The notes under the pieces were generated by a model. That model did no database searches. It saw only the letters and a list, made by a program, of their open reading frames with translations, and was not told the origin of the DNA. The translations under genes were made by a program, and so were the position numbers. A DNA stretch of 64,000 nt, taken from positions 186,001 through 250,000 of the forward strand of contig SBGP01000095.1 of the NCBI GenBank assembly GCA_006226595.1, read 5' to 3'. The stretch is from Deltaproteobacteria bacterium. GTDB taxonomy: Bacteria; Myxococcota_A; UBA796; GCA-2862545. The stretch's first letter is position 1; the number at the start of each line of letters is the position of its first letter. Shown here in pieces: positions 1-64,000 of the stretch.

Positions 1-321
1 GAGGTGGCCGTCGGCGAGGGCCTGCTCGTACGCGGCGAGGCGGGAGGTGTGCCAGGACACGGCATCGTCGAGGGCATCCCCCACCGTCGTCCCGGGCAGG
101 TGCGGCTCCTGGGAGAGCAGACGGCTACGCCCGACGATGTGCACGTCGCCGTGAGTGGGGTCCTCGGTGCCAGCGATCACGCGCAACAGCGTCGTCTTGC
201 CGCTGCCGTTGGGCCCGACGAGGCCGACGCGGGCGCCCTCCTCGACGGAGAGGTCGCAGCCTCGGAGGACGATGCGGTCGCCGTAGCGAACCTCGATGCC
301 GGTAGCGGTGAGCACGTGCAT
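1..321 (-). CDS. ABC-F-like ATP-binding protein (N-terminal part only)
   Basis: Reading leftward from an ATG at 319-321, the frame stays open to the window edge, so only the first 107 codons are present. The protein opens directly with an ATP-binding cassette: a Walker A motif GPNGSGKTT at about residues 35-43, followed by a stretch reading LLSQEPHLPG, the kind of Q-loop region seen where ABC-F proteins carry a 'QEP' sequence. There is no preceding membrane domain. ABC-F proteins are soluble tandem-cassette ATPases that act on the ribosome (translation rescue, antibiotic protection). The second cassette and the linker lie outside the window, so an ordinary transporter ATPase cannot be excluded. 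Confidence 0.75.
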   Translation of the reverse strand, partial: MHVLTATGIEVRYGDRIVLRGCDLSVEEGARVGLVGPNGSGKTTLLRVIAGTEDPTHGDVHIVGRSRLLSQEPHLPGTTVGDALDDAVSWHTSRLAAYEQALADGHL

Positions 322-370
322 GGGCGCCGCTGTAACCCGTCGCATGCGCGGTCATGCGCAGTTCGAGCAC

Positions 371-430
371 GGCACGACGCCTGACACCGGGCACGGCACC
401 ACGCCTGGCACCGCGCCTGGCACCGCGGCC
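371..430. repeat. Imperfect 12-bp tandem repeat (GGCACCGCGCCT-like)
   Basis: In the 198-base gap between the ABC-F-like gene and the lipoprotein gene, units resembling GGCACCGCGCCT recur at 371-382, about 395-406, 407-418 and 419-430. No reading frame of quality covers them. They lie just upstream of the ATPase gene, so they could be a degenerate repeat or part of its leader. Confidence 0.5.
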
Positions 431-519
431 CGCGAGTCCCTACGGCAAGCGGTTCGACGCGAGGTTCATGCGCTCGCCAAGCTGTGCCAGCGCGGCGGCC
501 GGCCACCCCACGCCGCCCA

Positions 520-1053
520 TCAGTAGCCGCAGCTCTCGATGGCGATGAAGCCCGCCGAGCGCACGGAGCTGTCGAAGCCGAGCACGTCGCCAGCCCACAC
601 GAGATCGGCCTCGAAGCCGTACAGCGCCTTGAACGTGGTGGCGTAGGTGCTCGCCTGCGACGCGGCGTCGAGCTTGCCCCAGGTCGTGCACGGAATGCCC
701 GTGGCCTCGCCGATGACGTCGATCCAGCCGCTGGCATCGTCGTCGTAGCAGGCGAGGAGGATGGTCTTGACCTCGGCGTCCCACGCTTCGGAGGCCAGGG
801 TCTCGCCAATGGCATCGATCTGGGCCGGCACGTCGCTGCAGCTCACCACGTCCGTGTCCGTGTCCGCGTCCGTGTCGGCATCGGCATCGGTGTCCGCGTC
901 GGCATCGGTGTCCGCGTCGGCATCGGTGTCCGCGTCGGTGTCGGTGTCGGTGTCGGTGTCCGTGTCCGTGTCCGACTCGTCGGTGACGACGTCGTCCTCC
1001 GAGGTCTCGGTGCACGCGGTGAGCGACAGGGCGATGAGAAGCGCGAGACGCAT
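520..1053 (-). CDS. Lipoprotein with Asp-Thr/Asp-Ala repeat linker
   Basis: The protein has 177 residues from an ATG with a clear GGAGGAACC ribosome site just upstream. An upstream in-frame start exists but would precede the signal peptide, so I chose this one. The N-terminus is a lipoprotein signal with lipobox LTAC (Cys near residue 13). It is followed by an acidic low-complexity tract of alternating Asp with Thr or Ala (about residues 26-68), then a globular domain of about 105 residues containing four cysteines. I do not recognise the globular domain. The Asp-rich tract probably acts as an extended, negatively charged spacer holding the domain away from the membrane. A similar tract ends the giant TSP3 protein at 18.5 kb. 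Confidence 0.85.
   Translation of the reverse strand: MRLALLIALSLTACTETSEDDVVTDESDTDTDTDTDTDTDADTDADADTDADADTDADADTDADTDTDVVSCSDVPAQIDAIGETLASEAWDAEVKTILLACYDDDASGWIDVIGEATGIPCTTWGKLDAASQASTYATTFKALYGFEADLVWAGDVLGFDSSVRSAGFIAIESCGY
850..975. repeat. Hexamer/18-mer tandem repeat encoding Asp-Thr/Asp-Ala
   Basis: Tandem variants of GTCGGT/GTCCGT/GTCGGC encode the Asp-Thr/Asp-Ala tract of the lipoprotein on the minus strand. A higher-order 18-bp unit (gtgtccgcgtcggcatcg) is repeated nearly exactly about three times at 890-943. Every unit is a multiple of three bases, so slippage would change tract length without shifting frame. Confidence 0.9.
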
Positions 1054-1137
1054 GGTTCCTCCAGGGCCGGCGCTCATAGGCCGCCCGCCCACGCCCGCCC
1101 GTGCCGGGACTGCGACGTCACCGCACCGCTCTCGCAA

Positions 1138-1151
1138 CTGACGTCCGTCAG
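1138..1151. promoter_or_regulatory. 14-bp dyad CTGACG-TC-CGTCAG
   Basis: Arms CTGACG and CGTCAG are perfect complements around TC. The dyad sits 8 bases after the stop codon of the oxidoreductase gene and about 85 bases before the lipoprotein gene start (both minus strand). It may be an operator for the lipoprotein; the two-base loop is too tight for a normal terminator hairpin. Confidence 0.35.
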
Positions 1152-1158
1152 CGAAGCG

Positions 1159-3273
1159 CTACACGCCCGGGATGAGCTTCTCACCGATGATCGGGAACGA
1201 CACTCCGCTCACCGCTCGCGCCGCGTAGATGCCGCCCTGGATCGCGCCCTCCATGCACGCGAGGTACAGCCCGTTCTTGATCCAGTCCCCGCAGGCCACG
1301 AGGTTCTCGAAGTCGGTCTCGTCCGCGGCCAGCCGATAGCGATTGCTCTTCGGCAGCGACAGGGTGCACCGCTCCGAGGGCCCGCAGTTGCTGCGCCAGT
1401 ACTGGCTGTCGAAGCGCGCCTGCCCCTCACGCTCCTGCGGATCGACGAGCACCTTCCAGTCGATGCACGGCGGCTCGGCAGGGTTCACCGTCTTCGGGAG
1501 CAGACCGGTCCAGCTGTTCCGCATGAACTCGAGCGCCAGCCGCTTCGCCTCGACCTGGTTTCGCGCGAAGAACTCGGGGTCCTCTTCGTACAGCGGCGGA
1601 TCGGCGGGTCCCTCCTGCGGCCCGCAGAAGTAGCCGACGTTCTTGGGCTCGAACACGGACGGCCACGCCTCGCTCGGCAGGGTCTGGCTCATGTCGGACC
1701 ACGTGTTCAGCGGCTCGACGTACAGCGAGAGCAGTGGCTGCTTGCCCTTCCACCCCATCTCGTGGAGGTCCGGGAAGGTCCAGGTCTGGAACGCAACGGT
1801 GGTCACCGACTTCACGTTCGCGTGGCACTCCCGCCACTTCTGCGAGGCCTCCATGAGCTTGGGAGCCACGAACTTGATGGTCGCGACGGGCATGGCGTAC
1901 ACCAGAAGGTCGAAGTCCTTGCCCGCCTTCAGCGTGCGCCGCCCGACGCCCTTCCAGCCCGAGTAGTAGGTGTCGAGGTTCACCTTGCGGAGCTTGTCGG
2001 CATCCGCGAGCTGGTCGTAGTTCGGCTTGGACGGCCAGCACTCGAGGCCCTTGATCATCACCAGCGGGTCGTAGGTGCTCACGCCCTTGCGCAGCTTGGC
2101 CTGCTTCATGAGCTTCACGCTGTCGATGCGGGAGCCATCCGCACTCGGCACGACGTCGGTCACCTGCTGGAAGAACTCGAAGCGCACACCCTGCTCGACC
2201 AGCGACAGGTACAGCGGCGCGAACACGGCATCGCCCATGCCGGAGTTCATCTTGTAGTAGGCCGCCCCCTTGTAGGTGAAGGCCATGCGCAGCAGGCAGC
2301 GCAGCGAGCTCCCCGCGGCGCACCGCTGAAGGTCCGAGCGCCCCTGCTCGTAGGAGAAGGCGGCGTCGTAGATGGTGCGCACGAACGGCGACTCCGCCGT
2401 CTGCGGGTGCAGGTTGTGGGAGACCAGCCACTCGCGGTAGTCGAGCTCGTCGAGGCGGTCGATGCCTCCGGGCTCGAAGGCCTTGTCGACGACGATGCCG
2501 CGGATGATCGCGATCCACATGTCGATGCCGAGCCAGAAGCGGTGCGCGGCGATGGACAGCTCGGACAGCCGTCGGATGAAGCGCCACACCAGGTTCTGGA
2601 TCGTGTCGAGGATCTTGACCAGCAGCGGCAGTCGCTCGTCAAAGGCATCGGCGAGGGTGGAGAGCACCTTCAGCGCCGCCTTCATCAGCCTCAGGAAGAT
2701 CTTCACGCCGAGGTCGGGACGTCCGCTCCACCACGGCGCCTCGTCCGAGGCCGACAGCCAGTCCTTGCCGCGCGGAAACCACAGCGCGTCGAAGTCGACG
2801 AGGGTCCGCCAGCCAGCCACCGCCTCGATCAGGCCCTGGAGCAGCATCGACGCGTAGTCGATGGACGAGTTGAGCGCGGTGCCGTCCCCCGGCACGCCGC
2901 GGTTTCCGGGGAAACCGAGGTTCCACGGACGCCACTCGTCCCGGTAGTAGTCCTCGACCACTCCATAGTCGCGGGGAGAGAAGGCCTCTCGCCAGGTCGC
3001 GAGCGGATGCTCCGGCGGGCGGTCGAGCTGCTCGTAGACCTGCCGGATCATCGAGAAGAAGTTCTGGTAGAAGCCGAAGAGCACGTGCAGACCGTGCTCC
3101 TCGATCCGTCCGTTGGGACCGCGGCCGCTCACGCCCTTGCCGCCGGCGCGATGGCCCATCGTGTAGATGGTGATGTCGTACTTCTCGCGCAGCTCGGGCG
3201 TGGAGGACAAGTGCCACGCACAGGTCATGCCCGACGGGCCGCCACCGAGAATCGCCACCTTCTGCTTCGCCAT
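1159..3273 (-). CDS. FAD-dependent oxidoreductase, phytoene-desaturase/amine-oxidase-like (copy 1)
   Basis: This 704-residue protein begins with a beta-alpha-beta dinucleotide fold (GGGPSG at residues 10-15), followed by an HRAGGK-type motif. Near the C-terminus is the flavin-binding signature GDWIKNGLYLACMEGA. This pattern is typical of the large FAD/NAD(P)-dependent amine-oxidase/carotenoid-desaturase superfamily; the family contains desaturases, dehydroxylases and isomerases, so the substrate is unknown. The protein is paralogous to the 692-residue protein at 7.3-9.4 kb along its whole length, including the YEQGRSDLQ/YEQGSREKP and FSYKGSFTY-type blocks. It is divergent from the cyclase-like gene, with a 106-base gap containing a GTACC dyad. 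No signal peptide is visible, so it is probably cytoplasmic or membrane-associated. Confidence 0.8.
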   Translation of the reverse strand: MAKQKVAILGGGPSGMTCAWHLSSTPELREKYDITIYTMGHRAGGKGVSGRGPNGRIEEHGLHVLFGFYQNFFSMIRQVYEQLDRPPEHPLATWREAFSPRDYGVVEDYYRDEWRPWNLGFPGNRGVPGDGTALNSSIDYASMLLQGLIEAVAGWRTLVDFDALWFPRGKDWLSASDEAPWWSGRPDLGVKIFLRLMKAALKVLSTLADAFDERLPLLVKILDTIQNLVWRFIRRLSELSIAAHRFWLGIDMWIAIIRGIVVDKAFEPGGIDRLDELDYREWLVSHNLHPQTAESPFVRTIYDAAFSYEQGRSDLQRCAAGSSLRCLLRMAFTYKGAAYYKMNSGMGDAVFAPLYLSLVEQGVRFEFFQQVTDVVPSADGSRIDSVKLMKQAKLRKGVSTYDPLVMIKGLECWPSKPNYDQLADADKLRKVNLDTYYSGWKGVGRRTLKAGKDFDLLVYAMPVATIKFVAPKLMEASQKWRECHANVKSVTTVAFQTWTFPDLHEMGWKGKQPLLSLYVEPLNTWSDMSQTLPSEAWPSVFEPKNVGYFCGPQEGPADPPLYEEDPEFFARNQVEAKRLALEFMRNSWTGLLPKTVNPAEPPCIDWKVLVDPQEREGQARFDSQYWRSNCGPSERCTLSLPKSNRYRLAADETDFENLVACGDWIKNGLYLACMEGAIQGGIYAARAVSGVSFPIIGEKLIPGV

Positions 3274-3339
3274 CGGGCCTCCGCCGCCGAAGGCTCTCCC
3301 TTGCGACCCGCGTCGTCAACCGCGTGGTCGGCGCCAAAC

Positions 3340-3356
3340 GTACCGCTCGCTGGTAC
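3340..3356. promoter_or_regulatory. Dyad GTACC-N7-GGTAC in divergent promoter region
   Basis: Perfect 5-bp arms GTACC (3340-3344) and GGTAC (3352-3356) lie in the 106-base region shared by the divergent oxidoreductase and cyclase-like genes. The second arm ends 23 bases before the cyclase ATG. The position suits an operator controlling both directions. The same half-sites recur in the larger dyad at 56481-56522. Confidence 0.35.
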
Positions 3357-3379
3357 CATGCCGCCGCGAGGTTCCCCCC

Positions 3380-6300
3380 ATGTCGCTGGCGCAGAGCGAT
3401 TCCGTGCTCGATGCGCTGCTGCCCTTCCTTCCCGACTGGCAGCGCGCGCGCCTCGCCGCGTCCGACACCCGCCCTCCACCGTCCCACGCCGAGGGTGCCC
3501 TGCTCTTCGCGGACGTCAGTGGCTTCACGCCGCTGGCCGAGCGCCTGGGTCGTGAGGGGGTCCGCGGGGCGGAGCGCCTCTCCGAGGTCCTCAACGACGT
3601 GTACGGCGAGATGATCGGGGCCGTGCTCGACTGGGGCGGCGACGTGTGGACGATCGCCGGCGACGCGATCTTCGCGGTGTGGCCCGAAACCGAGTCGTCC
3701 GACGGGGCGCGCTGCGCGGCGCACGCGGCCCTCGACATGCAGAAGCGCGCGTCCGAGCTGCCCACCGCCCTCGAGCACGAGCTCAAGTTCCGCGTGTCCG
3801 TGGCCTTCGGTCCCCTCGAAGTCCACGACCTTGGCGGAGACGATCGACCCCTGCCCCTGCTCGCCGGTGCCGCGGTGCGCGCGGTGGTCGACGCCGACGC
3901 ACGCTGTCAGCCTGGCGAGGTGGTGGTCGGCCCACTCGTGTGGCCCCACGTGCGCGACGACTTCAGCGGTGCCCACATCGAGAGCGGCTTCGTCCGGATC
4001 GAGAAGCAGGTCCACTGTCCCGAGGCCCCTGGCCGCCGGCCGGTCCCGACGCTGACCACCGAGCGCGTGCTCCCCTACCTCCCCGAGGTGGTCGGCGCGC
4101 GACTCGGCTCGGGCCAGGCCGGCTTCCTCGGGGAGTTCCGCACCCTCTCGGTGCTGTTCATGTCGCTCGGCGCCATCGGCGACCAGTTCGATCTCGAGGC
4201 GACCACGCGGGCCACCGAGCTCATCCAGCAGGTCGTGCACCGCTTCGACGGCACCGTGTACCAGGTGCTCCGCGACGACAAGGGCACCGTGTGCATCGCC
4301 GCCTTCGGCCTGCCTCCCCACGCTCACGACGACGACGCCGCCCGCGCTGCCGAAGCCTCGGTCCACCTGCGCCAGGCCTTCCAACGCCTCGGCCAGCCCG
4401 TCGCCATCGGACTCGCGACCGGACGCCTGTTCTGCGGGGCCTACGGCCACCCCCAGCGACGTCAGTACTCCGTGGTCGGCAGCACCATGAACCTCGCGGC
4501 GCGCCTGATGCAGACCTGCCAGGGCGACGGCCTGCTCTGCGACTGGTACACCCAGCGCGCGGCGAGCCGCCTCGCGGGCTTCGAAGAGAGCGAGGCACGC
4601 CAGCTCAAGGGCTTCGCCCGCCCGGTCCGAACCTTCGTGCCCCTGGGTCGTGCGCGGGTCGAGAGCCGCCACGCCATGGTTGGTCGCGAGGCGGAGCTCC
4701 AGTCCATGGTCGCGCGACTCGGCGCCCTCGGACATGCGGGCACCGGGGGCATGGTGCTCGTGCGTGGACGCGCCGGACTTGGCAAGTCCCTGCTCCTCCA
4801 GCGTGTGTCGCGGGCCGCACGCGAGCTCGACCTGCACATCGAGTGGGGAACCGCCGAGGCCGTCGAGGCCGGCACCTCCTACTACCCACTCCGCGGCCTC
4901 GTGCGTGGCTGGCTGGGTCAGCCCACCGAGGTGAGCACCGCCTACGACGCACTCGCCGAGCACCCCGAGGCCGCCGAGCTGCTCCCGCTGCTCGGGCCGA
5001 TCCTCGGCTTCGTGGTCCCGGAGACCGCGCACACCGAGCAGATGACCGGCGCCATTCGCGCCGAGAACCGCCGGCGGGCCCTGACCCTCCTCGCGCGCGC
5101 CTTCGTCACCTCCCCCACCCTGGTCGTGCTCGAAGACGCGCACTGGATGGACTCGGCCACCCTGAGCTGGCTGGTCGAGATCGCCCGCGACCTGCCGGTG
5201 CTGTGGCTGTTCTCCTCCCGGCCAGTCGACCAGCCCGGACCCGCGTACCGGGCCCTGCTCGAGGCGGTGGACGAGGTGCTCGAGCTCGCGCCACTGTTGC
5301 CGCAGGACGTCGCCGCCCTCGTCACCAACCGCCTCGGCGTGACTCGCGTGCCCGACGAGGTCGTCTCCCTGGTGCAGGCCAAGGCCGAGGGCAACCCGTT
5401 CTTCGCCGAGGAGCTCGCCGTCACCCTGCTCGAGCGCGGCCTGCTCGAGGTCGACGACGGAAAGGTCGCGATCGTCGGCGACCTGGCTACCGAGCTGCCC
5501 GACACCGTTCAGGGGCTGATCACCAGCCGCATCGATCGCCTCGACGCGCCGCAGCAGCTCACCCTCAAGGTCGCTTCGGTCGTCGGTCGCTCCTTCGAGG
5601 ATCGGGTGCTCGCGATGGCCCACCCGGTGCGCGGGGACCGGGTCGAGGTGCCCTCGCACCTGCACGCCGCCGGCCGCCTGGACCTCGTCGGGCCGGAAGA
5701 GCAGTCGCCCGAGGAGACGGTGTGGGCCTTCTCCCACGCCATCACCCACGAGAGCACCTACGAGCTGCTGCTCTACGCACAGCGCCGCGACCTGCACCGG
5801 CTGGTCGCCCAGGCCCTCGAGTCGCTCCACGAGGACGACCCGGCGCCGGTGGCGGCGAGACTCGCGGTGCACTGGGAGCAGGCCGACGAGCCCGCGCTGG
5901 CCGCCCGCGCCTATGCCGCTGCCGGTATCCAGGCGGTCGAGGGCTACGCCAACGAGGAGGCGGTGGACTTCCTCACGCGGGCGCTGAACCTCGCGCGGGT
6001 CGTCGAGGTCGACGATGCCGATCGCGCCGAGTGGCTGCGGACCCTCGGCGACGCCCGCTACGCCCTGGACCTCCCGACGGCGCGCGACCCCTACGAACAG
6101 GCCCTCGAGGCGCTGGGACACGCACGTCCGGGGCACACCCGCACCCTGCTCGGCGACGTGTGGCGCAACATCCGCCATCGCTGGCTGGGCCCACCGCGAG
6201 CCGCCAACGACGACGAGCGCCGCGCCGCGCACATCGCACTGCGCGCGGCCGAGAACCTCGGTCCCGTGTACGTCTGGGCAGGCCACGACGTGCCCTTCGC

Positions 6301-7303
6301 GCACCTGTGCTTCAAGGCGGCCAACCTGGCTCACCTCGCCGGTCCGTGTGGCGAGTCCGCCTACGCCATCACCCAGATCGGCTACCTGCTGGCCATCGTC
6401 GGGCTGCGCGGCACGGCCGAGCGCGACATCGAGACCGGGCGCGCTATGGCCCGGGACAGCGGCTCGGACATCCACGTGGTGATGAGCGACGTGCTCGGCG
6501 GCATGTTCTACACGATGACCGGCCGCGCCGACCGCGCCGTGGACGTGCTCCGCGCGGCCAACGAGCTCGTCGGCGGCGTCACCGCCGGCCTGTGGCACCA
6601 CCGCTGTCGCTTCATGCTCGGCGAGGCCAAGCTCGCACTCGGCCACTTCGCGCACTGCGAGCAGCTGCTCGACGAGTCCGCGGAGATCGCCGAGGGCGCC
6701 GAGCGCCACGTCGTCGCGTTCGCCAACGCCTTCGGCACCCTCGGGACCCTCCGCCAGGGACAGGTCGAGGCCGCCGCCGCCCGCCTCGACGGTGCCCGCG
6801 GCCTGCACCTGCTCGACGACGACGCCGACACCCCGCCGATCACGCGCTTCTGTTCCTACGGCATCGCCGCCGAGACCTTCGCCCGTGCCGGCATGCTCGA
6901 CCGTGCCCGCGAGGCCGCCGAGGAGTGCGACCGGGTGGCCGCGGCGACCCCGAAGCTCGACAACTACTTCGCCGCCAGCTGGGGCCACGCCGGCACCGTG
7001 TGGGCCTGGTTGCACCTCGCCGAGCACGACCCCAGCGCCCTGGCCGATGCCCGTCGCGCCCACAAGCGACTCGGAAAGCTGCTCCACAGCTACCCCGGCG
7101 CGCGGCCCATCCACGCCGTGCTCGCCGGACGCATCGCCGAGGCCTCCGGACGCCAGGGCGCGGCCCTCCGCGCCTACCGCAAGGCCCACGCCCTGGCCGC
7201 ATCCATGCACCTGCCCTTCGAGCTCGCCGAGGCCGCCACCGGCGCCGCGAGACTCGGAGACCCCTCCCTCACCCGGGCCCTCCCGGATGGAGTCGACCGT
7301 TGA
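3380..7303 (+). CDS. Soluble-adenylyl-cyclase-like protein: two cyclase domains, AAA ATPase, TPR repeats
   Basis: The protein has 1307 residues; the ATG follows a GAGG site. The first class III cyclase domain (about residues 38-170) has both metal aspartates (FADVSGFT, Asp45; AGDAIFAVW, Asp95) but lacks the Asn-Arg motif. The second (about 253-385) has lost the first metal aspartate (VLFMSLG) but keeps VVGSTMNLAARL, which carries the transition-state Asn and Arg. The two halves therefore look like complementary C1 and C2 domains forming one active site, as in animal soluble adenylyl cyclase. Then follow an AAA/STAND ATPase (Walker A GRAGLGKS near 463, Walker B VVLEDAHW) and about 600 residues of TPR-like helices. 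Probable role: cytoplasmic cAMP synthesis or signalling. The stop overlaps the next start by four bases (TTGA). Confidence 0.85.
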   Translation: MSLAQSDSVLDALLPFLPDWQRARLAASDTRPPPSHAEGALLFADVSGFTPLAERLGREGVRGAERLSEVLNDVYGEMIGAVLDWGGDVWTIAGDAIFAVWPETESSDGARCAAHAALDMQKRASELPTALEHELKFRVSVAFGPLEVHDLGGDDRPLPLLAGAAVRAVVDADARCQPGEVVVGPLVWPHVRDDFSGAHIESGFVRIEKQVHCPEAPGRRPVPTLTTERVLPYLPEVVGARLGSGQAGFLGEFRTLSVLFMSLGAIGDQFDLEATTRATELIQQVVHRFDGTVYQVLRDDKGTVCIAAFGLPPHAHDDDAARAAEASVHLRQAFQRLGQPVAIGLATGRLFCGAYGHPQRRQYSVVGSTMNLAARLMQTCQGDGLLCDWYTQRAASRLAGFEESEARQLKGFARPVRTFVPLGRARVESRHAMVGREAELQSMVARLGALGHAGTGGMVLVRGRAGLGKSLLLQRVSRAARELDLHIEWGTAEAVEAGTSYYPLRGLVRGWLGQPTEVSTAYDALAEHPEAAELLPLLGPILGFVVPETAHTEQMTGAIRAENRRRALTLLARAFVTSPTLVVLEDAHWMDSATLSWLVEIARDLPVLWLFSSRPVDQPGPAYRALLEAVDEVLELAPLLPQDVAALVTNRLGVTRVPDEVVSLVQAKAEGNPFFAEELAVTLLERGLLEVDDGKVAIVGDLATELPDTVQGLITSRIDRLDAPQQLTLKVASVVGRSFEDRVLAMAHPVRGDRVEVPSHLHAAGRLDLVGPEEQSPEETVWAFSHAITHESTYELLLYAQRRDLHRLVAQALESLHEDDPAPVAARLAVHWEQADEPALAARAYAAAGIQAVEGYANEEAVDFLTRALNLARVVEVDDADRAEWLRTLGDARYALDLPTARDPYEQALEALGHARPGHTRTLLGDVWRNIRHRWLGPPRAANDDERRAAHIALRAAENLGPVYVWAGHDVPFAHLCFKAANLAHLAGPCGESAYAITQIGYLLAIVGLRGTAERDIETGRAMARDSGSDIHVVMSDVLGGMFYTMTGRADRAVDVLRAANELVGGVTAGLWHHRCRFMLGEAKLALGHFAHCEQLLDESAEIAEGAERHVVAFANAFGTLGTLRQGQVEAAAARLDGARGLHLLDDDADTPPITRFCSYGIAAETFARAGMLDRAREAAEECDRVAAATPKLDNYFAASWGHAGTVWAWLHLAEHDPSALADARRAHKRLGKLLHSYPGARPIHAVLAGRIAEASGRQGAALRAYRKAHALAASMHLPFELAEAATGAARLGDPSLTRALPDGVDR

Positions 7304-9378
7304 CCACCAAGACCCGCGTCGCCATCGTCGGCGCTGGCCCCGCCGGACTTGCCGCCGCCCTTGGGCTGACCGCCACCGAGGAGCTGCGCGCGAAGTACCA
7401 CGTGACCCTGTTCCAGCCCGGCTGGCGCGCGGGGGGCAAGTGCGCCACGGGCCGCACCGGTCCCGCCGACGTCATCGATCAGAACGGCACCCACTACTTC
7501 TTCGGCTGCTACGACAACACCTTCACGGTGACGCGGCAGGTCTACGAGGAGCTCAACAACCAGTGGGCCGACTTCTCGTTCGGCACCTTCGACGGCGCGT
7601 TCATCCCGCGGCAGCTCATGGTGTTCAAGCAGTTCTTCCGCGGACGGTGGACGGACTGGCGCATCGAGATCCCGACCAACACCGAGCGCGTCGGCTACGA
7701 CACCGGCATCCTCGAGCCCTACGAGTACATCGAGGAGATCCTCCAGGCACTGCTGTCGCTGATCACGGGCTCGTCCATCGCGCGTCGCCTGATCCCCGAC
7801 GGGCACCCCATCGGGTTCGTCGGTGAGCTCGAGGCCGTCTTCGACCGGGCGGTGGATGCGGTCGCCGCCGAGGCGCTCAAGGTACTGCTCGACGTGCACC
7901 GCAAGGGCGCGGGCGACGAGGTCCACCACCAGGCCCTGCACGACAAGAGCCACGGGCTGCGCGCCTGGCTGTGGCGGGTCTTCGAGCCGCTCATCCGCCG
8001 GGACCTCGACGCGAATCGCCTGTGGATCCTCTTCGACATGGGCCTGAGCACGATCATCGGCATGATCGCCGACGACATCGTGGGCAAGGGCTTCGACTCC
8101 GTGGACGCCTACGAGTTCCGCGAGTGGCTCGACCGCCACGGCGCCCAGGAGATCACGATGTGGTCGCCGCCGGTGACTACCTGGTACGACGCGGTCGCCG
8201 CCTACGAGCAGGGCAGCCGGGAGAAGCCCAACATCTCGGCCGCGGTGGCGATGAAGTCGATCAGCCGCGCCGCCTTCTCGTACAAGGGCTCGTTCACCTA
8301 CCAGATGGAGGCCGAGGTCGGCGACAGCGTCGTTGCGCCGATGATCCAGCTGCTCCAGTACCGCGGCGTCGACGTGAAGTGGTTCCACCGGGTGTGGGAC
8401 CTGGTGCCCGAGGGCGAGCATGTCGAGAAGATCGTCGTCGAGGAGCAGGTGAAGCTCGCCGTCGACGTCTACGACCCCTTCGTGCGCGTGAAGCACCGCC
8501 GCTGCTGGCCCGACGAGCCCGACTGGAGCCAGATCGCGACCAAGAAGGCGAAGGGCCACGACCTCGAGAGCTTCTACACGACCTGGCGCGGCGAGATGAA
8601 GACCCTCGTCCGCGGAAAGGACTTCGACGAGGTGGTGTGCGCGATGCCCGTGCAGACCCTGCCCTTCTGCGCTCCATCGCTGGTCGCCGACTCCGAGGTC
8701 CTGCAGCGCCTGGGCCGGGAGGTGCACGCCGTCGAGACCCGCACCGTGCGCCTGTTCTTCAAGCCCACCCTCGCGGAGATCGGCTGGCACGGCCCGTCTC
8801 CGGTGCTCTCGGCCTATGGCTGGCCGTTCAACACCTGGGAAGACAACGGGCACCTCGCGCTGGTCGAGAACTGGCCCAAGGACCAGACGCCCCAGGCCAT
8901 CGCCACCCTGTTCGGGCCCATGGATGCGCCGCTGTACCCGCCCGGCCCCGAGGACCAGGACTACGCGCCCGCTCAGCAGGCCGTCGCCGAGCAGAGCGCC
9001 TTCGCGTGGTGCGAGAACGACGTGGGTGCGCTGTGGCCGGACGCGACCAGCGCCCGCAACCCGCTCGGCGTGGACTGGGACAAGCTCGTCGACCTCGACG
9101 GAGGCGTCGGTCCGGAGCGGTTCAAGTTCCAGCAGGTGCGCGGCAACGCGGGCCCCAACGAGCGCTACACCCTGGCCGCCGCCGGCACTCTGGCCGCGCG
9201 CCCACGGGCGCACGAGAGCGGCTACACAAACCTCGCACTCGCCGGGGACTGGGTCCGCAACGGCCTCGACGTCGGCTCGGCCGAGGGCGCGGTGATGGCG
9301 GGCTTGCAGGCCTCGCGCGCGATCTGCGGCTCCCCGAAGGTCGTGTACGGCGAGGACGAGGGGCAGCCCATCGCGTGA
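7300..9378 (+). CDS. FAD-dependent oxidoreductase, phytoene-desaturase/amine-oxidase-like (copy 2)
   Basis: This 692-residue protein starts at TTG within a TTGA overlap with the cyclase-like gene; the next residues TTKTRVAIVGAGPAG are exactly where the fold should begin, which supports the TTG. It has the dinucleotide motif GAGPAG (residues 11-16), a WRAGGK motif, and the C-terminal flavin signature GDWVRNGLDVGSAEGA. It is a full-length paralogue of the minus-strand gene at 1.2-3.3 kb but clearly diverged. Coupling to the cyclase-like regulator suggests the two are made together. The substrate cannot be inferred. Confidence 0.8.
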   Translation: MTTKTRVAIVGAGPAGLAAALGLTATEELRAKYHVTLFQPGWRAGGKCATGRTGPADVIDQNGTHYFFGCYDNTFTVTRQVYEELNNQWADFSFGTFDGAFIPRQLMVFKQFFRGRWTDWRIEIPTNTERVGYDTGILEPYEYIEEILQALLSLITGSSIARRLIPDGHPIGFVGELEAVFDRAVDAVAAEALKVLLDVHRKGAGDEVHHQALHDKSHGLRAWLWRVFEPLIRRDLDANRLWILFDMGLSTIIGMIADDIVGKGFDSVDAYEFREWLDRHGAQEITMWSPPVTTWYDAVAAYEQGSREKPNISAAVAMKSISRAAFSYKGSFTYQMEAEVGDSVVAPMIQLLQYRGVDVKWFHRVWDLVPEGEHVEKIVVEEQVKLAVDVYDPFVRVKHRRCWPDEPDWSQIATKKAKGHDLESFYTTWRGEMKTLVRGKDFDEVVCAMPVQTLPFCAPSLVADSEVLQRLGREVHAVETRTVRLFFKPTLAEIGWHGPSPVLSAYGWPFNTWEDNGHLALVENWPKDQTPQAIATLFGPMDAPLYPPGPEDQDYAPAQQAVAEQSAFAWCENDVGALWPDATSARNPLGVDWDKLVDLDGGVGPERFKFQQVRGNAGPNERYTLAAAGTLAARPRAHESGYTNLALAGDWVRNGLDVGSAEGAVMAGLQASRAICGSPKVVYGEDEGQPIA

Positions 9379-10211
9379 GCACCGCGCTTCCGCCGCTCCC
9401 CGAAGGCCGCCTGCGGCGCTTCGCCCATGGCCTGTTCGCGCCGGTCCGCGGCGCACTGTGGCTCGTGCGCCACCCCGAGCTGTGGCCGTGGGCCGCGCTG
9501 CCGATGCTGCTCACGATCTGGAGCATCCTCGGTGCGCTGTGGATGGCGTGGAGTTTCTCGGACGACGTGCTCGCCTGGTTCTGGCCGCGCCCCAAGGGCG
9601 CCCTGCTCGTCGCCTGGGCGGTGGTCGAGGCGGTGTTCCTGCTCTCGAGCTTCGTGGTCTCGGCCCTGGCCCTGTGGGTGCTCGGCCACCTCATCGCCGG
9701 CCCCTTCTACGACCGCATGGCCGAGGCGGTGGAGGCCCAGGTCGTCGGCCCCTCGGGCGAGGCCTTCGACTGGTCGGTCGCCATCGGCGACGCGCTGCTC
9801 TCGTTCCGGCACTCCCTGCTCGGCCTGGTGATCTACGCGTCGGTGGTCGTACCCCTGCTCCTGCTCAACCTCATCCCGGGCATCGGCAGCGCGGCCTACG
9901 CGGTGTGCGGCGCCCTGGCCACCGGGCTGTTCCTGTCCCGCGATCTGTTCGATGTGCCGCTGTCGCGCCGCCGCACCTCGTTCGTCGGCAAGGTCCGCTA
10001 CCTGCGCGACCACTTCTGGCTCGCCATGGGCCTGGGGCTCGGGACCGCCGGGCTGCTCGCCGTGCCGCTCGTCGATCTGCTCGTGCTGCCGTGCGCGGTA
10101 CTCGGAGCCACCCTGCTGTACCTGGCCATCGAGACGGAATCCGGGAGGCTGGTGCAGCGACGGCCCGCCGCGCCATCCGAGGGCCATGCCGAGCCCCCTG
10201 AGTCGCGCTAG
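9375..10211 (+). CDS. EI24/CysZ-like integral membrane protein
   Basis: This 278-residue protein starts at GTG in a GTGA overlap with the oxidoreductase. Strongly hydrophobic segments lie at about residues 33-58, 75-108, 148-190 and 222-255. The pattern, with an HPELWPWAALP entry and a hydrophilic middle loop reading GPFYDRMAE, fits the EI24 domain family, which includes the sulfate permease CysZ. Location is the inner membrane. It is the third member of the coupled cyclase-oxidoreductase-EI24 run, so it may carry a substrate or product of the oxidoreductase, but that is only a contextual guess. Confidence 0.75.
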   Translation: MSTALPPLPEGRLRRFAHGLFAPVRGALWLVRHPELWPWAALPMLLTIWSILGALWMAWSFSDDVLAWFWPRPKGALLVAWAVVEAVFLLSSFVVSALALWVLGHLIAGPFYDRMAEAVEAQVVGPSGEAFDWSVAIGDALLSFRHSLLGLVIYASVVVPLLLLNLIPGIGSAAYAVCGALATGLFLSRDLFDVPLSRRRTSFVGKVRYLRDHFWLAMGLGLGTAGLLAVPLVDLLVLPCAVLGATLLYLAIETESGRLVQRRPAAPSEGHAEPPESR

Positions 10212-10268
10212 TCTTCGAGTCGGGGAGGCAGCATCGGCGTACAGCTCGGACCTTTCGAGCTCCACGAG

Positions 10269-13200
10269 ATGGTCGGCCGCGGAGGCATGGCCCGCGTGCA
10301 CCGCGCGACGCACGTCGTGGATGGCCAGGCCGTCGCGGTCAAGCTGCTCACCGAAGCCTCCGCCCAGCGTGCCTCCCACCTCGCAGCCTTCCGCAACGAG
10401 ATCCGCGCGGTGGCCGGGCTCGACCATCGCCACATCGTCCAGGTGTACGAACACGGCCAGGTGAGCGCCGAGGCCGCCGCGGGCTCGGATGGGCTGCTCA
10501 CCGAGGGCACGCCCTTCCTGGTCATGGAGTACGTGCCCTACTCGCTGCGCACGCGCCCCCCACAGTCGTGGCGGGAGCTGTCCGAAGCCCTGCTCGCGGT
10601 GCTCGACGGTCTCGCCCACGCCCACGCCCGCGGCGTGATCCACCGCGACCTCAAGGCCGGCAACGTGCTGTGCGGCGCCATCGACGGCGACTTCCGGCTC
10701 ACCGACTTCGGCATTGCCCACGCGATCGAGGGCGAGAAGGAGGTGTTTCGCGGCGGCACCCCCGGGTACATGGCCCCCGAGCAGCTCGGCAGCCGCCCGC
10801 GCAGTCACGGCCCGTGGACCGACCTGTATGGCCTCGGCACGACCGCGTGGATGCTGGTCACCGGCAGCGTGCCGTACAAGGAGAAGGACCCGGTCGACGC
10901 CTGGGAAGCGCGCATGCACAAGCCGCTGCCGTTCTTCCTGCCGCGCTACCCGGTGCCCGCGGACTTCGAGACCTGGCTCAGGCGCATACTCGCCCCCGAG
11001 CCCGCCAACCGCTTCCAGACCGCCGCCGACGCCGCCTGGGCCCTGCTCGGACTTCGAGGCGAGCAGCACGGACACGCGACCCAGGCCCACCTCCCCGTCG
11101 AAGAACAGTCCACGGAGCTCGCCCCGCCGCGCATGACGCTGATCTGGGACGACGAGAGCACCGCCGAGTGGGTGCCGCCCCTCGACGACCACATCGTCGA
11201 CCCGATCCCACCGACACCGCGCAGCTGGCGCCGCCCCGAGGCCCATCGCAAGCGCCTCGCCGGAGCCGGTCTGGGACTCACCGGGCTGCGTCCCGTCCCC
11301 CTGGTCGGGCGCGTCGCCGAGCGCGATGCCCTCTGGAACCAGCTGTCCCGCGTGCGGAACTTCGGTCGGGCCGAGGGCGTACTCCTGCGCGGCGCCTCGG
11401 GCACGGGCAAGAGCCGCCTCGCGCGCTGGCTCGCCGAACGGGCCCAGGAGCTCGGCGTCGCCCAGCTCGTCGAGGTCCGCCACAGCCCCGACGCCGGTCC
11501 CCGCGACGGTCTGGGCCCCGCCGTGGCCCGCTTCCTGCGCTTCGACGGCGCCGAGGGCCCGAAGGCCGAGCACTGGGCGCGCTGGCACCTGACCCGCAGC
11601 CACGCGAGCCCGGATCTCGCCGCGGACGCGGTGGCACTCAACGAAGGCGGGTTCGCGAGCCAGGGCGAGCGACATGCCGTGCTCCGCCGCCTGCTCACCG
11701 AGCTCGCCCAGCGCCGGCCGGTGATCGTGTGGGTGGACGACGTACCCTGGGCCGGAGAAGCGCTGGAGTGGGTGGCCGAGCTGCTTCACGGAGGCTTCGC
11801 CGCACCCGTGCTCTTCGTGCTCACGGCCGCCGACGAGCAGCTCGTGTCGCAGCCCATCGAGGCGGCGATGGTCCAGCAGCTGCTCGACAGCGACGAGTTC
11901 GAGGAGCTCCGCGTCGGGCCCCTGGACCGGGACGCGCAGGTGAAGCTGGTCCAGCGTCACCTGGGCCTGTCGCCGGCGCTCGCTAGTCGCGTGGTCACCC
12001 GTACGGCCGGCAACCCGCTGTTCGCGGTGCAGCTCGTCGGTGGCTGGGTCCAGCGAGGCTGGCTGCGCCCGGCCCTCGATGGCTTCCGCCTCTCCGAGGC
12101 CGCCGAAGAGGACCTTCCCGCCGACGTCACCGCGGCGTGGACCGAGCGCCTCACCGCGCTGATCGACCCGCACGAGACCGAGCTGGTCCTCGCCCTCGAG
12201 GTCGCCGCGGCACTAGGCCAGGAGGTCGACCTCTACGAGTGGCGCGCCGTGTGCGACCACCTCGCCACACCCGCCAGGCAGACGCTGGTCGAAGTGCTCC
12301 TGAGCCAGGCCCTCGCCCGCCGCCCACGCGGAAGCGAGGACAGCATCGCCCTCGTCCACGGCATGCTCCGTGAGGCGATCTGCGCGCGCTCGCGAGAGGC
12401 CGATCGCTGGACGCGCATCCAGCTCGCCTGCGCCGAGGCCCTCGCCGGGCGCGGAGCCGACCCCGCCCGGGTGGCTCGCCACCTGCAGCTGGCCGGACAC
12501 CACGAGGACGCCGCCGAGGCCTTCCTCGTCGCGATGAACCGTCGCATGCGCACCGCCGAGTTCTCGGTGGTCCGCGCCCTCGGTCGCGAGTGGTCCGCCT
12601 GCCTGGAGCAAGCTGGCGTGGCCGAGACCGACGGCCGCTGGGGCGAGGGCTGGTTGCTCCTCATCCGCCCGAACGTGTACCTGGGCGACTTCGACGAGGC
12701 CGAGCGCCTCGCCTCGCGCATCGAGGACATGGGGGCCCGCGAAGGCTGGAAGGAGCCGTTCAACCGCGGACCCGCCGAGCGCGGCTACCTCCGACTGCGC
12801 CAGGGTTCGTTCGACGAGGCCCTTACCCTCAACCAGCTCGCCGCCGACCGATGCCAGGCCGCCGGCGACCTGTCCGGCGAGCTCCGCGGACTCAAGGCGG
12901 TGGCCTGGTGCTGGAGCTTCACCGGTCGCAACCACGAAGCCGAGACCCTGCTCCGCGAGGTGCTCGTCCGCTCGGACGACGCGGGACTGCACGCCGGCGG
13001 ACGCGCCGAGACCCTGCGCCTGCTCGGTGTGTGCGCCCGTGGCCGCGGGGACTGGGCCGAGAGCGAGCGCTGCTACCGCGAGGCCCTCGACGCCGCCGAC
13101 CGATGGGGCCTGCGCAACCGCGTGGGCGAGGCCGAGTGCCTGAGCGGTATCGGCGATGCCCGCCGCTGGCAGGGAGACCCCGAGGGAGCGCGCGCCGCCT

Positions 13201-13625
13201 ACCGCGAAGCGCAGAAGGTGCTCAAGGTCGTGGGTCTCGACGCCGAGCTCGCCGAGTTCAACGAGGCCGTCATCGACCTGGAGAACGGTCACTTCGACCT
13301 CGCGCGGCCCAGCGTCGAGGCCATCGTCGCCGCCTGGGACCGCCCCGAGACCGGCGCCCACGCCGGCGTCCCACTTCTCGCCCTGCTGCCCTGTCTGGTG
13401 CACAGCGGTGAGTGGGCGAGGTGGGCCGACACCCGACGCCGAGCCCTGGAGCTGCTCTCGGAAGGACAGCTCGTCGATCGCGACGTGGCCTGGCTCGCCG
13501 AGTTCGCCGCTCGGTCCGCGACCGAGGCTGGACGCGCCAACGACGCCCGCGCACTGTGGATGCTCGCGCGCTCGCAGTGGGAAGCCTGCGGCGACCGTGA
13601 CCACGCCGCGACCCTACCTGTGTGA
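10269..13625 (+). CDS. Ser/Thr protein kinase fused to AAA ATPase and TPR repeats (copy 1)
   Basis: From the first ATG the protein has 1118 residues. The kinase domain shows the glycine loop VGRGGMARV (2-10), Lys25, catalytic loop IHRDLKAGN (His125) and TDFGIAHA (Asp146), with GTPGYMAPEQ. A STAND/AAA ATPase follows (Walker A GASGTGKS, 375-382; VIVWVDDV as Walker B), then TPR-like helices to the end. The frame is open upstream to 10212, and the untranslated-looking codons read VQLGPFELHE, matching the N-terminus of the paralogue at 35.4 kb (PQLGPFELSH). True initiation may therefore be upstream, at an ATC codon at 10233 behind a GGGGAGG site. It probably integrates a signal through the ATPase/TPR part and phosphorylates proteins in the cytoplasm. 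Confidence 0.88.
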   Translation: MVGRGGMARVHRATHVVDGQAVAVKLLTEASAQRASHLAAFRNEIRAVAGLDHRHIVQVYEHGQVSAEAAAGSDGLLTEGTPFLVMEYVPYSLRTRPPQSWRELSEALLAVLDGLAHAHARGVIHRDLKAGNVLCGAIDGDFRLTDFGIAHAIEGEKEVFRGGTPGYMAPEQLGSRPRSHGPWTDLYGLGTTAWMLVTGSVPYKEKDPVDAWEARMHKPLPFFLPRYPVPADFETWLRRILAPEPANRFQTAADAAWALLGLRGEQHGHATQAHLPVEEQSTELAPPRMTLIWDDESTAEWVPPLDDHIVDPIPPTPRSWRRPEAHRKRLAGAGLGLTGLRPVPLVGRVAERDALWNQLSRVRNFGRAEGVLLRGASGTGKSRLARWLAERAQELGVAQLVEVRHSPDAGPRDGLGPAVARFLRFDGAEGPKAEHWARWHLTRSHASPDLAADAVALNEGGFASQGERHAVLRRLLTELAQRRPVIVWVDDVPWAGEALEWVAELLHGGFAAPVLFVLTAADEQLVSQPIEAAMVQQLLDSDEFEELRVGPLDRDAQVKLVQRHLGLSPALASRVVTRTAGNPLFAVQLVGGWVQRGWLRPALDGFRLSEAAEEDLPADVTAAWTERLTALIDPHETELVLALEVAAALGQEVDLYEWRAVCDHLATPARQTLVEVLLSQALARRPRGSEDSIALVHGMLREAICARSREADRWTRIQLACAEALAGRGADPARVARHLQLAGHHEDAAEAFLVAMNRRMRTAEFSVVRALGREWSACLEQAGVAETDGRWGEGWLLLIRPNVYLGDFDEAERLASRIEDMGAREGWKEPFNRGPAERGYLRLRQGSFDEALTLNQLAADRCQAAGDLSGELRGLKAVAWCWSFTGRNHEAETLLREVLVRSDDAGLHAGGRAETLRLLGVCARGRGDWAESERCYREALDAADRWGLRNRVGEAECLSGIGDARRWQGDPEGARAAYREAQKVLKVVGLDAELAEFNEAVIDLENGHFDLARPSVEAIVAAWDRPETGAHAGVPLLALLPCLVHSGEWARWADTRRRALELLSEGQLVDRDVAWLAEFAARSATEAGRANDARALWMLARSQWEACGDRDHAATLPV

Positions 13626-13702
13626 AGGACCCCAGCCAATCCGGCACCTGTGTGGATTCACCCAGTACGCGCATCTGTGTGAAATCGCCCGATCTCCGTG
13701 TG
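13618..13702. promoter_or_regulatory. Array of CTGTGTG direct repeats (putative enhancer)
   Basis: CTGTGTG occurs at 13618-13624, 13648-13654 and 13675-13681, with a variant CCGTGTG at 13696-13702 (steps of 30, 27 and 21 bases). The second copy is part of an 18-base imperfect dyad (CTGTGTGGATTCACCCAG, 13648-13665). The array lies about 115-200 bases upstream of the predicted start of the sigma-54 transcript, the usual distance for activator sites. The first copy overlaps the stop of the kinase gene. Confidence 0.45.
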
Positions 13703-13789
13703 GGGCTCGCCACGATCTACTGAGTGACGGTTCAGTAGCTGCCGCCGAAGATCCCCCTCCCCCCGACGGATCGCCGAGACGGCACGTTC

Positions 13790-13805
13790 TGGCACGGCCG
13801 GTGCA
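13790..13805 (+). promoter_or_regulatory. Sigma-54 type -24/-12 promoter of the small membrane genes
   Basis: TGGCACGGCCGGTGCA matches the -24/-12 consensus TGGCACG-N4-TTGCA at all but one position, with the invariant GG and GC twelve bases apart. Predicted transcript start is near 13816, giving a 45-base leader with an AGGAAGG ribosome site before the ATG at 13861. Confidence 0.6.
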
Positions 13806-13860
13806 CAGGTCCGGGTCCGAACCGCCGGCCGCAGGCGCCGGAACCCACCAGGAAGGACAC

Positions 13861-14103
13861 ATGGGCATTCTCACCGTCTCCACCGTTGCCAAGGCCGGAC
13901 TCGAGCTGTTCCTCGGCGTCTGCATCAAGCTCCTCATCGACAACGGCCGCATCCACCCCGCGGACTTCGTGAACGACTTCCTGTTCTGGGTCCCCGGGCT
14001 GAACCCGCAGGACGGCACGGGCATCGAGCGCCAGGTGCAGGCGATGATCCCCGAGAGCAAGGCCCCCGAGGCCAAGCCCCAGTCCAAGCCCATCGCCGCG
14101 TAG
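13861..14103 (+). CDS. Small membrane-associated protein, unknown
   Basis: This 80-residue protein starts at an ATG behind a good AGGAAGGACAC site. Residues about 8-25 (VAKAGLELFLGVCIKLLID) form a hydrophobic helix that could span or lie on the membrane; the C-terminal third is rich in Lys, Pro and Ala (PESKAPEAKPQSKP). I do not recognise a family. It is the first gene of a two-gene unit with the 43-residue protein that follows 15 bases later, and both have strong ribosome sites, which suggests high expression when the sigma-54 promoter upstream is active. Confidence 0.7.
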   Translation: MGILTVSTVAKAGLELFLGVCIKLLIDNGRIHPADFVNDFLFWVPGLNPQDGTGIERQVQAMIPESKAPEAKPQSKPIAA

Positions 14104-14118
14104 TCGCAGGAGGAACTC

Positions 14119-14250
14119 ATGGACCACAACGCACAGACCTTCGATACCGAGAGCGTCGAGGCTGCCCTCCTCGCCCGCAACTTCTTCCGCGTCACGATGA
14201 TCGGCTTCGTCGCCTTCGTGGCCGTGAGCATGAAGATCATGCTCACCTGA
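14119..14250 (+). CDS. Very small single-span membrane protein (43 aa)
   Basis: The ATG at 14119 is preceded by a perfect AGGAGG site eight bases upstream, and the frame ends at TGA 14248-14250. The protein has a polar N-terminus (about 20 residues) and one hydrophobic segment at about residues 26-38 (MIGFVAFVAVSMK). No family is recognised. Strong translation signals, position directly after the 80-residue gene and hairpins right after the stop all support a real gene despite the length. Confidence 0.65.
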   Translation: MDHNAQTFDTESVEAALLARNFFRVTMIGFVAFVAVSMKIMLT

Positions 14251-14258
14251 TCTCGCTC

Positions 14259-14288
14259 GGTCCGGGCGAAGCTTCGGCGAACCGGACC
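14259..14288. terminator. Hairpin after small membrane genes
   Basis: Perfect arms GGTCCGG (14259-14265) and CCGGACC (14282-14288) around a loop that itself can pair (cgaagcttcg). It lies 8 bases after the 43-residue gene. No T-run follows. Confidence 0.45.
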
Positions 14289-14304
14289 TCTGACTCCAGC
14301 AACG

Positions 14305-14337
14305 CGCCCGCCGGACATTCCTTGCGTCCGGTGGGCG
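14305..14337. terminator. Bidirectional terminator hairpin between convergent genes
   Basis: Arms CGCCCGCCGGAC (14305-14316) and GTCCGGTGGGCG (14326-14337) pair over 12 bases with one wobble, followed by tcttgcc. It separates the plus-strand small genes from the end of the minus-strand PhoX-like gene at 14345. Confidence 0.6.
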
Positions 14338-14344
14338 TCTTGCC

Positions 14345-15565
14345 TCAGCCGAGCAGCGCCTCGAACGGCCCTCGGATGGCGAGCGTGAGCCCATCCTCCT
14401 GGAGGTTGACGAACAGCTGCTGGCCATCGGGACTGAAGCACACGCCGCAGAACTCGCTCGACGACACGGCATTGCGAGCCAGCGCCACCACGGTGCCATC
14501 GGCCCGCACGGCGCGGATGTGGTCCTCGGCGCTGTTGTCCTCGGCAATGACCACGTGGCCCGCCGGGGACACGGTCACGTTGTCGGGCTTGGACAGGGAC
14601 TCGCCGTCCCCGACGGCGACCAGCGACAGCGTGTCGGTGGCCGGGTCGAGCAGCCACACCTGACCCTTGCCGTGGGGCCCCCCGGAGGTGGCGCAGAACA
14701 CGAGCTTGCCGTCGTGGAACCAGCAGCCCTCCCCGCGGCACACGGTGGAAGCTCCCGCGGAGCGCGAGGCGGCACGCAGTCCATCGTCCGGTGCGTCGGG
14801 AACGTCGATCCACCGCACCTTCCACGTGGCGGCGGTGTCCGCGAGCGGGGTGGTGTCGGGCACCCCGTCGACCGCCATCGCCTGGAGCTTGCCGACGAAG
14901 GGCTCGGCCGGGTCCTCGGGCACGAAGCGGTACAGGCAGCCGTCGCCGCGGTCTTCGGTGAGCCAGGCCACGCGGCTCACCGGGTCGATGGCGAAGGCCT
15001 CGTGGTTCATGCGGCCATAGCCGTCGATCCGCTTGGGAGGCTGGACCGTGGCGGCCTCCGGATCGCAGAGGAACACGTAACCATGCTCGCCCTCGGGGTG
15101 CTCCTCGCAGCTCATCCAGCCCCATGGCGAGGGACCTCCGGCACAGTTGCCCATGGTCCCGGTGAGCACGAGGTTCGAGGAGCGGACCTCGCCGTCGGGC
15201 CCGAGCACGAGCCGGGTCACCCCACCGGGCGCGTCGCGGTCGTAGGCCTCGGCGGGCGCGTCGGACATGCGGTAGGCCGCCTGGTCCTTGGCCTTGCGGA
15301 GCTCGTGGTTGCGCATGAGCACCAGCGAACCATCCGCTCGCGCGAAGCAGGCCATGCCGTCCGGGCGCCCGGGCACGCGGAAGCCGTCGGACATGCGGTC
15401 GCCCACCCGCTGGAGCACCCGGTACGAGAAGCCCTCCGGCAGGTCGAGGATGCCGTTGGGATCGGCGATCAGCGCGGTCTCCCGGCGACCCTGGACGCCG
15501 AGGAGCACGGTGAGCCCGCCCAGGCCCAGGCCTCCGACGAGCACGGCGCGACGAGTCAGGGGCAT
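14345..15565 (-). CDS. PhoX-family (DUF839) Tat-exported phosphatase-like protein
   Basis: This 406-residue protein has a Tat-type N-terminus (MPLTRRAVLVGGLGLGG, twin Arg at 5-6). The mature part carries the blocks typical of DUF839/PhoX beta-propeller proteins: LPEGFSYRV near the start, MRNHE, CAGGPSPWGWMSCEE at about 141-155, NHEAFAIDP and VAWLTEDRGDG. PhoX enzymes are calcium- and iron-dependent periplasmic alkaline phosphatases; they bind metals through glutamates in the CEE and TEDRGDG blocks seen here. It is shorter than classical PhoX, so phosphatase activity is probable but unproven. The gene is transcribed alone, divergent from the outer-membrane protein gene with 51 bases between them. 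Confidence 0.82.
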   Translation of the reverse strand: MPLTRRAVLVGGLGLGGLTVLLGVQGRRETALIADPNGILDLPEGFSYRVLQRVGDRMSDGFRVPGRPDGMACFARADGSLVLMRNHELRKAKDQAAYRMSDAPAEAYDRDAPGGVTRLVLGPDGEVRSSNLVLTGTMGNCAGGPSPWGWMSCEEHPEGEHGYVFLCDPEAATVQPPKRIDGYGRMNHEAFAIDPVSRVAWLTEDRGDGCLYRFVPEDPAEPFVGKLQAMAVDGVPDTTPLADTAATWKVRWIDVPDAPDDGLRAASRSAGASTVCRGEGCWFHDGKLVFCATSGGPHGKGQVWLLDPATDTLSLVAVGDGESLSKPDNVTVSPAGHVVIAEDNSAEDHIRAVRADGTVVALARNAVSSSEFCGVCFSPDGQQLFVNLQEDGLTLAIRGPFEALLG

Positions 15566-15616
15566 GCAGGCTCCGAGAGAGCGCCGGCGCGCGGTAGGCT
15601 GCCGGCGGAGGTGACC

Positions 15617-16831
15617 ATGCTCTCCCTAATCCTCGGCCTCGCGCTCGCACAGGAGGCCGAGACGGCGGCATGGCAGCGCGAGGGCCTGGGATTCGGCGGA
15701 ATTCCAGCGGTGAACTACAACACCGACGAGGGTCTCGGGCTCGGTGCGGTGGGCTCGATGTACGTCTACGACGGCGAGACGAGCCCCTACAAGCTCGGCC
15801 TCACGCTGATCATCTTCGCGACCACCAAGGGCGTGCACGCGCACCGCCTCGACGTCGACGCACTCGATCTGCTCGACGGCAGGCTGCGCTTCACCGGGCG
15901 CGCGCAGCTCGACATCACCCGCACCAACAACTTCTGTGGCTTCGGTCCCGACGTCACCTGCGACCCGGCCGTCGCGGAGGCCATCGCCACGGACATGGGT
16001 CTGGAGGGCGAGGCCTACGACACCTTCGTACGCCGCTACTACAAGTCCTCGTCCATCCGGCCGAACCTGTTCCTCAACGGGCGGTGGAAGCTCGCCGACG
16101 GCGCGGTGAAGACCGAGCTGATGACCACGCTGCGCGTGATCTACCACCTGCCCGGCGACTTCAAGAACGGCCGCGACTCCGACCCCGGCAACCTGATCGC
16201 GACCCGCCTCGACGAGGAGGAGGGCCTGCTTCCGATGGTGCAGGTCGGCGCGATGGCCGACACCCGCGACTTCGAGCCGGCGCCGACGCGGGGCTACTGG
16301 GCGGAGGCCAGCGTGAGGGGCGCCGTCGCCCCGATCGGCGCGTTCACCGTCGGCGGCTTCAACCTCACCGGGCGTGGCTACGTGCCGCTCGTCTCCGAGG
16401 GGCGCCTGGTCTCGGCCACGCGCATCGCCCTCGACGGGCTCGCCGGCGACGTGCCGATCCGCGAGCTGGCGATGATGGGCGGCAGCCAGATCTACGAGTT
16501 CGGCGGCGGCCTCAACGCCGGGCGCGGCGTGCGTCAGCGGCGCTACCTCGGCCGGGTGAAGGTGCTCGGGCAGGAGGAGCTGCGCTGGCGCTTCCTCCAC
16601 GTCGAGCCCTTCGGCGTGCGCACCGACCTCACCTTGCTCGGCTTCACCGATCTCATGCTCCTCGCCGAGGACTGGCAGAGTCTCGACGAGCTCGGCCGGC
16701 CCATCGTGTCCTTCGGTGGCGGCCTGCGCCTGGCCTTCGACGACAGCTTCATCATCCGTGTGGACATGGGCTTCTCGAAGGTCGAAGCGTACAGCCCCGC
16801 GATCTACATCGACCTCGCGAACCTGTTCTAG
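15617..16831 (+). CDS. Outer-membrane beta-barrel protein, BamA/surface-antigen-like
   Basis: This 404-residue protein starts at an ATG behind GGAGGTGACC. A short signal peptide (LSLILGLALAQEA) leads into alternating amphipathic strands starting with FGGIPAVNYNTDEGLGLGAVG and ending in a terminal Phe (IYIDLANLF), the usual barrel-closing residue. Near residue 310 is a GRGVRQRRYLGR block that resembles the VRGY/F-type motif of Omp85 barrels. No POTRA repeats are present, so this is a barrel-only member, similar to other 'surface antigen' proteins of 350-450 residues. It is likely to sit in the outer membrane as a channel or assembly accessory. Confidence 0.75.
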   Translation: MLSLILGLALAQEAETAAWQREGLGFGGIPAVNYNTDEGLGLGAVGSMYVYDGETSPYKLGLTLIIFATTKGVHAHRLDVDALDLLDGRLRFTGRAQLDITRTNNFCGFGPDVTCDPAVAEAIATDMGLEGEAYDTFVRRYYKSSSIRPNLFLNGRWKLADGAVKTELMTTLRVIYHLPGDFKNGRDSDPGNLIATRLDEEEGLLPMVQVGAMADTRDFEPAPTRGYWAEASVRGAVAPIGAFTVGGFNLTGRGYVPLVSEGRLVSATRIALDGLAGDVPIRELAMMGGSQIYEFGGGLNAGRGVRQRRYLGRVKVLGQEELRWRFLHVEPFGVRTDLTLLGFTDLMLLAEDWQSLDELGRPIVSFGGGLRLAFDDSFIIRVDMGFSKVEAYSPAIYIDLANLF

Positions 16832-16915
16832 AGGTCCCCGGCGACCCGTGCGCGCAGGTGGCGAGTGTCCGTCGTGCCCTCGCGCCGATCTCGGTCAACG
16901 CCGCCCCCTGATAGG

Positions 16916-18514
16916 ATGCCCGCCATGCAGGGCCTGCTCCGCCTCGACTTCATGACGTGCCTCGGCGACGGCGGCTTCGGCGAGGTGTATCGAGCGAAGC
17001 TCACCCTGGATTCCGGCCTCACCTCCGAGGTCGCGGTGAAGCTGCTGCACGAGGAAGTCGACCCCGAGAGTGTCGCCGCGCGGCGGCTACTCGACGAGGC
17101 CCGCCTGCTCTCGGTGCTCAAGCATCCGAACGTGATCCACGTCCGCGACCTCGCGGTGATCGAGGGACGCCTCGCGCTGATCGCCGAGTACGTCGAGGGC
17201 GCCGATCTCGACGTGTGCTGCCGGGTGTGCAAGCCACACATTCCGCTGCGCCCCCAGCTCGAGGTGATCCAGCAGGTCGCCGAGGCGCTCGACGCCGCGT
17301 ACAACGCCCCCGGCCCACAGGGCGAGCCGCTGCGCCTCGTGCATCGCGACATCAAGCCCTCGAACATCCGCATCGGCACCCGCGGCGAGGTCAAGGTCCT
17401 CGACTTCGGCGTGGCCCGCGCGAACATGGACCGCGCCGCGATCACCGCGACCCAGCACATTGTCGGCAGCATGCCCTACCTCGCTCCCGAGCGCTTTCGC
17501 GGTCGGGACACGCACGCTGGCGACGTGTTCGCGCTCGGCTGCTCGCTCTACGAGGGCCTGGCCCACGAGCGCTTCCTGCCCGAAGCCCTCGAGCAGCGCG
17601 AGCGGTTCACCATCGCCGGCCAGCCGGACGCCCACGCCGCCCACCTCGAGGAGAAGCTCGAGAAGGTCTCGTGGCTGCCGTCCGAGCTGCGCACGCTGAT
17701 CCGCGACATGCTCGCCTACGACGCGGAAGACCGACCCACCGCCGCCGAGGTGGCCGAGCGCATCGAAGAGCTCGCGGTCGAGCTCCCCCCGCCGACGCTC
17801 CGCAAGTGGTGTCGCAAGACCGAGTTCCCCGCCGCACGGCCCGTGAAGGTGTCCAGCGGACTCACCGGTCGCACGGTGATGGCCACCCCCTTCAGCCACC
17901 AGGACCTCGGAAGCATGGCGCCGAGCCTGGCCAGTCTACCCCCTGTGCCGGATGCCACACTGGGGGAGCGGCAGCCGACGAGCGAGTCCGGTGCTTACAA
18001 CCGAAGCGCCGTTCTCGGCGGCACCTTCGTCGGATTTGGCACGGCGATGGGCGGCATGCTGTGCCTGGTCGGCGGGCTGGCCGTCGCATGGTTCGCGAGC
18101 CAGCCCGGCGAGGCGGTGCCCGAGCCGAGTGCGGTCGTCGCTCCCGTCCCGGCGCCCGAGCCCGTGGTCGCCCCGGTCGCCGCACCGGAACCCGTCGCCG
18201 AGCCCGCCCCCGTCGTCGCGGTCGCCTCTCCAGACCCGGAGCCAGTCGCCGCGCCCGCACCCGTGGCCGCGCGCCCGAAGCCCGCACCCGCGCCGACGCC
18301 CTCCGGCGGTCAGGTCACGGTCGAGGGCGCCGAGCGCGTGTACTTCGTCGATGCCAACGGGCGACACCCCGCGGGCCGCGTGCCCGCCGGCAGCTACGAC
18401 ATCATCGCGTTCTTCCACGATCAGCCCGTGACCGCCGGCTCCATCGAGGTCGCCGACGGCGCCGAGATCAAGGTCGTGTGCTACCCGAAGATGCTCGTCT
18501 GCGTCGAACGGTAA
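16916..18514 (+). CDS. Ser/Thr protein kinase with one transmembrane segment and PEGA-like tail
   Basis: The protein has 532 residues from the ATG at 16916; a second in-frame ATG at 16925 is equally plausible. The kinase domain (about 15-285) has LGDGGFGEVYRA, Lys42, VHRDIKPSN (His143) and LDFGVARA, so it should be active. A proline-poor linker leads to one hydrophobic segment (about residues 364-389), then a long Pro-Ala-Val-Glu stretch and a C-terminal domain of about 70 residues (VTVEGAERVYFVDANGRH) resembling PEGA-type periplasmic modules. The kinase would face the cytoplasm and the tail the periplasm. Its last 47 bases overlap the end of the convergent TSP3 gene. Confidence 0.88.
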   Translation: MPAMQGLLRLDFMTCLGDGGFGEVYRAKLTLDSGLTSEVAVKLLHEEVDPESVAARRLLDEARLLSVLKHPNVIHVRDLAVIEGRLALIAEYVEGADLDVCCRVCKPHIPLRPQLEVIQQVAEALDAAYNAPGPQGEPLRLVHRDIKPSNIRIGTRGEVKVLDFGVARANMDRAAITATQHIVGSMPYLAPERFRGRDTHAGDVFALGCSLYEGLAHERFLPEALEQRERFTIAGQPDAHAAHLEEKLEKVSWLPSELRTLIRDMLAYDAEDRPTAAEVAERIEELAVELPPPTLRKWCRKTEFPAARPVKVSSGLTGRTVMATPFSHQDLGSMAPSLASLPPVPDATLGERQPTSESGAYNRSAVLGGTFVGFGTAMGGMLCLVGGLAVAWFASQPGEAVPEPSAVVAPVPAPEPVVAPVAAPEPVAEPAPVVAVASPDPEPVAAPAPVAARPKPAPAPTPSGGQVTVEGAERVYFVDANGRHPAGRVPAGSYDIIAFFHDQPVTAGSIEVADGAEIKVVCYPKMLVCVER

Positions 18515-21500
18515 GCAGCGGCAGCAGCAGCCACGCCGTCCACCCCGAGCCCGCGCTGTCGCAGCTGCAGTAGGGCCGCGGTTCGGTCGGCATCGTCGGC
18601 GCCGTGTCGAAGGTGTCGCCGCTGTCGGCGTCGGTGTCGGCGTCGGTGTCCGTGTCCGCGTCGGTGTCCGTGTCCGTATCCGTGTCGGTATCGGTATCCG
18701 TGTCCGCGTCGGTGTCCGACTCCTCGCGGACGCAGTCCGGGTCGTCGAGATCGAAGAGCCCATCGAGGTCGTTGTCGAGCCCGTCGTCGCAGTCCTCGGG
18801 GCAGCCCTCGCCATTGGTGTCGAGGGCGATGTCGTAGGTACCGACGGCGCCCGTGCTCGCCTCGACGGCGACGTAGTAGGTCGTACCCGCGAGCCCGTAG
18901 AACGTGAGCGTGGTGGTGTCCCCGGTGCCGGTGGTCCACGCGAGGCAGTCCCGCCCGTCGCACGTGTCGTCGACCAGCGCCAGGCTGTGCGGCGTCGTCG
19001 CGTTGGACACGCGCACGGTGAGCGTGCCGTCGCGCACGGCGAGCAGCTCGTAGACGTTCTCCGGGTTCGGCTGCAGGCGCTCGACCCCGTCGTTCGCGGA
19101 CCCGCAGTCGTAGAAGTCGAGCACGTTGGCCGCACTCGCGGTCGTGTCCTGCAGGTCGACGGTGCAGTCCAGCACCGCGGCGACATCGGTGAGCGGGTCG
19201 CAGGCCACCGGGCAGGCGACGGTGAGGTCGACGGTGTAGGCGCCGGTCCCGGCATCGTCGACGGTGACCAGCGCGCCGCTGCCGTCACTCACCCAGCTCA
19301 CCTCCTCCCAGCCGGAGTCGGTCTCCGAGGCATCGAGGCAGGTCGCGTTGCTGCTCGAACCGCAGCCACCGCCATTCGCGTACAGCACCAGGTCGTGGTT
19401 CAGCGTCGGTCCCTCGGCGATGACGAGGACCTCGGCGTCGGCCGGGGCGACGACCTCGGCGACCGCGTCGAGGCCGCCGTGGGTGGCGCCGGCGCAGGCG
19501 TTGTTCGCGTAGTCACCCGTGCTCACCGCGAACGCAGGTACGAAGTCGCCGCAGGCGAGCTGCAGGTCGATGACCGGGCAATCGCAGGCCGCGGCTCCGG
19601 CGCACTCGCTGTCGTCGCAGTCGACGAGCCCGTCGCCGTCGTTGTCGAGCCGATCCGAGCAGGTGTGCTCGGTGTCGCAGGCATCGCCAACCCCGTTGAG
19701 GTCGACGTCCTCCTGGTCATTGGCGACGTCCGGGCAGTTGTCGAGGCCGCAGGTGCTCGCCGGAAAGCCCGGGTCGGCGGCGCCGTCGCCGTCAGTGTCG
19801 GTGCACGGGTCGCAGGCGTCGCCCACGCCGTCGCCATCGAGGTCCGCCTGGGTGTCGTTGGCGGCCGAGGGGCAGTTGTCGACGGTGTTCGCGACGGTGC
19901 AGCCGCTGCGGTCGAAGCTGCCCGGGTCGCCGTAGCCATCCGCGTCGGAGTCCGTGCACGCGTCGCAGGCGTCGCCGATGCCGTCGACATCCGCATCCTG
20001 TTGGCCCGGGTTGGCCACACTCGCGCAGTTGTCGACGCCGCACTGGTTCGCGAAGCCCGGGTCGCCACGGCCGTCGCCGTCGCTGTCGGTACAGGTGTCG
20101 CAGGCATCGCCGATGCCGTCCGCGTCGGTGTCCGCCTGGGTCGGGTTCGCGAGGGACGGGCAGTTGTCGGCCTCGGTGGTCGAGGTGCAGCCGATGAGCA
20201 GGCCGGTGGCGTCGCCGTAACCATCGCCGTCCGCGTCGGTGCAGTCGTCGCAGGCATCCCCGGCCCCATCGCCGTCGCTGTCTGCCTGCTGCGGGTTCGC
20301 GTCGATCGGGCAGTTGTCCAGCGCACACACGCTTGCCGGGAAGCCCGCGTCACCGAAGCCGTCGCCGTCGAAGTCGGTGCAGGTGTCGCAGGCATCGCCA
20401 CGGGCGTCGCCGTCGGTGTCGTCCTGGTCGACGTTCGCGACCGTCGGGCAGTTGTCCGCCACGACGGTGCTTCCCGAGCAGCCCGAGAGGTCGGTGCCGA
20501 TACCGAAGCCGTCCGCATCCGCGTCCACGCAGGTATCGCGTCCATCGCAGATCCCGTCCACGTCGGCATCGGCGAGGGTCTCGTCGATGGCCCCGTCCCC
20601 GTCGTTGTCGAGGCCGTCGCAGATCTCCCCCGAGTCGCAGACGTTGCCCTCACCATCGCCGTCGTCGTCCGCCTGGTCGGCGTTGGGCACGGTCGGGCAG
20701 TTGTCGGTGTCGGTCGTGCTTCCCGGGCAGCCGGTGATCGGCAGGCCCGGCGAGCCGAAACCATCCTCGTCGGGATCGGTGCAGCCGTCGCAGGCGTCGC
20801 CGATGCCGTCGCCATCCGCGTCGGCCTGGTCGGGGTTCTCGGTGAACTGGCAGTTGTCGGCCACCGTCGTCGAGCCCACACACGCACTCAGGTCGAGTCC
20901 TGGCGATCCGAAGCCGTCGAGGTCGGGGTCGGTACAGCCGTCACAGGCGTCGCCGAGCAGGTCGCCATCGCGATCGGACTGGTCGGCGTTCACCGTGTTC
21001 GGGCAGTTGTCGACCGGACAACTGTTCGCCGCGAAGCCCGGGTCTCCCGCGCCGTCGCCGTCGGAGTCGGTGCAGGTGTCGCACACGTCGCCCTTGCCGT
21101 CGCCATCGGCATCGGCCTGGCTCGCGTTGGTGAGGCTCGGGCAGTTGTCGATCGGGCAGGTCGTCGCCGGGTAGCCCGCGGTGCCGTAGCCATCGAGGTC
21201 AGGATCGGTGCAGGGATCGACGCAGTCCGCGATGCCGTCGCCATCGGTGTCGGTGAAGCCCTGGTCGACCTGGCCATCCCCGTCGTTGTCGATGCCGTCG
21301 CACTCCTCGACGTCGCAGGCGTTGCCGATGCCGTCGGCATCGTTGTCGGCCTGGGTGATGTTGAAGGTGTCCGGGCAGTTGTCGGCGGCGGTGTTGGCGA
21401 GACAACCGGAGTAGTCGAAGCCGGCGTCCCCCCAGCCGTCACCGTCGCTGTCGGTGCAGGTGTCGCAGAGATCACCGAGGCCGTCGCCATCCTCGTCGTC

Positions 21501-24500
21501 CTGAGGACCGGAGACGTCGGGGCAGGTATCGCGAATGCACAGGTTCGCCGGGTAGCCGGGGTTGCCGTAGCCGTCGGCATCGGTGTCGGTGCAGGTGTCG
21601 ACACAGTCCGCCACGCCATCGGCATCCGCGTCCGGGAAGGTCTCGTCGACGGCGCCGTCGCCGTCGTTGTCGGCCCCGTCGCAGCTCTCGGCGTCGCACA
21701 CGTCGCCGACGCCATCTCGGTCGGTGTCGCGCTGGTTGGCGTTCGCCTGGACCGGGCAGTTGTCCGTGGTGCACAGGTTGGCGGCGTAGCCGGGGTTGCC
21801 GTAGCCGTCGCGGTCCGTGTCGGTGCACGTGTCGCACACGTCGCCGTCGCCGTCGCCGTCGGCATCGTCCTGGGAGGCGTTGGTGCTCGACGGGCAGTTG
21901 TCGCAGGCGTCGCCGTAGACGTCGCTGTCGCCGTTGGCCTGGTCGTCGTTGGCCACGGCCACACAGTTGTCGCAGGCATCGCCCCAGGCGTCCCCGTCGT
22001 CGTTCGCTTGCGAGGCATTGGGCGTGTCCGGGCAGTTGTCGCAGGCATCGGGGTCGCCGTCGGCGTCGCGGTCGGCGTCATCATCGCCCTCGGGGCATAC
22101 GTCGGTCGCGCAGGTCGTCACCCCGGTGACCACGAGCTCGGCATAGCCGTCGCCGTCGACATCGGTGCACGCATCGCACGCGTCACCGGCGCCATCCTGA
22201 TCGGTGTCGGCCTGCTCGGCATCGGACACCGCCGGGCAAACGTCACAGGCCGTGCCGATGCCATCCGCGTCCGGGTCCGCCTGGGACGCGTTCGCATCGT
22301 CCACGCAGTTGTCGCATGCGTCGCCGACCCCGTCGCCGTCGCCATCCGCCTGGTCCTGATTGGCGACGAGCGGGCAGTTGTCGAGGCAGTCGGGGATGGT
22401 GTCGCCGTCCGCACTCAGCGCGTCGTCCACGCCGGAGCACACATCGAGCGGGCACGTCGTCACCCCGAGCACCTCGAGGTCCGCGAAGCCATCGCCGTCG
22501 GTGTCGGTGCACGTATCGCAGGCATCGCCGCCTGAGGTCGCGGTCGCGTCGCCATCGGCGTCGGCCTGATCCGCGTTCGCCGCGGACGGGCAGTTGTCGC
22601 AGGCATCACCCACACCGTCGCCGTCGTCATCGGCTTGATCGGCATTCGCGGTGGTCGGGCAGTTGTCGCACTCGTCGGGCACGCCATCCGCGTCGCCATC
22701 GCTGCTCGCGACGGCATCGTTGCAGTCGGTGCCCCCGCAGGCCACCGCGTCGAAGCCGTCGTTGTCGGCGTCGCAGCCGCCGCACTCGGGCTGGTCGGTG
22801 CACGCCGCATCCGCGCAGTTCGACGCCTGGGCGCAGTCCACCGGGCACGCGCCGGCACCGAGGCTCGTCACCTCGAGGTCGAAGCTCGCATCACCGCCGA
22901 TGCCCTCGACGACGACGTAGTAGGTGCGGCCCTCGGTCGCGGTGAAGGTCACCGACTCGGGCGAGGTCCCGGCCAGCGCGCTGTGCGCGACGGTGCTGTC
23001 GAAGCGACAGGCGGCCTCGAGCACGAACAGGTCGAGGTTCGTGCTCATGCCGGACAGGCCCAGGGTCACGCTGCCGGTGGCCTGCGGCGCGAACGTGTAG
23101 ATGCGCTCGTTGCCCGGCTGGAAGCGATCGGCGAAGTCGATGGCTCCGCCCTGGCGGTAGTAGTCGTTGTCGTTGCCACCCCCGGTGGTCGTGCCCGAGA
23201 TGGCCGTCGCGCACGACAGGGCGCCGTCGACGTCGCCGGAGCAGTCGTCCGCCGGGCACGCCGCGCCCACACTCACCGCGTAGTTCGTGTCCGTGGCCGC
23301 ATCGACGACCGCGAACAGCGGGCCCGGATCGCTGCTCTCGAGGTGGGTGCTGCCCTCCTCGACACAGGTCTCCCACTCCCAGCAGGAATCCGCGAGCAGC
23401 GCCGTGGTCAGGCTGACCGAGGCGTCCGCGTCGACGACGAGCACCTCGCCCGCCCCCGGCGTCGGCATCGTCAGCGTCAGGTCCGATCCCGCCAGGGAAC
23501 CCGTTCCGCAGTGCTCGCTCCACGCCGCGGCCGTCGCGGTGCCGGTGAAGATCTCGCCGCAACCGAGGCTGTCTTCGCTGACCGCGCATCCCGCGCACGA
23601 GGGCTCGGCGGAGCAGTCCTCGTCGTGGCAGTCCGCCGCACCGTCGCCGTCGTTGTCGACGGTGTCGGTGCAGCTCTCGGCGTCGCACGCATCGCCGACG
23701 CCGTCGCCATCGGTGTCGGTCTGGTCGTCGTTGTCGACCGCGGGGCAGTTGTCGCAGGCATCCGGGGCCGCATCCCCGTCCGCGTTCAGCGCGTCGTCGT
23801 AGCCCGCGCAGGTATCGGTCGGGCAGGTCGTCGCGCTGTTGACGAGGTCCGCGAAGCCGTCGCCATCGGTGTCGGTGCACGGGTCGCACACGTCGCCGAC
23901 GACATCGCCGTCGTCGTCGGACTGATCGGCGTTCGCGGTGGCGGCGCAGTTGTCACAGGCATCGCCGACGCCGTCGGCGTCACCGTCGTCCTGGGTTCCG
24001 TTCGCGGCGGAGACACAGTTGTCGCAGGCATCGCCGACGTCATCGCCGTCCGTGTCGGTCTGAGCGACGTTGTGCACGCCATCGCAGTTGTCGCAAGCAT
24101 CGGGGAGGCCGTCGCCATCGGGGTCGTTGCCCGCCGTGTTCGCTTGGGTCGGGCAGTTGTCCTCCTCGCAGACGTTGGCGATGTAGCCGGGGTCGCCGAG
24201 GCCGTCGTCGTCGGTGTCGGTGCACGGGTCGCACACGTCGCCGACGTCGTCACCATCGGCGTCGGCCTGGTCGGCATTCGCGAGCGCGGCGCAGTTGTCG
24301 CAGCTGTCGCCCACGTCGTCGCTGTCGGCGTCGGCCTGGTCCGCGTTGACGATGCCGGCGCAGTTGTCGCAGTCGTCGGGCACGCCGTCCGCATCCGCAT
24401 CCGCCGCGTCGTCGTAGCCCTCGCACACGTCGCAGCTGTTGCCGAAGCCATCGGCATCCCCGTCGAGCTGGGAGGGATTCGCGGTCGACGGACAGTTGTC

Positions 24501-25712
24501 GCACAGGTCGCCGTAGCCGTCCGAGTCCTTGTCGTCCTGATCGGCGTTGGCGACGCCGGGGCAGTTGTCGCAGGCATCGGGGATGCCGTCGCCATCGGCG
24601 TCATCCGTGTCGTCGTAGCCGTCGCAAACGTCGAGGCAGTCGTTGACCCCGTCGCCGTCGGCATCGCCATACGCCTCGTCGATGTCACCGTCGAGGTCGT
24701 TGTCGACGCCGTCGCAGGCATCGCTGCACGACTCGTCGACGGTGCCGTCTCCGTCGTCGTCGGCGAGGTCACACCCATCCGCGCAGTTCGGGGCCCGGTC
24801 GCACAGCGACGCCTCGGCGCAGTCGATCAGCCCGTTGCCGTCGTCGTCCGCGCCGTTGTTGCAGTCCTCGAGGCAAGCCTGGCCGGCACCCTCGGACAGG
24901 GTCAGCGTGAAGTCCCCCGGGCCCGCGACGTGCTCGACGACCACGAAGTAGGTCTCGCCGGCGGTGAGGGTCGCCGTGACCTCCTTGACCCCGGTCGCCG
25001 AGGAGAAGTCCGAGGCCAGGCAGTCGAAGCTGCTTCCCGACACCGGGAGCAGGGCGACGGCGACGTCCGAGGTGTCGCCGTCAACGGTGAACGTGAGCGG
25101 ACCGGTGGACGGCGCCCGGAAGCGGCCGACCCACTCGTCGCCGGTCCCCGTGAGCATGCCGCCGTCCGCACAGCGGTAGCCCTCGAGCGCATCGAAGGTG
25201 CCGGCGGAGGTGCTCGCCGAGCGCTCGTCGGCGGTGCAGTTGATGTCGACGTCCGGGTCGACCAGGGTGCGCTCGCACCACACGTCGACCGTGTAGGCCT
25301 GGGCGGCGGACTTGTCCTGCTCGAGCACGAGGAACAGCTCGCCGGTGACGTCGGTGCCGTCCCAGCCGCCCTTGCCGTCGATGATCGTGCTCGTCTCGCC
25401 GTCGTCCTCACAGGAGCGCGCGAGGTCGACGCCGCACTCGCCGGACTGGGCGTACAGGAACATCTCGTGGCTCGGCGTGCCCCCCGCGGGGGTCGCCTCG
25501 ATGTGGACCTGGCCCCCCGCACCATCGAGCTCGGTGATCGAGAAGGTGGTGTCGACCTCGGTGCCCGCCGGCGACTTGAACCCGCACGCCACGTGGTTCG
25601 TGTAGTTGCTGACGAGCGGCGCGACGATGTCGACCCCGCTGTTGCACGGGAGCGCCTGGTCGTAGCCACAGGCCGCGGCCGGGTTCACGAGGGCGAGGAG
25701 CAGGGACAGCAT
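18468..25712 (-). CDS. Giant secreted thrombospondin type 3 repeat protein with MYXO-CTERM-like tail
   Basis: This 2414-residue protein starts at an ATG one base overlapped with the stop of the upstream gene (TGATG); the start gives a proper signal peptide (MLSLLLALVNPAAACG). Order: Cys-containing N-terminal domains (PPC-like), a first TSP3 block, a PPC-like insert, a much longer second TSP3 block with about 28 DNC-type calcium-binding units overall (pattern CDNCP-N-ADQ-D-D-DG-GD), two further PPC-like domains, an Asp-Thr/Asp-Ala spacer, then CSCDSAGSGWTAWLLLPLL and RRRR. This resembles the MYXO-CTERM anchor (Cys motif, hydrophobic helix, Arg cluster) but continues ten residues further. It is probably calcium-stabilised, exported and surface-anchored. 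It could be an adhesin or matrix protein; the ligand is unknown. Confidence 0.9.
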   Translation of the reverse strand: MLSLLLALVNPAAACGYDQALPCNSGVDIVAPLVSNYTNHVACGFKSPAGTEVDTTFSITELDGAGGQVHIEATPAGGTPSHEMFLYAQSGECGVDLARSCEDDGETSTIIDGKGGWDGTDVTGELFLVLEQDKSAAQAYTVDVWCERTLVDPDVDINCTADERSASTSAGTFDALEGYRCADGGMLTGTGDEWVGRFRAPSTGPLTFTVDGDTSDVAVALLPVSGSSFDCLASDFSSATGVKEVTATLTAGETYFVVVEHVAGPGDFTLTLSEGAGQACLEDCNNGADDDGNGLIDCAEASLCDRAPNCADGCDLADDDGDGTVDESCSDACDGVDNDLDGDIDEAYGDADGDGVNDCLDVCDGYDDTDDADGDGIPDACDNCPGVANADQDDKDSDGYGDLCDNCPSTANPSQLDGDADGFGNSCDVCEGYDDAADADADGVPDDCDNCAGIVNADQADADSDDVGDSCDNCAALANADQADADGDDVGDVCDPCTDTDDDGLGDPGYIANVCEEDNCPTQANTAGNDPDGDGLPDACDNCDGVHNVAQTDTDGDDVGDACDNCVSAANGTQDDGDADGVGDACDNCAATANADQSDDDGDVVGDVCDPCTDTDGDGFADLVNSATTCPTDTCAGYDDALNADGDAAPDACDNCPAVDNDDQTDTDGDGVGDACDAESCTDTVDNDGDGAADCHDEDCSAEPSCAGCAVSEDSLGCGEIFTGTATAAAWSEHCGTGSLAGSDLTLTMPTPGAGEVLVVDADASVSLTTALLADSCWEWETCVEEGSTHLESSDPGPLFAVVDAATDTNYAVSVGAACPADDCSGDVDGALSCATAISGTTTGGGNDNDYYRQGGAIDFADRFQPGNERIYTFAPQATGSVTLGLSGMSTNLDLFVLEAACRFDSTVAHSALAGTSPESVTFTATEGRTYYVVVEGIGGDASFDLEVTSLGAGACPVDCAQASNCADAACTDQPECGGCDADNDGFDAVACGGTDCNDAVASSDGDADGVPDECDNCPTTANADQADDDGDGVGDACDNCPSAANADQADADGDATATSGGDACDTCTDTDGDGFADLEVLGVTTCPLDVCSGVDDALSADGDTIPDCLDNCPLVANQDQADGDGDGVGDACDNCVDDANASQADPDADGIGTACDVCPAVSDAEQADTDQDGAGDACDACTDVDGDGYAELVVTGVTTCATDVCPEGDDDADRDADGDPDACDNCPDTPNASQANDDGDAWGDACDNCVAVANDDQANGDSDVYGDACDNCPSSTNASQDDADGDGDGDVCDTCTDTDRDGYGNPGYAANLCTTDNCPVQANANQRDTDRDGVGDVCDAESCDGADNDGDGAVDETFPDADADGVADCVDTCTDTDADGYGNPGYPANLCIRDTCPDVSGPQDDEDGDGLGDLCDTCTDSDGDGWGDAGFDYSGCLANTAADNCPDTFNITQADNDADGIGNACDVEECDGIDNDGDGQVDQGFTDTDGDGIADCVDPCTDPDLDGYGTAGYPATTCPIDNCPSLTNASQADADGDGKGDVCDTCTDSDGDGAGDPGFAANSCPVDNCPNTVNADQSDRDGDLLGDACDGCTDPDLDGFGSPGLDLSACVGSTTVADNCQFTENPDQADADGDGIGDACDGCTDPDEDGFGSPGLPITGCPGSTTDTDNCPTVPNADQADDDGDGEGNVCDSGEICDGLDNDGDGAIDETLADADVDGICDGRDTCVDADADGFGIGTDLSGCSGSTVVADNCPTVANVDQDDTDGDARGDACDTCTDFDGDGFGDAGFPASVCALDNCPIDANPQQADSDGDGAGDACDDCTDADGDGYGDATGLLIGCTSTTEADNCPSLANPTQADTDADGIGDACDTCTDSDGDGRGDPGFANQCGVDNCASVANPGQQDADVDGIGDACDACTDSDADGYGDPGSFDRSGCTVANTVDNCPSAANDTQADLDGDGVGDACDPCTDTDGDGAADPGFPASTCGLDNCPDVANDQEDVDLNGVGDACDTEHTCSDRLDNDGDGLVDCDDSECAGAAACDCPVIDLQLACGDFVPAFAVSTGDYANNACAGATHGGLDAVAEVVAPADAEVLVIAEGPTLNHDLVLYANGGGCGSSSNATCLDASETDSGWEEVSWVSDGSGALVTVDDAGTGAYTVDLTVACPVACDPLTDVAAVLDCTVDLQDTTASAANVLDFYDCGSANDGVERLQPNPENVYELLAVRDGTLTVRVSNATTPHSLALVDDTCDGRDCLAWTTGTGDTTTLTFYGLAGTTYYVAVEASTGAVGTYDIALDTNGEGCPEDCDDGLDNDLDGLFDLDDPDCVREESDTDADTDTDTDTDTDTDTDADTDTDADTDADSGDTFDTAPTMPTEPRPYCSCDSAGSGWTAWLLLPLLTVRRRRASSGSTRP
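18624..18720. repeat. Hexamer repeat encoding Asp-Thr/Asp-Ala spacer of TSP3 protein
   Basis: GTCGGT/GTCCGT/GTCGGC/GTATCC-type hexamers run in tandem and encode alternating Asp-Thr and Asp-Ala just before the C-terminal anchor. The unit and codon choice match the tract at 850-975 in an unrelated lipoprotein. Confidence 0.85.
19610..22785. repeat. Long thrombospondin type 3 repeat block (DNA-level degenerate repeats)
   Basis: Degenerate units of about 75-130 bases built on phrases such as gggcagttgtcgcaggcatc and ccgtcgccatcg recur on the plus strand and encode calcium-binding Asp/Cys repeats on the minus strand. They are coding repeats of the giant protein, not an independent element. Confidence 0.85.
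23600..24720. repeat. Shorter thrombospondin type 3 repeat block
   Basis: Nine DNC-type units of the same kind as in the longer block, separated from it by about 800 bases that encode a PPC-like domain. The two blocks share near-identical phrases, as expected from past unequal recombination. Confidence 0.8.
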
Positions 25713-26569
25713 CAGAAGCGCCCCTCGACGTGGATGCCCCGCGCGAAGAGCACGCCGCCGGCGCCGAGCAGCACGGCTGCCCCCGCACCGAAGCCGGCGG
25801 CCTGGTTGCGAGGCGAGGCGACCGTGCGCTGGAAGCTGGCTTCGGCCGCAAGGGGGTCCTGGTCGAAGGCGTCGAGGTACTCCGTGTACCCGGCTCGCGA
25901 CCGGGCGAACTGCACGCCCGCAACCGCGCCGAGCACCACCCCGGAGGCCACGAGACTCACGCCGGCCACCGGAGGACGCGCCTTGTGCGTCGTGGTCGAC
26001 ACCACCGGCGCGGGGATCGGCTCGGGAGCGGGAGGCGCGGGGAGCGCGTACTCCGGGAGCGCCTGCGAGGGACCGACAAACACGGTCTGTGCGGCATCGC
26101 CGCCGAGGTGCTGAAACACCGTTGGACTGCCATCGACCCGGATGCGGTCGGCCTGACCGTCGAGGTACAGCGCTCCAGCGGCCGGGGCGGCGAGCTCGGC
26201 GGACGCCCCCTGCTCGACCGCGGCGTCGTAGACCTCGCGGACCTGGTGACGAGCCGGAAGCAGGCTGGTTGGCCACGTGTAGGCGCCATCGAGGCGCTTG
26301 GCGACCGCGAAGTGCGCCTGGGCTGCGCCCTCGTCCCGCTCGAGGAACTGCCGAAGGCCCTCGAGGCGGTGCAACCGCGCGGCGGTGGGCGGGGCGATGG
26401 GCTCGGCAAGACACGGAAGGGCCGCGCGGGTCTGGTCGACCTCGCTTGCGAAGGCCTCGGCGTCGAAGCGACCGAAAGCCTCTTCGGCCCGCGTCAGCCC
26501 CTCATCGACGGCAGCGCTGGTGAGGCCGTCCTCGCACCCGAAGGCGAGAGCGGCGAGCAGCGGCAGCAT
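25712..26569 (-). CDS. Exported/membrane protein of unknown function, upstream partner of TSP3 gene
   Basis: This 285-residue protein starts with a short hydrophobic leader (MLPLLAALAFGCEDG; the Cys is not in a perfect lipobox). Residues about 15-135 are helical and contain a TPR-like pattern, then follows an Ala/Pro-rich linker with the segment PAPPAPEPIPAP, and two hydrophobic helices (about 205-225 and 258-278). I recognise no family. Its TGA overlaps the ATG of the TSP3 gene by one base, so the two are translated together. It may help in export or anchoring of the giant protein. The gene is divergent from the YqiJ/flotillin pair. Confidence 0.75.
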   Translation of the reverse strand: MLPLLAALAFGCEDGLTSAAVDEGLTRAEEAFGRFDAEAFASEVDQTRAALPCLAEPIAPPTAARLHRLEGLRQFLERDEGAAQAHFAVAKRLDGAYTWPTSLLPARHQVREVYDAAVEQGASAELAAPAAGALYLDGQADRIRVDGSPTVFQHLGGDAAQTVFVGPSQALPEYALPAPPAPEPIPAPVVSTTTHKARPPVAGVSLVASGVVLGAVAGVQFARSRAGYTEYLDAFDQDPLAAEASFQRTVASPRNQAAGFGAGAAVLLGAGGVLFARGIHVEGRF

Positions 26570-26699
26570 GCATCCTCCGCGGACCGATGTCCGAAGCCGG
26601 AGCTTACCAGCCCCGAGAGCCGCTCGGATCGCCGATGCACGGCGAAACCCGGGCTCCGGCGATGCTCTGTCGGGACCTCGGACAGTTCCCAGTAGGCGA

Positions 26700-26719
26700 G
26701 GACCGAACAGATCCGGTCC
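26700..26719. promoter_or_regulatory. Dyad GGACCG-N8-CGGTCC
   Basis: Perfect 6-bp arms in the 394-base region between divergent genes. It is the member of the dyad cluster closest to the minus-strand gene, 131 bases from its ATG. Confidence 0.35.
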
Positions 26720-26780
26720 TTGTCCAACTGTATGCGATGGTCCGCGCTCGCCGCGTCGCGAGGAGCGTACCGCACCCGAC

Positions 26781-26795
26781 AGTCGCGTCGCGACT
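26781..26795. promoter_or_regulatory. 15-bp palindrome AGTCGCG-T-CGCGACT
   Basis: Perfect 7-bp arms around a single T. Its centre is about 31 bases from the next palindrome, i.e. on the same face of the helix after three turns. It looks like a dimeric repressor or activator site. Confidence 0.45.
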
Positions 26796-26810
26796 TGCCC
26801 AAAGCACCGG

Positions 26811-26828
26811 CGAATCGGGCCCGATTCG
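26811..26828. promoter_or_regulatory. 18-bp perfect palindrome CGAATCGGG-CCCGATTCG
   Basis: An uninterrupted self-complementary 18-mer in the divergent region upstream of the YqiJ/flotillin pair. No coding frame explains it. Confidence 0.5.
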
Positions 26829-26870
26829 CTGCCGGAGCCGGCCCCCGGGAAATCGACCAGGAATCGTCAC

Positions 26871-26896
26871 CGGATGTCTTGTCGACCCGACATCCG
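26871..26896. promoter_or_regulatory. Dyad CGGATGTC-N10-GACATCCG
   Basis: Perfect 8-bp arms, about 70-95 bases upstream of the yqiJ-like ATG. It could be an operator or a leader hairpin. Confidence 0.4.
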
Positions 26897-26908
26897 TGGT
26901 CAACTTCA

Positions 26909-26927
26909 TGTCAACGCTCACATGACA
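26909..26927. promoter_or_regulatory. Dyad TGTCA-N9-TGACA
   Basis: Perfect 5-bp arms ending 37 bases before the ATG of the yqiJ-like gene, at a position where an operator would overlap the promoter. Confidence 0.35.
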
Positions 26928-26963
26928 GGGTGTCTTGAGCACGAAACAAACGAGAGGTGCGTG

Positions 26964-27647
26964 ATGGACGCCGCGATCGGGTGGCTTGCGGGCTGGTACA
27001 ACTGGCCCTTCCTGTTTCCACTCGCGGTGGGACTGTTGTTCATCCTCGCCGATCTCAGCCTGGGTGGGGTGAGCGACCTGGTCGGCCTCGACGCCGACGT
27101 GGACGTGGACGTGGATACCGACCTCGACGTGGATGCCGGAGGAGTCGACGGCGCCGCCCACCGCGTCGGAGCCCTCGTCCTCGGCCTCACCTGGCTCGGC
27201 CTGGGAAAGGTACCTCTTAGCGTGCTGTTCGAGGTGTTGTTCATCAGCTTTGGCCTTGCGGGTCTGTTGGTCAATGCCGTGGCTGCCGATGTGTTGGGCA
27301 GCTCGGCCTTGGCCTTCCCCGTGGCCCTCGCGGTGGCCGCCCTGGTCGCGCCGGCACTCACCCGCGTGGTGGGCGGAGCCCTCGCGAGCCTCGTACCCGC
27401 CGACGCCACCATCTCCCGCAAGCCTTCCGAGTTCCTCGGCGAGGTCGGCGTCACCCAGAGCCGCCTCACCGACCGGGTCGGACTGGTGCGGATTCCCGGT
27501 CGCGACGGTCAGCCCCAGGCCACCGTCAACGCCCAGCTGCGGCCCGACGGCCCCGGCGTACTTCCCCGAGGCACGGAGGTGCTGCTCATCGAACACGATG
27601 CGGATCGGAACGTGTACTTCGTCACCCCCAACATGTTGGAGAACTAG
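26964..27647 (+). CDS. YqiJ/OB-fold NfeD-like inner membrane protein (flotillin partner)
   Basis: This 227-residue protein has three hydrophobic blocks (about 10-32, 68-100 and 105-140) and a C-terminal OB-fold-like beta domain (about 160-227: FLGEVGVTQSRLTDRVGLVR). This matches the YqiJ/NfeD-type partners encoded next to flotillins, which help organise membrane microdomains. Unusual is an acidic insert between the first and second membrane blocks (about residues 43-58) alternating Asp with Val, Thr or Leu. The gene precedes the flotillin gene by two bases and sits downstream of several dyads, suggesting regulated expression of the pair. Confidence 0.8.
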   Translation: MDAAIGWLAGWYNWPFLFPLAVGLLFILADLSLGGVSDLVGLDADVDVDVDTDLDVDAGGVDGAAHRVGALVLGLTWLGLGKVPLSVLFEVLFISFGLAGLLVNAVAADVLGSSALAFPVALAVAALVAPALTRVVGGALASLVPADATISRKPSEFLGEVGVTQSRLTDRVGLVRIPGRDGQPQATVNAQLRPDGPGVLPRGTEVLLIEHDADRNVYFVTPNMLEN

Positions 27648-27649
27648 CC

Positions 27650-29764
27650 ATGGTAGGCGTCAACACCCTCATGATCATCGGCATCTGTGCCGCATCCTTC
27701 CTGGTGCTCGTCATGGGCATCATGGCCTCGGTCCGGGCCTTCTACAAGGTTCCGAAGGCGGACGAGGCCCTGGTGAAGACGGGCGGACGCGCGCCGGTGA
27801 TCAGCACCGGCGGGGGCATCTGGGTGATCCCGATGTTCCACGAGGTCACTCGGGTGAGCCTGCAGGCCATTCGCGTGCCCATCGTCCGGACCGGGGACAA
27901 CGCCGTGCCCTCGCGGGACATGATTCCCGCCGAGATCAAGGGCGAGATGTTCGTGCAGATCAGCCCCCAGGACGAGCAGGCGATCATGCTTGCCGTGCAG
28001 TCCCTCGGCACCACCGCCCCGGCCGAGATGGCCGAGAAGGTCCGCGAGAAGATCGACTCGCAGGTCACCGATGCCCTGCGCACCGCGGCCTTCCAGAAGA
28101 GCTTCCTCGAGCTGAACTCCCAGAAGAAGGAGTTCGCGGACGAGATCGTCAACCTGCTCCAGGAGGACCTCACCAAGCTCGGCCTCACCCTCACCGCCGT
28201 GAGCGTGACCCACGTGACCCAGGGCCCGTTCACCGAGGACATGGGCGACGTCATCGCCGCCCAGGGCCGCCGCAACGTGGCCGAGACCGTGGAGCGCAAC
28301 CGCCAGGAGACCAACCTGATCACCCGTCAGGCGGAGATCCAGATCCAGCAGCAGGACGTGGAGGCCCGTGAGAAGGCGCTCGAGCTCGAGCTGCGTCGCA
28401 AGCAGCGCGAGGCCGACCAGAACCGCCAGGTGCGGGAGTACGAGGCCGAGCAGGCGGCGCTGACCAAGAAGAAGGTGCTGTCCCAGCAGCAGGCCGAGGC
28501 CGAGGCCCAGGCCGAGCAGGAGCGTGCCATCGCCGAGTCCCGCGCTCGCGAGACCGAGCTCGCCCGCAAGGCCGACATCGCCATGTCCGAGCAGGTCGCG
28601 ATCCGACAGGCTCGCGCCGAGAGCGCCCAGAAGGCCGCCGAGGAGGAGGCGTCCATCGAGATGGCACGTGCCGAGGCCGCCCGTCTCGTCGCCGAGGAGG
28701 AGGCCGCGCGACTCCGCGAGGAGGCCGCCGTCGCCCGCCAGAAGGCCGTCGAAGAGGCGACCATCGCCAAGGACAAGGCCGTCGAGGAGGCATCCATCGC
28801 CAAGAACAAGGCGCTGGAAGAGGCCGTGATCGCCAAGGACAAGGCGGTGAAGGTCGCCGACGAGCAGCGTCAGCAGGCGGTGGAGACCGCGCAGGTCGCT
28901 CGTCAGACCGCCGTCGCCGAGAAGCGTGCCGAAGAGGCTGCCGCTCGCGCCGACCAGGCGCGTGCGACCGCTGCCCAGCGCGAGGCCGAGGAGTCCATCG
29001 TCACCGTCGCCGAGCGTGCGCGGGCCGACCGCCAGCGCCAGGTCGCCGAGATCAAGGCCGAGGAGGAGGCCGCGCGCGAGCGCATCGCCGCCGACCGCGA
29101 TGCCTACGTCGAGGCGAAGAAGGCCGAGGGTGAGCGCGATGCCGCGATGAAGCGCGCCGAAGCGGTGCGCGCCACCGCCGAGGGTGACGCCGAGGCCCGC
29201 AAGGCCGAGGCCGAGGGCCAGGCCGATGCCCTGCGCATCGCCGCCGACGCCTACGCCACCGAGGTGCTCGCCCGTGCCAACGCCGATGCCGAGGCTTCCG
29301 ACAAGCAGTCCGCCGCCCGCATGAAGCTGGCCGAGGCCCTGCTCGCGGAGGGTCGCGCCGCGGCCGAGGCCGAGCGACTCATGGTCGAGGCGAGGAACGA
29401 GGTGGCCACCGAGTTGCTCGTCCGGGACGTGTCGCTCGCGCTCATCAAGGAGGCGCCCGCCATCGTCCACGAGATCATGGCGCCGGTCGCGAACGTCGCA
29501 CACGACGTGAAGATCCTGCAGGTCAACGGCCTCGGCGAGGAGGGCGGCCAGGCGGGACTGCCGGGCACCATCCTCCAGACCGGCCTCGCGGCTGCCGGGG
29601 TCCTGCCCTTCCTCACCTCGGCGCTGTCGGCGGTGAAGGACAACCCGGACGTACAGGCGCTCGCCAGCGACCTCGGCCAGGCCGCGAGCGACGCGGTCGC
29701 CAAGGGAGCTTCGGCCCTGCGCACTGCCGAGGACGCCGCGGAGCTCGTCGACAAGGCGAGCTGA
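27650..29764 (+). CDS. Flotillin family protein (YqiK-like)
   Basis: This 704-residue protein has an N-terminal membrane segment (about 5-27), an SPFH/band 7 domain (about 30-200, with PSRDMIPAEIKGEMFVQIS), and then a very long Ala/Glu/Arg-rich coiled coil (about 210-570). The C-terminal region (about 575-704) contains HDVKILQVNGLGEEGGQ, the usual end of flotillins. Flotillins oligomerise on the inner membrane face and scaffold lipid microdomains. The length is at the long end for the family because of the extended coiled coil. It is co-transcribed with the YqiJ-like gene, with GGAG before the ATG, and ends with a strong hairpin. Confidence 0.9.
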   Translation: MVGVNTLMIIGICAASFLVLVMGIMASVRAFYKVPKADEALVKTGGRAPVISTGGGIWVIPMFHEVTRVSLQAIRVPIVRTGDNAVPSRDMIPAEIKGEMFVQISPQDEQAIMLAVQSLGTTAPAEMAEKVREKIDSQVTDALRTAAFQKSFLELNSQKKEFADEIVNLLQEDLTKLGLTLTAVSVTHVTQGPFTEDMGDVIAAQGRRNVAETVERNRQETNLITRQAEIQIQQQDVEAREKALELELRRKQREADQNRQVREYEAEQAALTKKKVLSQQQAEAEAQAEQERAIAESRARETELARKADIAMSEQVAIRQARAESAQKAAEEEASIEMARAEAARLVAEEEAARLREEAAVARQKAVEEATIAKDKAVEEASIAKNKALEEAVIAKDKAVKVADEQRQQAVETAQVARQTAVAEKRAEEAAARADQARATAAQREAEESIVTVAERARADRQRQVAEIKAEEEAARERIAADRDAYVEAKKAEGERDAAMKRAEAVRATAEGDAEARKAEAEGQADALRIAADAYATEVLARANADAEASDKQSAARMKLAEALLAEGRAAAEAERLMVEARNEVATELLVRDVSLALIKEAPAIVHEIMAPVANVAHDVKILQVNGLGEEGGQAGLPGTILQTGLAAAGVLPFLTSALSAVKDNPDVQALASDLGQAASDAVAKGASALRTAEDAAELVDKAS

Positions 29765-29778
29765 CCGCCGCTCGGCCA

Positions 29779-29805
29779 GGCCCGTCCGGTGCTCCCGGGC
29801 GGGCC
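29779..29805. terminator. Terminator hairpin after flotillin gene
   Basis: Arms GGCCCGTCCGG (29779-29789) and CCGGGCGGGCC (29795-29805) pair over 11 bases with one wobble and a 5-base loop. It lies between convergent genes and can serve both. Confidence 0.65.
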
Positions 29806-29813
29806 TTCGTGCG

Positions 29814-30248
29814 TCAGGGCGCGGCGATCTCCATGTCGGTGAGCACCACCTCGACGGTGATGTCGGCGGTGAACGCGACGCTCAGCTCGGCGGTGGCGCC
29901 GTCGAGGGCCTCGAGCTCGGCCGCCGTCTGCTCCTGGAGCGCGAAGCTCGTGTTCGTCGTCCACACGCCGCCGCTCTCGGACAGCGGCAGGCCACCGAGC
30001 GCGTCCTGGGACGAGCCGCCCTCGGGGGTGAGGCGGATCACCGCGGTCACGCCACCGCTCCCGTCGATGCCCTCGACCTCGAAGCCGAGCGGGAGGGCAT
30101 ACGAGCCCTCGCTGCCCGTGACCTGGAGCACGTCACCGCTGCAGTAGGGCTCGAACGGGCTCGCGTCGGGACCGACGCGCAGCTGGTCGCCGCAGTAGGG
30201 GGTGCCGCAACCGACGGCGATCAGGGGAAGGAGCATGAGCGCGCGCAT
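29814..30248 (-). CDS. Small lipoprotein, unknown
   Basis: This 144-residue protein starts with MRALMLLPLIAVGCG, a lipoprotein-type leader with Cys at residue 14. The mature part is beta-rich (LQVTGSEGSYALPLGFEVEG) and ends in a segment of alternating hydrophobic residues (VEVVLTDMEIAAP), compatible with a small immunoglobulin-like or jelly-roll fold. I do not recognise a family. The gene is convergent with flotillin and starts 35 bases downstream of the end of the acyltransferase-like gene on the same strand, so it may be read from that promoter. Confidence 0.7.
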   Translation of the reverse strand: MRALMLLPLIAVGCGTPYCGDQLRVGPDASPFEPYCSGDVLQVTGSEGSYALPLGFEVEGIDGSGGVTAVIRLTPEGGSSQDALGGLPLSESGGVWTTNTSFALQEQTAAELEALDGATAELSVAFTADITVEVVLTDMEIAAP

Positions 30249-30283
30249 CGAGCCTCCTCAGGCGGGCGCAGCCTAGCAGCCCG

Positions 30284-30925
30284 CTAGCCGAAGGTCTGCT
30301 CCGGCTCGGCGAAGGCCCGCTCCAGCGCATCGAAGAAGGCACCGGCGTGGATGCCGTCGATCAGCGCGTGGTGCCCTTCGATGCTCACCGGCATGCGCAC
30401 GCCCTCAGCGGTCGGCGTAGCGCGACCCAGCGCGATCTTCGGGATCGAGTCCTTCGGGTTGCCGAAGCGGGCGTGCTTGATGCCCGTGAACCGCACCCAC
30501 GGCACCACCGTGCAGTGCAGCAGGTCGTCGTCTCCGCTGTCCGGCTCGAGACCCTCCGCCTGCAGGCGCTCGGCGAGCTCGGCCTCGGCGGTCACCACGA
30601 AGGACGCGAAGTCCTCCCCGTCCGGAAAGTACACGTAGGTGAAGCAGTCATCGGGCTTGAGCGCCGTCGCTCCCACTCGCACCCGATCGTGCACCCACAC
30701 CTGCCCGTCGCGCAGGCGCATGCGAAACGCCTCGACCTCGTTCGCCGCGCGCAGCACCGCGAACCAACACGCCAGCGAGAACGACGCCCCCTGTTCCTTG
30801 CACCAGGCCTTCGTGCGCCCCACCTCGATCTCGGTGGTCAGGTTGAACCAAGGATCTTCGAACCCGAGAAAAAAGTCGTGAATCGCGCGTCGTGGCCAGG
30901 TCTCGAGGTCGATGAAACGCCCCAT
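30284..30925 (-). CDS. Chloramphenicol acetyltransferase-like (CAT type A fold) protein
   Basis: This 213-residue protein starts at an ATG behind GGAGGACACA; an ATG 24 bases upstream is in frame but has no comparable site. The catalytic motif HHALIDG (about residues 185-191, family pattern HHxxxDG) is intact, and the N-terminus (FIDLETWPRRAIHDFFL) matches the beginning of the trimeric CAT family. Family members transfer acetyl groups from acetyl-CoA to small hydroxylated molecules; many chromosomal members do not act on chloramphenicol. There is no adjacent mobile element, so I would not read this as an acquired resistance gene. Confidence 0.85.
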   Translation of the reverse strand: MGRFIDLETWPRRAIHDFFLGFEDPWFNLTTEIEVGRTKAWCKEQGASFSLACWFAVLRAANEVEAFRMRLRDGQVWVHDRVRVGATALKPDDCFTYVYFPDGEDFASFVVTAEAELAERLQAEGLEPDSGDDDLLHCTVVPWVRFTGIKHARFGNPKDSIPKIALGRATPTAEGVRMPVSIEGHHALIDGIHAGAFFDALERAFAEPEQTFG

Positions 30926-30975
30926 TGTGTCCTCCGAGCCGCGGCCCATGTGAAAGCGGGGTTAGCCTTGTATCC

Positions 30976-31686
30976 ATGACCAGTGTCATCGCCCTCATCC
31001 TCCTCGTCATCGCCGCGTGGTTCGTCGTCGTCGCCGGCGGCATCGCGTTCGAGAGCACGGGTATGGACCGTGAAATGGCGCGCTTCCAGGCGTTGTCCGC
31101 GTTCACGGGCACGGGCTTCACCACGCTCGCCGCCGAACAGATCGTCGAGCACCGCGTGCGCCGCCGCATCGCGATGACCCTGATCATCCTCGGCTGGGCC
31201 GGTGCTGCGTCGGTCGTCGCGACGATGATCCGCTCGCTGTACGTGGACTCCGCCCTCAAGGGCCTCGAGAACATCGCCCTCGGCGTCGCGCTCGCCGGCT
31301 TGTCGATCTTCGCGATCCGCCGGTACAGCGACGAGCTGGTCAGCGCGGTGCGGCGGGTGGTGATGAAGCGCGTCGGCGGCATCCTCGTGCCGCAGGAAGA
31401 CCTGCTCCGCGTCGATGGCGGCCTCGGCCTGTCGCGCATCGAAGTCCCCGAGTTCTCCCGCGTGATCGGGGTGCCGCTCAAGGACCTGCACCTGCGCCGA
31501 GATCAGCTGTCCATCGTGCTCATCGAGCGCAACCACCACTCGATCGTGCCCAACGCCGACTCGGTGCTCGAGCACAAGGACCACGTGGTGCTCTTTGGCC
31601 GTCTCGACAGCGTGCAGGCGGCCTTCGCTCCCCTGCCCCACGAGGTCCGCCCCGAGGCCGAGCCCGAGGCCCGGCAGCAGGCATGA
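30976..31686 (+). CDS. Membrane protein with TrkA-C (RCK_C) domain
   Basis: This 236-residue protein has three hydrophobic segments (about 4-24, 66-86 and 94-113), followed by a cytoplasmic region (about 145-225) with the TrkA-C pattern IEVPEFSRVIGVPLKDLHLR and DHVVLFGRLD. TrkA-C domains bind small ligands and gate ion channels or transporters; here no pore or full RCK-N domain is obvious, so it may be a ligand-sensing membrane protein. The segment SAFTGTGFTT between the first two helices recalls a filter-like loop of potassium transporters. Its stop overlaps the next start in ATGA. Confidence 0.75.
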   Translation: MTSVIALILLVIAAWFVVVAGGIAFESTGMDREMARFQALSAFTGTGFTTLAAEQIVEHRVRRRIAMTLIILGWAGAASVVATMIRSLYVDSALKGLENIALGVALAGLSIFAIRRYSDELVSAVRRVVMKRVGGILVPQEDLLRVDGGLGLSRIEVPEFSRVIGVPLKDLHLRRDQLSIVLIERNHHSIVPNADSVLEHKDHVVLFGRLDSVQAAFAPLPHEVRPEAEPEARQQA

Positions 31687-32546
31687 CGCGCCCGGCCCTG
31701 CTCCTGCTCATCCTCGCCGCCTGCGGAGAGCCCGAGCCCACGCCGATGGCCGACACCTGCAACGGCTGGGAAGCCCTGTGCGACCGCAGCTTTCTCGAGC
31801 TCGCCGTACCCGCGACCCACAACAGCCACGCCTCCTACGAGCGTGACTACCTCGAAGCCGCGGCGAACCACGTCTACGCCATCCCCACGCAGCTCGATGA
31901 CGGCATTCGCGCGCTGAACGTCGATATCTACGAGGTCGACGGCGAGATGGTCGCGTGTCACGGCTACTGCGACTTCGGGAGCCAGCCCCTCGACGAGGTG
32001 TACGCCGAGTTCACCGACTTCCTCGAAGCCCACCCTCGCGAGGTGCTGTGGCTGCAGCTCCAGGATGGCGCCCCGCTCGAGTCCACCATCCAGGCCTTCG
32101 TCGACGCGGGAATGGACCAGCAGGCCTGGCAGCTCGATGGCCGCTGGCCCACCCTCGGCGAGATGATCGCCGCAGACCGCCGCTTGCTGCTCGTCGGCCG
32201 CGGCGGCGGCGAGCTCGCGCCCTGGTATCACGCCTCCTCCGCGGTGAGCTTCGGCACCGACTACGGCTACCCGAGCTGGCAAGAGATGGACTGCGACGCG
32301 AACCCGGACCCGGACAAGCTGTTCTCGCTCGCCCACACCTTCCTCGATCCCATCGCGTGGGAGGCGCTGTCCGAAGAGGGCAACCCCCACCTGATGGAGC
32401 GCGTGCGCGACTGCGAGGCCCAGCACGGCAGGGTCCCGAACCTGCTCGGCGTGGACTGGTACCACCACGGCGACGTGGTCGGCGTCGCCGCCGAGCTCAA
32501 TGGCGTCGACATCGCCGAGCGTCAGACCCCCGAGCGCGCGGAGTGA
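31683..32546 (+). CDS. PI-PLC X-domain-like phosphodiesterase lipoprotein
   Basis: This 287-residue protein has a lipoprotein leader (lipobox LAAC, Cys14). The mature enzyme shows the features of the phosphatidylinositol-specific phospholipase C fold: VPATHNSHAS with the first catalytic His near residue 46, the DGIRALNVDIYEVDGEM strand, and ACHGYCDF with the second catalytic His near 93. The active-site Arg normally following the Asp of the second strand is not evident, so substrate and activity are uncertain. It is likely anchored to a membrane and facing outward. It is coupled to the TrkA-C gene before it and overlaps the next gene by GTGA. Confidence 0.8.
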   Translation: MTRPALLLLILAACGEPEPTPMADTCNGWEALCDRSFLELAVPATHNSHASYERDYLEAAANHVYAIPTQLDDGIRALNVDIYEVDGEMVACHGYCDFGSQPLDEVYAEFTDFLEAHPREVLWLQLQDGAPLESTIQAFVDAGMDQQAWQLDGRWPTLGEMIAADRRLLLVGRGGGELAPWYHASSAVSFGTDYGYPSWQEMDCDANPDPDKLFSLAHTFLDPIAWEALSEEGNPHLMERVRDCEAQHGRVPNLLGVDWYHHGDVVGVAAELNGVDIAERQTPERAE

Positions 32547-32911
32547 CGCGGGCACGGGTGGTGGCGGCGGTGGGGCTGCTCCTCGGACTCGGCATCTTCC
32601 GCTTCGCGAGTGGGCAGCTGCGCAATGCCGGCGGCGACGTGCTGGTCGTCATCGTGCTCGTCGCCCTGCTCGCGGCGGTTCCGCTGGGCTCACCGCGCAG
32701 CCGCGTAATCGGCGTGGGTCTGCTCTCCGTGGGCACCGAGGCCTTCCAGGGGCTGGGCTTCGTCAGCGCCGAGTCTCACTGGATCTGGCACCTCACCGTG
32801 GGGTCGACCTTCGATCCCGTGGACCTCGTCGCCTACGCCGCCGGACTCGCGGTGGCCGCAGGCTTCGAGCGGTGGTGGCACGTGCCGGGGGCTCGGAGCG
32901 CGCCCTCGTGA
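32543..32911 (+). CDS. DUF2809-like small membrane protein
   Basis: This 122-residue protein starts at GTG in a GTGA overlap with the phospholipase-like gene. It has three to four hydrophobic segments (about 7-22, 32-48, 54-66 and 92-106) and the DUF2809-like order: an early GDVL segment, a central TEAFQGLG (family: E-x-x-Q), and a late FDPVDLVAYAAGLAVA. The function of the family is unknown. Confidence 0.7.
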   Translation: MTRARVVAAVGLLLGLGIFRFASGQLRNAGGDVLVVIVLVALLAAVPLGSPRSRVIGVGLLSVGTEAFQGLGFVSAESHWIWHLTVGSTFDPVDLVAYAAGLAVAAGFERWWHVPGARSAPS

Positions 32912-32920
32912 GCCGTTCAC

Positions 32921-32943
32921 GGCCCTCGCCTCAGACCAGGGCC
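32921..32943. terminator. Hairpin at convergent gene ends
   Basis: Perfect 6-bp arms GGCCCT (32921-32926) and AGGGCC (32938-32943) lie across the 19-base gap and the last codons of the minus-strand gene. No T-run, so a weak candidate. Confidence 0.3.
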
Positions 32944-33479
32944 CCCAGCGCCACGAGGCCACTGGTGAGCACCGCCAGCCCGAGCAGCGCACCGACCGAG
33001 GCGACCGCGGTGCGCAGACTCGCCTGGCGCTGATCGAGGTCCCGCTGGACCGCCGCACCCCCGAGCAGCGCGCTGTACGCTCCCCACCCCGCCGTGAACA
33101 GCGAGAGCAGCAGGAACGCCACCATCGACTTCGCACCCATCCACCACCAGGTGGGGTTCCACACGGCCGAGAGCAGGACCACACCCAGACCGAGCCCCGG
33201 AAGCGGCACCGCGACGAGCAACAGGCGCTGGCCCAGCGTCGCCGGAGCCGAGGCTGCGGCGATCTCGGCGTCCGCGTAGCAGGCGGTGCAGATCTCGCCG
33301 TCCTCGGCGAGCAGCCGATCCTCCGCCCGAGCACCACACCGTGCACACGCCGCGATCTCGCCTTGCAGGGCCTCCCAGGAGGCGCGCCGACGTCCGTCCC
33401 GGAGACGCTCGCGTCGATCCTGCCGAGCCCGAGCCTCGCGCTGCACCCTCGCCGCCGCCCGCTCCCAGCCTACCGACAT
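32931..33479 (-). CDS. Membrane protein with N-terminal zinc ribbon
   Basis: This 182-residue protein starts at an ATG behind GGAGGTTCG; an upstream in-frame ATG lies beyond that site. A very basic N-terminal helix (about 7-32) is followed by a CxxC...CxxC zinc ribbon (CARCGA at about 45-50 and CTACY near 64-68). Two hydrophobic pairs then follow (about 82-100, 110-135 and 153-182). The layout is that of small membrane proteins with cytoplasmic zinc ribbons, of unknown function. Its ribosome site can be buried in a hairpin (33484-33498). Confidence 0.72.
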   Translation of the reverse strand: MSVGWERAAARVQREARARQDRRERLRDGRRRASWEALQGEIAACARCGARAEDRLLAEDGEICTACYADAEIAAASAPATLGQRLLLVAVPLPGLGLGVVLLSAVWNPTWWWMGAKSMVAFLLLSLFTAGWGAYSALLGGAAVQRDLDQRQASLRTAVASVGALLGLAVLTSGLVALGALV

Positions 33480-33483
33480 CGAA

Positions 33484-33498
33484 CCTCCAATATGGAGG
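33484..33498 (-). promoter_or_regulatory. Hairpin that can mask the ribosome binding site
   Basis: Read on the minus strand the leader is CCTCC-ATATT-GGAGG-TTCG-ATG. The five bases CCTCC pair exactly with the GGAGG ribosome site across a 5-base loop, so folding would hide the site. This resembles simple RNA thermometers or protein-opened leaders. Confidence 0.4.
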
Positions 33499-33643
33499 AA
33501 TCTAGGCACCCCGGGCGGGGGTCAAGACCGACCCGACAGGGAGCCGGGTGCTCGTTCGCCTGCGGGAGGCCGTCGACAAGGCCAGCGAATCACGGTTCCC
33601 TCTGCCCCCCACCGCGATTAGGCTCTCCGTCCGGAGGCTGCCT

Positions 33644-35344
33644 TTGTCCGATCTGACCCTTCCTGCCTGGGCCGATGAGCTTCGTACGCGCTACCTCGCC
33701 GGCGAGGCCTCGATGTTCCTCGTGCACGGCAACGTGCGCGACCTCGTGCCGTGGACCGTCGACGGCAACACCGAGTGGGTCGACACCCGCACCTTCCTCG
33801 AGCGCTTCCTGTCCCGGACCCGCGAAGTCGTGGTCACCTACGACGTGAGCCAGGGCACGACCTTCCCCAGCCGCACGCACCAGCGTCGCTTCCAGACGGT
33901 GATCGACGCCGCCCGCGCGATGAAGGGCGAGCCCAAGCTCGACGAGCCGCCGCGCAGCCCGATCGAGGCGATTCCCGTCATCGAGCAGCTGATCACGAAC
34001 CCGACCGTGCCGAGCGGCGTGATCATCGACTTCTTCGAGATGATCGCTCCCCGCGGCGACGTGTCGTTCATGACCACCGGCGACCGCGCCAACCTCGTCA
34101 GCCTGCAGCGCTGGTCCAGCGACCCGGCCTTCCTGATGACCGACAACCTGGTCATCCTCGTTACCGAGCACCTCTCGGACATCGAGCGCCGCGTGCTCGC
34201 GAGCCCGCAGCTGTCCACGATCCTCGTGCCCTTCCCCGACCAGGCGACCCGCCTGGCCTTCCTCGAGGACGAGGACACCGCGGTGAAGATGGAGATGGAC
34301 CTGCCGGGCCTCGCCAAGGTCACCGCCGGCCTGTCGCTGATGCAGATGCGCAGCCTGCTCCGCGGGGCGCGCCAGACCGGCGAGACCATCACCTTCCGCA
34401 CCGTGTCCCGGCGCAAGAAGGCGATCATCGAGCAGGAGTGCAGCGGGCTCGTCGAGTTCGTCGACCCCGACCACAACTTCACCCACGTCGGCGGCATGGA
34501 GCGCGTGAAGCGCGACCTGATGCGCGTCGCGAACGCGGTGAAGCTCGGCCACACGAACCGCGTGCCGATGGGCATGATCTTCGTGGGCCCGATGGGCACC
34601 GGCAAGACCTTCGTCGCCGAGGCCTTCGCCGCCGAGTGCGGGCTGACCTGCCTCAAGTTCAAGAACTTCCGGGAGCGCTGGGTCGGCTCCACCGAGGGCA
34701 ACCTCGAGAAGATCCTCGATCTGGTCGATGCGCTCGGGTACGTCCTGCTCATCCTCGACGAGGCCGATCGCAGCCTGTCCTCCGGCGACAACGACGGTGG
34801 CACGAGCTCGCGGGTCATCGCCCGACTCAAGGAGTTCATGAGCGACACCAGCCACCGCGGCCGCGTCGTCATCCTGATGATGACCAACCGCCCCGACAAG
34901 CTGGACACCGATCTCAAGCGACCGGGCCGCTTCGACATGAAGATCCCGTTCTTCTTCCCCGAAGAGTCCAGCGAGCGGCAGCTGATCCTCGAGGCGCTGG
35001 TGCGCAAGAACAAGCTGATCCTCGCCGAAGGTCTCGACCTCGCGCACGCCGTGGCGGCCACCGAGGGCTACTCGGGCGCCGAGCTCGAGGCGGTGCTGCT
35101 CGCCGCCGCCGCGCGGGCGACCGAGAACGAGCGCGACGTGATCTCGCAGGAGGACCTCGACGGCGCCGCGGACGACGTGATTCCGAGCCGCGACACGCGC
35201 ATGCTCGAGTACATGGAGATGCTCGCCGTGTTCGAGGCGAGTGCGCGCCGCATGCTGCCGGAGCGGTATCAGGACCTCGATACAGAGGCCGTCCACGAGC
35301 GGCTGGACACGCTGCGCATGCAGCTCGGTCGACGCGCCCTGTAG
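33644..35344 (+). CDS. AAA ATPase, single FtsH/CDC48-type module
   Basis: The protein has 566 residues from a TTG placed 8 bases after GGAGG; a longer frame to 33548 is open but has no such site. The N-terminal 280 residues are an unfamiliar domain (WADELRTRYLAGEASMFLVHGNVRDLV). The AAA module then has Walker A GPMGTGKT (315-322), Walker B LLILDEAD (about 369-376), sensor 1 MMTNRPDKLD and the arginine-finger block LKRPGRFD, and the GYSGAELEAVL sensor 2 helix. There is no protease domain or membrane segment. It should be a cytoplasmic unfoldase or remodelling ATPase of unknown client, encoded just upstream of a kinase. Confidence 0.87.
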   Translation: MSDLTLPAWADELRTRYLAGEASMFLVHGNVRDLVPWTVDGNTEWVDTRTFLERFLSRTREVVVTYDVSQGTTFPSRTHQRRFQTVIDAARAMKGEPKLDEPPRSPIEAIPVIEQLITNPTVPSGVIIDFFEMIAPRGDVSFMTTGDRANLVSLQRWSSDPAFLMTDNLVILVTEHLSDIERRVLASPQLSTILVPFPDQATRLAFLEDEDTAVKMEMDLPGLAKVTAGLSLMQMRSLLRGARQTGETITFRTVSRRKKAIIEQECSGLVEFVDPDHNFTHVGGMERVKRDLMRVANAVKLGHTNRVPMGMIFVGPMGTGKTFVAEAFAAECGLTCLKFKNFRERWVGSTEGNLEKILDLVDALGYVLLILDEADRSLSSGDNDGGTSSRVIARLKEFMSDTSHRGRVVILMMTNRPDKLDTDLKRPGRFDMKIPFFFPEESSERQLILEALVRKNKLILAEGLDLAHAVAATEGYSGAELEAVLLAAAARATENERDVISQEDLDGAADDVIPSRDTRMLEYMEMLAVFEASARRMLPERYQDLDTEAVHERLDTLRMQLGRRAL

Positions 35345-35398
35345 CTCCGGTCCGACGCCCGTCAGCGCAAGCGTCCTTCCAGGCGGTAGACTGGGCCG

Positions 35399-38300
35399 AT
35401 GCCTCAACTCGGTCCTTTCGAGCTCTCGCACCCGCTGGACGAAGGCGGGCTGGCGTCGGTGTGGGCCGCCGTGCACCTGCCGACGCGCCTGCCGGTCGCG
35501 CTCAAGGTCCTGCACCCGGATCTCGACGACCGGGTGAGCAGCCGCGCGCTGCGCGACGAGCTGCGCGCCATGGCACGCTTGGAGCACCCCCACATCGTGC
35601 GCGTGCTCGACCGCGGGGTGGTGCCGCCAGGGCTCGATCCGCTCCCCGCCGGCGTTCCGTGGATGGCGCTGGAGTACGCCCCACACGGCTCGCTCCTCGA
35701 CCTCGGCAAGCCCATGCCCTGGCCGCAGATCCGGGCGTGGCTGCTCGAGCTGCTGTCGGCCCTCGGCCACGCGCACGCCCACGGCATCCTCCACCGCGAC
35801 GTGAAGCCTTCCAACGTGCTCATCGACGCACGTGGGCGCGCCAAGCTGTGTGACTTCGGCCTCGCCTCGGCCCTCGAGCCCGACGACGCGAGCCAGGAGG
35901 GCGGAACCCCGCGGTACATGGCCCCCGAGCAGTTCCTCAGCGACGCGGCCATGCAGGGCCCGTGGACGGACCTGTACAGCGTCGGCTGCCTGGCGTGGCG
36001 ACTGGTCACCGGGGCACCGCCCTTCACGAACCGCGGCTTCGACGCGCTCAAGGAAGCACACCTGCGCTACGAGCTGCCGCCGCTCGAGCCGTGGACGGCG
36101 ATTCCCGAGGATCTCGAGCTGTGGCTGCACACGCTGCTCGCCAAGGACCCCCGAGCGCGCTTCACCACCGCGCCCGACGCCGCATGGCACCTGCTCGACC
36201 TCGGCGAAGCCGCGATCCGGCCCGAGTTCCACGACGACCTCGGCGACTTCCTCGAGTCCGAGAGCGCCGAGTGGGATCCAGAACAGGCTCTCACCGAGCT
36301 CGCGGGCGACCCGCTCGGCGACCCGACTCCCGTGCCGATCGGCCCGTCCCCGCCGCCGTTTCCGCCTCTGGCCATGCCGCGCCGCACACCGCCGCCGAAG
36401 CGCACGGCCGCGGGCTTGCCCCTGTGGCACATGCGCCCGATCACGCTCTCGGGCCGCGAGGGCCTGAAGAAGAAGCTGTGGGAGGAGCTGTCCGAGGTGC
36501 ACCGCCACCGTCGCACCCGCGTGCTCTCGCTCAGCGGCGAGGCAGGCGTGGGCAAGGGCGAGCTGGCCACCTGGCTCGTCGAGCAGGCCCGCGAGTCCGG
36601 AGCCGCCGGTGCCCTGCGCGCCGTGCACAACGAGGTTCCCGGTGCCCACGACGGTCTGCTCGGCATGCTCCGACGGCACTTCCGCTGGACACCCGGCGAG
36701 CGTGCAGCCGTCGAGCGCGCCTTGCGGCGCCGCGGCGAAGAGGACGGCGATAGGATCGAGGCGCTGTGGCAGTGGATCGACACCGGCCGCTCGCCCGTAC
36801 AGCTTCGGCATCACCTGGTCGTCGAGCACTTCGGTCGCCTCGTCGCGGCGCGACCCTACGTGCTCGTCATCGAGGATGCGCAGTGGGCCGCGGACGCGAT
36901 CACCGCCTGCCATGCGATGCGAGCCGCCGGACTGCCCATCCTCGTGGTGCTCACGGTGGACGAGCGCGCGCTGCGCGACCGCCCGGTGGAGCGCCACCTG
37001 CTCCGCGAGCTGGCTCCCATCGAGTACCGCATCGAGGCGCTGACCGGCGAGACGGCCAAGCGCTTCGCTCGGTCCCTGCCCCTCCCGGCGGACGTCGCGG
37101 AACAGCTGGTCGAGCGGGCCCGGGGACGTCCGGTGTTCATCCACGAGCTCATCGCCGAGTGGGTCGCGAGCGGCACCCTCACCGCCGGACCGGACGGTCC
37201 CGTCCTCGCCTCCGACGCGCTGTGGAACATGCCCCGCGACATGGCCGACCTGTGGCGACGGCGCGTGGACCACGTCCTGCGCGGCCGCCCCGAGAGCGAC
37301 GCCATCGCCCTGGGCGTCGCGGCGGCCCTCGGTCGCGTGGTCCCGTGGGACGAGTGGCACGCGGCCTGCGCGTACGCGGGTGTTCCGGCGAGCTCGGTGC
37401 TGGTCGAGAAGCTCACCGACGCGGGCCTCGTGCGGCGCGCCTCGGGCAAGGACCCCGCGTGGAGCTTCACGCGCGCTTCGCTCCGCGATGCCCTCACCGA
37501 GCGCCTGGGTCCCGCTGCCCGAGACGTGCACCGAGCCTGCGCGCAGATGCTCGAGGCCATGGGCGGTGCCCCGATGCGAGTGGCGCGGCACCTGCTCGCC
37601 GCGCGGGACTACGACCAGGCCGTGCCCGCCCTCCTCGAGGGCGCCCGGGTGTCGCTCAGCCGCGGAGAGTACGCCGCTGCCGCCGAGGTGCTCGACCTCG
37701 CGCGACCGCACCTCCGCGACGACCGCACGCGCCTCGAGCTACGCTGCATCGAGACCTCCCTCGCCCACCGTCGCGGCGAGCGCGAGCGCGCCGGAGGCAT
37801 GGCGCTGGAGCTGCTCGAGTCCGCCGAAGCCCTGGGCGAGCTGCGCTTCCGCGTCGAGGCTCGCAGCCTGCTCCGCATCACCGCGCTCGCGAGCGGCGAC
37901 CAGTCCGAGGCCCTGTCGTGGGCGGAAGATGCCGCCGAGCTCGCCGAGGAGTCCGGCGAGGAGGCCCTGGTGGCCCGCACCGCTCTCGGGCTGGGCGACA
38001 TCCTGCTGCGGCTCGGGCGCACCCAGGAAGCCGAGCGTCCGCTACTCCGCGCATCGATCGCCACCAGTCCGCACACCGCCGTACTCGCGACCCTGCACCT
38101 CGCAGAGCTCGCGCGCAGCAAGGGCGAGTACGACGACGCCCTGCAGCGGGTCGCCGAGGCCCGTGACCTTGCCGAGGCCGAGGAGTCCGCCAGCGCTCGC
38201 GCGACCAGCGACCTCACCGAGGCCGAGATCAAGCGCTACCAGGGAGATCTCCCCGGCGCGGAGATCGCCTACGCCCGCGCCACCCGGCGCATGGATGCAC

Positions 38301-38722
38301 TCGGGGAGGTCGGCGCGCACGCCGCACGCATCGGCTGGGGACTCGCCCGGCTGCTCCAGGGCGATCTCGACGGGCTCATCGAGGTCGATGAGGGCCTCGA
38401 CCACGCCCGCACCCATGGCTTCCCCGGGTCCGAGGCCTACGCGCTGTGCGCTCGGGCCGTGTGGGCCGCCCAGCAGCCGGATGCGGCGGTGTTCAAGCAG
38501 GAACTGCTCGGCGCCGTCGAGCGCATCCACGAGCTCGACTACATCGAGCCCGACTTTGCCGAGGTCCTCGAGTCGGGCGCACGCCGGATGATGGACCTGG
38601 GCCGACCCTCGCGGGCCCAGCGGCTACGCGACGCCGCCGCGGACCTGTGGAAGTCGCTCGGCAAGGAGGAGCGCGCCGAGAAGGCCGAGGACCTGATCGC
38701 GCCGCCTCCCCGTCGTCGGTAG
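35399..38722 (+). CDS. Ser/Thr protein kinase fused to AAA ATPase and TPR repeats (copy 2)
   Basis: This 1107-residue protein is a full-length paralogue of the protein at 10.3 kb. Kinase: DEGGLASVWAA, ALKVLHP, LHRDVKPSN (His132), CDFGLASA (Asp152), GTPRYMAPEQ. The ATPase part has GEAGVGKG at 380-387, where the usual Ser/Thr after the lysine is Gly, so its Walker A is altered; LVIEDAQW serves as Walker B. TPR-like helices fill residues about 740-1107. The ATG is fixed by alignment with the paralogue (PQLGPFEL start). It is probably cytoplasmic and may sense protein partners through the TPRs. It follows the AAA gene by 54 bases. Confidence 0.88.
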   Translation: MPQLGPFELSHPLDEGGLASVWAAVHLPTRLPVALKVLHPDLDDRVSSRALRDELRAMARLEHPHIVRVLDRGVVPPGLDPLPAGVPWMALEYAPHGSLLDLGKPMPWPQIRAWLLELLSALGHAHAHGILHRDVKPSNVLIDARGRAKLCDFGLASALEPDDASQEGGTPRYMAPEQFLSDAAMQGPWTDLYSVGCLAWRLVTGAPPFTNRGFDALKEAHLRYELPPLEPWTAIPEDLELWLHTLLAKDPRARFTTAPDAAWHLLDLGEAAIRPEFHDDLGDFLESESAEWDPEQALTELAGDPLGDPTPVPIGPSPPPFPPLAMPRRTPPPKRTAAGLPLWHMRPITLSGREGLKKKLWEELSEVHRHRRTRVLSLSGEAGVGKGELATWLVEQARESGAAGALRAVHNEVPGAHDGLLGMLRRHFRWTPGERAAVERALRRRGEEDGDRIEALWQWIDTGRSPVQLRHHLVVEHFGRLVAARPYVLVIEDAQWAADAITACHAMRAAGLPILVVLTVDERALRDRPVERHLLRELAPIEYRIEALTGETAKRFARSLPLPADVAEQLVERARGRPVFIHELIAEWVASGTLTAGPDGPVLASDALWNMPRDMADLWRRRVDHVLRGRPESDAIALGVAAALGRVVPWDEWHAACAYAGVPASSVLVEKLTDAGLVRRASGKDPAWSFTRASLRDALTERLGPAARDVHRACAQMLEAMGGAPMRVARHLLAARDYDQAVPALLEGARVSLSRGEYAAAAEVLDLARPHLRDDRTRLELRCIETSLAHRRGERERAGGMALELLESAEALGELRFRVEARSLLRITALASGDQSEALSWAEDAAELAEESGEEALVARTALGLGDILLRLGRTQEAERPLLRASIATSPHTAVLATLHLAELARSKGEYDDALQRVAEARDLAEAEESASARATSDLTEAEIKRYQGDLPGAEIAYARATRRMDALGEVGAHAARIGWGLARLLQGDLDGLIEVDEGLDHARTHGFPGSEAYALCARAVWAAQQPDAAVFKQELLGAVERIHELDYIEPDFAEVLESGARRMMDLGRPSRAQRLRDAAADLWKSLGKEERAEKAEDLIAPPPRRR

Positions 38723-38773
38723 CCTCCTGGGAATGTTCCGTGGACATGGCCGTATGCTGGTCCTGGAGCTCAC

Positions 38774-39634
38774 ATGACCCCTGTCGCCTGGCGCTTCTAC
38801 GCCCTCTCTCTGCTCGGTGCCGTGCTCGTCGCCCTGCCGTTCGGCCTCACCGGCACCCCGTTCTCGGGTGTGCCCGGCACCCTCGGCGGCGTGGTGATGA
38901 TGTTCGCCCCGCTCATCGCTGTGCTCGTGCTGTGGCGCCGTGGCGAGATCGACCTCGCCGAGACGCTGCCCATGCACCCGACCTCGTGGGCGTGGATGGG
39001 CATCGCGTTGGTCCTGCCCGTCGCGATCAACCTGCTCGTCGCGTACGCCGCGCTGCTGTGGCCCGGCGTGGAGGCCGCCAGCGGGTGGGAGGCGGTGTTC
39101 GCGCGCGCCGAGGGGCTGATCCCGCCAGAGGAGATCGAGGCGCAGATGGCCGAGCTCGAGGGCGTGCCGCCGGTGCCGGTGTCCGTCCTCTCGGCGTTGT
39201 TCGCCGGGCTCACGATCAACGGCATCGCGGCATTCGGCGAGGAAGCGGGATGGCGCGGGCTGATGCACCGAGAGCTGCGCCACCTCGATCCCTGGCGCCT
39301 GGCCGTGCTCACCGGCCTGCTCTGGGGGCTGTGGCACGCCCCCGTGCACCTGCTTGGCTACAACTACCCACAGCACCCGCTGATCGGCGTGTTCCTGTTT
39401 CCGGTCGTGCTCGCGCTGCTCTCCCCGTGGATGACGCTGGTGCGCATGAAGAGCGGCTCGGTGTACAGCGCGGCCCTGTTCCACGGCGCGTTCAATGGGT
39501 CGGCCGGCCTCGCATTCCTCGTCGCGAGCGGCGGCGACGACCTCACCGTCGGCCCAGGCTCGCTCACCGCAGTGGCTGTGCTGCTCATCCTCGATCTCGT
39601 GTTGCTCGCGGTGTGGCGCCCGACCGCCGAGTGA
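38774..39634 (+). CDS. CPBP family intramembrane glutamic protease
   Basis: This 286-residue protein has about eight hydrophobic segments and the three CPBP/Rce1 motifs in order: EEAGWRG (residues about 157-163), WHAPVH (about 187-192) and HGAFN (about 237-241). Enzymes of this family cleave within the membrane; in bacteria, members process peptides or confer self-immunity to bacteriocins. It is located in the inner membrane. There is no peptide gene next to it to suggest a substrate. It is read in the same direction as, and shortly before, the saccharopine-dehydrogenase-like gene. Confidence 0.88.
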   Translation: MTPVAWRFYALSLLGAVLVALPFGLTGTPFSGVPGTLGGVVMMFAPLIAVLVLWRRGEIDLAETLPMHPTSWAWMGIALVLPVAINLLVAYAALLWPGVEAASGWEAVFARAEGLIPPEEIEAQMAELEGVPPVPVSVLSALFAGLTINGIAAFGEEAGWRGLMHRELRHLDPWRLAVLTGLLWGLWHAPVHLLGYNYPQHPLIGVFLFPVVLALLSPWMTLVRMKSGSVYSAALFHGAFNGSAGLAFLVASGGDDLTVGPGSLTAVAVLLILDLVLLAVWRPTAE

Positions 39635-39650
39635 CGATATCGACCCGGGC

Positions 39651-40832
39651 ATGAAGCCCTACGATCTCGTGCTCTTCGGGGCGACCGGATTCACCGGACG
39701 CCAGGCCGCTCACCTCCTCGCCGAAGAGGCGGGGGACCTCAAGTGGGCGATTGCCGGTCGCAACGCCGACAAGCTCGCGGCGCTCGCCGCCGAGCTGCCC
39801 GTCGAGGTGGACCAGATCGTCGCCGATGGACGCGATGCCGCAGCGATGAGCAAGCTCGCCGCCTCGACCCGCGTCGTCGCGAGCACCGCGGGCCCGTTCT
39901 CGCTGTACAGCGACGCGCTGGTCGCCGCGTGCGTGCTCCACCACACCCACTACGCCGACATCACCGGCGAGACGCCGTGGGTGCGCCGGCTCATCGACGC
40001 CCACCACGCCAAGGCCGAGGCCGACGGCACCCGCATCGTCCCGATGTGCGGCTTCGACAGCGTGCCCTCCGACCTCGGCGCGTGGCTCGTCGCCAAGGCC
40101 CTTGCCGACAAGGGCGAGCAGACCCGCGAGGTGCGCGCCGCGTTCAAGATGAAGAGCGGCATGGTCAACGGCGGCACCCTGGCCTCGACCCTCGCCATCG
40201 CCGAGCAGGAGGGCAGCCGCGCGTTCACCGACCCGGTGTTCCTGCACCCCGCGCCGCTGCGCACCAAGGCCGAGCGGCTGCGCCACAAGGACGACATGCG
40301 CATCCGTCACGACGAGCGCCTCGGTGTGGTCACCGCCCCGTTCGTGATGGCGCCGGTGAACACCCGCGTCGTGCGTCGCAGCGCCGCCCTGCTCGACGCG
40401 AGCGGCCACGGCTACGGACCCGAGTTCACCTACCAGGAATACCTCGGGCTCAAGACGCGCCGGCAGGCATGGGCCATGGCCCTCGGGCTCGGCGGGCTCG
40501 GCAGCCTGCTGATGATCGGCCCCGGCCGCGCCCTGGTGCGCATGCTCGGCCCCGACCCGGGCCAGGGACCGACCCAGGAAGACATCGACAACGGCTACTC
40601 TGCGGCCACCCACGTCGGCGAAGGCAGCGGCGGCAGCCTGGTCACCGCCAAGCTCCGCTACGCCGGTGACCCCGCGAACAAGGCCACCGTGCGCTTCCTG
40701 GTGTCCTCGGCGCTGCTGTTGTGCGGAGACACCCTCGACTCCCAGGGCGGCGTGATCACCCCCGCCGTGGCCTTCGGCGGGCAACTGGTCGAGCACCTGC
40801 GGGACCACGGCGTGCAGTGGGACGTGACCTGA
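39651..40832 (+). CDS. Saccharopine dehydrogenase-like / trans-acting enoyl reductase-like oxidoreductase
   Basis: This 393-residue protein starts with a Rossmann fold MKPYDLVLFGATGFTGRQA (GATGFTG at 10-16). It contains STAGPFSLY at about 84-92, the segment YADITGE and the block MCGFDSVPSDLG, all typical of the saccharopine dehydrogenase-like family to which mycobacterial trans-acting enoyl reductases belong. The real substrate in bacteria is usually unknown; lipid-related roles are common. A weak hydrophobic segment (about 282-298, GLGGLGSLLMIGPGRAL) could associate with the membrane. The AlkB-like gene overlaps its end. Confidence 0.83.
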   Translation: MKPYDLVLFGATGFTGRQAAHLLAEEAGDLKWAIAGRNADKLAALAAELPVEVDQIVADGRDAAAMSKLAASTRVVASTAGPFSLYSDALVAACVLHHTHYADITGETPWVRRLIDAHHAKAEADGTRIVPMCGFDSVPSDLGAWLVAKALADKGEQTREVRAAFKMKSGMVNGGTLASTLAIAEQEGSRAFTDPVFLHPAPLRTKAERLRHKDDMRIRHDERLGVVTAPFVMAPVNTRVVRRSAALLDASGHGYGPEFTYQEYLGLKTRRQAWAMALGLGGLGSLLMIGPGRALVRMLGPDPGQGPTQEDIDNGYSAATHVGEGSGGSLVTAKLRYAGDPANKATVRFLVSSALLLCGDTLDSQGGVITPAVAFGGQLVEHLRDHGVQWDVT

Positions 40833-41404
40833 GCCTCCCGGGCACCGCGCTCGAGCTCGACCCGGACTTCCTCGACCCCGAGGAGGCCGACCAGGCCCTG
40901 GCCACGCTCCTCGACCTGCCGTGGCGCGCCGACAGCATCGTGCTCTTCGGCAAGCGTCATCCCCTGCCCCGCCTGCATCAGTGGTTCGGCGACCCGGGCC
41001 TCGCGTACACGTGGAGCGGGCTGCGCATGGAGCCGGTGCCGTGGACGCCAGCGCTGGCCGCGCTGCGTGACCGGGTGTCCGCTCGCTGCGGTGTCGCGTT
41101 CAACACCGTGCTCGCGAACCTGTACCGCGACGGCCAGGACGCCATGGGCTGGCATGCGGACGACGAGGACGAGCTCGGTCCAGAGCCGGTGATCGCGAGC
41201 CTGTCGCTGGGCGCGACGCGCGACTTTCAGCTCAAGCACCGCACCCTGGACCTGCCGACGTGGACGCTGCCGCTGACCCACGGCAGCCTGCTCGTGATGT
41301 CCGGCACGACGCAGGCCAGCGCAAAGCACGCGCTGCCGAGGCGCAAGCGCTGTCAAGACCCCCGCATCAACCTCACCTTCCGACGGATCGTGCATCGCTC
41401 GTAA
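40817..41404 (+). CDS. AlkB-like 2-oxoglutarate/Fe(II) dioxygenase (nucleic acid dealkylation)
   Basis: The protein has 195 residues from a GTG that overlaps the previous gene by 16 bases; a CTG in a CTGA overlap at 40829 is an alternative. It shows the AlkB core: NLYRDGQDAMGWHADDE, giving the iron-binding His and Asp (HxD), LSLGATRDFQL, and HGSLLVMSG with the distal His in KHALP, ending with RINLTFR, whose arginines bind 2-oxoglutarate. This is the ALKBH2/3-like bacterial type that repairs alkylated bases by oxidative demethylation. It is about the usual length for the family. Confidence 0.88.
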   Translation: MGRDLSLPGTALELDPDFLDPEEADQALATLLDLPWRADSIVLFGKRHPLPRLHQWFGDPGLAYTWSGLRMEPVPWTPALAALRDRVSARCGVAFNTVLANLYRDGQDAMGWHADDEDELGPEPVIASLSLGATRDFQLKHRTLDLPTWTLPLTHGSLLVMSGTTQASAKHALPRRKRCQDPRINLTFRRIVHRS

Positions 41405-41447
41405 GCCGAGCCCGGGTCCGCCGTTCGCCTCCCCACCCGGAGGCCCC

Positions 41448-42002
41448 ATGCTGTGGCTGTTCACGACCCTCGCCCTTGCCGGGCATCCCATCGCCGAGGC
41501 CCAGGAGGCCTGGATCGAGGCGGTGCCCACGCTTGCGAAGAAGGCCTGCCGAGGCGACGGCGCGGCCGACTGCCGCCACCAGGTCGCCCGCGACCTGACG
41601 CAGGTGCTCACCGACGCCGACCGCTTCGAGCTCCGCGAGCAGCTCTCCGCGCGACCCGCACTGGCCGAGGCCCTCGCATGGACCGAGCAGCCGGAGGTGA
41701 TGGACTGGCTGTTCGAGCACTACGAGGACTGCCTCGCCGCGCAGTCCGCCCACCTCGCGACCGAGGCCCCCGCATGGGCCGCGCGCACCTGCCCGAAGCA
41801 GGACGCGACGTGTGCGGAGACGCGGACACAGTGGGTGCGCGCCCTGGTCTCGCCCGACGCACAGGTCGACGCCGACGAGGCCGCGAACGCGCTCGACGAG
41901 CTGCCGGACGACCCGCTCACAGCGCTTCTCCACGCGGCGATCGAGGGTCGATGCGCACCCGAGGGCGTCACCGCCGCCGGGCTGCGCGCCGCACGCCGCT
42001 AG
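41448..42002 (+). CDS. Secreted hypothetical protein with conserved cysteines
   Basis: This 184-residue protein has a signal peptide (MLWLFTTLALAGHPIAEA, cleavage near 17-18) and a helical mature domain with seven cysteines (for example KKACRGDGAADC and TCPKQDATC), compatible with disulfide bonds in the periplasm. I recognise no family. The last four bases overlap the convergent tryptophan dioxygenase gene. Confidence 0.65.
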   Translation: MLWLFTTLALAGHPIAEAQEAWIEAVPTLAKKACRGDGAADCRHQVARDLTQVLTDADRFELREQLSARPALAEALAWTEQPEVMDWLFEHYEDCLAAQSAHLATEAPAWAARTCPKQDATCAETRTQWVRALVSPDAQVDADEAANALDELPDDPLTALLHAAIEGRCAPEGVTAAGLRAARR

Positions 42003-43102
42003 CCCGCGAAGCCGTACAGCTTCGGGTTCTCGAGCGGCGGCAGGGCCGACTTCGGGAGGAGCGCGGTGCGGATCGCCCACAGATCGACGAACACCCGGTA
42101 GGACAGCGTCTTGTCGAGGTAGCCGACGCCCTCGGAGCCGCCGGTGCCCGGACGACGCCCGATGATGCGCTCGACCATGCGCGCGTGGCGGTTGCGGAAC
42201 AGCAGCAGCTGCTGCTCCATCTGCACGATGAGGTCGAGGAGCAGGCGGGGCCACGCGAGCAGCGGCAGCTCGCGGTAGGACTCGATGAACAGCACGGCGG
42301 CGCGGATCCGGCGAATGCGAGGCCGCTCGCCCTCGTCGATGTCCTCGGCGAACAGGAAGCGGCGGGCATGGGTGCGCGTGGCATCGACGCGAACCTGCAG
42401 CGTCTCGCGCTTCTCTTCACCCAGCGCCGCGACGAGCCGCTCCAGACCGGCATCGTGGGACTTGTCCGCCGCGTCGAGGTAGGCCTCGAGGAAGTCGGTC
42501 ACCACCTGTTCGTCGTTGGCGTCGTCGGGCTGCGAGCCCTGGATCGGCGTGCGGTACAGCCACTCGTTGAGCGCCTCGAGCACCGAGAGCTCGCTGCGGG
42601 CCTGAACGATGCGCTTCCACGCCAGGCGACCGGCGTTCGTCTCGCGGCCCATCTCGCGGATGTGCTCGAGCGGATCGACCTTGCCGTAGAGGATGCGCTG
42701 GCTCTCGTCGAGGCCGAGCAGGATCTCCATCTCGCGCATCTGGAAGGACTGGAAGCCACTGGAAGGCACGAGCTTGTCGCGGAACGCGAGGAAGTCCTGC
42801 GGCGTGAGCGTCTCCATCACATCGAACTGGTCGACGCACAGCGAGAGGATGCGACTCACGCGGCGAAGGTGATGTGCGACTCGCGGGATGACCTCTTCGG
42901 CGACCGTGGGCTTGGCGAGCTCGTCACGGGCGAGGCGGATGCTGCGAATCACCAGCTTGAACCACAGCTCGTAGACCTGGTGGACGATGATGAAGTGCAG
43001 CTCGTCGGGGAGCAGGCCATCCTCGGTCTCGTCGAGTCCCGACTGGAGATCGAGCAGCTGATCGAGCTTGAGGTAGTCCCAGTAGGAAGGGGTCGAGGCC
43101 AT
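41999..43102 (-). CDS. Tryptophan 2,3-dioxygenase
   Basis: This 367-residue protein catalyses oxidative ring opening of L-tryptophan to N-formylkynurenine, the first step of the kynurenine pathway, using heme. Diagnostic blocks: YWDYLKLDQLLDLQ at the N-terminus, HFIIVHQVYELWFK (distal His and substrate contacts), GFQSFQMREMEILLGL, RNRHARMVERIIG with the proximal heme His, and GTGGSEGVGYL. The start at 43102 gives MASTPSYWDYL; a longer frame upstream is not supported by the family. No formamidase or kynureninase is next to it. It is somewhat longer than the short bacterial TDO type because of an extended middle region. Confidence 0.92.
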   Translation of the reverse strand: MASTPSYWDYLKLDQLLDLQSGLDETEDGLLPDELHFIIVHQVYELWFKLVIRSIRLARDELAKPTVAEEVIPRVAHHLRRVSRILSLCVDQFDVMETLTPQDFLAFRDKLVPSSGFQSFQMREMEILLGLDESQRILYGKVDPLEHIREMGRETNAGRLAWKRIVQARSELSVLEALNEWLYRTPIQGSQPDDANDEQVVTDFLEAYLDAADKSHDAGLERLVAALGEEKRETLQVRVDATRTHARRFLFAEDIDEGERPRIRRIRAAVLFIESYRELPLLAWPRLLLDLIVQMEQQLLLFRNRHARMVERIIGRRPGTGGSEGVGYLDKTLSYRVFVDLWAIRTALLPKSALPPLENPKLYGFAG

Positions 43103-43147
43103 GTCCGGGCTCCAGTGATAGGGTGCGGGCGCAACCGGGGGCGAAAC

Positions 43148-43801
43148 ATGCCAGAGGCCACGCTGACGCGCAACGATCCGGGTGGGGACGGCCTGAGGGT
43201 GCTCACCTTCGGCCACGCGCCGGAGGGCTACACCCGCCCCGGCCAGTTCGTGACCGCCGCCGTGAACGGGCTCAAGCCGGGCTACTACGCCCTGGCTTCC
43301 TCCCCAGGAGAGCCGGTCACCCTGCTGATCAAGGCGATGGGCGAGCTCTCCGAGGCGCTGTGTGCGCTGGAGCCGGGCGATGCCGTCGAGATGAGCGACG
43401 CCATGGGCAAGGGCTTCGACGTGTCCGGCGAGGGCGAGCTGGTGGTGCTGTGCAACGGAAGCGCGATCAGCGCCTGCCGCCCGGTGATCGAGGCGGAGGT
43501 CGCGGGCGGGCTGTCACGGGCCGTGCACCTGTACTTCGGGGTGCTCAAGCCCGAGCACCGCAGCTTCCTGGCCGATCTCGAGCGCTGGGCAAATGCCGGC
43601 GTGAAGGTCCACACCGTCGTCGGCGAGCCCGAGGGCACGGGCTGGAGCGGTGCGGTGGGCTTCGTGCAGGACGTGGCCGAGGCGCATGGCCTGTGCCGCG
43701 CGGACGTGGAGATCGTGCTGTGCGGCGTGCCGCCGATGGTCGATGCCGCGAAGGCCCGGTGGAGCGCCGCAGGCTGCGAGCGCATCCTCACCAACTACTG
43801 A
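43148..43801 (+). CDS. Ferredoxin-NAD(P) reductase-like flavoprotein
   Basis: This 217-residue protein shows an FAD-binding barrel (PGQFVTAAVNGLKPGYYALASSPG at about residues 31-54) and an NAD(P)-binding half (VVLCNGSAISACRPVI, and EIVLCGVPPMVDAAK near the C-terminus). It has no iron-sulfur domain. The LASSPG motif binds flavin, as in ferredoxin reductases. The partner is unknown. It is divergent from the tryptophan dioxygenase gene with 45 bases between and overlaps the convergent gene by seven bases. Confidence 0.8.
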   Translation: MPEATLTRNDPGGDGLRVLTFGHAPEGYTRPGQFVTAAVNGLKPGYYALASSPGEPVTLLIKAMGELSEALCALEPGDAVEMSDAMGKGFDVSGEGELVVLCNGSAISACRPVIEAEVAGGLSRAVHLYFGVLKPEHRSFLADLERWANAGVKVHTVVGEPEGTGWSGAVGFVQDVAEAHGLCRADVEIVLCGVPPMVDAAKARWSAAGCERILTNY

Positions 43802-44631
43802 GCGATCCGCTCGAAGGACCAGGCGACCTCGGTCTCGTCGCGAACGAGGCGCACGCCGTGCTCGGGCGACCACAGCTGTTTCTCGGACCAGGTGCGACTG
43901 CGGACCTCGATGGGCCGCATGGTGTCGCGGACGAGGCGCGCGCTGAGCTCGCTGGATTCGCGGTGCTCGAGGTGGCGCACCGGCTCCGTCGGCAGGCGGT
44001 CCAGGGCCTCGCTCATCGCCTCGCTCCGCGGACGTGCGATCTGGCGCAGCTCGACGACGCCTTGCACGTCGCGGACGAGGCGTCGGCTCACGTCCCACGG
44101 AACCGGCCCGTAGTCGGTCTCGTCCGTCCACTCGACGACATCCTCGCGCTCCGGCTCGAGCGGCAGATCCTCCCAGGCCGCGCACCAGGCGTTCCACAGG
44201 CCCTGGTGGAAGCGAACGAGCTGAGTGTCGGCGAGCACGGTCTCGAGGGCGGCGAGCACGTCGGGATGCGCATTGGCGCGCACCGCCGGCGAGAGGAAGT
44301 GCTCGCGAAGCACGTCACCCCCGTGCACCCCCAGGACCTGGCCCTCGTCGTCGATGTCGAAGTCGAGCACGATGTCGTGGAGGTAGTTCACGATCTCGGT
44401 GATCGAGGCCGTGGCCGAGGGCGGCGGCTGCTCGGTGATCTCGCGGGTGAACTCCTCGGCGCCGAGGCGCCAGCCATCCTCGAGGCGGGCGGCCGTGAAG
44501 CGATAGGCCGTGCGCGAGGCCCAGCACCGCTCGCCCCGTCCGTCGCCCCCATCGCGGGAGAGGCGTCGAAACGCGGATACTCGAAGGTCGGGCCCGTGGA
44601 GCCATGAACAGGACAGCAGATTCAACTGCAC
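43795..44631 (-). CDS. Hypothetical protein, unknown
   Basis: The protein has 278 residues from a GTG at 44631; the frame stays open upstream to 44736, but that would run antisense through the tRNA gene. The sequence is soluble and mixed alpha/beta, with many Arg, Glu and Asp residues. Recognisable stretches are LHDIVLDFDIDDEGQVLGVHG and WNAWCAAWEDLPL, neither linked to a family I know. The start is not certain: no clear ribosome site precedes the GTG. Confidence 0.55.
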   Translation of the reverse strand: MQLNLLSCSWLHGPDLRVSAFRRLSRDGGDGRGERCWASRTAYRFTAARLEDGWRLGAEEFTREITEQPPPSATASITEIVNYLHDIVLDFDIDDEGQVLGVHGGDVLREHFLSPAVRANAHPDVLAALETVLADTQLVRFHQGLWNAWCAAWEDLPLEPEREDVVEWTDETDYGPVPWDVSRRLVRDVQGVVELRQIARPRSEAMSEALDRLPTEPVRHLEHRESSELSARLVRDTMRPIEVRSRTWSEKQLWSPEHGVRLVRDETEVAWSFERIAQ

Positions 44632-44678
44632 TCCACCTTGCCGTTCGCCGAGGCGGCCGTTAAGCGCGGAAAGCCTGT

Positions 44679-44754
44679 AGGGGTATAGCTCAGTTGGTAG
44701 AGCAGCGGATTCCAAATCCGCAGGTCCTGGGTTCAAGTCCTAGTGCCCCTGCCA
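44679..44754 (+). tRNA. tRNA-Trp (anticodon CCA)
   Basis: The acceptor stem pairs AGGGGTA (44679-44685) with TGCCCCT (44744-44750). The D-arm contains AGCTCAGTTGGTAGAGC. The anticodon stem GCGGA/TCCGC encloses the loop TTCCAAA with anticodon CCA. The T-arm carries the GGTTCAAGTCC motif. The discriminator is G (44751), and CCA is encoded at 44752-44754. All these agree with tRNA-Trp; G73 is the bacterial tryptophan identity base. Confidence 0.96.
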
Positions 44755-44759
44755 CCTCG

Positions 44760-44789
44760 AAGCCCTCATCGTGAAAGCGGTGGGGGCTT
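44760..44789 (+). terminator. Terminator-like hairpin after tRNA-Trp
   Basis: Arms AAGCCC (44760-44765) and GGGCTT (44784-44789), followed by tgtcgttt. It lies six bases after the tRNA 3' end. Confidence 0.45.
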
Positions 44790-44947
44790 TGTCGTTTCCG
44801 GGTCTCCCGTCCCGCGTGACAGCGCCTCCGGCCGTGGCACGCGCCCGACTCCGGCGGCACTCGTAGCGGCCAGGCGATGGCGACTGGATGCGAGCGATCG
44901 CACAAAGGGCACGCGCTCCGCACGGTCCAGCGCGTGGGTCCTCCAAG

Positions 44948-45397
44948 CTACTCCGGCGCGCACCAGGCGATGTCGGTGGCCCCGCCATGCGCGACGACGA
45001 GGAGGTCGATCTGCGACAGCGCCATGTCGCAGGTCGAGCTGGGCTCGTTGACGCGGAGCACCATCCGCAGCCTGTCGGCGTCCAGCCAGGGGGCGTAGTC
45101 CACGGTGCGGCCCCCGCACCCGTCGGTGTCCCAGCGGTTCACGAACACCAACTCGGTGGCAAAGTCGGGGGACAGGCCGCCGTCGGTGCCCCACCGAGTG
45201 ACCGCGCTGTCCCAGGCATCCTGGGTCTGCAGCACCTCGCCGGCGCCGATGACGAACGGGTCCTCGCCGTCGAACTGGCCGTAGCCGAGCGAGGCGAGCT
45301 GGAACGGCAGCTCCTCCGCGTCGTCCGACAGACTCGGGCAGCGGAGCCCCCCCTGACAGGCGGTCAGGGTGAACAGCATCGGGGCGAGCAAGCGCAT
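44948..45397 (-). CDS. Small lipoprotein, unknown
   Basis: This 149-residue protein starts at an ATG behind GGAGGATCTC with a lipoprotein leader (lipobox LTAC, Cys14). The mature part has a compact alpha/beta look and five more cysteines; a segment TQDAWDSAVTRWG and the C-terminal strand LLVVAHGGATDIAWC are notable. No family is recognised. It is divergent from the hydrogenase operon, and the 289-base gap between them carries three dyads and a sigma-54 promoter, so it could share regulation with the hydrogenase. Confidence 0.7.
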   Translation of the reverse strand: MRLLAPMLFTLTACQGGLRCPSLSDDAEELPFQLASLGYGQFDGEDPFVIGAGEVLQTQDAWDSAVTRWGTDGGLSPDFATELVFVNRWDTDGCGGRTVDYAPWLDADRLRMVLRVNEPSSTCDMALSQIDLLVVAHGGATDIAWCAPE

Positions 45398-45600
45398 GGG
45401 GAGATCCTCCGGGCGCGCCGATTTACGCGCCAAAGACACTGGTCCAACCTGCGTCTCCGCATATCTTGCTGGTGCCGGCCGCCTGAGGCTGCGGGGTCTG
45501 CGCAGGGGCGGTCGCCGAGTGACTACGGCCACTCGACATGGGACGCCAGGGAAGCTCCGCGATCTCCGAGCCACGGACGTGGGTGGCCTGCCCCCAACCC

Positions 45601-45616
45601 TGTGTACTCTCACACA
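45601..45616. promoter_or_regulatory. CRP-like dyad TGTGT-N6-ACACA
   Basis: Perfect arms TGTGT and ACACA with a six-base spacer have the geometry of CRP/FNR-family sites (TGTGA-N6-TCACA). The site lies 71-86 bases before the first hydrogenase gene, whose operon encodes a cyclic-nucleotide-binding-type protein lacking a visible DNA-binding domain. Confidence 0.5.
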
Positions 45617-45617
45617 A

Positions 45618-45637
45618 CGCGAGACCCGACTCTCGCG
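45618..45637. promoter_or_regulatory. Dyad CGCGAGA-N6-TCTCGCG
   Basis: Perfect 7-bp arms with a six-base spacer, beginning one base after the CRP-like dyad. Same spacer length, different sequence; probably a distinct protein site. Confidence 0.5.
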
Positions 45638-45659
45638 CAGCCATGCGGCGGCATGGCTG
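45638..45659. promoter_or_regulatory. Dyad CAGCCATGC-GGCG-GCATGGCTG
   Basis: Perfect 9-bp arms around GGCG, directly abutting the previous dyad and overlapping the first two bases of the -24 element at 45658. A protein bound here would affect access to the promoter. Confidence 0.5.
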
Positions 45660-45673
45660 GCACCGCACTTGCA
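45658..45673 (+). promoter_or_regulatory. Sigma-54 type -24/-12 promoter of hydrogenase operon
   Basis: TGGCACCGCACTTGCA matches TGGCACG-N4-TTGCA at all positions but one, with GG and GC twelve bases apart. The predicted start near 45684 leaves a leader of about three bases before the ATG at 45687, which fits the lack of a ribosome site. Confidence 0.65.
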
Positions 45674-45686
45674 ACCCCCACGAACG

Positions 45687-46787
45687 ATGCACAACCCTCG
45701 CACCATTCTCTCGCATAGCGATCTCGGCACCCTGTTCGCGACTTTGCACGCCGAGGGACGCCACACCATCGGGCCCACCGTGCGCGACGGCGCCATCGTA
45801 TACGACCGCCTGATCGGCCCCGACGACCTCCCAACCGGCGTCGTCGACGAGCAGGCTCCAGGACGGTACCGGCTTCGGCACGAGGGCACCCGCCGGTTCT
45901 CGTGGAGCGTCGGACCCCAATCGTTCAAGCGGTGGCTCCACCCGCCCGAGCTACGGCTCTTTCGCGCCACCCGGACCGAGCGCGGGTTTGCGGTCGAGAA
46001 GCCCGAGGCCCCGCCGCCACTGGCGCTGATCGGGGCGCGCGCCTGCGAGCTCGCGGCGATGGCGATTCAGGACCGGGTGTTCCTCGGCGACGTCGTCGAC
46101 CCACACTACGCGTCACGGCGGCGGGACCTGTTCATCGTGGCGGTGCAGTGCGACCGCGCCGCCTCCACCTGCTTCTGCCCGTCCATGGGCAGCGGCCCAC
46201 GCGTGTCCCGCGGCTACGACCTGTCCCTGACCGAGGTTGTGGACGAGGCCGGTCACCGCTTCGTCGTCGAGATCGGCAGTGAGGCCGGGCGCGCCCTGGC
46301 CGCCAAGCTGCCGCTGCACGCCGCGACCACCGATGCGGACGCCCCCGAGCGAGCTTCCGCCGAGGCCGAGGCGCAGATCGCTCGCCGCATGCCCACCGAC
46401 GGCCTGCGCGAGAAGCTGCTCGGTGCGGTAGCCAGCAGCAACTGGGACGACGTGGCGAGCCGCTGCATCGGCTGCGCCAACTGCACGCTCGTGTGTCCCA
46501 CGTGCTTCTGCACCACGGTGGACGACGTGACCACGCTCGACGGGACCCACGAGCGCGTGCGGCGCTGGGACAGCTGCTTCCATCCCGACTTCTCCTACCT
46601 GCACGGCGCTGGGCCGGTGCGCAGCTCGGTCGGCGCGCGCTACCGCCAGTGGCTGACCCACAAGCTCGCCACCTGGCACGACCAGTTCGGCACGTCGGGC
46701 TGCGTGGGCTGCGGCCGCTGCGTCGCCTGGTGCCCGGCGGGCATCGACATCGTCGCCGAGGCCGAGCGCCTCGCGGAGGACGCATGA
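45687..46787 (+). CDS. hyhB: NAD(P)-linked [NiFe] hydrogenase, iron-sulfur (beta) subunit
   Basis: This 366-residue protein has, after an N-terminal domain (IGPTVRDGAIVYDRL at about 30-44, typical of sulfhydrogenase beta subunits), two ferredoxin-type 4Fe-4S motifs: CIGCANCTLVCPTC (about 260-273) and CVGCGRCVAWCP (about 338-349). In the group 3b enzyme it carries electrons between the hydrogenase module and the flavin subunit. The ATG is not preceded by a ribosome site; together with the promoter position this suggests a nearly leaderless mRNA. It opens the operon B, cNMP, G, S, L. Confidence 0.9.
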   Translation: MHNPRTILSHSDLGTLFATLHAEGRHTIGPTVRDGAIVYDRLIGPDDLPTGVVDEQAPGRYRLRHEGTRRFSWSVGPQSFKRWLHPPELRLFRATRTERGFAVEKPEAPPPLALIGARACELAAMAIQDRVFLGDVVDPHYASRRRDLFIVAVQCDRAASTCFCPSMGSGPRVSRGYDLSLTEVVDEAGHRFVVEIGSEAGRALAAKLPLHAATTDADAPERASAEAEAQIARRMPTDGLREKLLGAVASSNWDDVASRCIGCANCTLVCPTCFCTTVDDVTTLDGTHERVRRWDSCFHPDFSYLHGAGPVRSSVGARYRQWLTHKLATWHDQFGTSGCVGCGRCVAWCPAGIDIVAEAERLAEDA

Positions 46788-47239
46788 CCGAAGGACTCGA
46801 GGCGCTCATCCGCCGCCAACCCTTGTTCGACGACCTCTCGGAGGCCGACCTGAAGCACCTGGCGGGCTGCGCCCGGAACGTGAAGTTCGACGCCGGAGAG
46901 ATCTTCGTCCGGCACGGCGAAGAGGCCGACCGCAGCTTCCTCGTTCGCGCGGGCCGCGTCGGGCTCGTCGTCCACGGCCGCGACATCGCCGAGACCGCCG
47001 AGGAAGGCGACCTCGTCGGCTGGTCGTGGCTGTTCCCGCCCTACCGCTGGCACTTCGACGCCAAGGCACTCACCGCCGTGCGCGCCATCGAGCTCGACGG
47101 CGCCTGCCTGCGCGCCAAGTGCGAGTCCGACCCGCGCTTCGGCTTCGAGATCGCCAAGCGCTTCCTCTACCAGGCCCACCGGCGCCTCGAGCACACCCGC
47201 CTGCGCGCCATGGACGTCTACAAGGGGCCGCTGACGTGA
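46784..47239 (+). CDS. Cyclic-nucleotide-binding-domain protein in hydrogenase operon (no DNA-binding domain)
   Basis: This 151-residue protein starts in an ATGA overlap with the beta-subunit gene. Nearly the whole chain is one CRP-type cyclic-nucleotide-binding fold: FDDLSEADLKHLAGCARNVKF, then FDAGEIFVRHGEEADRSFLVRAG and GDLVGWSWLFPPYRWHFDAKA. The usual phosphate-binding cassette pattern (GE-x-x-x-R-A/S) is not obvious; in its place is the tryptophan-rich GWSWLFPPYRWHF. There is no helix-turn-helix after the fold. It may be a structural or regulatory subunit of the complex rather than a transcription factor. Small proteins of this type are known in some group 3b operons. Confidence 0.82.
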   Translation: MTEGLEALIRRQPLFDDLSEADLKHLAGCARNVKFDAGEIFVRHGEEADRSFLVRAGRVGLVVHGRDIAETAEEGDLVGWSWLFPPYRWHFDAKALTAVRAIELDGACLRAKCESDPRFGFEIAKRFLYQAHRRLEHTRLRAMDVYKGPLT

Positions 47240-48057
47240 ACGACCCGTGGGTGCCAACCCCGATGACAGTGCGCGAGGTCGTCCGCGAGACCGCCGACAC
47301 CGTCACCCTGACGCTGGATACGAGCGCCTCGCCCTTCGCCTTCGCGCCAGGCCAGTTCAACATGGTCTACCTGTTCGGCCAGGGTGAGGTGCCCATCTCG
47401 ATCAGCGGTCATGCCGACCGGCCCGACGAGCTGGTCCACACCATCCGCGGCGTGGGCCCGGTCACCCGCCCGATGCTCGACCTCGTCCCCGGCGACGTGC
47501 TCGGCATCCGCGGTCCGTTCGGCACGGCGTGGCCCGTGGAAGAGGCCAGAGGCACCGACGTCATCGTCGTGGCTGGCGGCATCGGTCTGGCACCGCTGCG
47601 GCCGATGATCTATCACCTGCTCGCCAACCGCCGCGACTACGCCCGCATCGTCCTCATCTACGGTGCGCGTCAGCCCGACCAGATGCTGTTCGTCGACGAG
47701 CTGCACCACTGGCGCGGACGCTTCGACCTGACCGTCGAGGTCACGGTCGACCAGGGCACCGAGGACTGGTTCGGTCCGGTCGGTGTGGTCACCAGGAGCC
47801 TGGCCCGGGCCCGCTTCGACGCCGACGACGCCACCGTGGTGACCTGCGGTCCCGAGGTGATGATGCGCTTCGTGGTCCATGAGGCCGTCCGCATGGGCGT
47901 TCCCCAGGACCGCATCTGGGCATCGATGGAGCGCAACATGAAGTGCGCCATCGGCTTGTGCGGGCACTGCCAGTGGGGCCCCGACTTCGTCTGCAAGCAG
48001 GGCCCGGTGTATCGCTGGGACCACATCGCCCACCGCTTCGCCGAGAAGGAGCTCTGA
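47236..48057 (+). CDS. hyhG: NAD(P)-linked [NiFe] hydrogenase, flavin (gamma) subunit
   Basis: This 273-residue protein starts at GTG in a GTGA overlap. It shows a ferredoxin-reductase-type FAD domain ([21 protein letters not shown], about 36-56), an NAD(P)-binding domain ([16 protein letters not shown] at about 111-126, and [11 protein letters not shown]), and a C-terminal 2Fe-2S segment with cysteines in [18 protein letters not shown], as in PyrK/HydG. It transfers electrons between NAD(P)(H) and the iron-sulfur chain. Its last base overlaps the small subunit start (TGATG). Confidence 0.92.
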
Positions 48058-48827
48058 TGCGCCTCGCCGTGCACAAGTTCGCGTCGTGCGACGGCTGCCA
48101 GCTGTCGATCCTCGACTGCGAAGACGAGCTGCTCGCCGTCGCCGGCGCCGTGGACATCGCCTACTTCCCCGAGGCCAGCCGACGCATGGAGCCCGGCCCC
48201 TACGACGTGTCGCTGGTCGAGGGCTCCATCACCACCGCTCACGACGCCGAGCGCATCCAGCAGATCCGCCGCGAGTCGAAGGTGGTCGTCACCATCGGGG
48301 CCTGCGCGACCGCCGGCGGCATCCAGGCCCTGCGCAACTACGCCGACGTCGAGCAGTTCACCCGCGCGGTGTACGCCAAGCCCGAGTTCATCTCGACGCT
48401 CGAGACCTCGACCCCCATCGCCGCCCACATTCCCGTCGACTACGAGCTGCGGGGCTGCCCGGTCGACAAGCGCCAGCTGCTCGACGTGCTCGTCGCTTCG
48501 CTGCACGGACGCCGCCCCGCCATCCCCAACGAGAGCGTGTGCGCCGAGTGCAAGCGCGCCGGTCACGTCTGCGTGATCGTCGCCCACGGCACGCCCTGCC
48601 TCGGACCCGTGACCCACTCCGGGTGCGGCGGCCTGTGTCCCGGCTACCACCGCGGCTGCTTCGGCTGCTTCGGCCCCTCCAGCCTGGCGCGCATGGAGCC
48701 GATGACCGAGGTCTGGCGTAGTCTGGGCGCCGACGACAAGACCATCGACCGGGCCCTGTCGACCTTCCACGTGGCCAGCGAGGCCAACGCCGCCGAGCGG
48801 GCTCGGCTCGAGGCAGACGATGAGTGA
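48057..48827 (+). CDS. hyhS: [NiFe] hydrogenase small (delta) subunit, group 3b type
   Basis: This 256-residue protein begins with [12 protein letters not shown] (Cys11 and Cys14), which bind the proximal cluster; further ligands are in [10 protein letters not shown] and RGCPVD. Its C-terminal third carries [24 protein letters not shown] and CFGCFG, the extra cysteines of cytosolic group 3 small subunits with three 4Fe-4S clusters. No Tat signal is present, so the enzyme is cytoplasmic. It overlaps the large subunit gene by eight bases. Confidence 0.94.
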
Positions 48828-50115
48828 CGAGACCACCCGCACGCTCGCGGTCGACTACCTCGCGAGGGTCGAGGGCGAAGGCGCGCTCAGGCTCGTGTGG
48901 TCCGGCGACGAGCTGACCGACGTCGAGCTCAACATCTTCGAGCCGCCGCGGTTCTTCGAGGGCTTCCTGCAGGGACGGTCGTGCCTCGAGACCCCGGACA
49001 TCACCGCCCGCATCTGCGGCATCTGCCCGGTCGCGTACCAGATGTCGGCGAGTGCCGCGGTCGAGGACGCCCTTGGCATCGCGCTGCCCGACCCCTACCT
49101 GCAGCTGCGGCGGGTGCTGTACTGCGGCGAGTGGATCGAGAGCCACGTGCTGCACATGCTCATGCTCCACACGCCCGACTTCCTCGGCGTCGACGACGCG
49201 ATGGCCGTTGCTCGCGAGCATGGCGACATGGTGCGCGCCGGCCTCAAGGTGAAGAAGGCCGGCAACGACATCGTGAACGTGGTGGGCGGCCGCGAGATTC
49301 ACCCGATCAACGTCCGCATCGGTGGCTTCTACCGACTTCCGCGGCGGTCCGAGATCGATGCGCTCGTCGCGCAGCTCAAGGAAGCGCGGCCGCTGGCCGA
49401 GGCCATGCTGCGGTGGATGGGCACCTTCCACTTCCCAGAACTCGAGGTCGACGTCGAGCTGGTCGCGCTGAAGCCCGAGGGCCTGTACCCGTTCATCGAG
49501 GGGCCGATCGCCAGTACCGGCGGCCTGTGCGTGCCCGTCCAGGAATGGGCCAACCACTTCGCCGAGGAGCACGTCGCCCGAACCCACGCGCTGCACGCCC
49601 GACTGCACGGCGAGCCCTACCTGACCGGTCCCCTCGCCCGCTTCGCGCTCAACTTCGACGCCCTGCCCGCCGACCTGCGCGCCCTGTCCGCGGAGCTCGG
49701 TATCGGCCCCGGCGAGCGCAACCCGTTCAAGTCCCTGCTGGTGCGCGGCATCGAGGTTCTGTTCGCCCTCGACGAGGCCGTGCGCATCCTCGAGCAGTGG
49801 CGCGCGCCCAAGGAAGCGGCGGTGCCCGTCGAGCTCAAGAAGGGCTCGGGCTGGGGGGTCAGCGAGGCCCCGCGCGGCACGCTGGTCCACCACTACGAGG
49901 TCGACGACGAGGGCCTGATCAAGACCGCCATCATCGTGCCGCCCACGTCGCAGAACCAGCTCGCCATCGAGTCCGACCTGCGCAACCTCGGCACCCAGCT
50001 CAAGGTGTTGGACGACGCAGCGGCCACCCACCGCGCCGAGATGGCGATTCGCAACTACGACCCGTGCATCTCGTGCGCGACCCACTTCCTGCGCTTCGAG
50101 CGGGTGTTCTCGTGA
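48820..50115 (+). CDS. hyhL: [NiFe] hydrogenase large (alpha) subunit, group 3b type
   Basis: This 431-residue catalytic subunit holds the Ni-Fe(CN)2CO centre. The N-terminal ligand motif is RICGICP (Cys66 and Cys69) and the C-terminal is DPCISCATH (Cys416, Cys419, His422), followed by a nine-residue tail that the maturation protease should remove after His422. All four nickel ligands are present, so it should be active. Family and context (B, G, S, L order; hydrogen oxidation or evolution with NADP) point to group 3b. It ends in a GTGA overlap with the protease gene. Confidence 0.95.
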
Positions 50116-50564
50116 CGAGGGTCCGGGTCGTGGGCCTCGGCCAGCCGGCCGCCGGAGACGACGCCATCGGCATCGAGGTCGTGCGCGCGGTGCCTCCCAC
50201 CGACGGCGTCGAGCTGATCGAGCTCACCGACACCGCCGCGCTGGTCGAGCTGCTCGACGGCTCGCCGATGCTGGTCGTCGATGCGGTGGTCGGCGCGGGC
50301 GAGCCGGGCGCAGTGGTCGAGGCCAGGGTCGACGAGCTCGCGCGCGTCCAGGCCTTCTCGACCCATGGCATCGGGCTCGTGGAGGCCGTGGGCCTCGCTC
50401 GCGTGCTCCAGGGCGACGCCTGCGCGGACCAGCTTCGCGTGCTGGGCGTCGCCATCGAGGCACCCAGAGCACTGGGCTACGGCATGAGTCCCGCCGTCGC
50501 CGCCGCCGTACAGCCCGCAGTAGAGCGCGTCGTCGCGTGGATGGAAGAGGTGAAGCATGCATGA
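50112..50564 (+). CDS. Hydrogenase maturation protease
   Basis: This 150-residue protein starts at GTG. It matches the HyaD/HybD/HoxW fold: a first strand leading to GDDAIGIEV with metal-binding Asp16 (the family usually has N-D/E-D-G-x-G here), Asp57 in LVVDAVVGAG and His85 in STHGIGL. These sense the nickel in the large subunit and trigger removal of its C-terminal tail. The gene directly follows its substrate gene and overlaps hypA by eight bases. Confidence 0.88.
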   Translation: MTRVRVVGLGQPAAGDDAIGIEVVRAVPPTDGVELIELTDTAALVELLDGSPMLVVDAVVGAGEPGAVVEARVDELARVQAFSTHGIGLVEAVGLARVLQGDACADQLRVLGVAIEAPRALGYGMSPAVAAAVQPAVERVVAWMEEVKHA

Positions 50565-50901
50565 GTCGTCGCTGGGTCGGAACATCCTCGAGGCCGTGCT
50601 CGGACGCGTTGGCGCCGAATCCGTGAAGGTGCGCACGGTGCGCGGCTGGCTCGCCGAGAGCGAGGCGCTGGACCCGGTCGCCATCCAGATGCACTTCGAC
50701 CGGGCCGCCGCCGGCACCGCCGCCGAGGGGGCCAGGCTCGACCTGGCCATCACCCACGTGCGGGCGCGGTGCGCCGACTGCGGCCAGGAGTACCTGCCCG
50801 AGCACCACCTCACCCTGTGCACCCACTGCGGCTCGCTCGACGGCGAGCTGCTCGGAAAGACGGGGCTGGGCATCGACGCCATCGACGTGGAAGACGTGTG
50901 A
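50557..50901 (+). CDS. hypA: Hydrogenase nickel-insertion protein HypA
   Basis: This 114-residue protein has the N-terminal nickel-binding MHE, and a zinc domain with two CxxC motifs (CADCG and CTHCG, about 71-75 and 89-93). HypA delivers nickel to the large subunit, normally with the GTPase HypB, which is absent from this operon. It overlaps hypF by GTGTGA. Confidence 0.92.
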   Translation: MHESSLGRNILEAVLGRVGAESVKVRTVRGWLAESEALDPVAIQMHFDRAAAGTAAEGARLDLAITHVRARCADCGQEYLPEHHLTLCTHCGSLDGELLGKTGLGIDAIDVEDV

Positions 50902-53075
50902 TCCGAGCCGCCCTGGTCGCGCGCGGGCAGGTCCAGGGCGTCGGTTTTCGCCCCTTTGTCGTGCGAACGGCCCGTCAGCTGGGGCTCACCGGGTGGGTGC
51001 GCAACGAGCCCGACGGCGTTCGCGCCGAGGTCCAGGGAGCTGCGGAACGCATCGAGGTCTTCACGGGTGCCCTGCGCGATGCGCCCTTTCCCGCCGTGGT
51101 CTCCACCCTGGAGCGCATCGATCTGGCACCCGTCGACGAGGTCGCCTTCGAGCTGCGCCCCTCCGTGACCGCGGGCACACCTCGCCCGTCGGTGCCTCCC
51201 GACCTGGCGACCTGCCCGACCTGCCTGGCCGAGCTGTCCGACCCCGCCAGCCCGCGCTTCGGCTACCCGCTGCTGTCCTGCACCGCCTGCGGTCCCCGCT
51301 ACACCATCGCCCAGCAGCTGCCCTTCGACCGGGAGCGCACGGCGATGCACGCCTTCCCGCTCTGCGAGCGCTGCCAGACCGAGTACGAAGACACCGAAGA
51401 CCGACGCTTTCACGCCCAGGCCACGGTCTGTCCCGACTGCGGACCCATGCTCCGGATGGGCACACACCGTGGGCCGGACGCCGTCGCCGCCGCCGCCGCG
51501 CTGCTCCGCGACGGGGGCCTCCTCGCACTCAAGGGCCTGGGCGGCTTCCAGCTGCTCTGCGACGCCACCCACGAGGGCGCTGTGCGCCGGCTTCGGCAAG
51601 GCAAGCGTCGTCCCGACAAGCCCCTCGCCGTGCTGTTCGGCACCCTCGACGAGCTCGCACTCACCACCGAGGAGCGCGCGCTATTGGAGAGCCCCGCCGC
51701 ACCCATCGTCCTGGTCGACGGCCCGCCCCTGGCGCCGTCCGTGAGCGACGGTCTGCCGTGGTGCGGGGCCATGCGGCCGACCACCGCGCTGCACTCCCAG
51801 CTCGCCGAGGCGGTCGGGCGCCCCCTGGTGTGCACCAGCGGCAACGTCTCGGGCGAGCCGCTGTGCCGGGATGACGCCGAGGCCCGAGCGCACCTGGACT
51901 TCGCGGACGCCATCCTCGACCACGACCGACCCGTGTTGCGGCCGGCCGACGACTCGGTGGCCCGGGTGGTCGCCGGAGACACGGTCCTCCTGCGACGGGC
52001 GCGCGGGCATGCGCCTGCACCCATCGGCCTCGGAGAGGCCGGTCCCACCGTGCTCGCCGTCGGTGCCCACCTCAAGAACACCGTCGGCATCGCCGTCGGA
52101 GACCAGGCCGTGCTCTCACCCCACATCGGCACCCTCGGCGGCCGGCGCATGCTCGATCGGTTCGCCGAAGAGCTCCACGGGCTGCAGCAGATCTACGCCG
52201 CAAGACCCGAGCGCATCGCCTGCGACCTGCACCCCGACCTGCCGTCGACCCGCCACGCCGAGAACCTCGCGACGGAGCTCGGCGTGCCCCTGTTCCGCGT
52301 CCAGCACCACCACGCCCACGTCGCGGCGGTCATGGCCGAGCACCGGCTCGAGTCTGTGCTCGGGATTGCCTGGGACGGGGTCGGCTACGGCACCGACGGC
52401 ACGACCTGGGGTGCCGAGGCCTTGCGCTGCGAGGGGTCCCTGTTCACGCGAAGCCCCATGGTCCGGCCGTTTGCGCTCCCGGGCGGGGACGCCTGCGCCC
52501 GGTCTCCTGCCCGCTGTGCCCTCGGCGCCTTCGCGGAGGCCGACGGCGCGGAAGCCGTGCTCGATGCGGCCCAGGCCCACCTGCCCAAGGGCGCCGGTGA
52601 GCTCCTTCGGCAGGGCCTCGCCCAGGGCCTGTTCCCCGTCGCGACGTCCATGGGCCGCCTGTTCGACGCCGTGGCCTTTGCCTGCGGGGGACCCGGCACG
52701 ACCACCTACGAAGCCGCCGCCGCGATGTGGCTGGAGGCGCTCGCCCTGCGCGGCATCCGCGACGGCGAGGACGGACGCTACGCTCCGGACACCCTCCTGG
52801 AAGAGGTGCTCGCCGATCGGGCTGCAGGCGCCGCACCCGAACGCATCGCGGCTCGCTTTCACCACGGTCTGGTCGGCCTGATCGAGGTCACGGCGCGCGA
52901 CGCCGACGTCCCCGATGTGGCCCTGGCCGGAGGCTGCTTCCAGAACGCCATCCTCCTCGAGGGCGCCCTGCGACGCCTCGAGGCAGCGGGCTTCCGGCCG
53001 TGGATGTCTCGACAGGTGCCCCCCAACGACGGTGGAATCGCGCTCGGCCAGCTATGGCTGGCACGGAGGTCCTGA
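50898..53075 (+). CDS. hypF: Carbamoyltransferase HypF
   Basis: This 725-residue protein starts at GTG. Domains: acylphosphatase ([11 protein letters not shown], about 13-23), two zinc fingers (CPTCLAEL...CTACGPRY and CERCQTEY...CPDCGP, about 105-185), a YrdC-like domain with [10 protein letters not shown] and TSGNVSGEP, then a Kae1-like domain with [15 protein letters not shown] binding metal. HypF converts carbamoyl phosphate to a carbamoyl group for HypE, the source of the cyanide ligands. Length is normal. The last base overlaps hypC. Confidence 0.94.
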
Positions 53076-53305
53076 TGTGTCTGGGCGTGCCGGGACAGAT
53101 CGTCGAAGTCGAGACCAGCGACCCGCTGCGCATGGGCAGGGTCAGCTTCGAGGGCGTGCAGAAGCAGATCTGCCTGGTCTATGTGCCCGAGGTGGGCGTC
53201 GGCGACTGGGTGATCGTGCACGCGGGCTTCGCCATTCACGCCATCGACGCCGCCGAGGCCGACCGGACCCTCACGCTGCTCAAGCAGCTGGAGCACCCCG
53301 AGTGA
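53075..53305 (+). CDS. hypC: Hydrogenase assembly chaperone HypC
   Basis: This 76-residue protein starts [13 protein letters not shown]; Cys2 is the ligand that holds the iron during assembly. It forms the HypC-HypD complex on which Fe(CN)2CO is built. It overlaps hypF by one base and hypD by four (GTGA). Confidence 0.94.
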
Positions 53306-54390
53306 AGTACGTCGACGAGTTCCGCGACCCGGCCGCCGTGCGGGCCCTCGCCGAGGAGCTGCGGCAGGCGACCACGCGCCCGTGGCGCATCATGGAGGTC
53401 TGCGGCGGGCAGACCCACGCGTTCGTGCGCTTCGGCATCGACCGGCTGCTGCCCGACGGGGTCGAGCTCATCCACGGACCGGGCTGCCCGGTCTGCGTCA
53501 CCAGCGTCGAGGTCATCGACCGGGCGCTCGCCCTCGCGGCCCGGCCCGACGTCGTGTTCTGCACCTTTGGCGACATGCTGCGCGTGCCCGGGTCCACCAC
53601 CGACCTGCTCCAGGTGAAGGCCGCGGGTGGCGACGTGCGCACGGTGTACTCCCCGCTCGATGCCGTCAAGCTCGCCCAGCAGCTGCCCGACAAGCAGGTC
53701 GTGTTCTTCGCGGTCGGCTTCGAGACCACCGCGCCCGGCGCCGCCATGGCCGTACACCACGCAGCGCAGGCCGGCATCGACAACTTCAGCGTGCTGGTCG
53801 CCCACGTGCTCGTCCCGCCCGCCCTCGAAGCGATTGCCGGCGCCGAAGACACCGCAGTGAACGGGTTCCTCGCCGCGGGCCACGTGTGCACGGTGATGGG
53901 CACGGAGGCCTACCGCCCCCTCGCCGAGCACTACAGCATGCCCATCGTGGTGACCGGCTTCGAGCCCACCGACCTGCTGCGGGGCCTGCTGGCGTGCGTT
54001 CGCCAGCTCGAGGAGGGCCGCGCCGAGGTCGAGAACGCCTACGAACGCGCGGTCCGCGACGAGGGCAACCCCGCCGCCCGCACCATGGTCGAGCGGGTGT
54101 TCGAGCCGGTGGAGCAGCAGTGGCGGGGCATCGGCGCGCTCCCCGCGAGCGGCCTCGGCCTGCGCGAGGCCTACCATCGCTTCGACGCCGCAAGACGCTT
54201 CGACCTGCCGCCCGGGGAGGGCCGCGAAGACCCCGAGTGTCGCGCCGGCGAGGTGCTGCGCGGGGTGTGCAAGCCCGAGGACTGCGCGGCCTTCGGCAAC
54301 CGCTGCACCCCCGACCACCCGCTCGGTGCGCCGATGGTGAGCAGTGAGGGCGCCTGCGCCGCCTATTACCGCTACCGGAGGACGGCGTGA
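53302..54390 (+). CDS. hypD: Hydrogenase assembly protein HypD
   Basis: This 362-residue protein starts at GTG. Conserved blocks include [15 protein letters not shown] (about 32-46), [10 protein letters not shown] (about 59-68), [10 protein letters not shown], and GFETTAPG; the C-terminal 4Fe-4S ligands lie in [17 protein letters not shown] and SEGACAAYY. HypD is the iron-sulfur scaffold where CN and CO are added to iron. GTGA overlap with hypE. Confidence 0.95.
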
Positions 54391-55421
54391 GCTTCGACCC
54401 GAGCTGCCCGGTCCCCGCTCCGGACGGACCGCTGGTGACACTGGCCCACGGCGGCGGCGGCCGCGCCATGCACCGTCTGCTCGCCGAGCACATCGGGCCG
54501 AGCGTCGGCGACGGCGCCCTGCGCCACGACGGGGCCGTGGTCGACGTGGTCCGAGACGGTGGGCGCCTCGCGGTGACCACCGACAGCTTCGTCGTCACGC
54601 CACTGTTCTTCCCCGGCGGCGACATCGGAAAGCTCGCCGTGTACGGCACCGTCAACGATCTGGTCGCCACCGGCGCCGAACCGCGGGTGCTCACCCTGGG
54701 CCTCATCCTCGAAGAAGGCCTGCCACTCGCGACCCTGGACCGGGTGCTCGCCTCCATCCGCTCCGCCGCCGACGAGGCGGGCGTGCGGGTGGCCACCGGC
54801 GACACCAAGGTGGTCGAGCGAGGCAAGGGCGACGGCGTGTTCATCAACACCACCGGCCTCGGAGAGGTGCCTTCCAGCGTGGAGATCGGGGCGTGGAAGG
54901 TGCGCGAGGGCGATGCGGTCCTGGTCTCTGGCGACGTGGGTCGCCATGGCATGGCGGTGCTGTCCGTCCGCGAGAGTCTGGGGTTTGCGACGCCTATCGA
55001 GAGCGACTGCGGGTCGCTGCTGCCGAACTGGCGGGCGCTCCAGGCCGCCAACGTGGTCCCCAGCTGCATGCGCGACTGCACCCGCGGCGGACTGGCGGCC
55101 TCCGTCGTCGAGATCGGCGGCGCGGCCGACGTGGACATCGTCCTGGACGAAGGGTCGATTCCCGTCGACCCGGGGGTTCGCGCCGCCTGCGAGATCCTGG
55201 GCCTGGACGCGGTGCACCTGGCCTGCGAAGGGCGCATGGTCGTGTTCGCTCGGGCAGAGGACGCCGACACCGCGCTGGCGGCGCTCAAGTCCGTCGAGCC
55301 CAGCGCGGCACGGATCGGCACGGTGACCGAGGGCACAGGTCGGGTGTGGTTGCGGGACGCGTATGGCGGCGAGAGGCTGCTCGACCTCCCCCTTGGCGAG
55401 GCGCTCCCGCGGATCTGCTGA
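54387..55421 (+). CDS. hypE: Hydrogenase maturation protein HypE
   Basis: This 344-residue protein starts at GTG. It has an AIR-synthase fold ([12 protein letters not shown] at 21-32, [18 protein letters not shown], and [16 protein letters not shown] for ATP) and ends LPRIC, where the final Cys carries the thiocarboxamide that is dehydrated to thiocyanate. Last gene of the hydrogenase unit; the next gene is convergent after 56 bases. Confidence 0.95.
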
Positions 55422-55477
55422 GTGGCGCATGCCAGAGGCAGCGCGAGTCGGGTGCGCGGTCTTGACCTCCTGGAGGG

Positions 55478-56395
55478 TCATGGACGCACGTCCCGGACGA
55501 GCTCGAAGACCTCGCAAGGCACCCCCAGAGACGATCCCCAGCGGATCGCGTGGCGTCTCGCCCGCTCGCACGACTCGTCCGAGAAGCCGAGCCCGGCCAT
55601 CCACGCGAGCTTGCCCGGGAGCTGGTCGCTGATGGGCCGAAAGCGCTGGGGCCGAAACTCGTCGGTCTCACGAGCGGGGGCGTAGGCGTAGACGACCTCG
55701 GCACTGCGCGCGGCCAGCCGTGATGCCCGGTGCAGCACCGCCTCGATACCGGGTGAGGACGTGGGCAGGTAGACCAGCGAAGGGCCGAGCTGGGCGACCT
55801 CGCGGCTCACCACCTCGTACACGGCGCCCGCGTTGGGCGTGTCGAGGTCCCCATGGATCCGCCCGGCGAATGGGAAGTGAAGCGGCGAGGTGCGCACGGT
55901 GGAGTCGCCGAGCACGAGCAGGTGCACGGCATCACCACGCTCGGCGTGCAGCCCCAGCGTGGCCCCGCAGGCGACCGCCAGGTCGCTGGTGCGCCAGCCA
56001 ATCGCGAGCACGGTCTGGGCGTTCGCGGGTCGCGCGAGCAACTGGGCCACGGCATCGAGCAGCCTTCCGCGCGCGAGCGGCTTGAGCAGGTAGCTGTCGA
56101 CGCCGCGGGCGATGGCCTCACTCGCGAGCGAGGCGGCGCCGTGCGCCGTCATGAGCACCGCCGGCGTCGTCGGGGTCACCCGCTTTGCCTCGCGCAGGAC
56201 ATCGAGGCCCGACGAGCCGGGGAGGTCCACGTCCGAGAGCACCAGGGCCCAGCCGCCGTCTCGGAGGCGGTCGCTCGCCGCGGAACCGGTGTCCACGACG
56301 GTGGGCGCATAGCCGGCGCGGCCGAGCCAGAGCTCGAGCAGGCGCGCCTGCGAGGGGTCGTCCTCGACGACGAGGATGCGTGGGGTCACGGACAT
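55478..56395 (-). CDS. Receiver domain fused to degenerate PIG-L-like domain
   Basis: This 305-residue protein has a receiver domain at 1-120 with acidic pair Glu11-Asp12, phosphoacceptor Asp55 (LSDVDLPG) and Lys105 (LLKPL), so it can be phosphorylated. Residues about 127-300 resemble the PIG-L/LmbE deacetylase fold (VLAIG-x12-GATLGLHAERGDAVHLLVL), but the zinc motif AHPDDxE has become GWRTSDLA (residues 133-140): the His, first Asp and Glu are gone. It is therefore probably a binding domain rather than an enzyme. It has its own -24/-12 promoter and lies downstream of a Ser/Thr kinase in the same direction. Confidence 0.8.
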   Translation of the reverse strand: MSVTPRILVVEDDPSQARLLELWLGRAGYAPTVVDTGSAASDRLRDGGWALVLSDVDLPGSSGLDVLREAKRVTPTTPAVLMTAHGAASLASEAIARGVDSYLLKPLARGRLLDAVAQLLARPANAQTVLAIGWRTSDLAVACGATLGLHAERGDAVHLLVLGDSTVRTSPLHFPFAGRIHGDLDTPNAGAVYEVVSREVAQLGPSLVYLPTSSPGIEAVLHRASRLAARSAEVVYAYAPARETDEFRPQRFRPISDQLPGKLAWMAGLGFSDESCERARRHAIRWGSSLGVPCEVFELVRDVRP

Positions 56396-56416
56396 GAGGC
56401 CTCCCGCCCTCGGAGC

Positions 56417-56432
56417 AGCAAGCGGCGGGCCA
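56417..56432 (-). promoter_or_regulatory. Sigma-54 type -24/-12 promoter of receiver/PIG-L gene
   Basis: On the minus strand TGGCCCGCCGCTTGCT matches the consensus TGGCACG-N4-TTGCW with one change, GG and GC twelve bases apart. Predicted start near 56406 gives the leader CGGGAGGCCTC-ATG, nearly identical to the leader predicted for the kinase gene at 57433. Confidence 0.6.
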
Positions 56433-56461
56433 GCCGTGGCGTGCGCGTTCGCGCCTGGGCG

Positions 56462-56477
56462 GTGCCGTGGTGGGTCA
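56462..56477. promoter_or_regulatory. 16-bp element GTGCCGTGGTGGGTCA, also present at 63496-63511
   Basis: This exact 16-mer on the plus strand recurs on the minus strand at 63496-63511, upstream of the sigma-54 activator gene. Here it lies about 56-71 bases before the predicted start of the receiver/PIG-L transcript, a place for activator binding. Confidence 0.5.
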
Positions 56478-56480
56478 GTG

Positions 56481-56522
56481 GCTGTACCAGAGTGGGACAG
56501 GTCGGCCCCGGGGTGGTACAGC
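56481..56522. promoter_or_regulatory. Long-spaced dyad GCTGTACCA-N24-TGGTACAGC
   Basis: Perfect 9-bp arms at 56481-56489 and 56514-56522; the second touches the stop codon of the kinase gene. Located about 75-116 bases upstream of the predicted sigma-54 start, as expected for activator sites. A weak terminator role for the kinase gene is an alternative. Confidence 0.45.
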
Positions 56523-57433
56523 TAGACCGGGTCTTCCCAGAGGACCCTCGCACCGATGCTCTGCGGCTCGTCGGGCCACGCGACGGACGCGCACACCGTG
56601 CGCAGCGAGGGGCCCGGAAGCGACATGCGCGCGAGGCGAGCCGCGACCTCGGCGGCGCATGGACGGCGCGCGGCGTCGAAGTCGAGCATCTGGTCGAGGA
56701 GCACGGCGAGCGCGGGCAGCGTCACCTCGGCCAGCCGAATGCCTCGCCAGGCCCGGTGCATGCGCGGAAAGCTGCGCAGCTCTCGCGCCACCCGCCGTTC
56801 CCGGCGTCCCCACAGCGGATGGCCCGTCACCAGCGCGAAGAGCGTCGCGCCCAGCGCGTAGACGTCCACTGCGGGCGTCGGCGGACGTGCGGTGAAGCAC
56901 TCGGGGGCCATGTAGCCCAGGGTCCCGGCCAGGCGAGCATTGGTGCCGGCGCCGCTTCCGTCGATCTGCGCCAAGCCCATGTCGAGCAGTACGACGCGGC
57001 CATCCGGCGTGAGGCGCAAGTTCGCCAGCTTGATGTCGCGGTGCAGGAAGCCCCGGGGTGCGGTGGCCAGCGCGTGCGCGACCTGGCCGGCGGCGTCGGC
57101 GCAGGCGCGTGTCGACGGCATCGGCGCGAGCGAACGACCGGGCACGAACTCGGTGAGCAGGGCGAGCTGGCCCTCGACCCGAAGGAGCTCCACGATGCGC
57201 ACCATGCCCGGCCCATCGAGCTGTCGAAGCACCCAGGCCTCGCCGATCAGGTCGCGTTGGCACGCCTGTGAGAGCATCGCCGTCGGCCCGAGCAGCTTGA
57301 TGGCGACGGGCCGATCCTCGCGACGCGGGGTTCGAAGCGCCCCCAGATACACGTCGGCAAAGGAACCCGCCCCGAGCCAGGACTCGAGGCGCAAGGACCG
57401 GCGTTCGGACTCGGGACTCGGAAGTGCGGACAT
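56522..57433 (-). CDS. Ser/Thr protein kinase, DMG variant
   Basis: This 303-residue protein is almost entirely a kinase domain: glycine loop WLGAGSFADVYLG (19-31), Lys46 (VAIKLLG), LHRDIKLAN (Asp133), then LLDMGLAQ (Asp151), where DFG is DMG, followed by GTLGYMAPE. Metal-binding and catalytic residues are present, so it may be active. No membrane segment or extra domain is seen. It has its own sigma-54 type promoter in the 45-base gap after the histidine kinase gene and is followed by the receiver/PIG-L gene. Confidence 0.87.
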   Translation of the reverse strand: MSALPSPESERRSLRLESWLGAGSFADVYLGALRTPRREDRPVAIKLLGPTAMLSQACQRDLIGEAWVLRQLDGPGMVRIVELLRVEGQLALLTEFVPGRSLAPMPSTRACADAAGQVAHALATAPRGFLHRDIKLANLRLTPDGRVVLLDMGLAQIDGSGAGTNARLAGTLGYMAPECFTARPPTPAVDVYALGATLFALVTGHPLWGRRERRVARELRSFPRMHRAWRGIRLAEVTLPALAVLLDQMLDFDAARRPCAAEVAARLARMSLPGPSLRTVCASVAWPDEPQSIGARVLWEDPV

Positions 57434-57454
57434 GGGACCTCCCGTCCGCCGTGT

Positions 57455-57470
57455 TGCGAGTCGCGTGCCA
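57455..57470 (-). promoter_or_regulatory. Sigma-54 type -24/-12 promoter of Ser/Thr kinase gene
   Basis: On the minus strand TGGCACGCGACTCGCA matches TGGCACG-N4-TTGCA with one change. It fills most of the 45-base gap between the histidine kinase stop (57479) and this gene. Predicted leader: CGGGAGGTCCC-ATG. Confidence 0.6.
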
Positions 57471-57478
57471 CCGCTTGG

Positions 57479-60400
57479 CTAGTGGTACTGGACCCGGACC
57501 TGACCGAGGTAGCCGTCGAGCGCACGGGTGGCCTCGTTGGCATGCTCCAGCGAGCCCTCGCCCGCTGCCCGCTCGATCGCTGCACCCAGCTCGGAGATGT
57601 CCGGGAAGCCGTAGGCGCTACCGGTGCCGCGCATCGAGTGGCCGATGCGGCGCACCGTGTCCACGTCGCCGGCTGCGATGCCGGCGCGCAGCCGCTTCAC
57701 GTCGCTGCGACGGTCGCGTAGGAACGCCGGAATCAGCGGCTCGAGCTCGGCGTCCACGCTGGCCACCACCGGGTGCGAGGTCCGGCGGGGTGCCGGAACG
57801 TCCGTGCCCGCCTTCATCGCAAGATCCAGGGTCTCGACCAGCTTCCGTCGGTCGAAGGGCTTGGAGAGCGTCGCGTCGAAGCCGGCGGAGCGCCACTCGT
57901 GATCGCGGCCCACGTGTCCGGTGGTGGCGACGACGGGCACGTTCCAGCCGCGCTTGCGGAGTTCGCGCACGGTAGACACGCCGTCCCTGCCGGGCATCTC
58001 GACGTCGAGCAGTACCGCGTCCACCGGGTTGCGGTCGAGGTACTCCAGGGCCTCGTCGCCGCCACTCGCACAGGCGACCCGAAAGCCTTCGCGGCGAAGC
58101 AGGTGTCGCACGAGTCGTCGCGTGTCCGCGGCGTCATCGACGACCAGGACCCGAGCCCTCGGCGAGGCGGCCCGGTTCAGCGCGGCCATCAGCTCGTGGG
58201 ACTGCGACGGCTTCGGCACGAAGTCGCAGCAGCCGACGTCCAGCGCCCGCTCGCGGACCTCCGGCGTGGCGTGCGCGGAGTACGCGATGATCGGCAGGTG
58301 TGGCACCCCGGCGACCTGCTCGGCATGTCGGATGCGACGAATGGTCTCGAACCCATCCACCTCTGGCATGTGCAGGTCCATGAGAACGACGTCGAGGTCG
58401 CCGGCCCGTGCCCGCTCGACGCCCGCGTGCCCGCCCTCGGCCAGCACGACCTGGTGTCCGGCGCGCTGCAGCACCTGCCTCGCCAGGGCGCGGTTCTCCG
58501 GATTGTCCTCGACGACGAGCACGCGAAGGGCCGGGCCGCGAGGGTCGACGGCGGTGACGTCGTCCTCCTCTTCGTCGACCGGCCGCGTGCACGCCTGGAT
58601 GGCTTCGATCAGGTGCTCGGGCCGGAGCGGCAGGAACACCGTGTGCTCCTCCGCGGGCTGGGTCGTGCCCTCGGTCAGCGGCTGAGCGTGCACGAGGTGC
58701 ACCTCGGATCGCGCCAACAGGCCGCGCATCTCGGTCGGGACCCGGGTGTCGACCACGACCACGTCGAAGCCCTCGAAGCTGGTCGGCGGGTTCTTGTCGC
58801 AGCGCAGCTGGGCGGCCTCGAGCCCGAGGCTGATCAACGGCGCGCTGAGCGCCCGAGTCGCGTAGCGATTGGCGCCGAGCACCGCCAGGCGCAGGCCACG
58901 CAACCCTTCGGTGCGGCCATCGAGCTCGGCGTCGCGCTCGAGCGACACCCCGAGGTCGACCTCGACCGTGAAGGTCGCTCCCGCCCCCGGACGGCTCACC
59001 AGGGTGAGCTCGCCCCGCATCAGCTCGATGATCGAGCGCGTGATGTGCAGGCCGAGGCCCGTGCCTCCGCGGTGTTCGTGGGTCTGGACGTACTTCTGGA
59101 AGATGCGTTCCTGCTGGGCGAAGGAGATGCCGACGCCCGTGTCCCGCACCACCAGCTGCAGTCGAACGCGCCCGTCGCGACGCTCGAGCAGCTTGGCGGC
59201 GACGGCGATCTCGCCGCGGTCCGTGTACTTCGCGGCGTTGGAGACCAGGTTCGTCAGCACCTGTCGCAGCCGGGCCTCGTCCCCGAGTACCTGTGCGGGC
59301 AGGAGCGGGTCGACGACGGCGTACAGCTCGACCCCGGAGCGCACGCGGCCGGCCTGGCTCAGGACCACGCCCTCGAGCAGTCGACGCAGGCTCATCGGCT
59401 CGTCGAGCAGGCGCAGCCCGCCGTCTTCGAGGCGGGACACGTCGAGCACGTCGTTGATCAGCGCCAGCATGGCTTCGGCATTGGTGTGGATCGAGCGCGC
59501 GTAGGCCTGTTGTTCGCCCGTCAGTCGCGTCTCGCCGAGCAGCTGGGTCATGCCGAGCAGCGCGTGGAGGGGGGTGCGCACCTCGTGGCTCACGTGCGCC
59601 AGGAAGTCGGCCTTCGCGTCGCGGGCGGCTTCGGCCTCGCGCTTGGCGCGGTGCAGTGCGCGCTCGGCCCGCCAGCGCGCGGTGACGTCGCGGAACTGCC
59701 AGAGGTGGCCGCCGCGTCCGGTGTCCGTGCGAATCGGCAGCTCCTCGCACTCGACGATGCGGCCGTCGGCGAGTCTCAGCACATGGGTGCCGCGCTCGTT
59801 GGCGAACAGACGCTCGATCGCTTCGGGGTCGGCGAAGCGATGGCTCTGGGCGTGCATCAACTCGCGACCTGGCAGGCCCTCGATGGCCTCGGCGGGGCCG
59901 GTGTCGAACAGGCGGCCGAAGGCGTCGTTGACGAAGGCCACGCGCCCTCGCTCGTCGAGCACGAGCAGTCCGGCGCGGTGGTGGGTGATCAGCGCGCGGA
60001 AGCGGCTGGATGTCCGCGCGAGCTCGCGCTCGGTGCGCACCCTCGCGGTCTCGTCGCGCAGGTAGAAGTTCACGTACCCACTGTCCGGAAAGCGGGCGAC
60101 AACGACGTCGAAGTGGCGGCCGCTCCACTCCACGTGCGCGCTGCCGGTGCGCTCGGAGCCGAACATCAGGTCCTTCAGCTCGTCCGGGACCTCGCCGCCG
60201 ATCTGTGTGAGCAGGGCATCTGCGGCGGGGTTCCGGTACAGCTCGTGGCCATCCAGGGACAGGCGCAGCACGGGCTCGGGGTTCTCGTCGGGGAAGCGCG
60301 CGAGGCTGTTCAGGGCTCTGGCCCGCGTGGCGTCGAGCAGCATGGCCTGACGGAGCGGCCCGAGCAGCTGGCGGACGAGCTGGGTCCGCCGACCGTCGAA

Positions 60401-60835
60401 GTGACCGACGCCCGGGTGGGTGAGCACGATCAGGCGTTCGGGCTCGCCGTCGACCCGCGCCAACAGCAGGCTGCGGGCTCCGAGGAACGCGCCCGAGCCA
60501 GCTCCGGGCACACGCGCGGTGTCGAAGACGGCAAGCACGCCGTGGCCGGGTACAGCGTCGAGGATCGCCTCCATCGGCCAGCTCTCGCCCGGGGTGTGGC
60601 CAGCGATACCGACGAGGCCTTGGGGCTGGCGCTCCGCCGCGAGCGCATGCGTGAATCCCAGGGTGGGTGCGAGCGCCTCGAAGAGTCGCTCGAACATCGC
60701 CGCCGGGGATCCGCCCTCACCGATGGCCTGGACCGCGCAAAGCAGAGCCTGGGTCTCGGTCTGTTGTGCAAGAGCGGTCTGCCGCAAGGTCGCGAGCTCT
60801 GCCAGCGCCTCCGCGAGGCGCTCCTCGGTGCTCAT
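57479..60835 (-). CDS. Hybrid sensor histidine kinase with two receivers and a phosphotransfer domain
   Basis: This 1118-residue protein has an N-terminal GAF-like region (about 30-170), two PAS-like domains (about 190-280 and 290-405), then the H-box HVSHEVRTPL (His417), N-box VSNAAKY, G-boxes DTGVGIS and GTGLGLHI. A receiver-like domain that has lost its acidic pocket follows (about 660-760), then two intact receivers (Asp820 in LMDLHMP; Asp944 in LLDVEMP) and a C-terminal HPt domain (His1066 in IGHSMRG). It has no membrane segment, so signals are cytoplasmic. The ATG overlaps the FIST gene stop (ATGA); the FIST protein probably supplies or binds the signal. Confidence 0.93.
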   Translation of the reverse strand: MSTEERLAEALAELATLRQTALAQQTETQALLCAVQAIGEGGSPAAMFERLFEALAPTLGFTHALAAERQPQGLVGIAGHTPGESWPMEAILDAVPGHGVLAVFDTARVPGAGSGAFLGARSLLLARVDGEPERLIVLTHPGVGHFDGRRTQLVRQLLGPLRQAMLLDATRARALNSLARFPDENPEPVLRLSLDGHELYRNPAADALLTQIGGEVPDELKDLMFGSERTGSAHVEWSGRHFDVVVARFPDSGYVNFYLRDETARVRTERELARTSSRFRALITHHRAGLLVLDERGRVAFVNDAFGRLFDTGPAEAIEGLPGRELMHAQSHRFADPEAIERLFANERGTHVLRLADGRIVECEELPIRTDTGRGGHLWQFRDVTARWRAERALHRAKREAEAARDAKADFLAHVSHEVRTPLHALLGMTQLLGETRLTGEQQAYARSIHTNAEAMLALINDVLDVSRLEDGGLRLLDEPMSLRRLLEGVVLSQAGRVRSGVELYAVVDPLLPAQVLGDEARLRQVLTNLVSNAAKYTDRGEIAVAAKLLERRDGRVRLQLVVRDTGVGISFAQQERIFQKYVQTHEHRGGTGLGLHITRSIIELMRGELTLVSRPGAGATFTVEVDLGVSLERDAELDGRTEGLRGLRLAVLGANRYATRALSAPLISLGLEAAQLRCDKNPPTSFEGFDVVVVDTRVPTEMRGLLARSEVHLVHAQPLTEGTTQPAEEHTVFLPLRPEHLIEAIQACTRPVDEEEDDVTAVDPRGPALRVLVVEDNPENRALARQVLQRAGHQVVLAEGGHAGVERARAGDLDVVLMDLHMPEVDGFETIRRIRHAEQVAGVPHLPIIAYSAHATPEVRERALDVGCCDFVPKPSQSHELMAALNRAASPRARVLVVDDAADTRRLVRHLLRREGFRVACASGGDEALEYLDRNPVDAVLLDVEMPGRDGVSTVRELRKRGWNVPVVATTGHVGRDHEWRSAGFDATLSKPFDRRKLVETLDLAMKAGTDVPAPRRTSHPVVASVDAELEPLIPAFLRDRRSDVKRLRAGIAAGDVDTVRRIGHSMRGTGSAYGFPDISELGAAIERAAGEGSLEHANEATRALDGYLGQVRVQYH

Positions 60836-61998
60836 CGGAGCCTCCGGAAGCCGACGGCCGAGATCATGAGGTTGGCGTGCTGGTTGCGACCCACGGTCAG
60901 ACAACCCTGCTCGCCGAAGGTGAACTGCCCGAGAAAGGGCCGTCCATCGAGCACGCGCTGAATGCCCCGGGCGACCTCGGGCATGCGCTCGCCAACGGTG
61001 AGCCGGCAGCCCGCGCAGTACGTGAACAGCGCCCCCTCGAGGTCGCCGTGGACGCTCACGGCCTCGGCGACCCGCGCCGCGCGCTCGACGAGGCTGTCGG
61101 TGCTTCCCCGCATGGCGTAGATCTCTTCCCCTGCGGTCACTTCGGTGAACAGCTGGAGGCCGCCGCCTTCCACGACAGCAGCCGGGTGCGACAGGGCGAA
61201 GGTGCGCACGTCCTCGATGCGGCCGACCGGTCGCCCGAGCGGCTGCAGGCTGGTCGCGGCGAGCACGTCCACGTGGGTCAGGGAGAGGCCGGTCCACGCT
61301 TCGTAGACCTCGACGGCCGGGCGGTCGTCGATGGCCCACACGGTGCGCCCCTCCACTCGCGTGACCCGGCCGTGCGGCCCGCTCGGCGCATAGCCGCTGA
61401 GGAAGGCGGTGGTCAGGGGTGTCGACGGTGCCAGCACCGCCATGGCCACGCCGTCGTGGGTGGTGCCGTCCGGCGTGAGCTGGAACCAGTTGCCGGCCAC
61501 CGCATCGTCCGCCGAGGATCCGCCGAACACGGGCACGCGCCCCCCGAGCGTCTCGTCGATGGCCGCGAGCATGGACTCCTCGTCACCGGGACCGCCGCTC
61601 GTCCACACCAACGCCGGCTGGGCGAAGGGAGCGCCCGTCCGAGCGAGTGCTCGTTCGAGTGTCGCCCGCGTGGCGGCCCGCGGCTGGACCCCCTTCTCGG
61701 CGCTGGCGACGCCGTAGCGACCGTCCGGATCGCGCACGGCGAGACAGGCCAGGGCGTGGGGGTCGTCCGCGAAGCCCTGGTCGGTGAGCAGGCCGTTGCA
61801 GCTGGTGTGGAACATGAAGGGCACGCCGGGCCAGGTCGCGCGCACCGCATCCAGCGTCCGCTGTGGGTCACGCCCCGCGTTGAGCACTCCGAAGACCATC
61901 GACGGCGCACCGCCAAGGGTGCGGGTCAGCGCCGGCGCGATCTCGGCGAGGGCCCGGTCCGGGGACGGTTCGGTCGTGATGGCCGTCGCGATTCGCAT
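60832..61998 (-). CDS. FIST domain sensory protein
   Basis: This 388-residue protein is a stand-alone FIST N (about 25-220) plus FIST C (about 225-370) protein. Typical blocks: VPFMFHTSCNGLLTDQGF, VPVFGGSSADD at about 178-188 and NWFQLTPDG, and in the C part EIYAMRGSTDSLVERA with LFTYCAGCRLTVGER (about 325-339). FIST domains bind small ligands, probably amino acids or related metabolites, and are usually coupled to histidine kinases or chemotaxis receptors, as here: its stop overlaps the hybrid kinase start, and the activator gene ends one base before its start. Confidence 0.88.
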   Translation of the reverse strand: MRIATAITTEPSPDRALAEIAPALTRTLGGAPSMVFGVLNAGRDPQRTLDAVRATWPGVPFMFHTSCNGLLTDQGFADDPHALACLAVRDPDGRYGVASAEKGVQPRAATRATLERALARTGAPFAQPALVWTSGGPGDEESMLAAIDETLGGRVPVFGGSSADDAVAGNWFQLTPDGTTHDGVAMAVLAPSTPLTTAFLSGYAPSGPHGRVTRVEGRTVWAIDDRPAVEVYEAWTGLSLTHVDVLAATSLQPLGRPVGRIEDVRTFALSHPAAVVEGGGLQLFTEVTAGEEIYAMRGSTDSLVERAARVAEAVSVHGDLEGALFTYCAGCRLTVGERMPEVARGIQRVLDGRPFLGQFTFGEQGCLTVGRNQHANLMISAVGFRRLR

Positions 61999-61999
61999 C

Positions 62000-63373
<1,374 letters not shown>

Positions 63374-63396
63374 GGCGCTCTCCGTCGACCTGGGAA

Positions 63397-63412
63397 TGCA
63401 GAGGGCGTGCCG
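63397..63412 (-). promoter_or_regulatory. Sigma-54 type -24/-12 promoter of activator operon
   Basis: On the minus strand CGGCACGCCCTCTGCA matches the consensus with two changes while keeping GG and GC twelve bases apart. Predicted start near 63386 gives a 13-base leader containing GGAGAG. Confidence 0.5.
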
Positions 63413-63463
63413 GGCGAAAGCCGGCGTTCGTGCTTGAGGGTCTGGCGGTGCCTACAGAGTGGG

Positions 63464-63512
63464 TGTGCCGTGCTGGGACACCTGTGCCATCAGCATGACC
63501 CACCACGGCACA
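63464..63512. promoter_or_regulatory. Dyad TGTGCCGTG...CACGGCACA upstream of activator operon
   Basis: Perfect 9-bp arms at 63464-63472 and 63504-63512, with a further TGTGCC at 63483-63488 between them. The dyad lies about 78-126 bases upstream of the predicted start, the usual place for an NtrC-type enhancer. The right arm is part of the 16-mer shared with 56462-56477. Confidence 0.5.
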
Positions 63513-63588
63513 GTCGCCTCGCGACGCCGTGGCCCGCGCGAGAAGATCCGGATGATAACCAGGCTTTGCCGGTCACTATCGAGCCATG

Positions 63589-64000
63589 TCATCGGGCTGA
63601 CCCGGAGGGCGCCAGGTCGAGCGTGAACCCCTGTTGGATCTGCATGGCTCTTGGAGCTGGACGGGCATGAACCTGCACGTCAAGCGGGTCCGCAGCGACC
63701 GAGAGCTTGCGGACACGGTCGACGATCTCCACTTCCACCGGAAGTCCGCCCGTGTGCACGGTCATCGTCCAGTCGCCGGGCCGGATGCCCGCGAAGGTGA
63801 AGCGACCGTGGGCGTCGGTTCGGCGCAGGAGTTGTTCCGTGCCCCGGCTGAGCTCCACGAGCACCCCGGCGAGGGGTCCGTCCTCGAGATCGGGTCCCGC
63901 TCCGAGGCCGCCGCCCGCGCCACCGCGCGCGAACATGAGCGTGCCGGCGACCCGTACCGCGGGGGCGACGCCGAGCTCGATCACGGCCTCCTGGGTGTCG
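63589..64000 (-). CDS. C-terminal end of protein with carboxypeptidase-regulatory-like domain (partial)
   Basis: The frame is open to the window edge, so the start lies outside; at least 136 residues are visible. The segment PLAGVLVELSRGTEQLLRRTDAH followed by GRFTFAGIRPGDW is the pattern of carboxypeptidase regulatory-like (transthyretin-type) beta-sandwich domains found in large exported proteins and in outer-membrane assembly factors. It could equally be an SdrD-B-like or usher-like protein; not enough is visible to decide. Confidence 0.65.
   Translation of the reverse strand, partial: DTQEAVIELGVAPAVRVAGTLMFARGGAGGGLGAGPDLEDGPLAGVLVELSRGTEQLLRRTDAHGRFTFAGIRPGDWTMTVHTGGLPVEVEIVDRVRKLSVAADPLDVQVHARPAPRAMQIQQGFTLDLAPSGSAR

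Follow-up and report, generated by a model that had tools for sequence, protein, structure and literature searches.

A predicted low-oxygen enhancer site among three abutting dyads at the sigma-54 promoter of a [NiFe] hydrogenase operon

Introduction

[NiFe] hydrogenase operons can be activated by NtrC-family proteins of the HoxA/HupR type, which respond to H2 via a regulatory hydrogenase. NifA acts from an upstream activator sequence of the form TGT-N10-ACA, and FNR and CRP control hydrogenase and cbb3 genes, with expression at low oxygen. The system that appears closest to the one considered here, and by analogy with which low-oxygen activation at this locus would be of a known kind, is the NmpRSTU oxygen-utilisation regulon of Myxococcus xanthus, in which a globin-coupled kinase and an NtrC-like regulator work through sigma-54 promoters with dyad enhancers and with autoregulation (PMC11841059, PMC6211767). 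The targets of NmpRSTU include the cbb3 oxidase, a CBS protein, Usp and HemN, and the regulator also acts on its own operon. The operator described for NmpR is GCGCA-N5-TGCGC, and neighbouring sites are separated by 14-15 nt; the globin-coupled kinase is believed to be active in the presence of oxygen and then to shut the pathway down, and a hydrogenase is not named in that paper (PMC11841059).

Here we analysed a 64-kb window, i.e. the whole stretch of DNA under study and the reference for all positions given without a contig or locus, in which three different dyads lie head to tail in front of a hydrogenase operon. We estimate at about 0.78 the probability that this operon is a sigma-54-transcribed member of a low-oxygen regulon and that dyad 1 is the enhancer of the activator, a prediction that rests on sequence comparison.

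Results

The hydrogenase operon and its sigma-54 promoter

The operon downstream of the dyads (Table 1) is predicted to encode a group 3b-type [NiFe] hydrogenase with sulfhydrogenase-like beta, gamma, delta and alpha subunits. All four subunits matched the HydBGDA/ShyBCDA-type models with E-values of 1e-42 or better, or near this value, and scored below the equivalog cut-offs. A regulatory hydrogenase was not recognised among the genes of the operon. A Pfam search with the divergent lipoprotein-like gene gave no match, the frame tested being slightly offset.

The arrangement described in the original prediction was recovered in full. The three dyads are exact in the sequence, have perfect arms and abut one another over 59 bases, and the array is placed between the hydrogenase operon and the divergent gene and precedes a near-consensus sigma-54 promoter, the first two bases of which, in the -24 element, are covered by dyad 3. 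The promoter has GG-N10-GC at -24/-12, matches TGGCAC-N5-TTGC exactly and has the best sigma-54 score among all hydrogenase beta-subunit loci examined. TGGCAC-N5-TTGC gave 44 exact matches in the genome versus 7 for the reversed control, an excess that indicates a genuine sigma-54 motif; the genome also encodes about 24 strong enhancer-binding proteins. The predicted transcription start of the hydrogenase operon is at about 45684. Between the -12 C and the ATG of hydB there are only 14 nt (45672-45687), so that the leader of a sigma-54 mRNA would be about 3 nt; at two further sigma-54 promoters of the genome the gap is 13 nt.

Table 1. Features of the promoter block, the hydrogenase operon and the divergent gene.
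Feature	Position	Strand	Basis or remark
Weak partner of dyad 1, TGGG-N8-CCCC	45580..45595		PWM score 4.5
Dyad 1, TGTGT-N6-ACACA / TGTG-N8-CACA	45601..45616		Predicted enhancer site of low-oxygen NtrC-family activator
Dyad 2, CGCGAGA-N6-TCTCGCG	45618..45637		Exact sequence; candidate second regulator site
Dyad 3, CAGCCATGC-N4-GCATGGCTG	45638..45659		Exact sequence; candidate repressor operator
Sigma-54 promoter TGGCACCGCACTTGCA	45658..45673	+	Near-consensus; sequence, genome-wide motif enrichment
Hydrogenase/sulfhydrogenase beta subunit, first operon gene	45687..46787	+	NCBIfam ShyB/HydB, E 4e-41 and 4e-37, below equivalog cut-off
cNMP-binding-domain protein	46784..47239	+	PF00027 only; without HTH
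Hydrogenase gamma (FAD/NAD) subunit	47242..48057	+	HydBGDA/ShyBCDA-type models
Hydrogenase delta (small) subunit	48054..48827	+	HydBGDA/ShyBCDA-type models
Hydrogenase alpha (large) subunit	48820..50115	+	HydBGDA/ShyBCDA-type models
Maturation genes: protease, hypA, hypF, hypC, hypD, hypE	50115..55421	+	hypC by reading frame only
Divergent lipoprotein-like gene	44948..45397	-	Open frame, GGAGG before ATG

Rarity of the dyad block

Dyads were found upstream of many sigma-54 promoters in the genome, and one dyad is thus the rule, which three abutting dyads are not. The dyad-density score of the block over 63 nt was 26.5, the highest in the 64 kb (maximum 24.5 among 15,911 other positions of the scoring window) and it also exceeded every one of the 83,460 windows taken from 419 kb of this genome (maximum 26.1). 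When dyads 2 and 3 were scored alone, 3 of 83,460 overlapping 45-nt windows matched them, which makes a chance occurrence at exactly the promoter unlikely. As part of a promoter, dyads 2 and 3 are thus out of the ordinary, but a comparable block anywhere in 64 kb is not extraordinary. Given that each of the three exact dyads occurs only once in the 7.2 Mb genome, the relaxed form TGTG-N8-CACA of dyad 1 was used for the regulon search.

Dyad 1 matches the operator of an NtrC-family activator

The order of the source bacterium was scanned (56 genomes) for TGTG-N8-CACA upstream of a loosely defined sigma-54 motif. About 40 matches were obtained versus about 31 for the reversed control; the enrichment was weak because the sigma-54 part of the pattern was loose, and the bulk of the order-wide matches is noise. 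An enhancer-binding protein is encoded in six of 17 regions around the better matches, and each time it is the ortholog of G000:C19:38789-40132, an NtrC-family activator with a receiver, an AAA+ domain and a Fis-type HTH. Identity to that protein is about 60-79%, as against about 45% for the next family. This activator adjoins a protoglobin-PAS histidine kinase and a ccoN-O-Q-P-G-I cluster in genome G045, where tandem TGTG-N8-CACA sites lie before both the activator gene and ccoN. The activator, the globin-coupled kinase and ccoN were found in one cluster in eight genomes, and in the source assembly the activator gene is on a contig separate from the kinase and ccoN. Further genes behind TGTG-N8-CACA promoters in the order encode Usp, a CBS protein, an nrfH-like cytochrome and a hemN-like radical-SAM protein, the last of these called from its sequence together with a weak match to radical-SAM.

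Two other computations were independent of this chain of order-wide matches. The ccoN sigma-54 promoters of 16 genomes were used to count 1,280 dyads (256 four-base arms at spacings of 6-10), and TGTG-N8-CACA ranked first, with at least 7/8 positions matched in 15 of the 16 promoters versus 3% of background windows. A position weight matrix (PWM) was then built from relatives only, with the source genome left out. The hydrogenase site scored 17.8, on a par with the 17.7 of the genome's own ccoN promoter; the C19 promoters of the same genome scored 16.8, and the maximum among 1,559 background windows was 15.6, below the hydrogenase site. With this score the hydrogenase promoter ranked second of the 44 sigma-54 promoters in the genome. 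Other top-scoring promoters precede genes for a CBS protein, multihaem cytochrome/FeS proteins and a YgaP-like membrane protein, targets that fit a low-oxygen regulon, and one precedes an acyltransferase without a clear oxygen link.

The position of dyad 1, at -57 from TGGCAC, is inside the range of the family, for which sites 40-90 nt upstream were accepted. A weak partner of dyad 1 lies 21 bp farther upstream, a distance within the 20-23 bp found between tandem sites of ccoN promoters, and 0.009 such matches are expected by chance over the 8 allowed offsets. A possible downstream partner overlapping dyad 2 was discarded, its PWM score being strongly negative.

Other candidate regulators of dyad 1

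The original prediction had read the block as a regulatory array with at least one CRP/FNR-family site. The array at a sigma-54 hydrogenase promoter stood up to analysis, but the CRP/FNR part did not, as dyad 1 fits the TGTG-N8-CACA operator of an NtrC-family enhancer-binding protein. TGTGT-N6-ACACA resembles TGTGA-N6-TCACA, and the genome encodes a CRP-like protein, the only clear CRP/FNR-type HTH protein there; dyad 1 itself is neither TGTGA-N6-TCACA nor TTGAT-N4-ATCAA. Across the order the dyad class is tied to the enhancer-binding protein and to sigma-54 promoters, the opening of which requires an AAA+ activator and not CRP, and the recognition-helix residues of the CRP-like protein (read by eye) differ from those of E. 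coli CRP. We consider it highly improbable that dyad 1 is the site of a CRP/FNR-family regulator.

The activator encoded nearby (62000-63373, with FIST and a hybrid kinase) had also been put forward. As the closest gene of this kind, some 17 kb away and of the NtrC type, it could in principle control the hydrogenase via one of the dyads, but its promoters carry a different dyad, TGTRCC-N5-GGYACA, which is absent from the hydrogenase promoter (the best match there has 5 mismatches). The same dyad also precedes the same response regulator gene in relatives without the hydrogenase, and orthologs of the activator occur in genomes that lack this hydrogenase. This protein is a very unlikely regulator of the operon, and the preferred candidate for dyad 1 is the activator found beside ccoN.

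The nearby activator belongs to an operon on the minus strand (55478-63373) that encodes an NtrC-type activator, a FIST protein, a hybrid kinase with Hpt, a Ser/Thr kinase and a response regulator. The 17-bp dyad TGTRCC-N5-GGYACA lies before the response regulator gene (56483) and before the activator (63464 and 63496), and it is conserved before the same response regulator gene in two relatives (L266:6152 and L269:17607). Conservation of this FIST/kinase/activator module beside hydrogenases was looked for and not seen. The sole TGTGT-N6-ACACA in genome G005, 4 kb from an ortholog of the activator, was dropped as a lead because no strong sigma-54 site accompanies it and the ortholog's own motif differs.

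Comparison of the promoter region between relatives

No homologous DNA of note was found for the intergenic region in 18 relatives. The hydrogenase operon was absent from the one other genome of the genus that was compared and from nearly all of the family, and no close relative carrying the operon was found among the genomes compared. The nearest relative of the hydrogenase (same order, 59% identity) has neither a sigma-54 promoter nor a TGTG-N8-CACA site. The array was common to none of the upstream regions of about 110 hydrogenase loci, and none of the relatives compared combines the regulator with a similar hydrogenase promoter.

Dyads 2 and 3

Dyads 2 and 3 do not fit the enhancer PWM, and they had no counterparts in the relatives compared and no further copies in the genome. 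Most likely they are extra operators or a product of chance. That both are due to chance, or form DNA or RNA hairpins to which no protein binds, is a reading that we place a little short of even odds: in a GC-rich genome one comparable block is to be expected every few hundred kb or so, and folding of the strand gives three hairpins (z -3.0). Against this, the two dyads abut the promoter without gaps, and their position, before the predicted transcription start, puts them outside the sigma-54 transcript.

If the block were instead a true multi-input switch, dyad 1 would be the low-oxygen enhancer, dyad 2 the site of a second regulator and dyad 3 the site of a repressor competing at the -24 element. 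Perfect, abutting arms of 7 and 9 bp that occupy the space from the enhancer to -24, together with the rarity of the dyad 2 and 3 block in the genome, argue for such a switch; dyads 2 and 3 come, however, without copies, an identified regulator or comparative support, and we regard the switch as rather unlikely. Because of the two-base overlap of dyad 3 with the start of the -24 element, a protein bound to this dyad would exclude the polymerase, and the suggestion that dyad 3 is a repressor operator placed to block polymerase is a guess to which we give similarly low odds. More doubtful still is the full scheme of a three-input sigma-54 hydrogenase promoter, in which an enhancer linked to oxygen would be combined with a second, dedicated operator and with a repressor operator merged into -24 (repressor and polymerase being mutually exclusive), all under an NmpR-like system that had switched to a different operator class.

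Other dyads and repeats

Some other repeated sequences were noted during the searches. Tandem CGCCCAT/ATGGGCG dyads precede several sigma-54 promoters of the genome (five loci) and are probably the operator of another enhancer-binding protein. Long inverted repeats of the GGTCTGACCCC type were seen upstream of sigma-54-like sites at three loci and are perhaps a repeat element. In genome G002, TGTGTCTCCAGACACA is repeated on five contigs, partly near contig ends, which suggests a repeat family that has nothing to do with the enhancer.

Discussion

The regulon to which the hydrogenase promoter is assigned resembles NmpRSTU in its globin-coupled kinase and NtrC-family regulator, in its sigma-54 promoters with dyad enhancers, in autoregulation and in the kinds of targets found (cbb3, CBS, Usp, HemN and its own operon). 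It differs in the DNA site, which is TGTG-N8-CACA with 20-23 bp from start to start and does not conform to GCGCA-N5-TGCGC. With the HoxA/HupR systems the locus shares an NtrC-family activator at a sigma-54 hydrogenase promoter, but the regulator to which the site here belongs is linked to oxygen and has ccoN as its main target. The NifA sequence TGT-N10-ACA formally fits dyad 1, whereas the regulator that accompanies the site has a receiver domain and is encoded next to ccoN and the globin-coupled kinase. Control by FNR or CRP follows the same physiological logic by means of another protein family, another sigma factor and another mechanism.

The operator, its link to the activator family, the content of the regulon and the match at the hydrogenase promoter were obtained by comparative computation. 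In the mechanism that we propose, the oxygen sensor would likely be the globin-coupled (protoglobin) histidine kinase encoded beside the activator in relatives, and we infer that kinase and regulator form a pair. When oxygen is low, the NtrC-family response regulator would bind dyad 1 and its weak upstream copy, form an AAA+ oligomer, contact sigma-54 polymerase at the promoter and open it; the sign of the oxygen signal, and with it the direction of the predicted response, is deduced from the target genes only. The outcome would be that the hydrogenase is made alongside the high-affinity cbb3 oxidase and genes of anaerobic respiration.

TGTG-N8-CACA offers a testable operator and regulator for the low-oxygen response across a whole order of the phylum of the source bacterium. 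Similar targets with different DNA sites suggest that regulatory systems of this kind can differ in operator. If dyad 1 is the enhancer, an NmpR-like regulon would be extended to hydrogen metabolism, and the prediction is that a shortage of oxygen would lead to joint production of a group 3b-type hydrogenase and the cbb3 oxidase.
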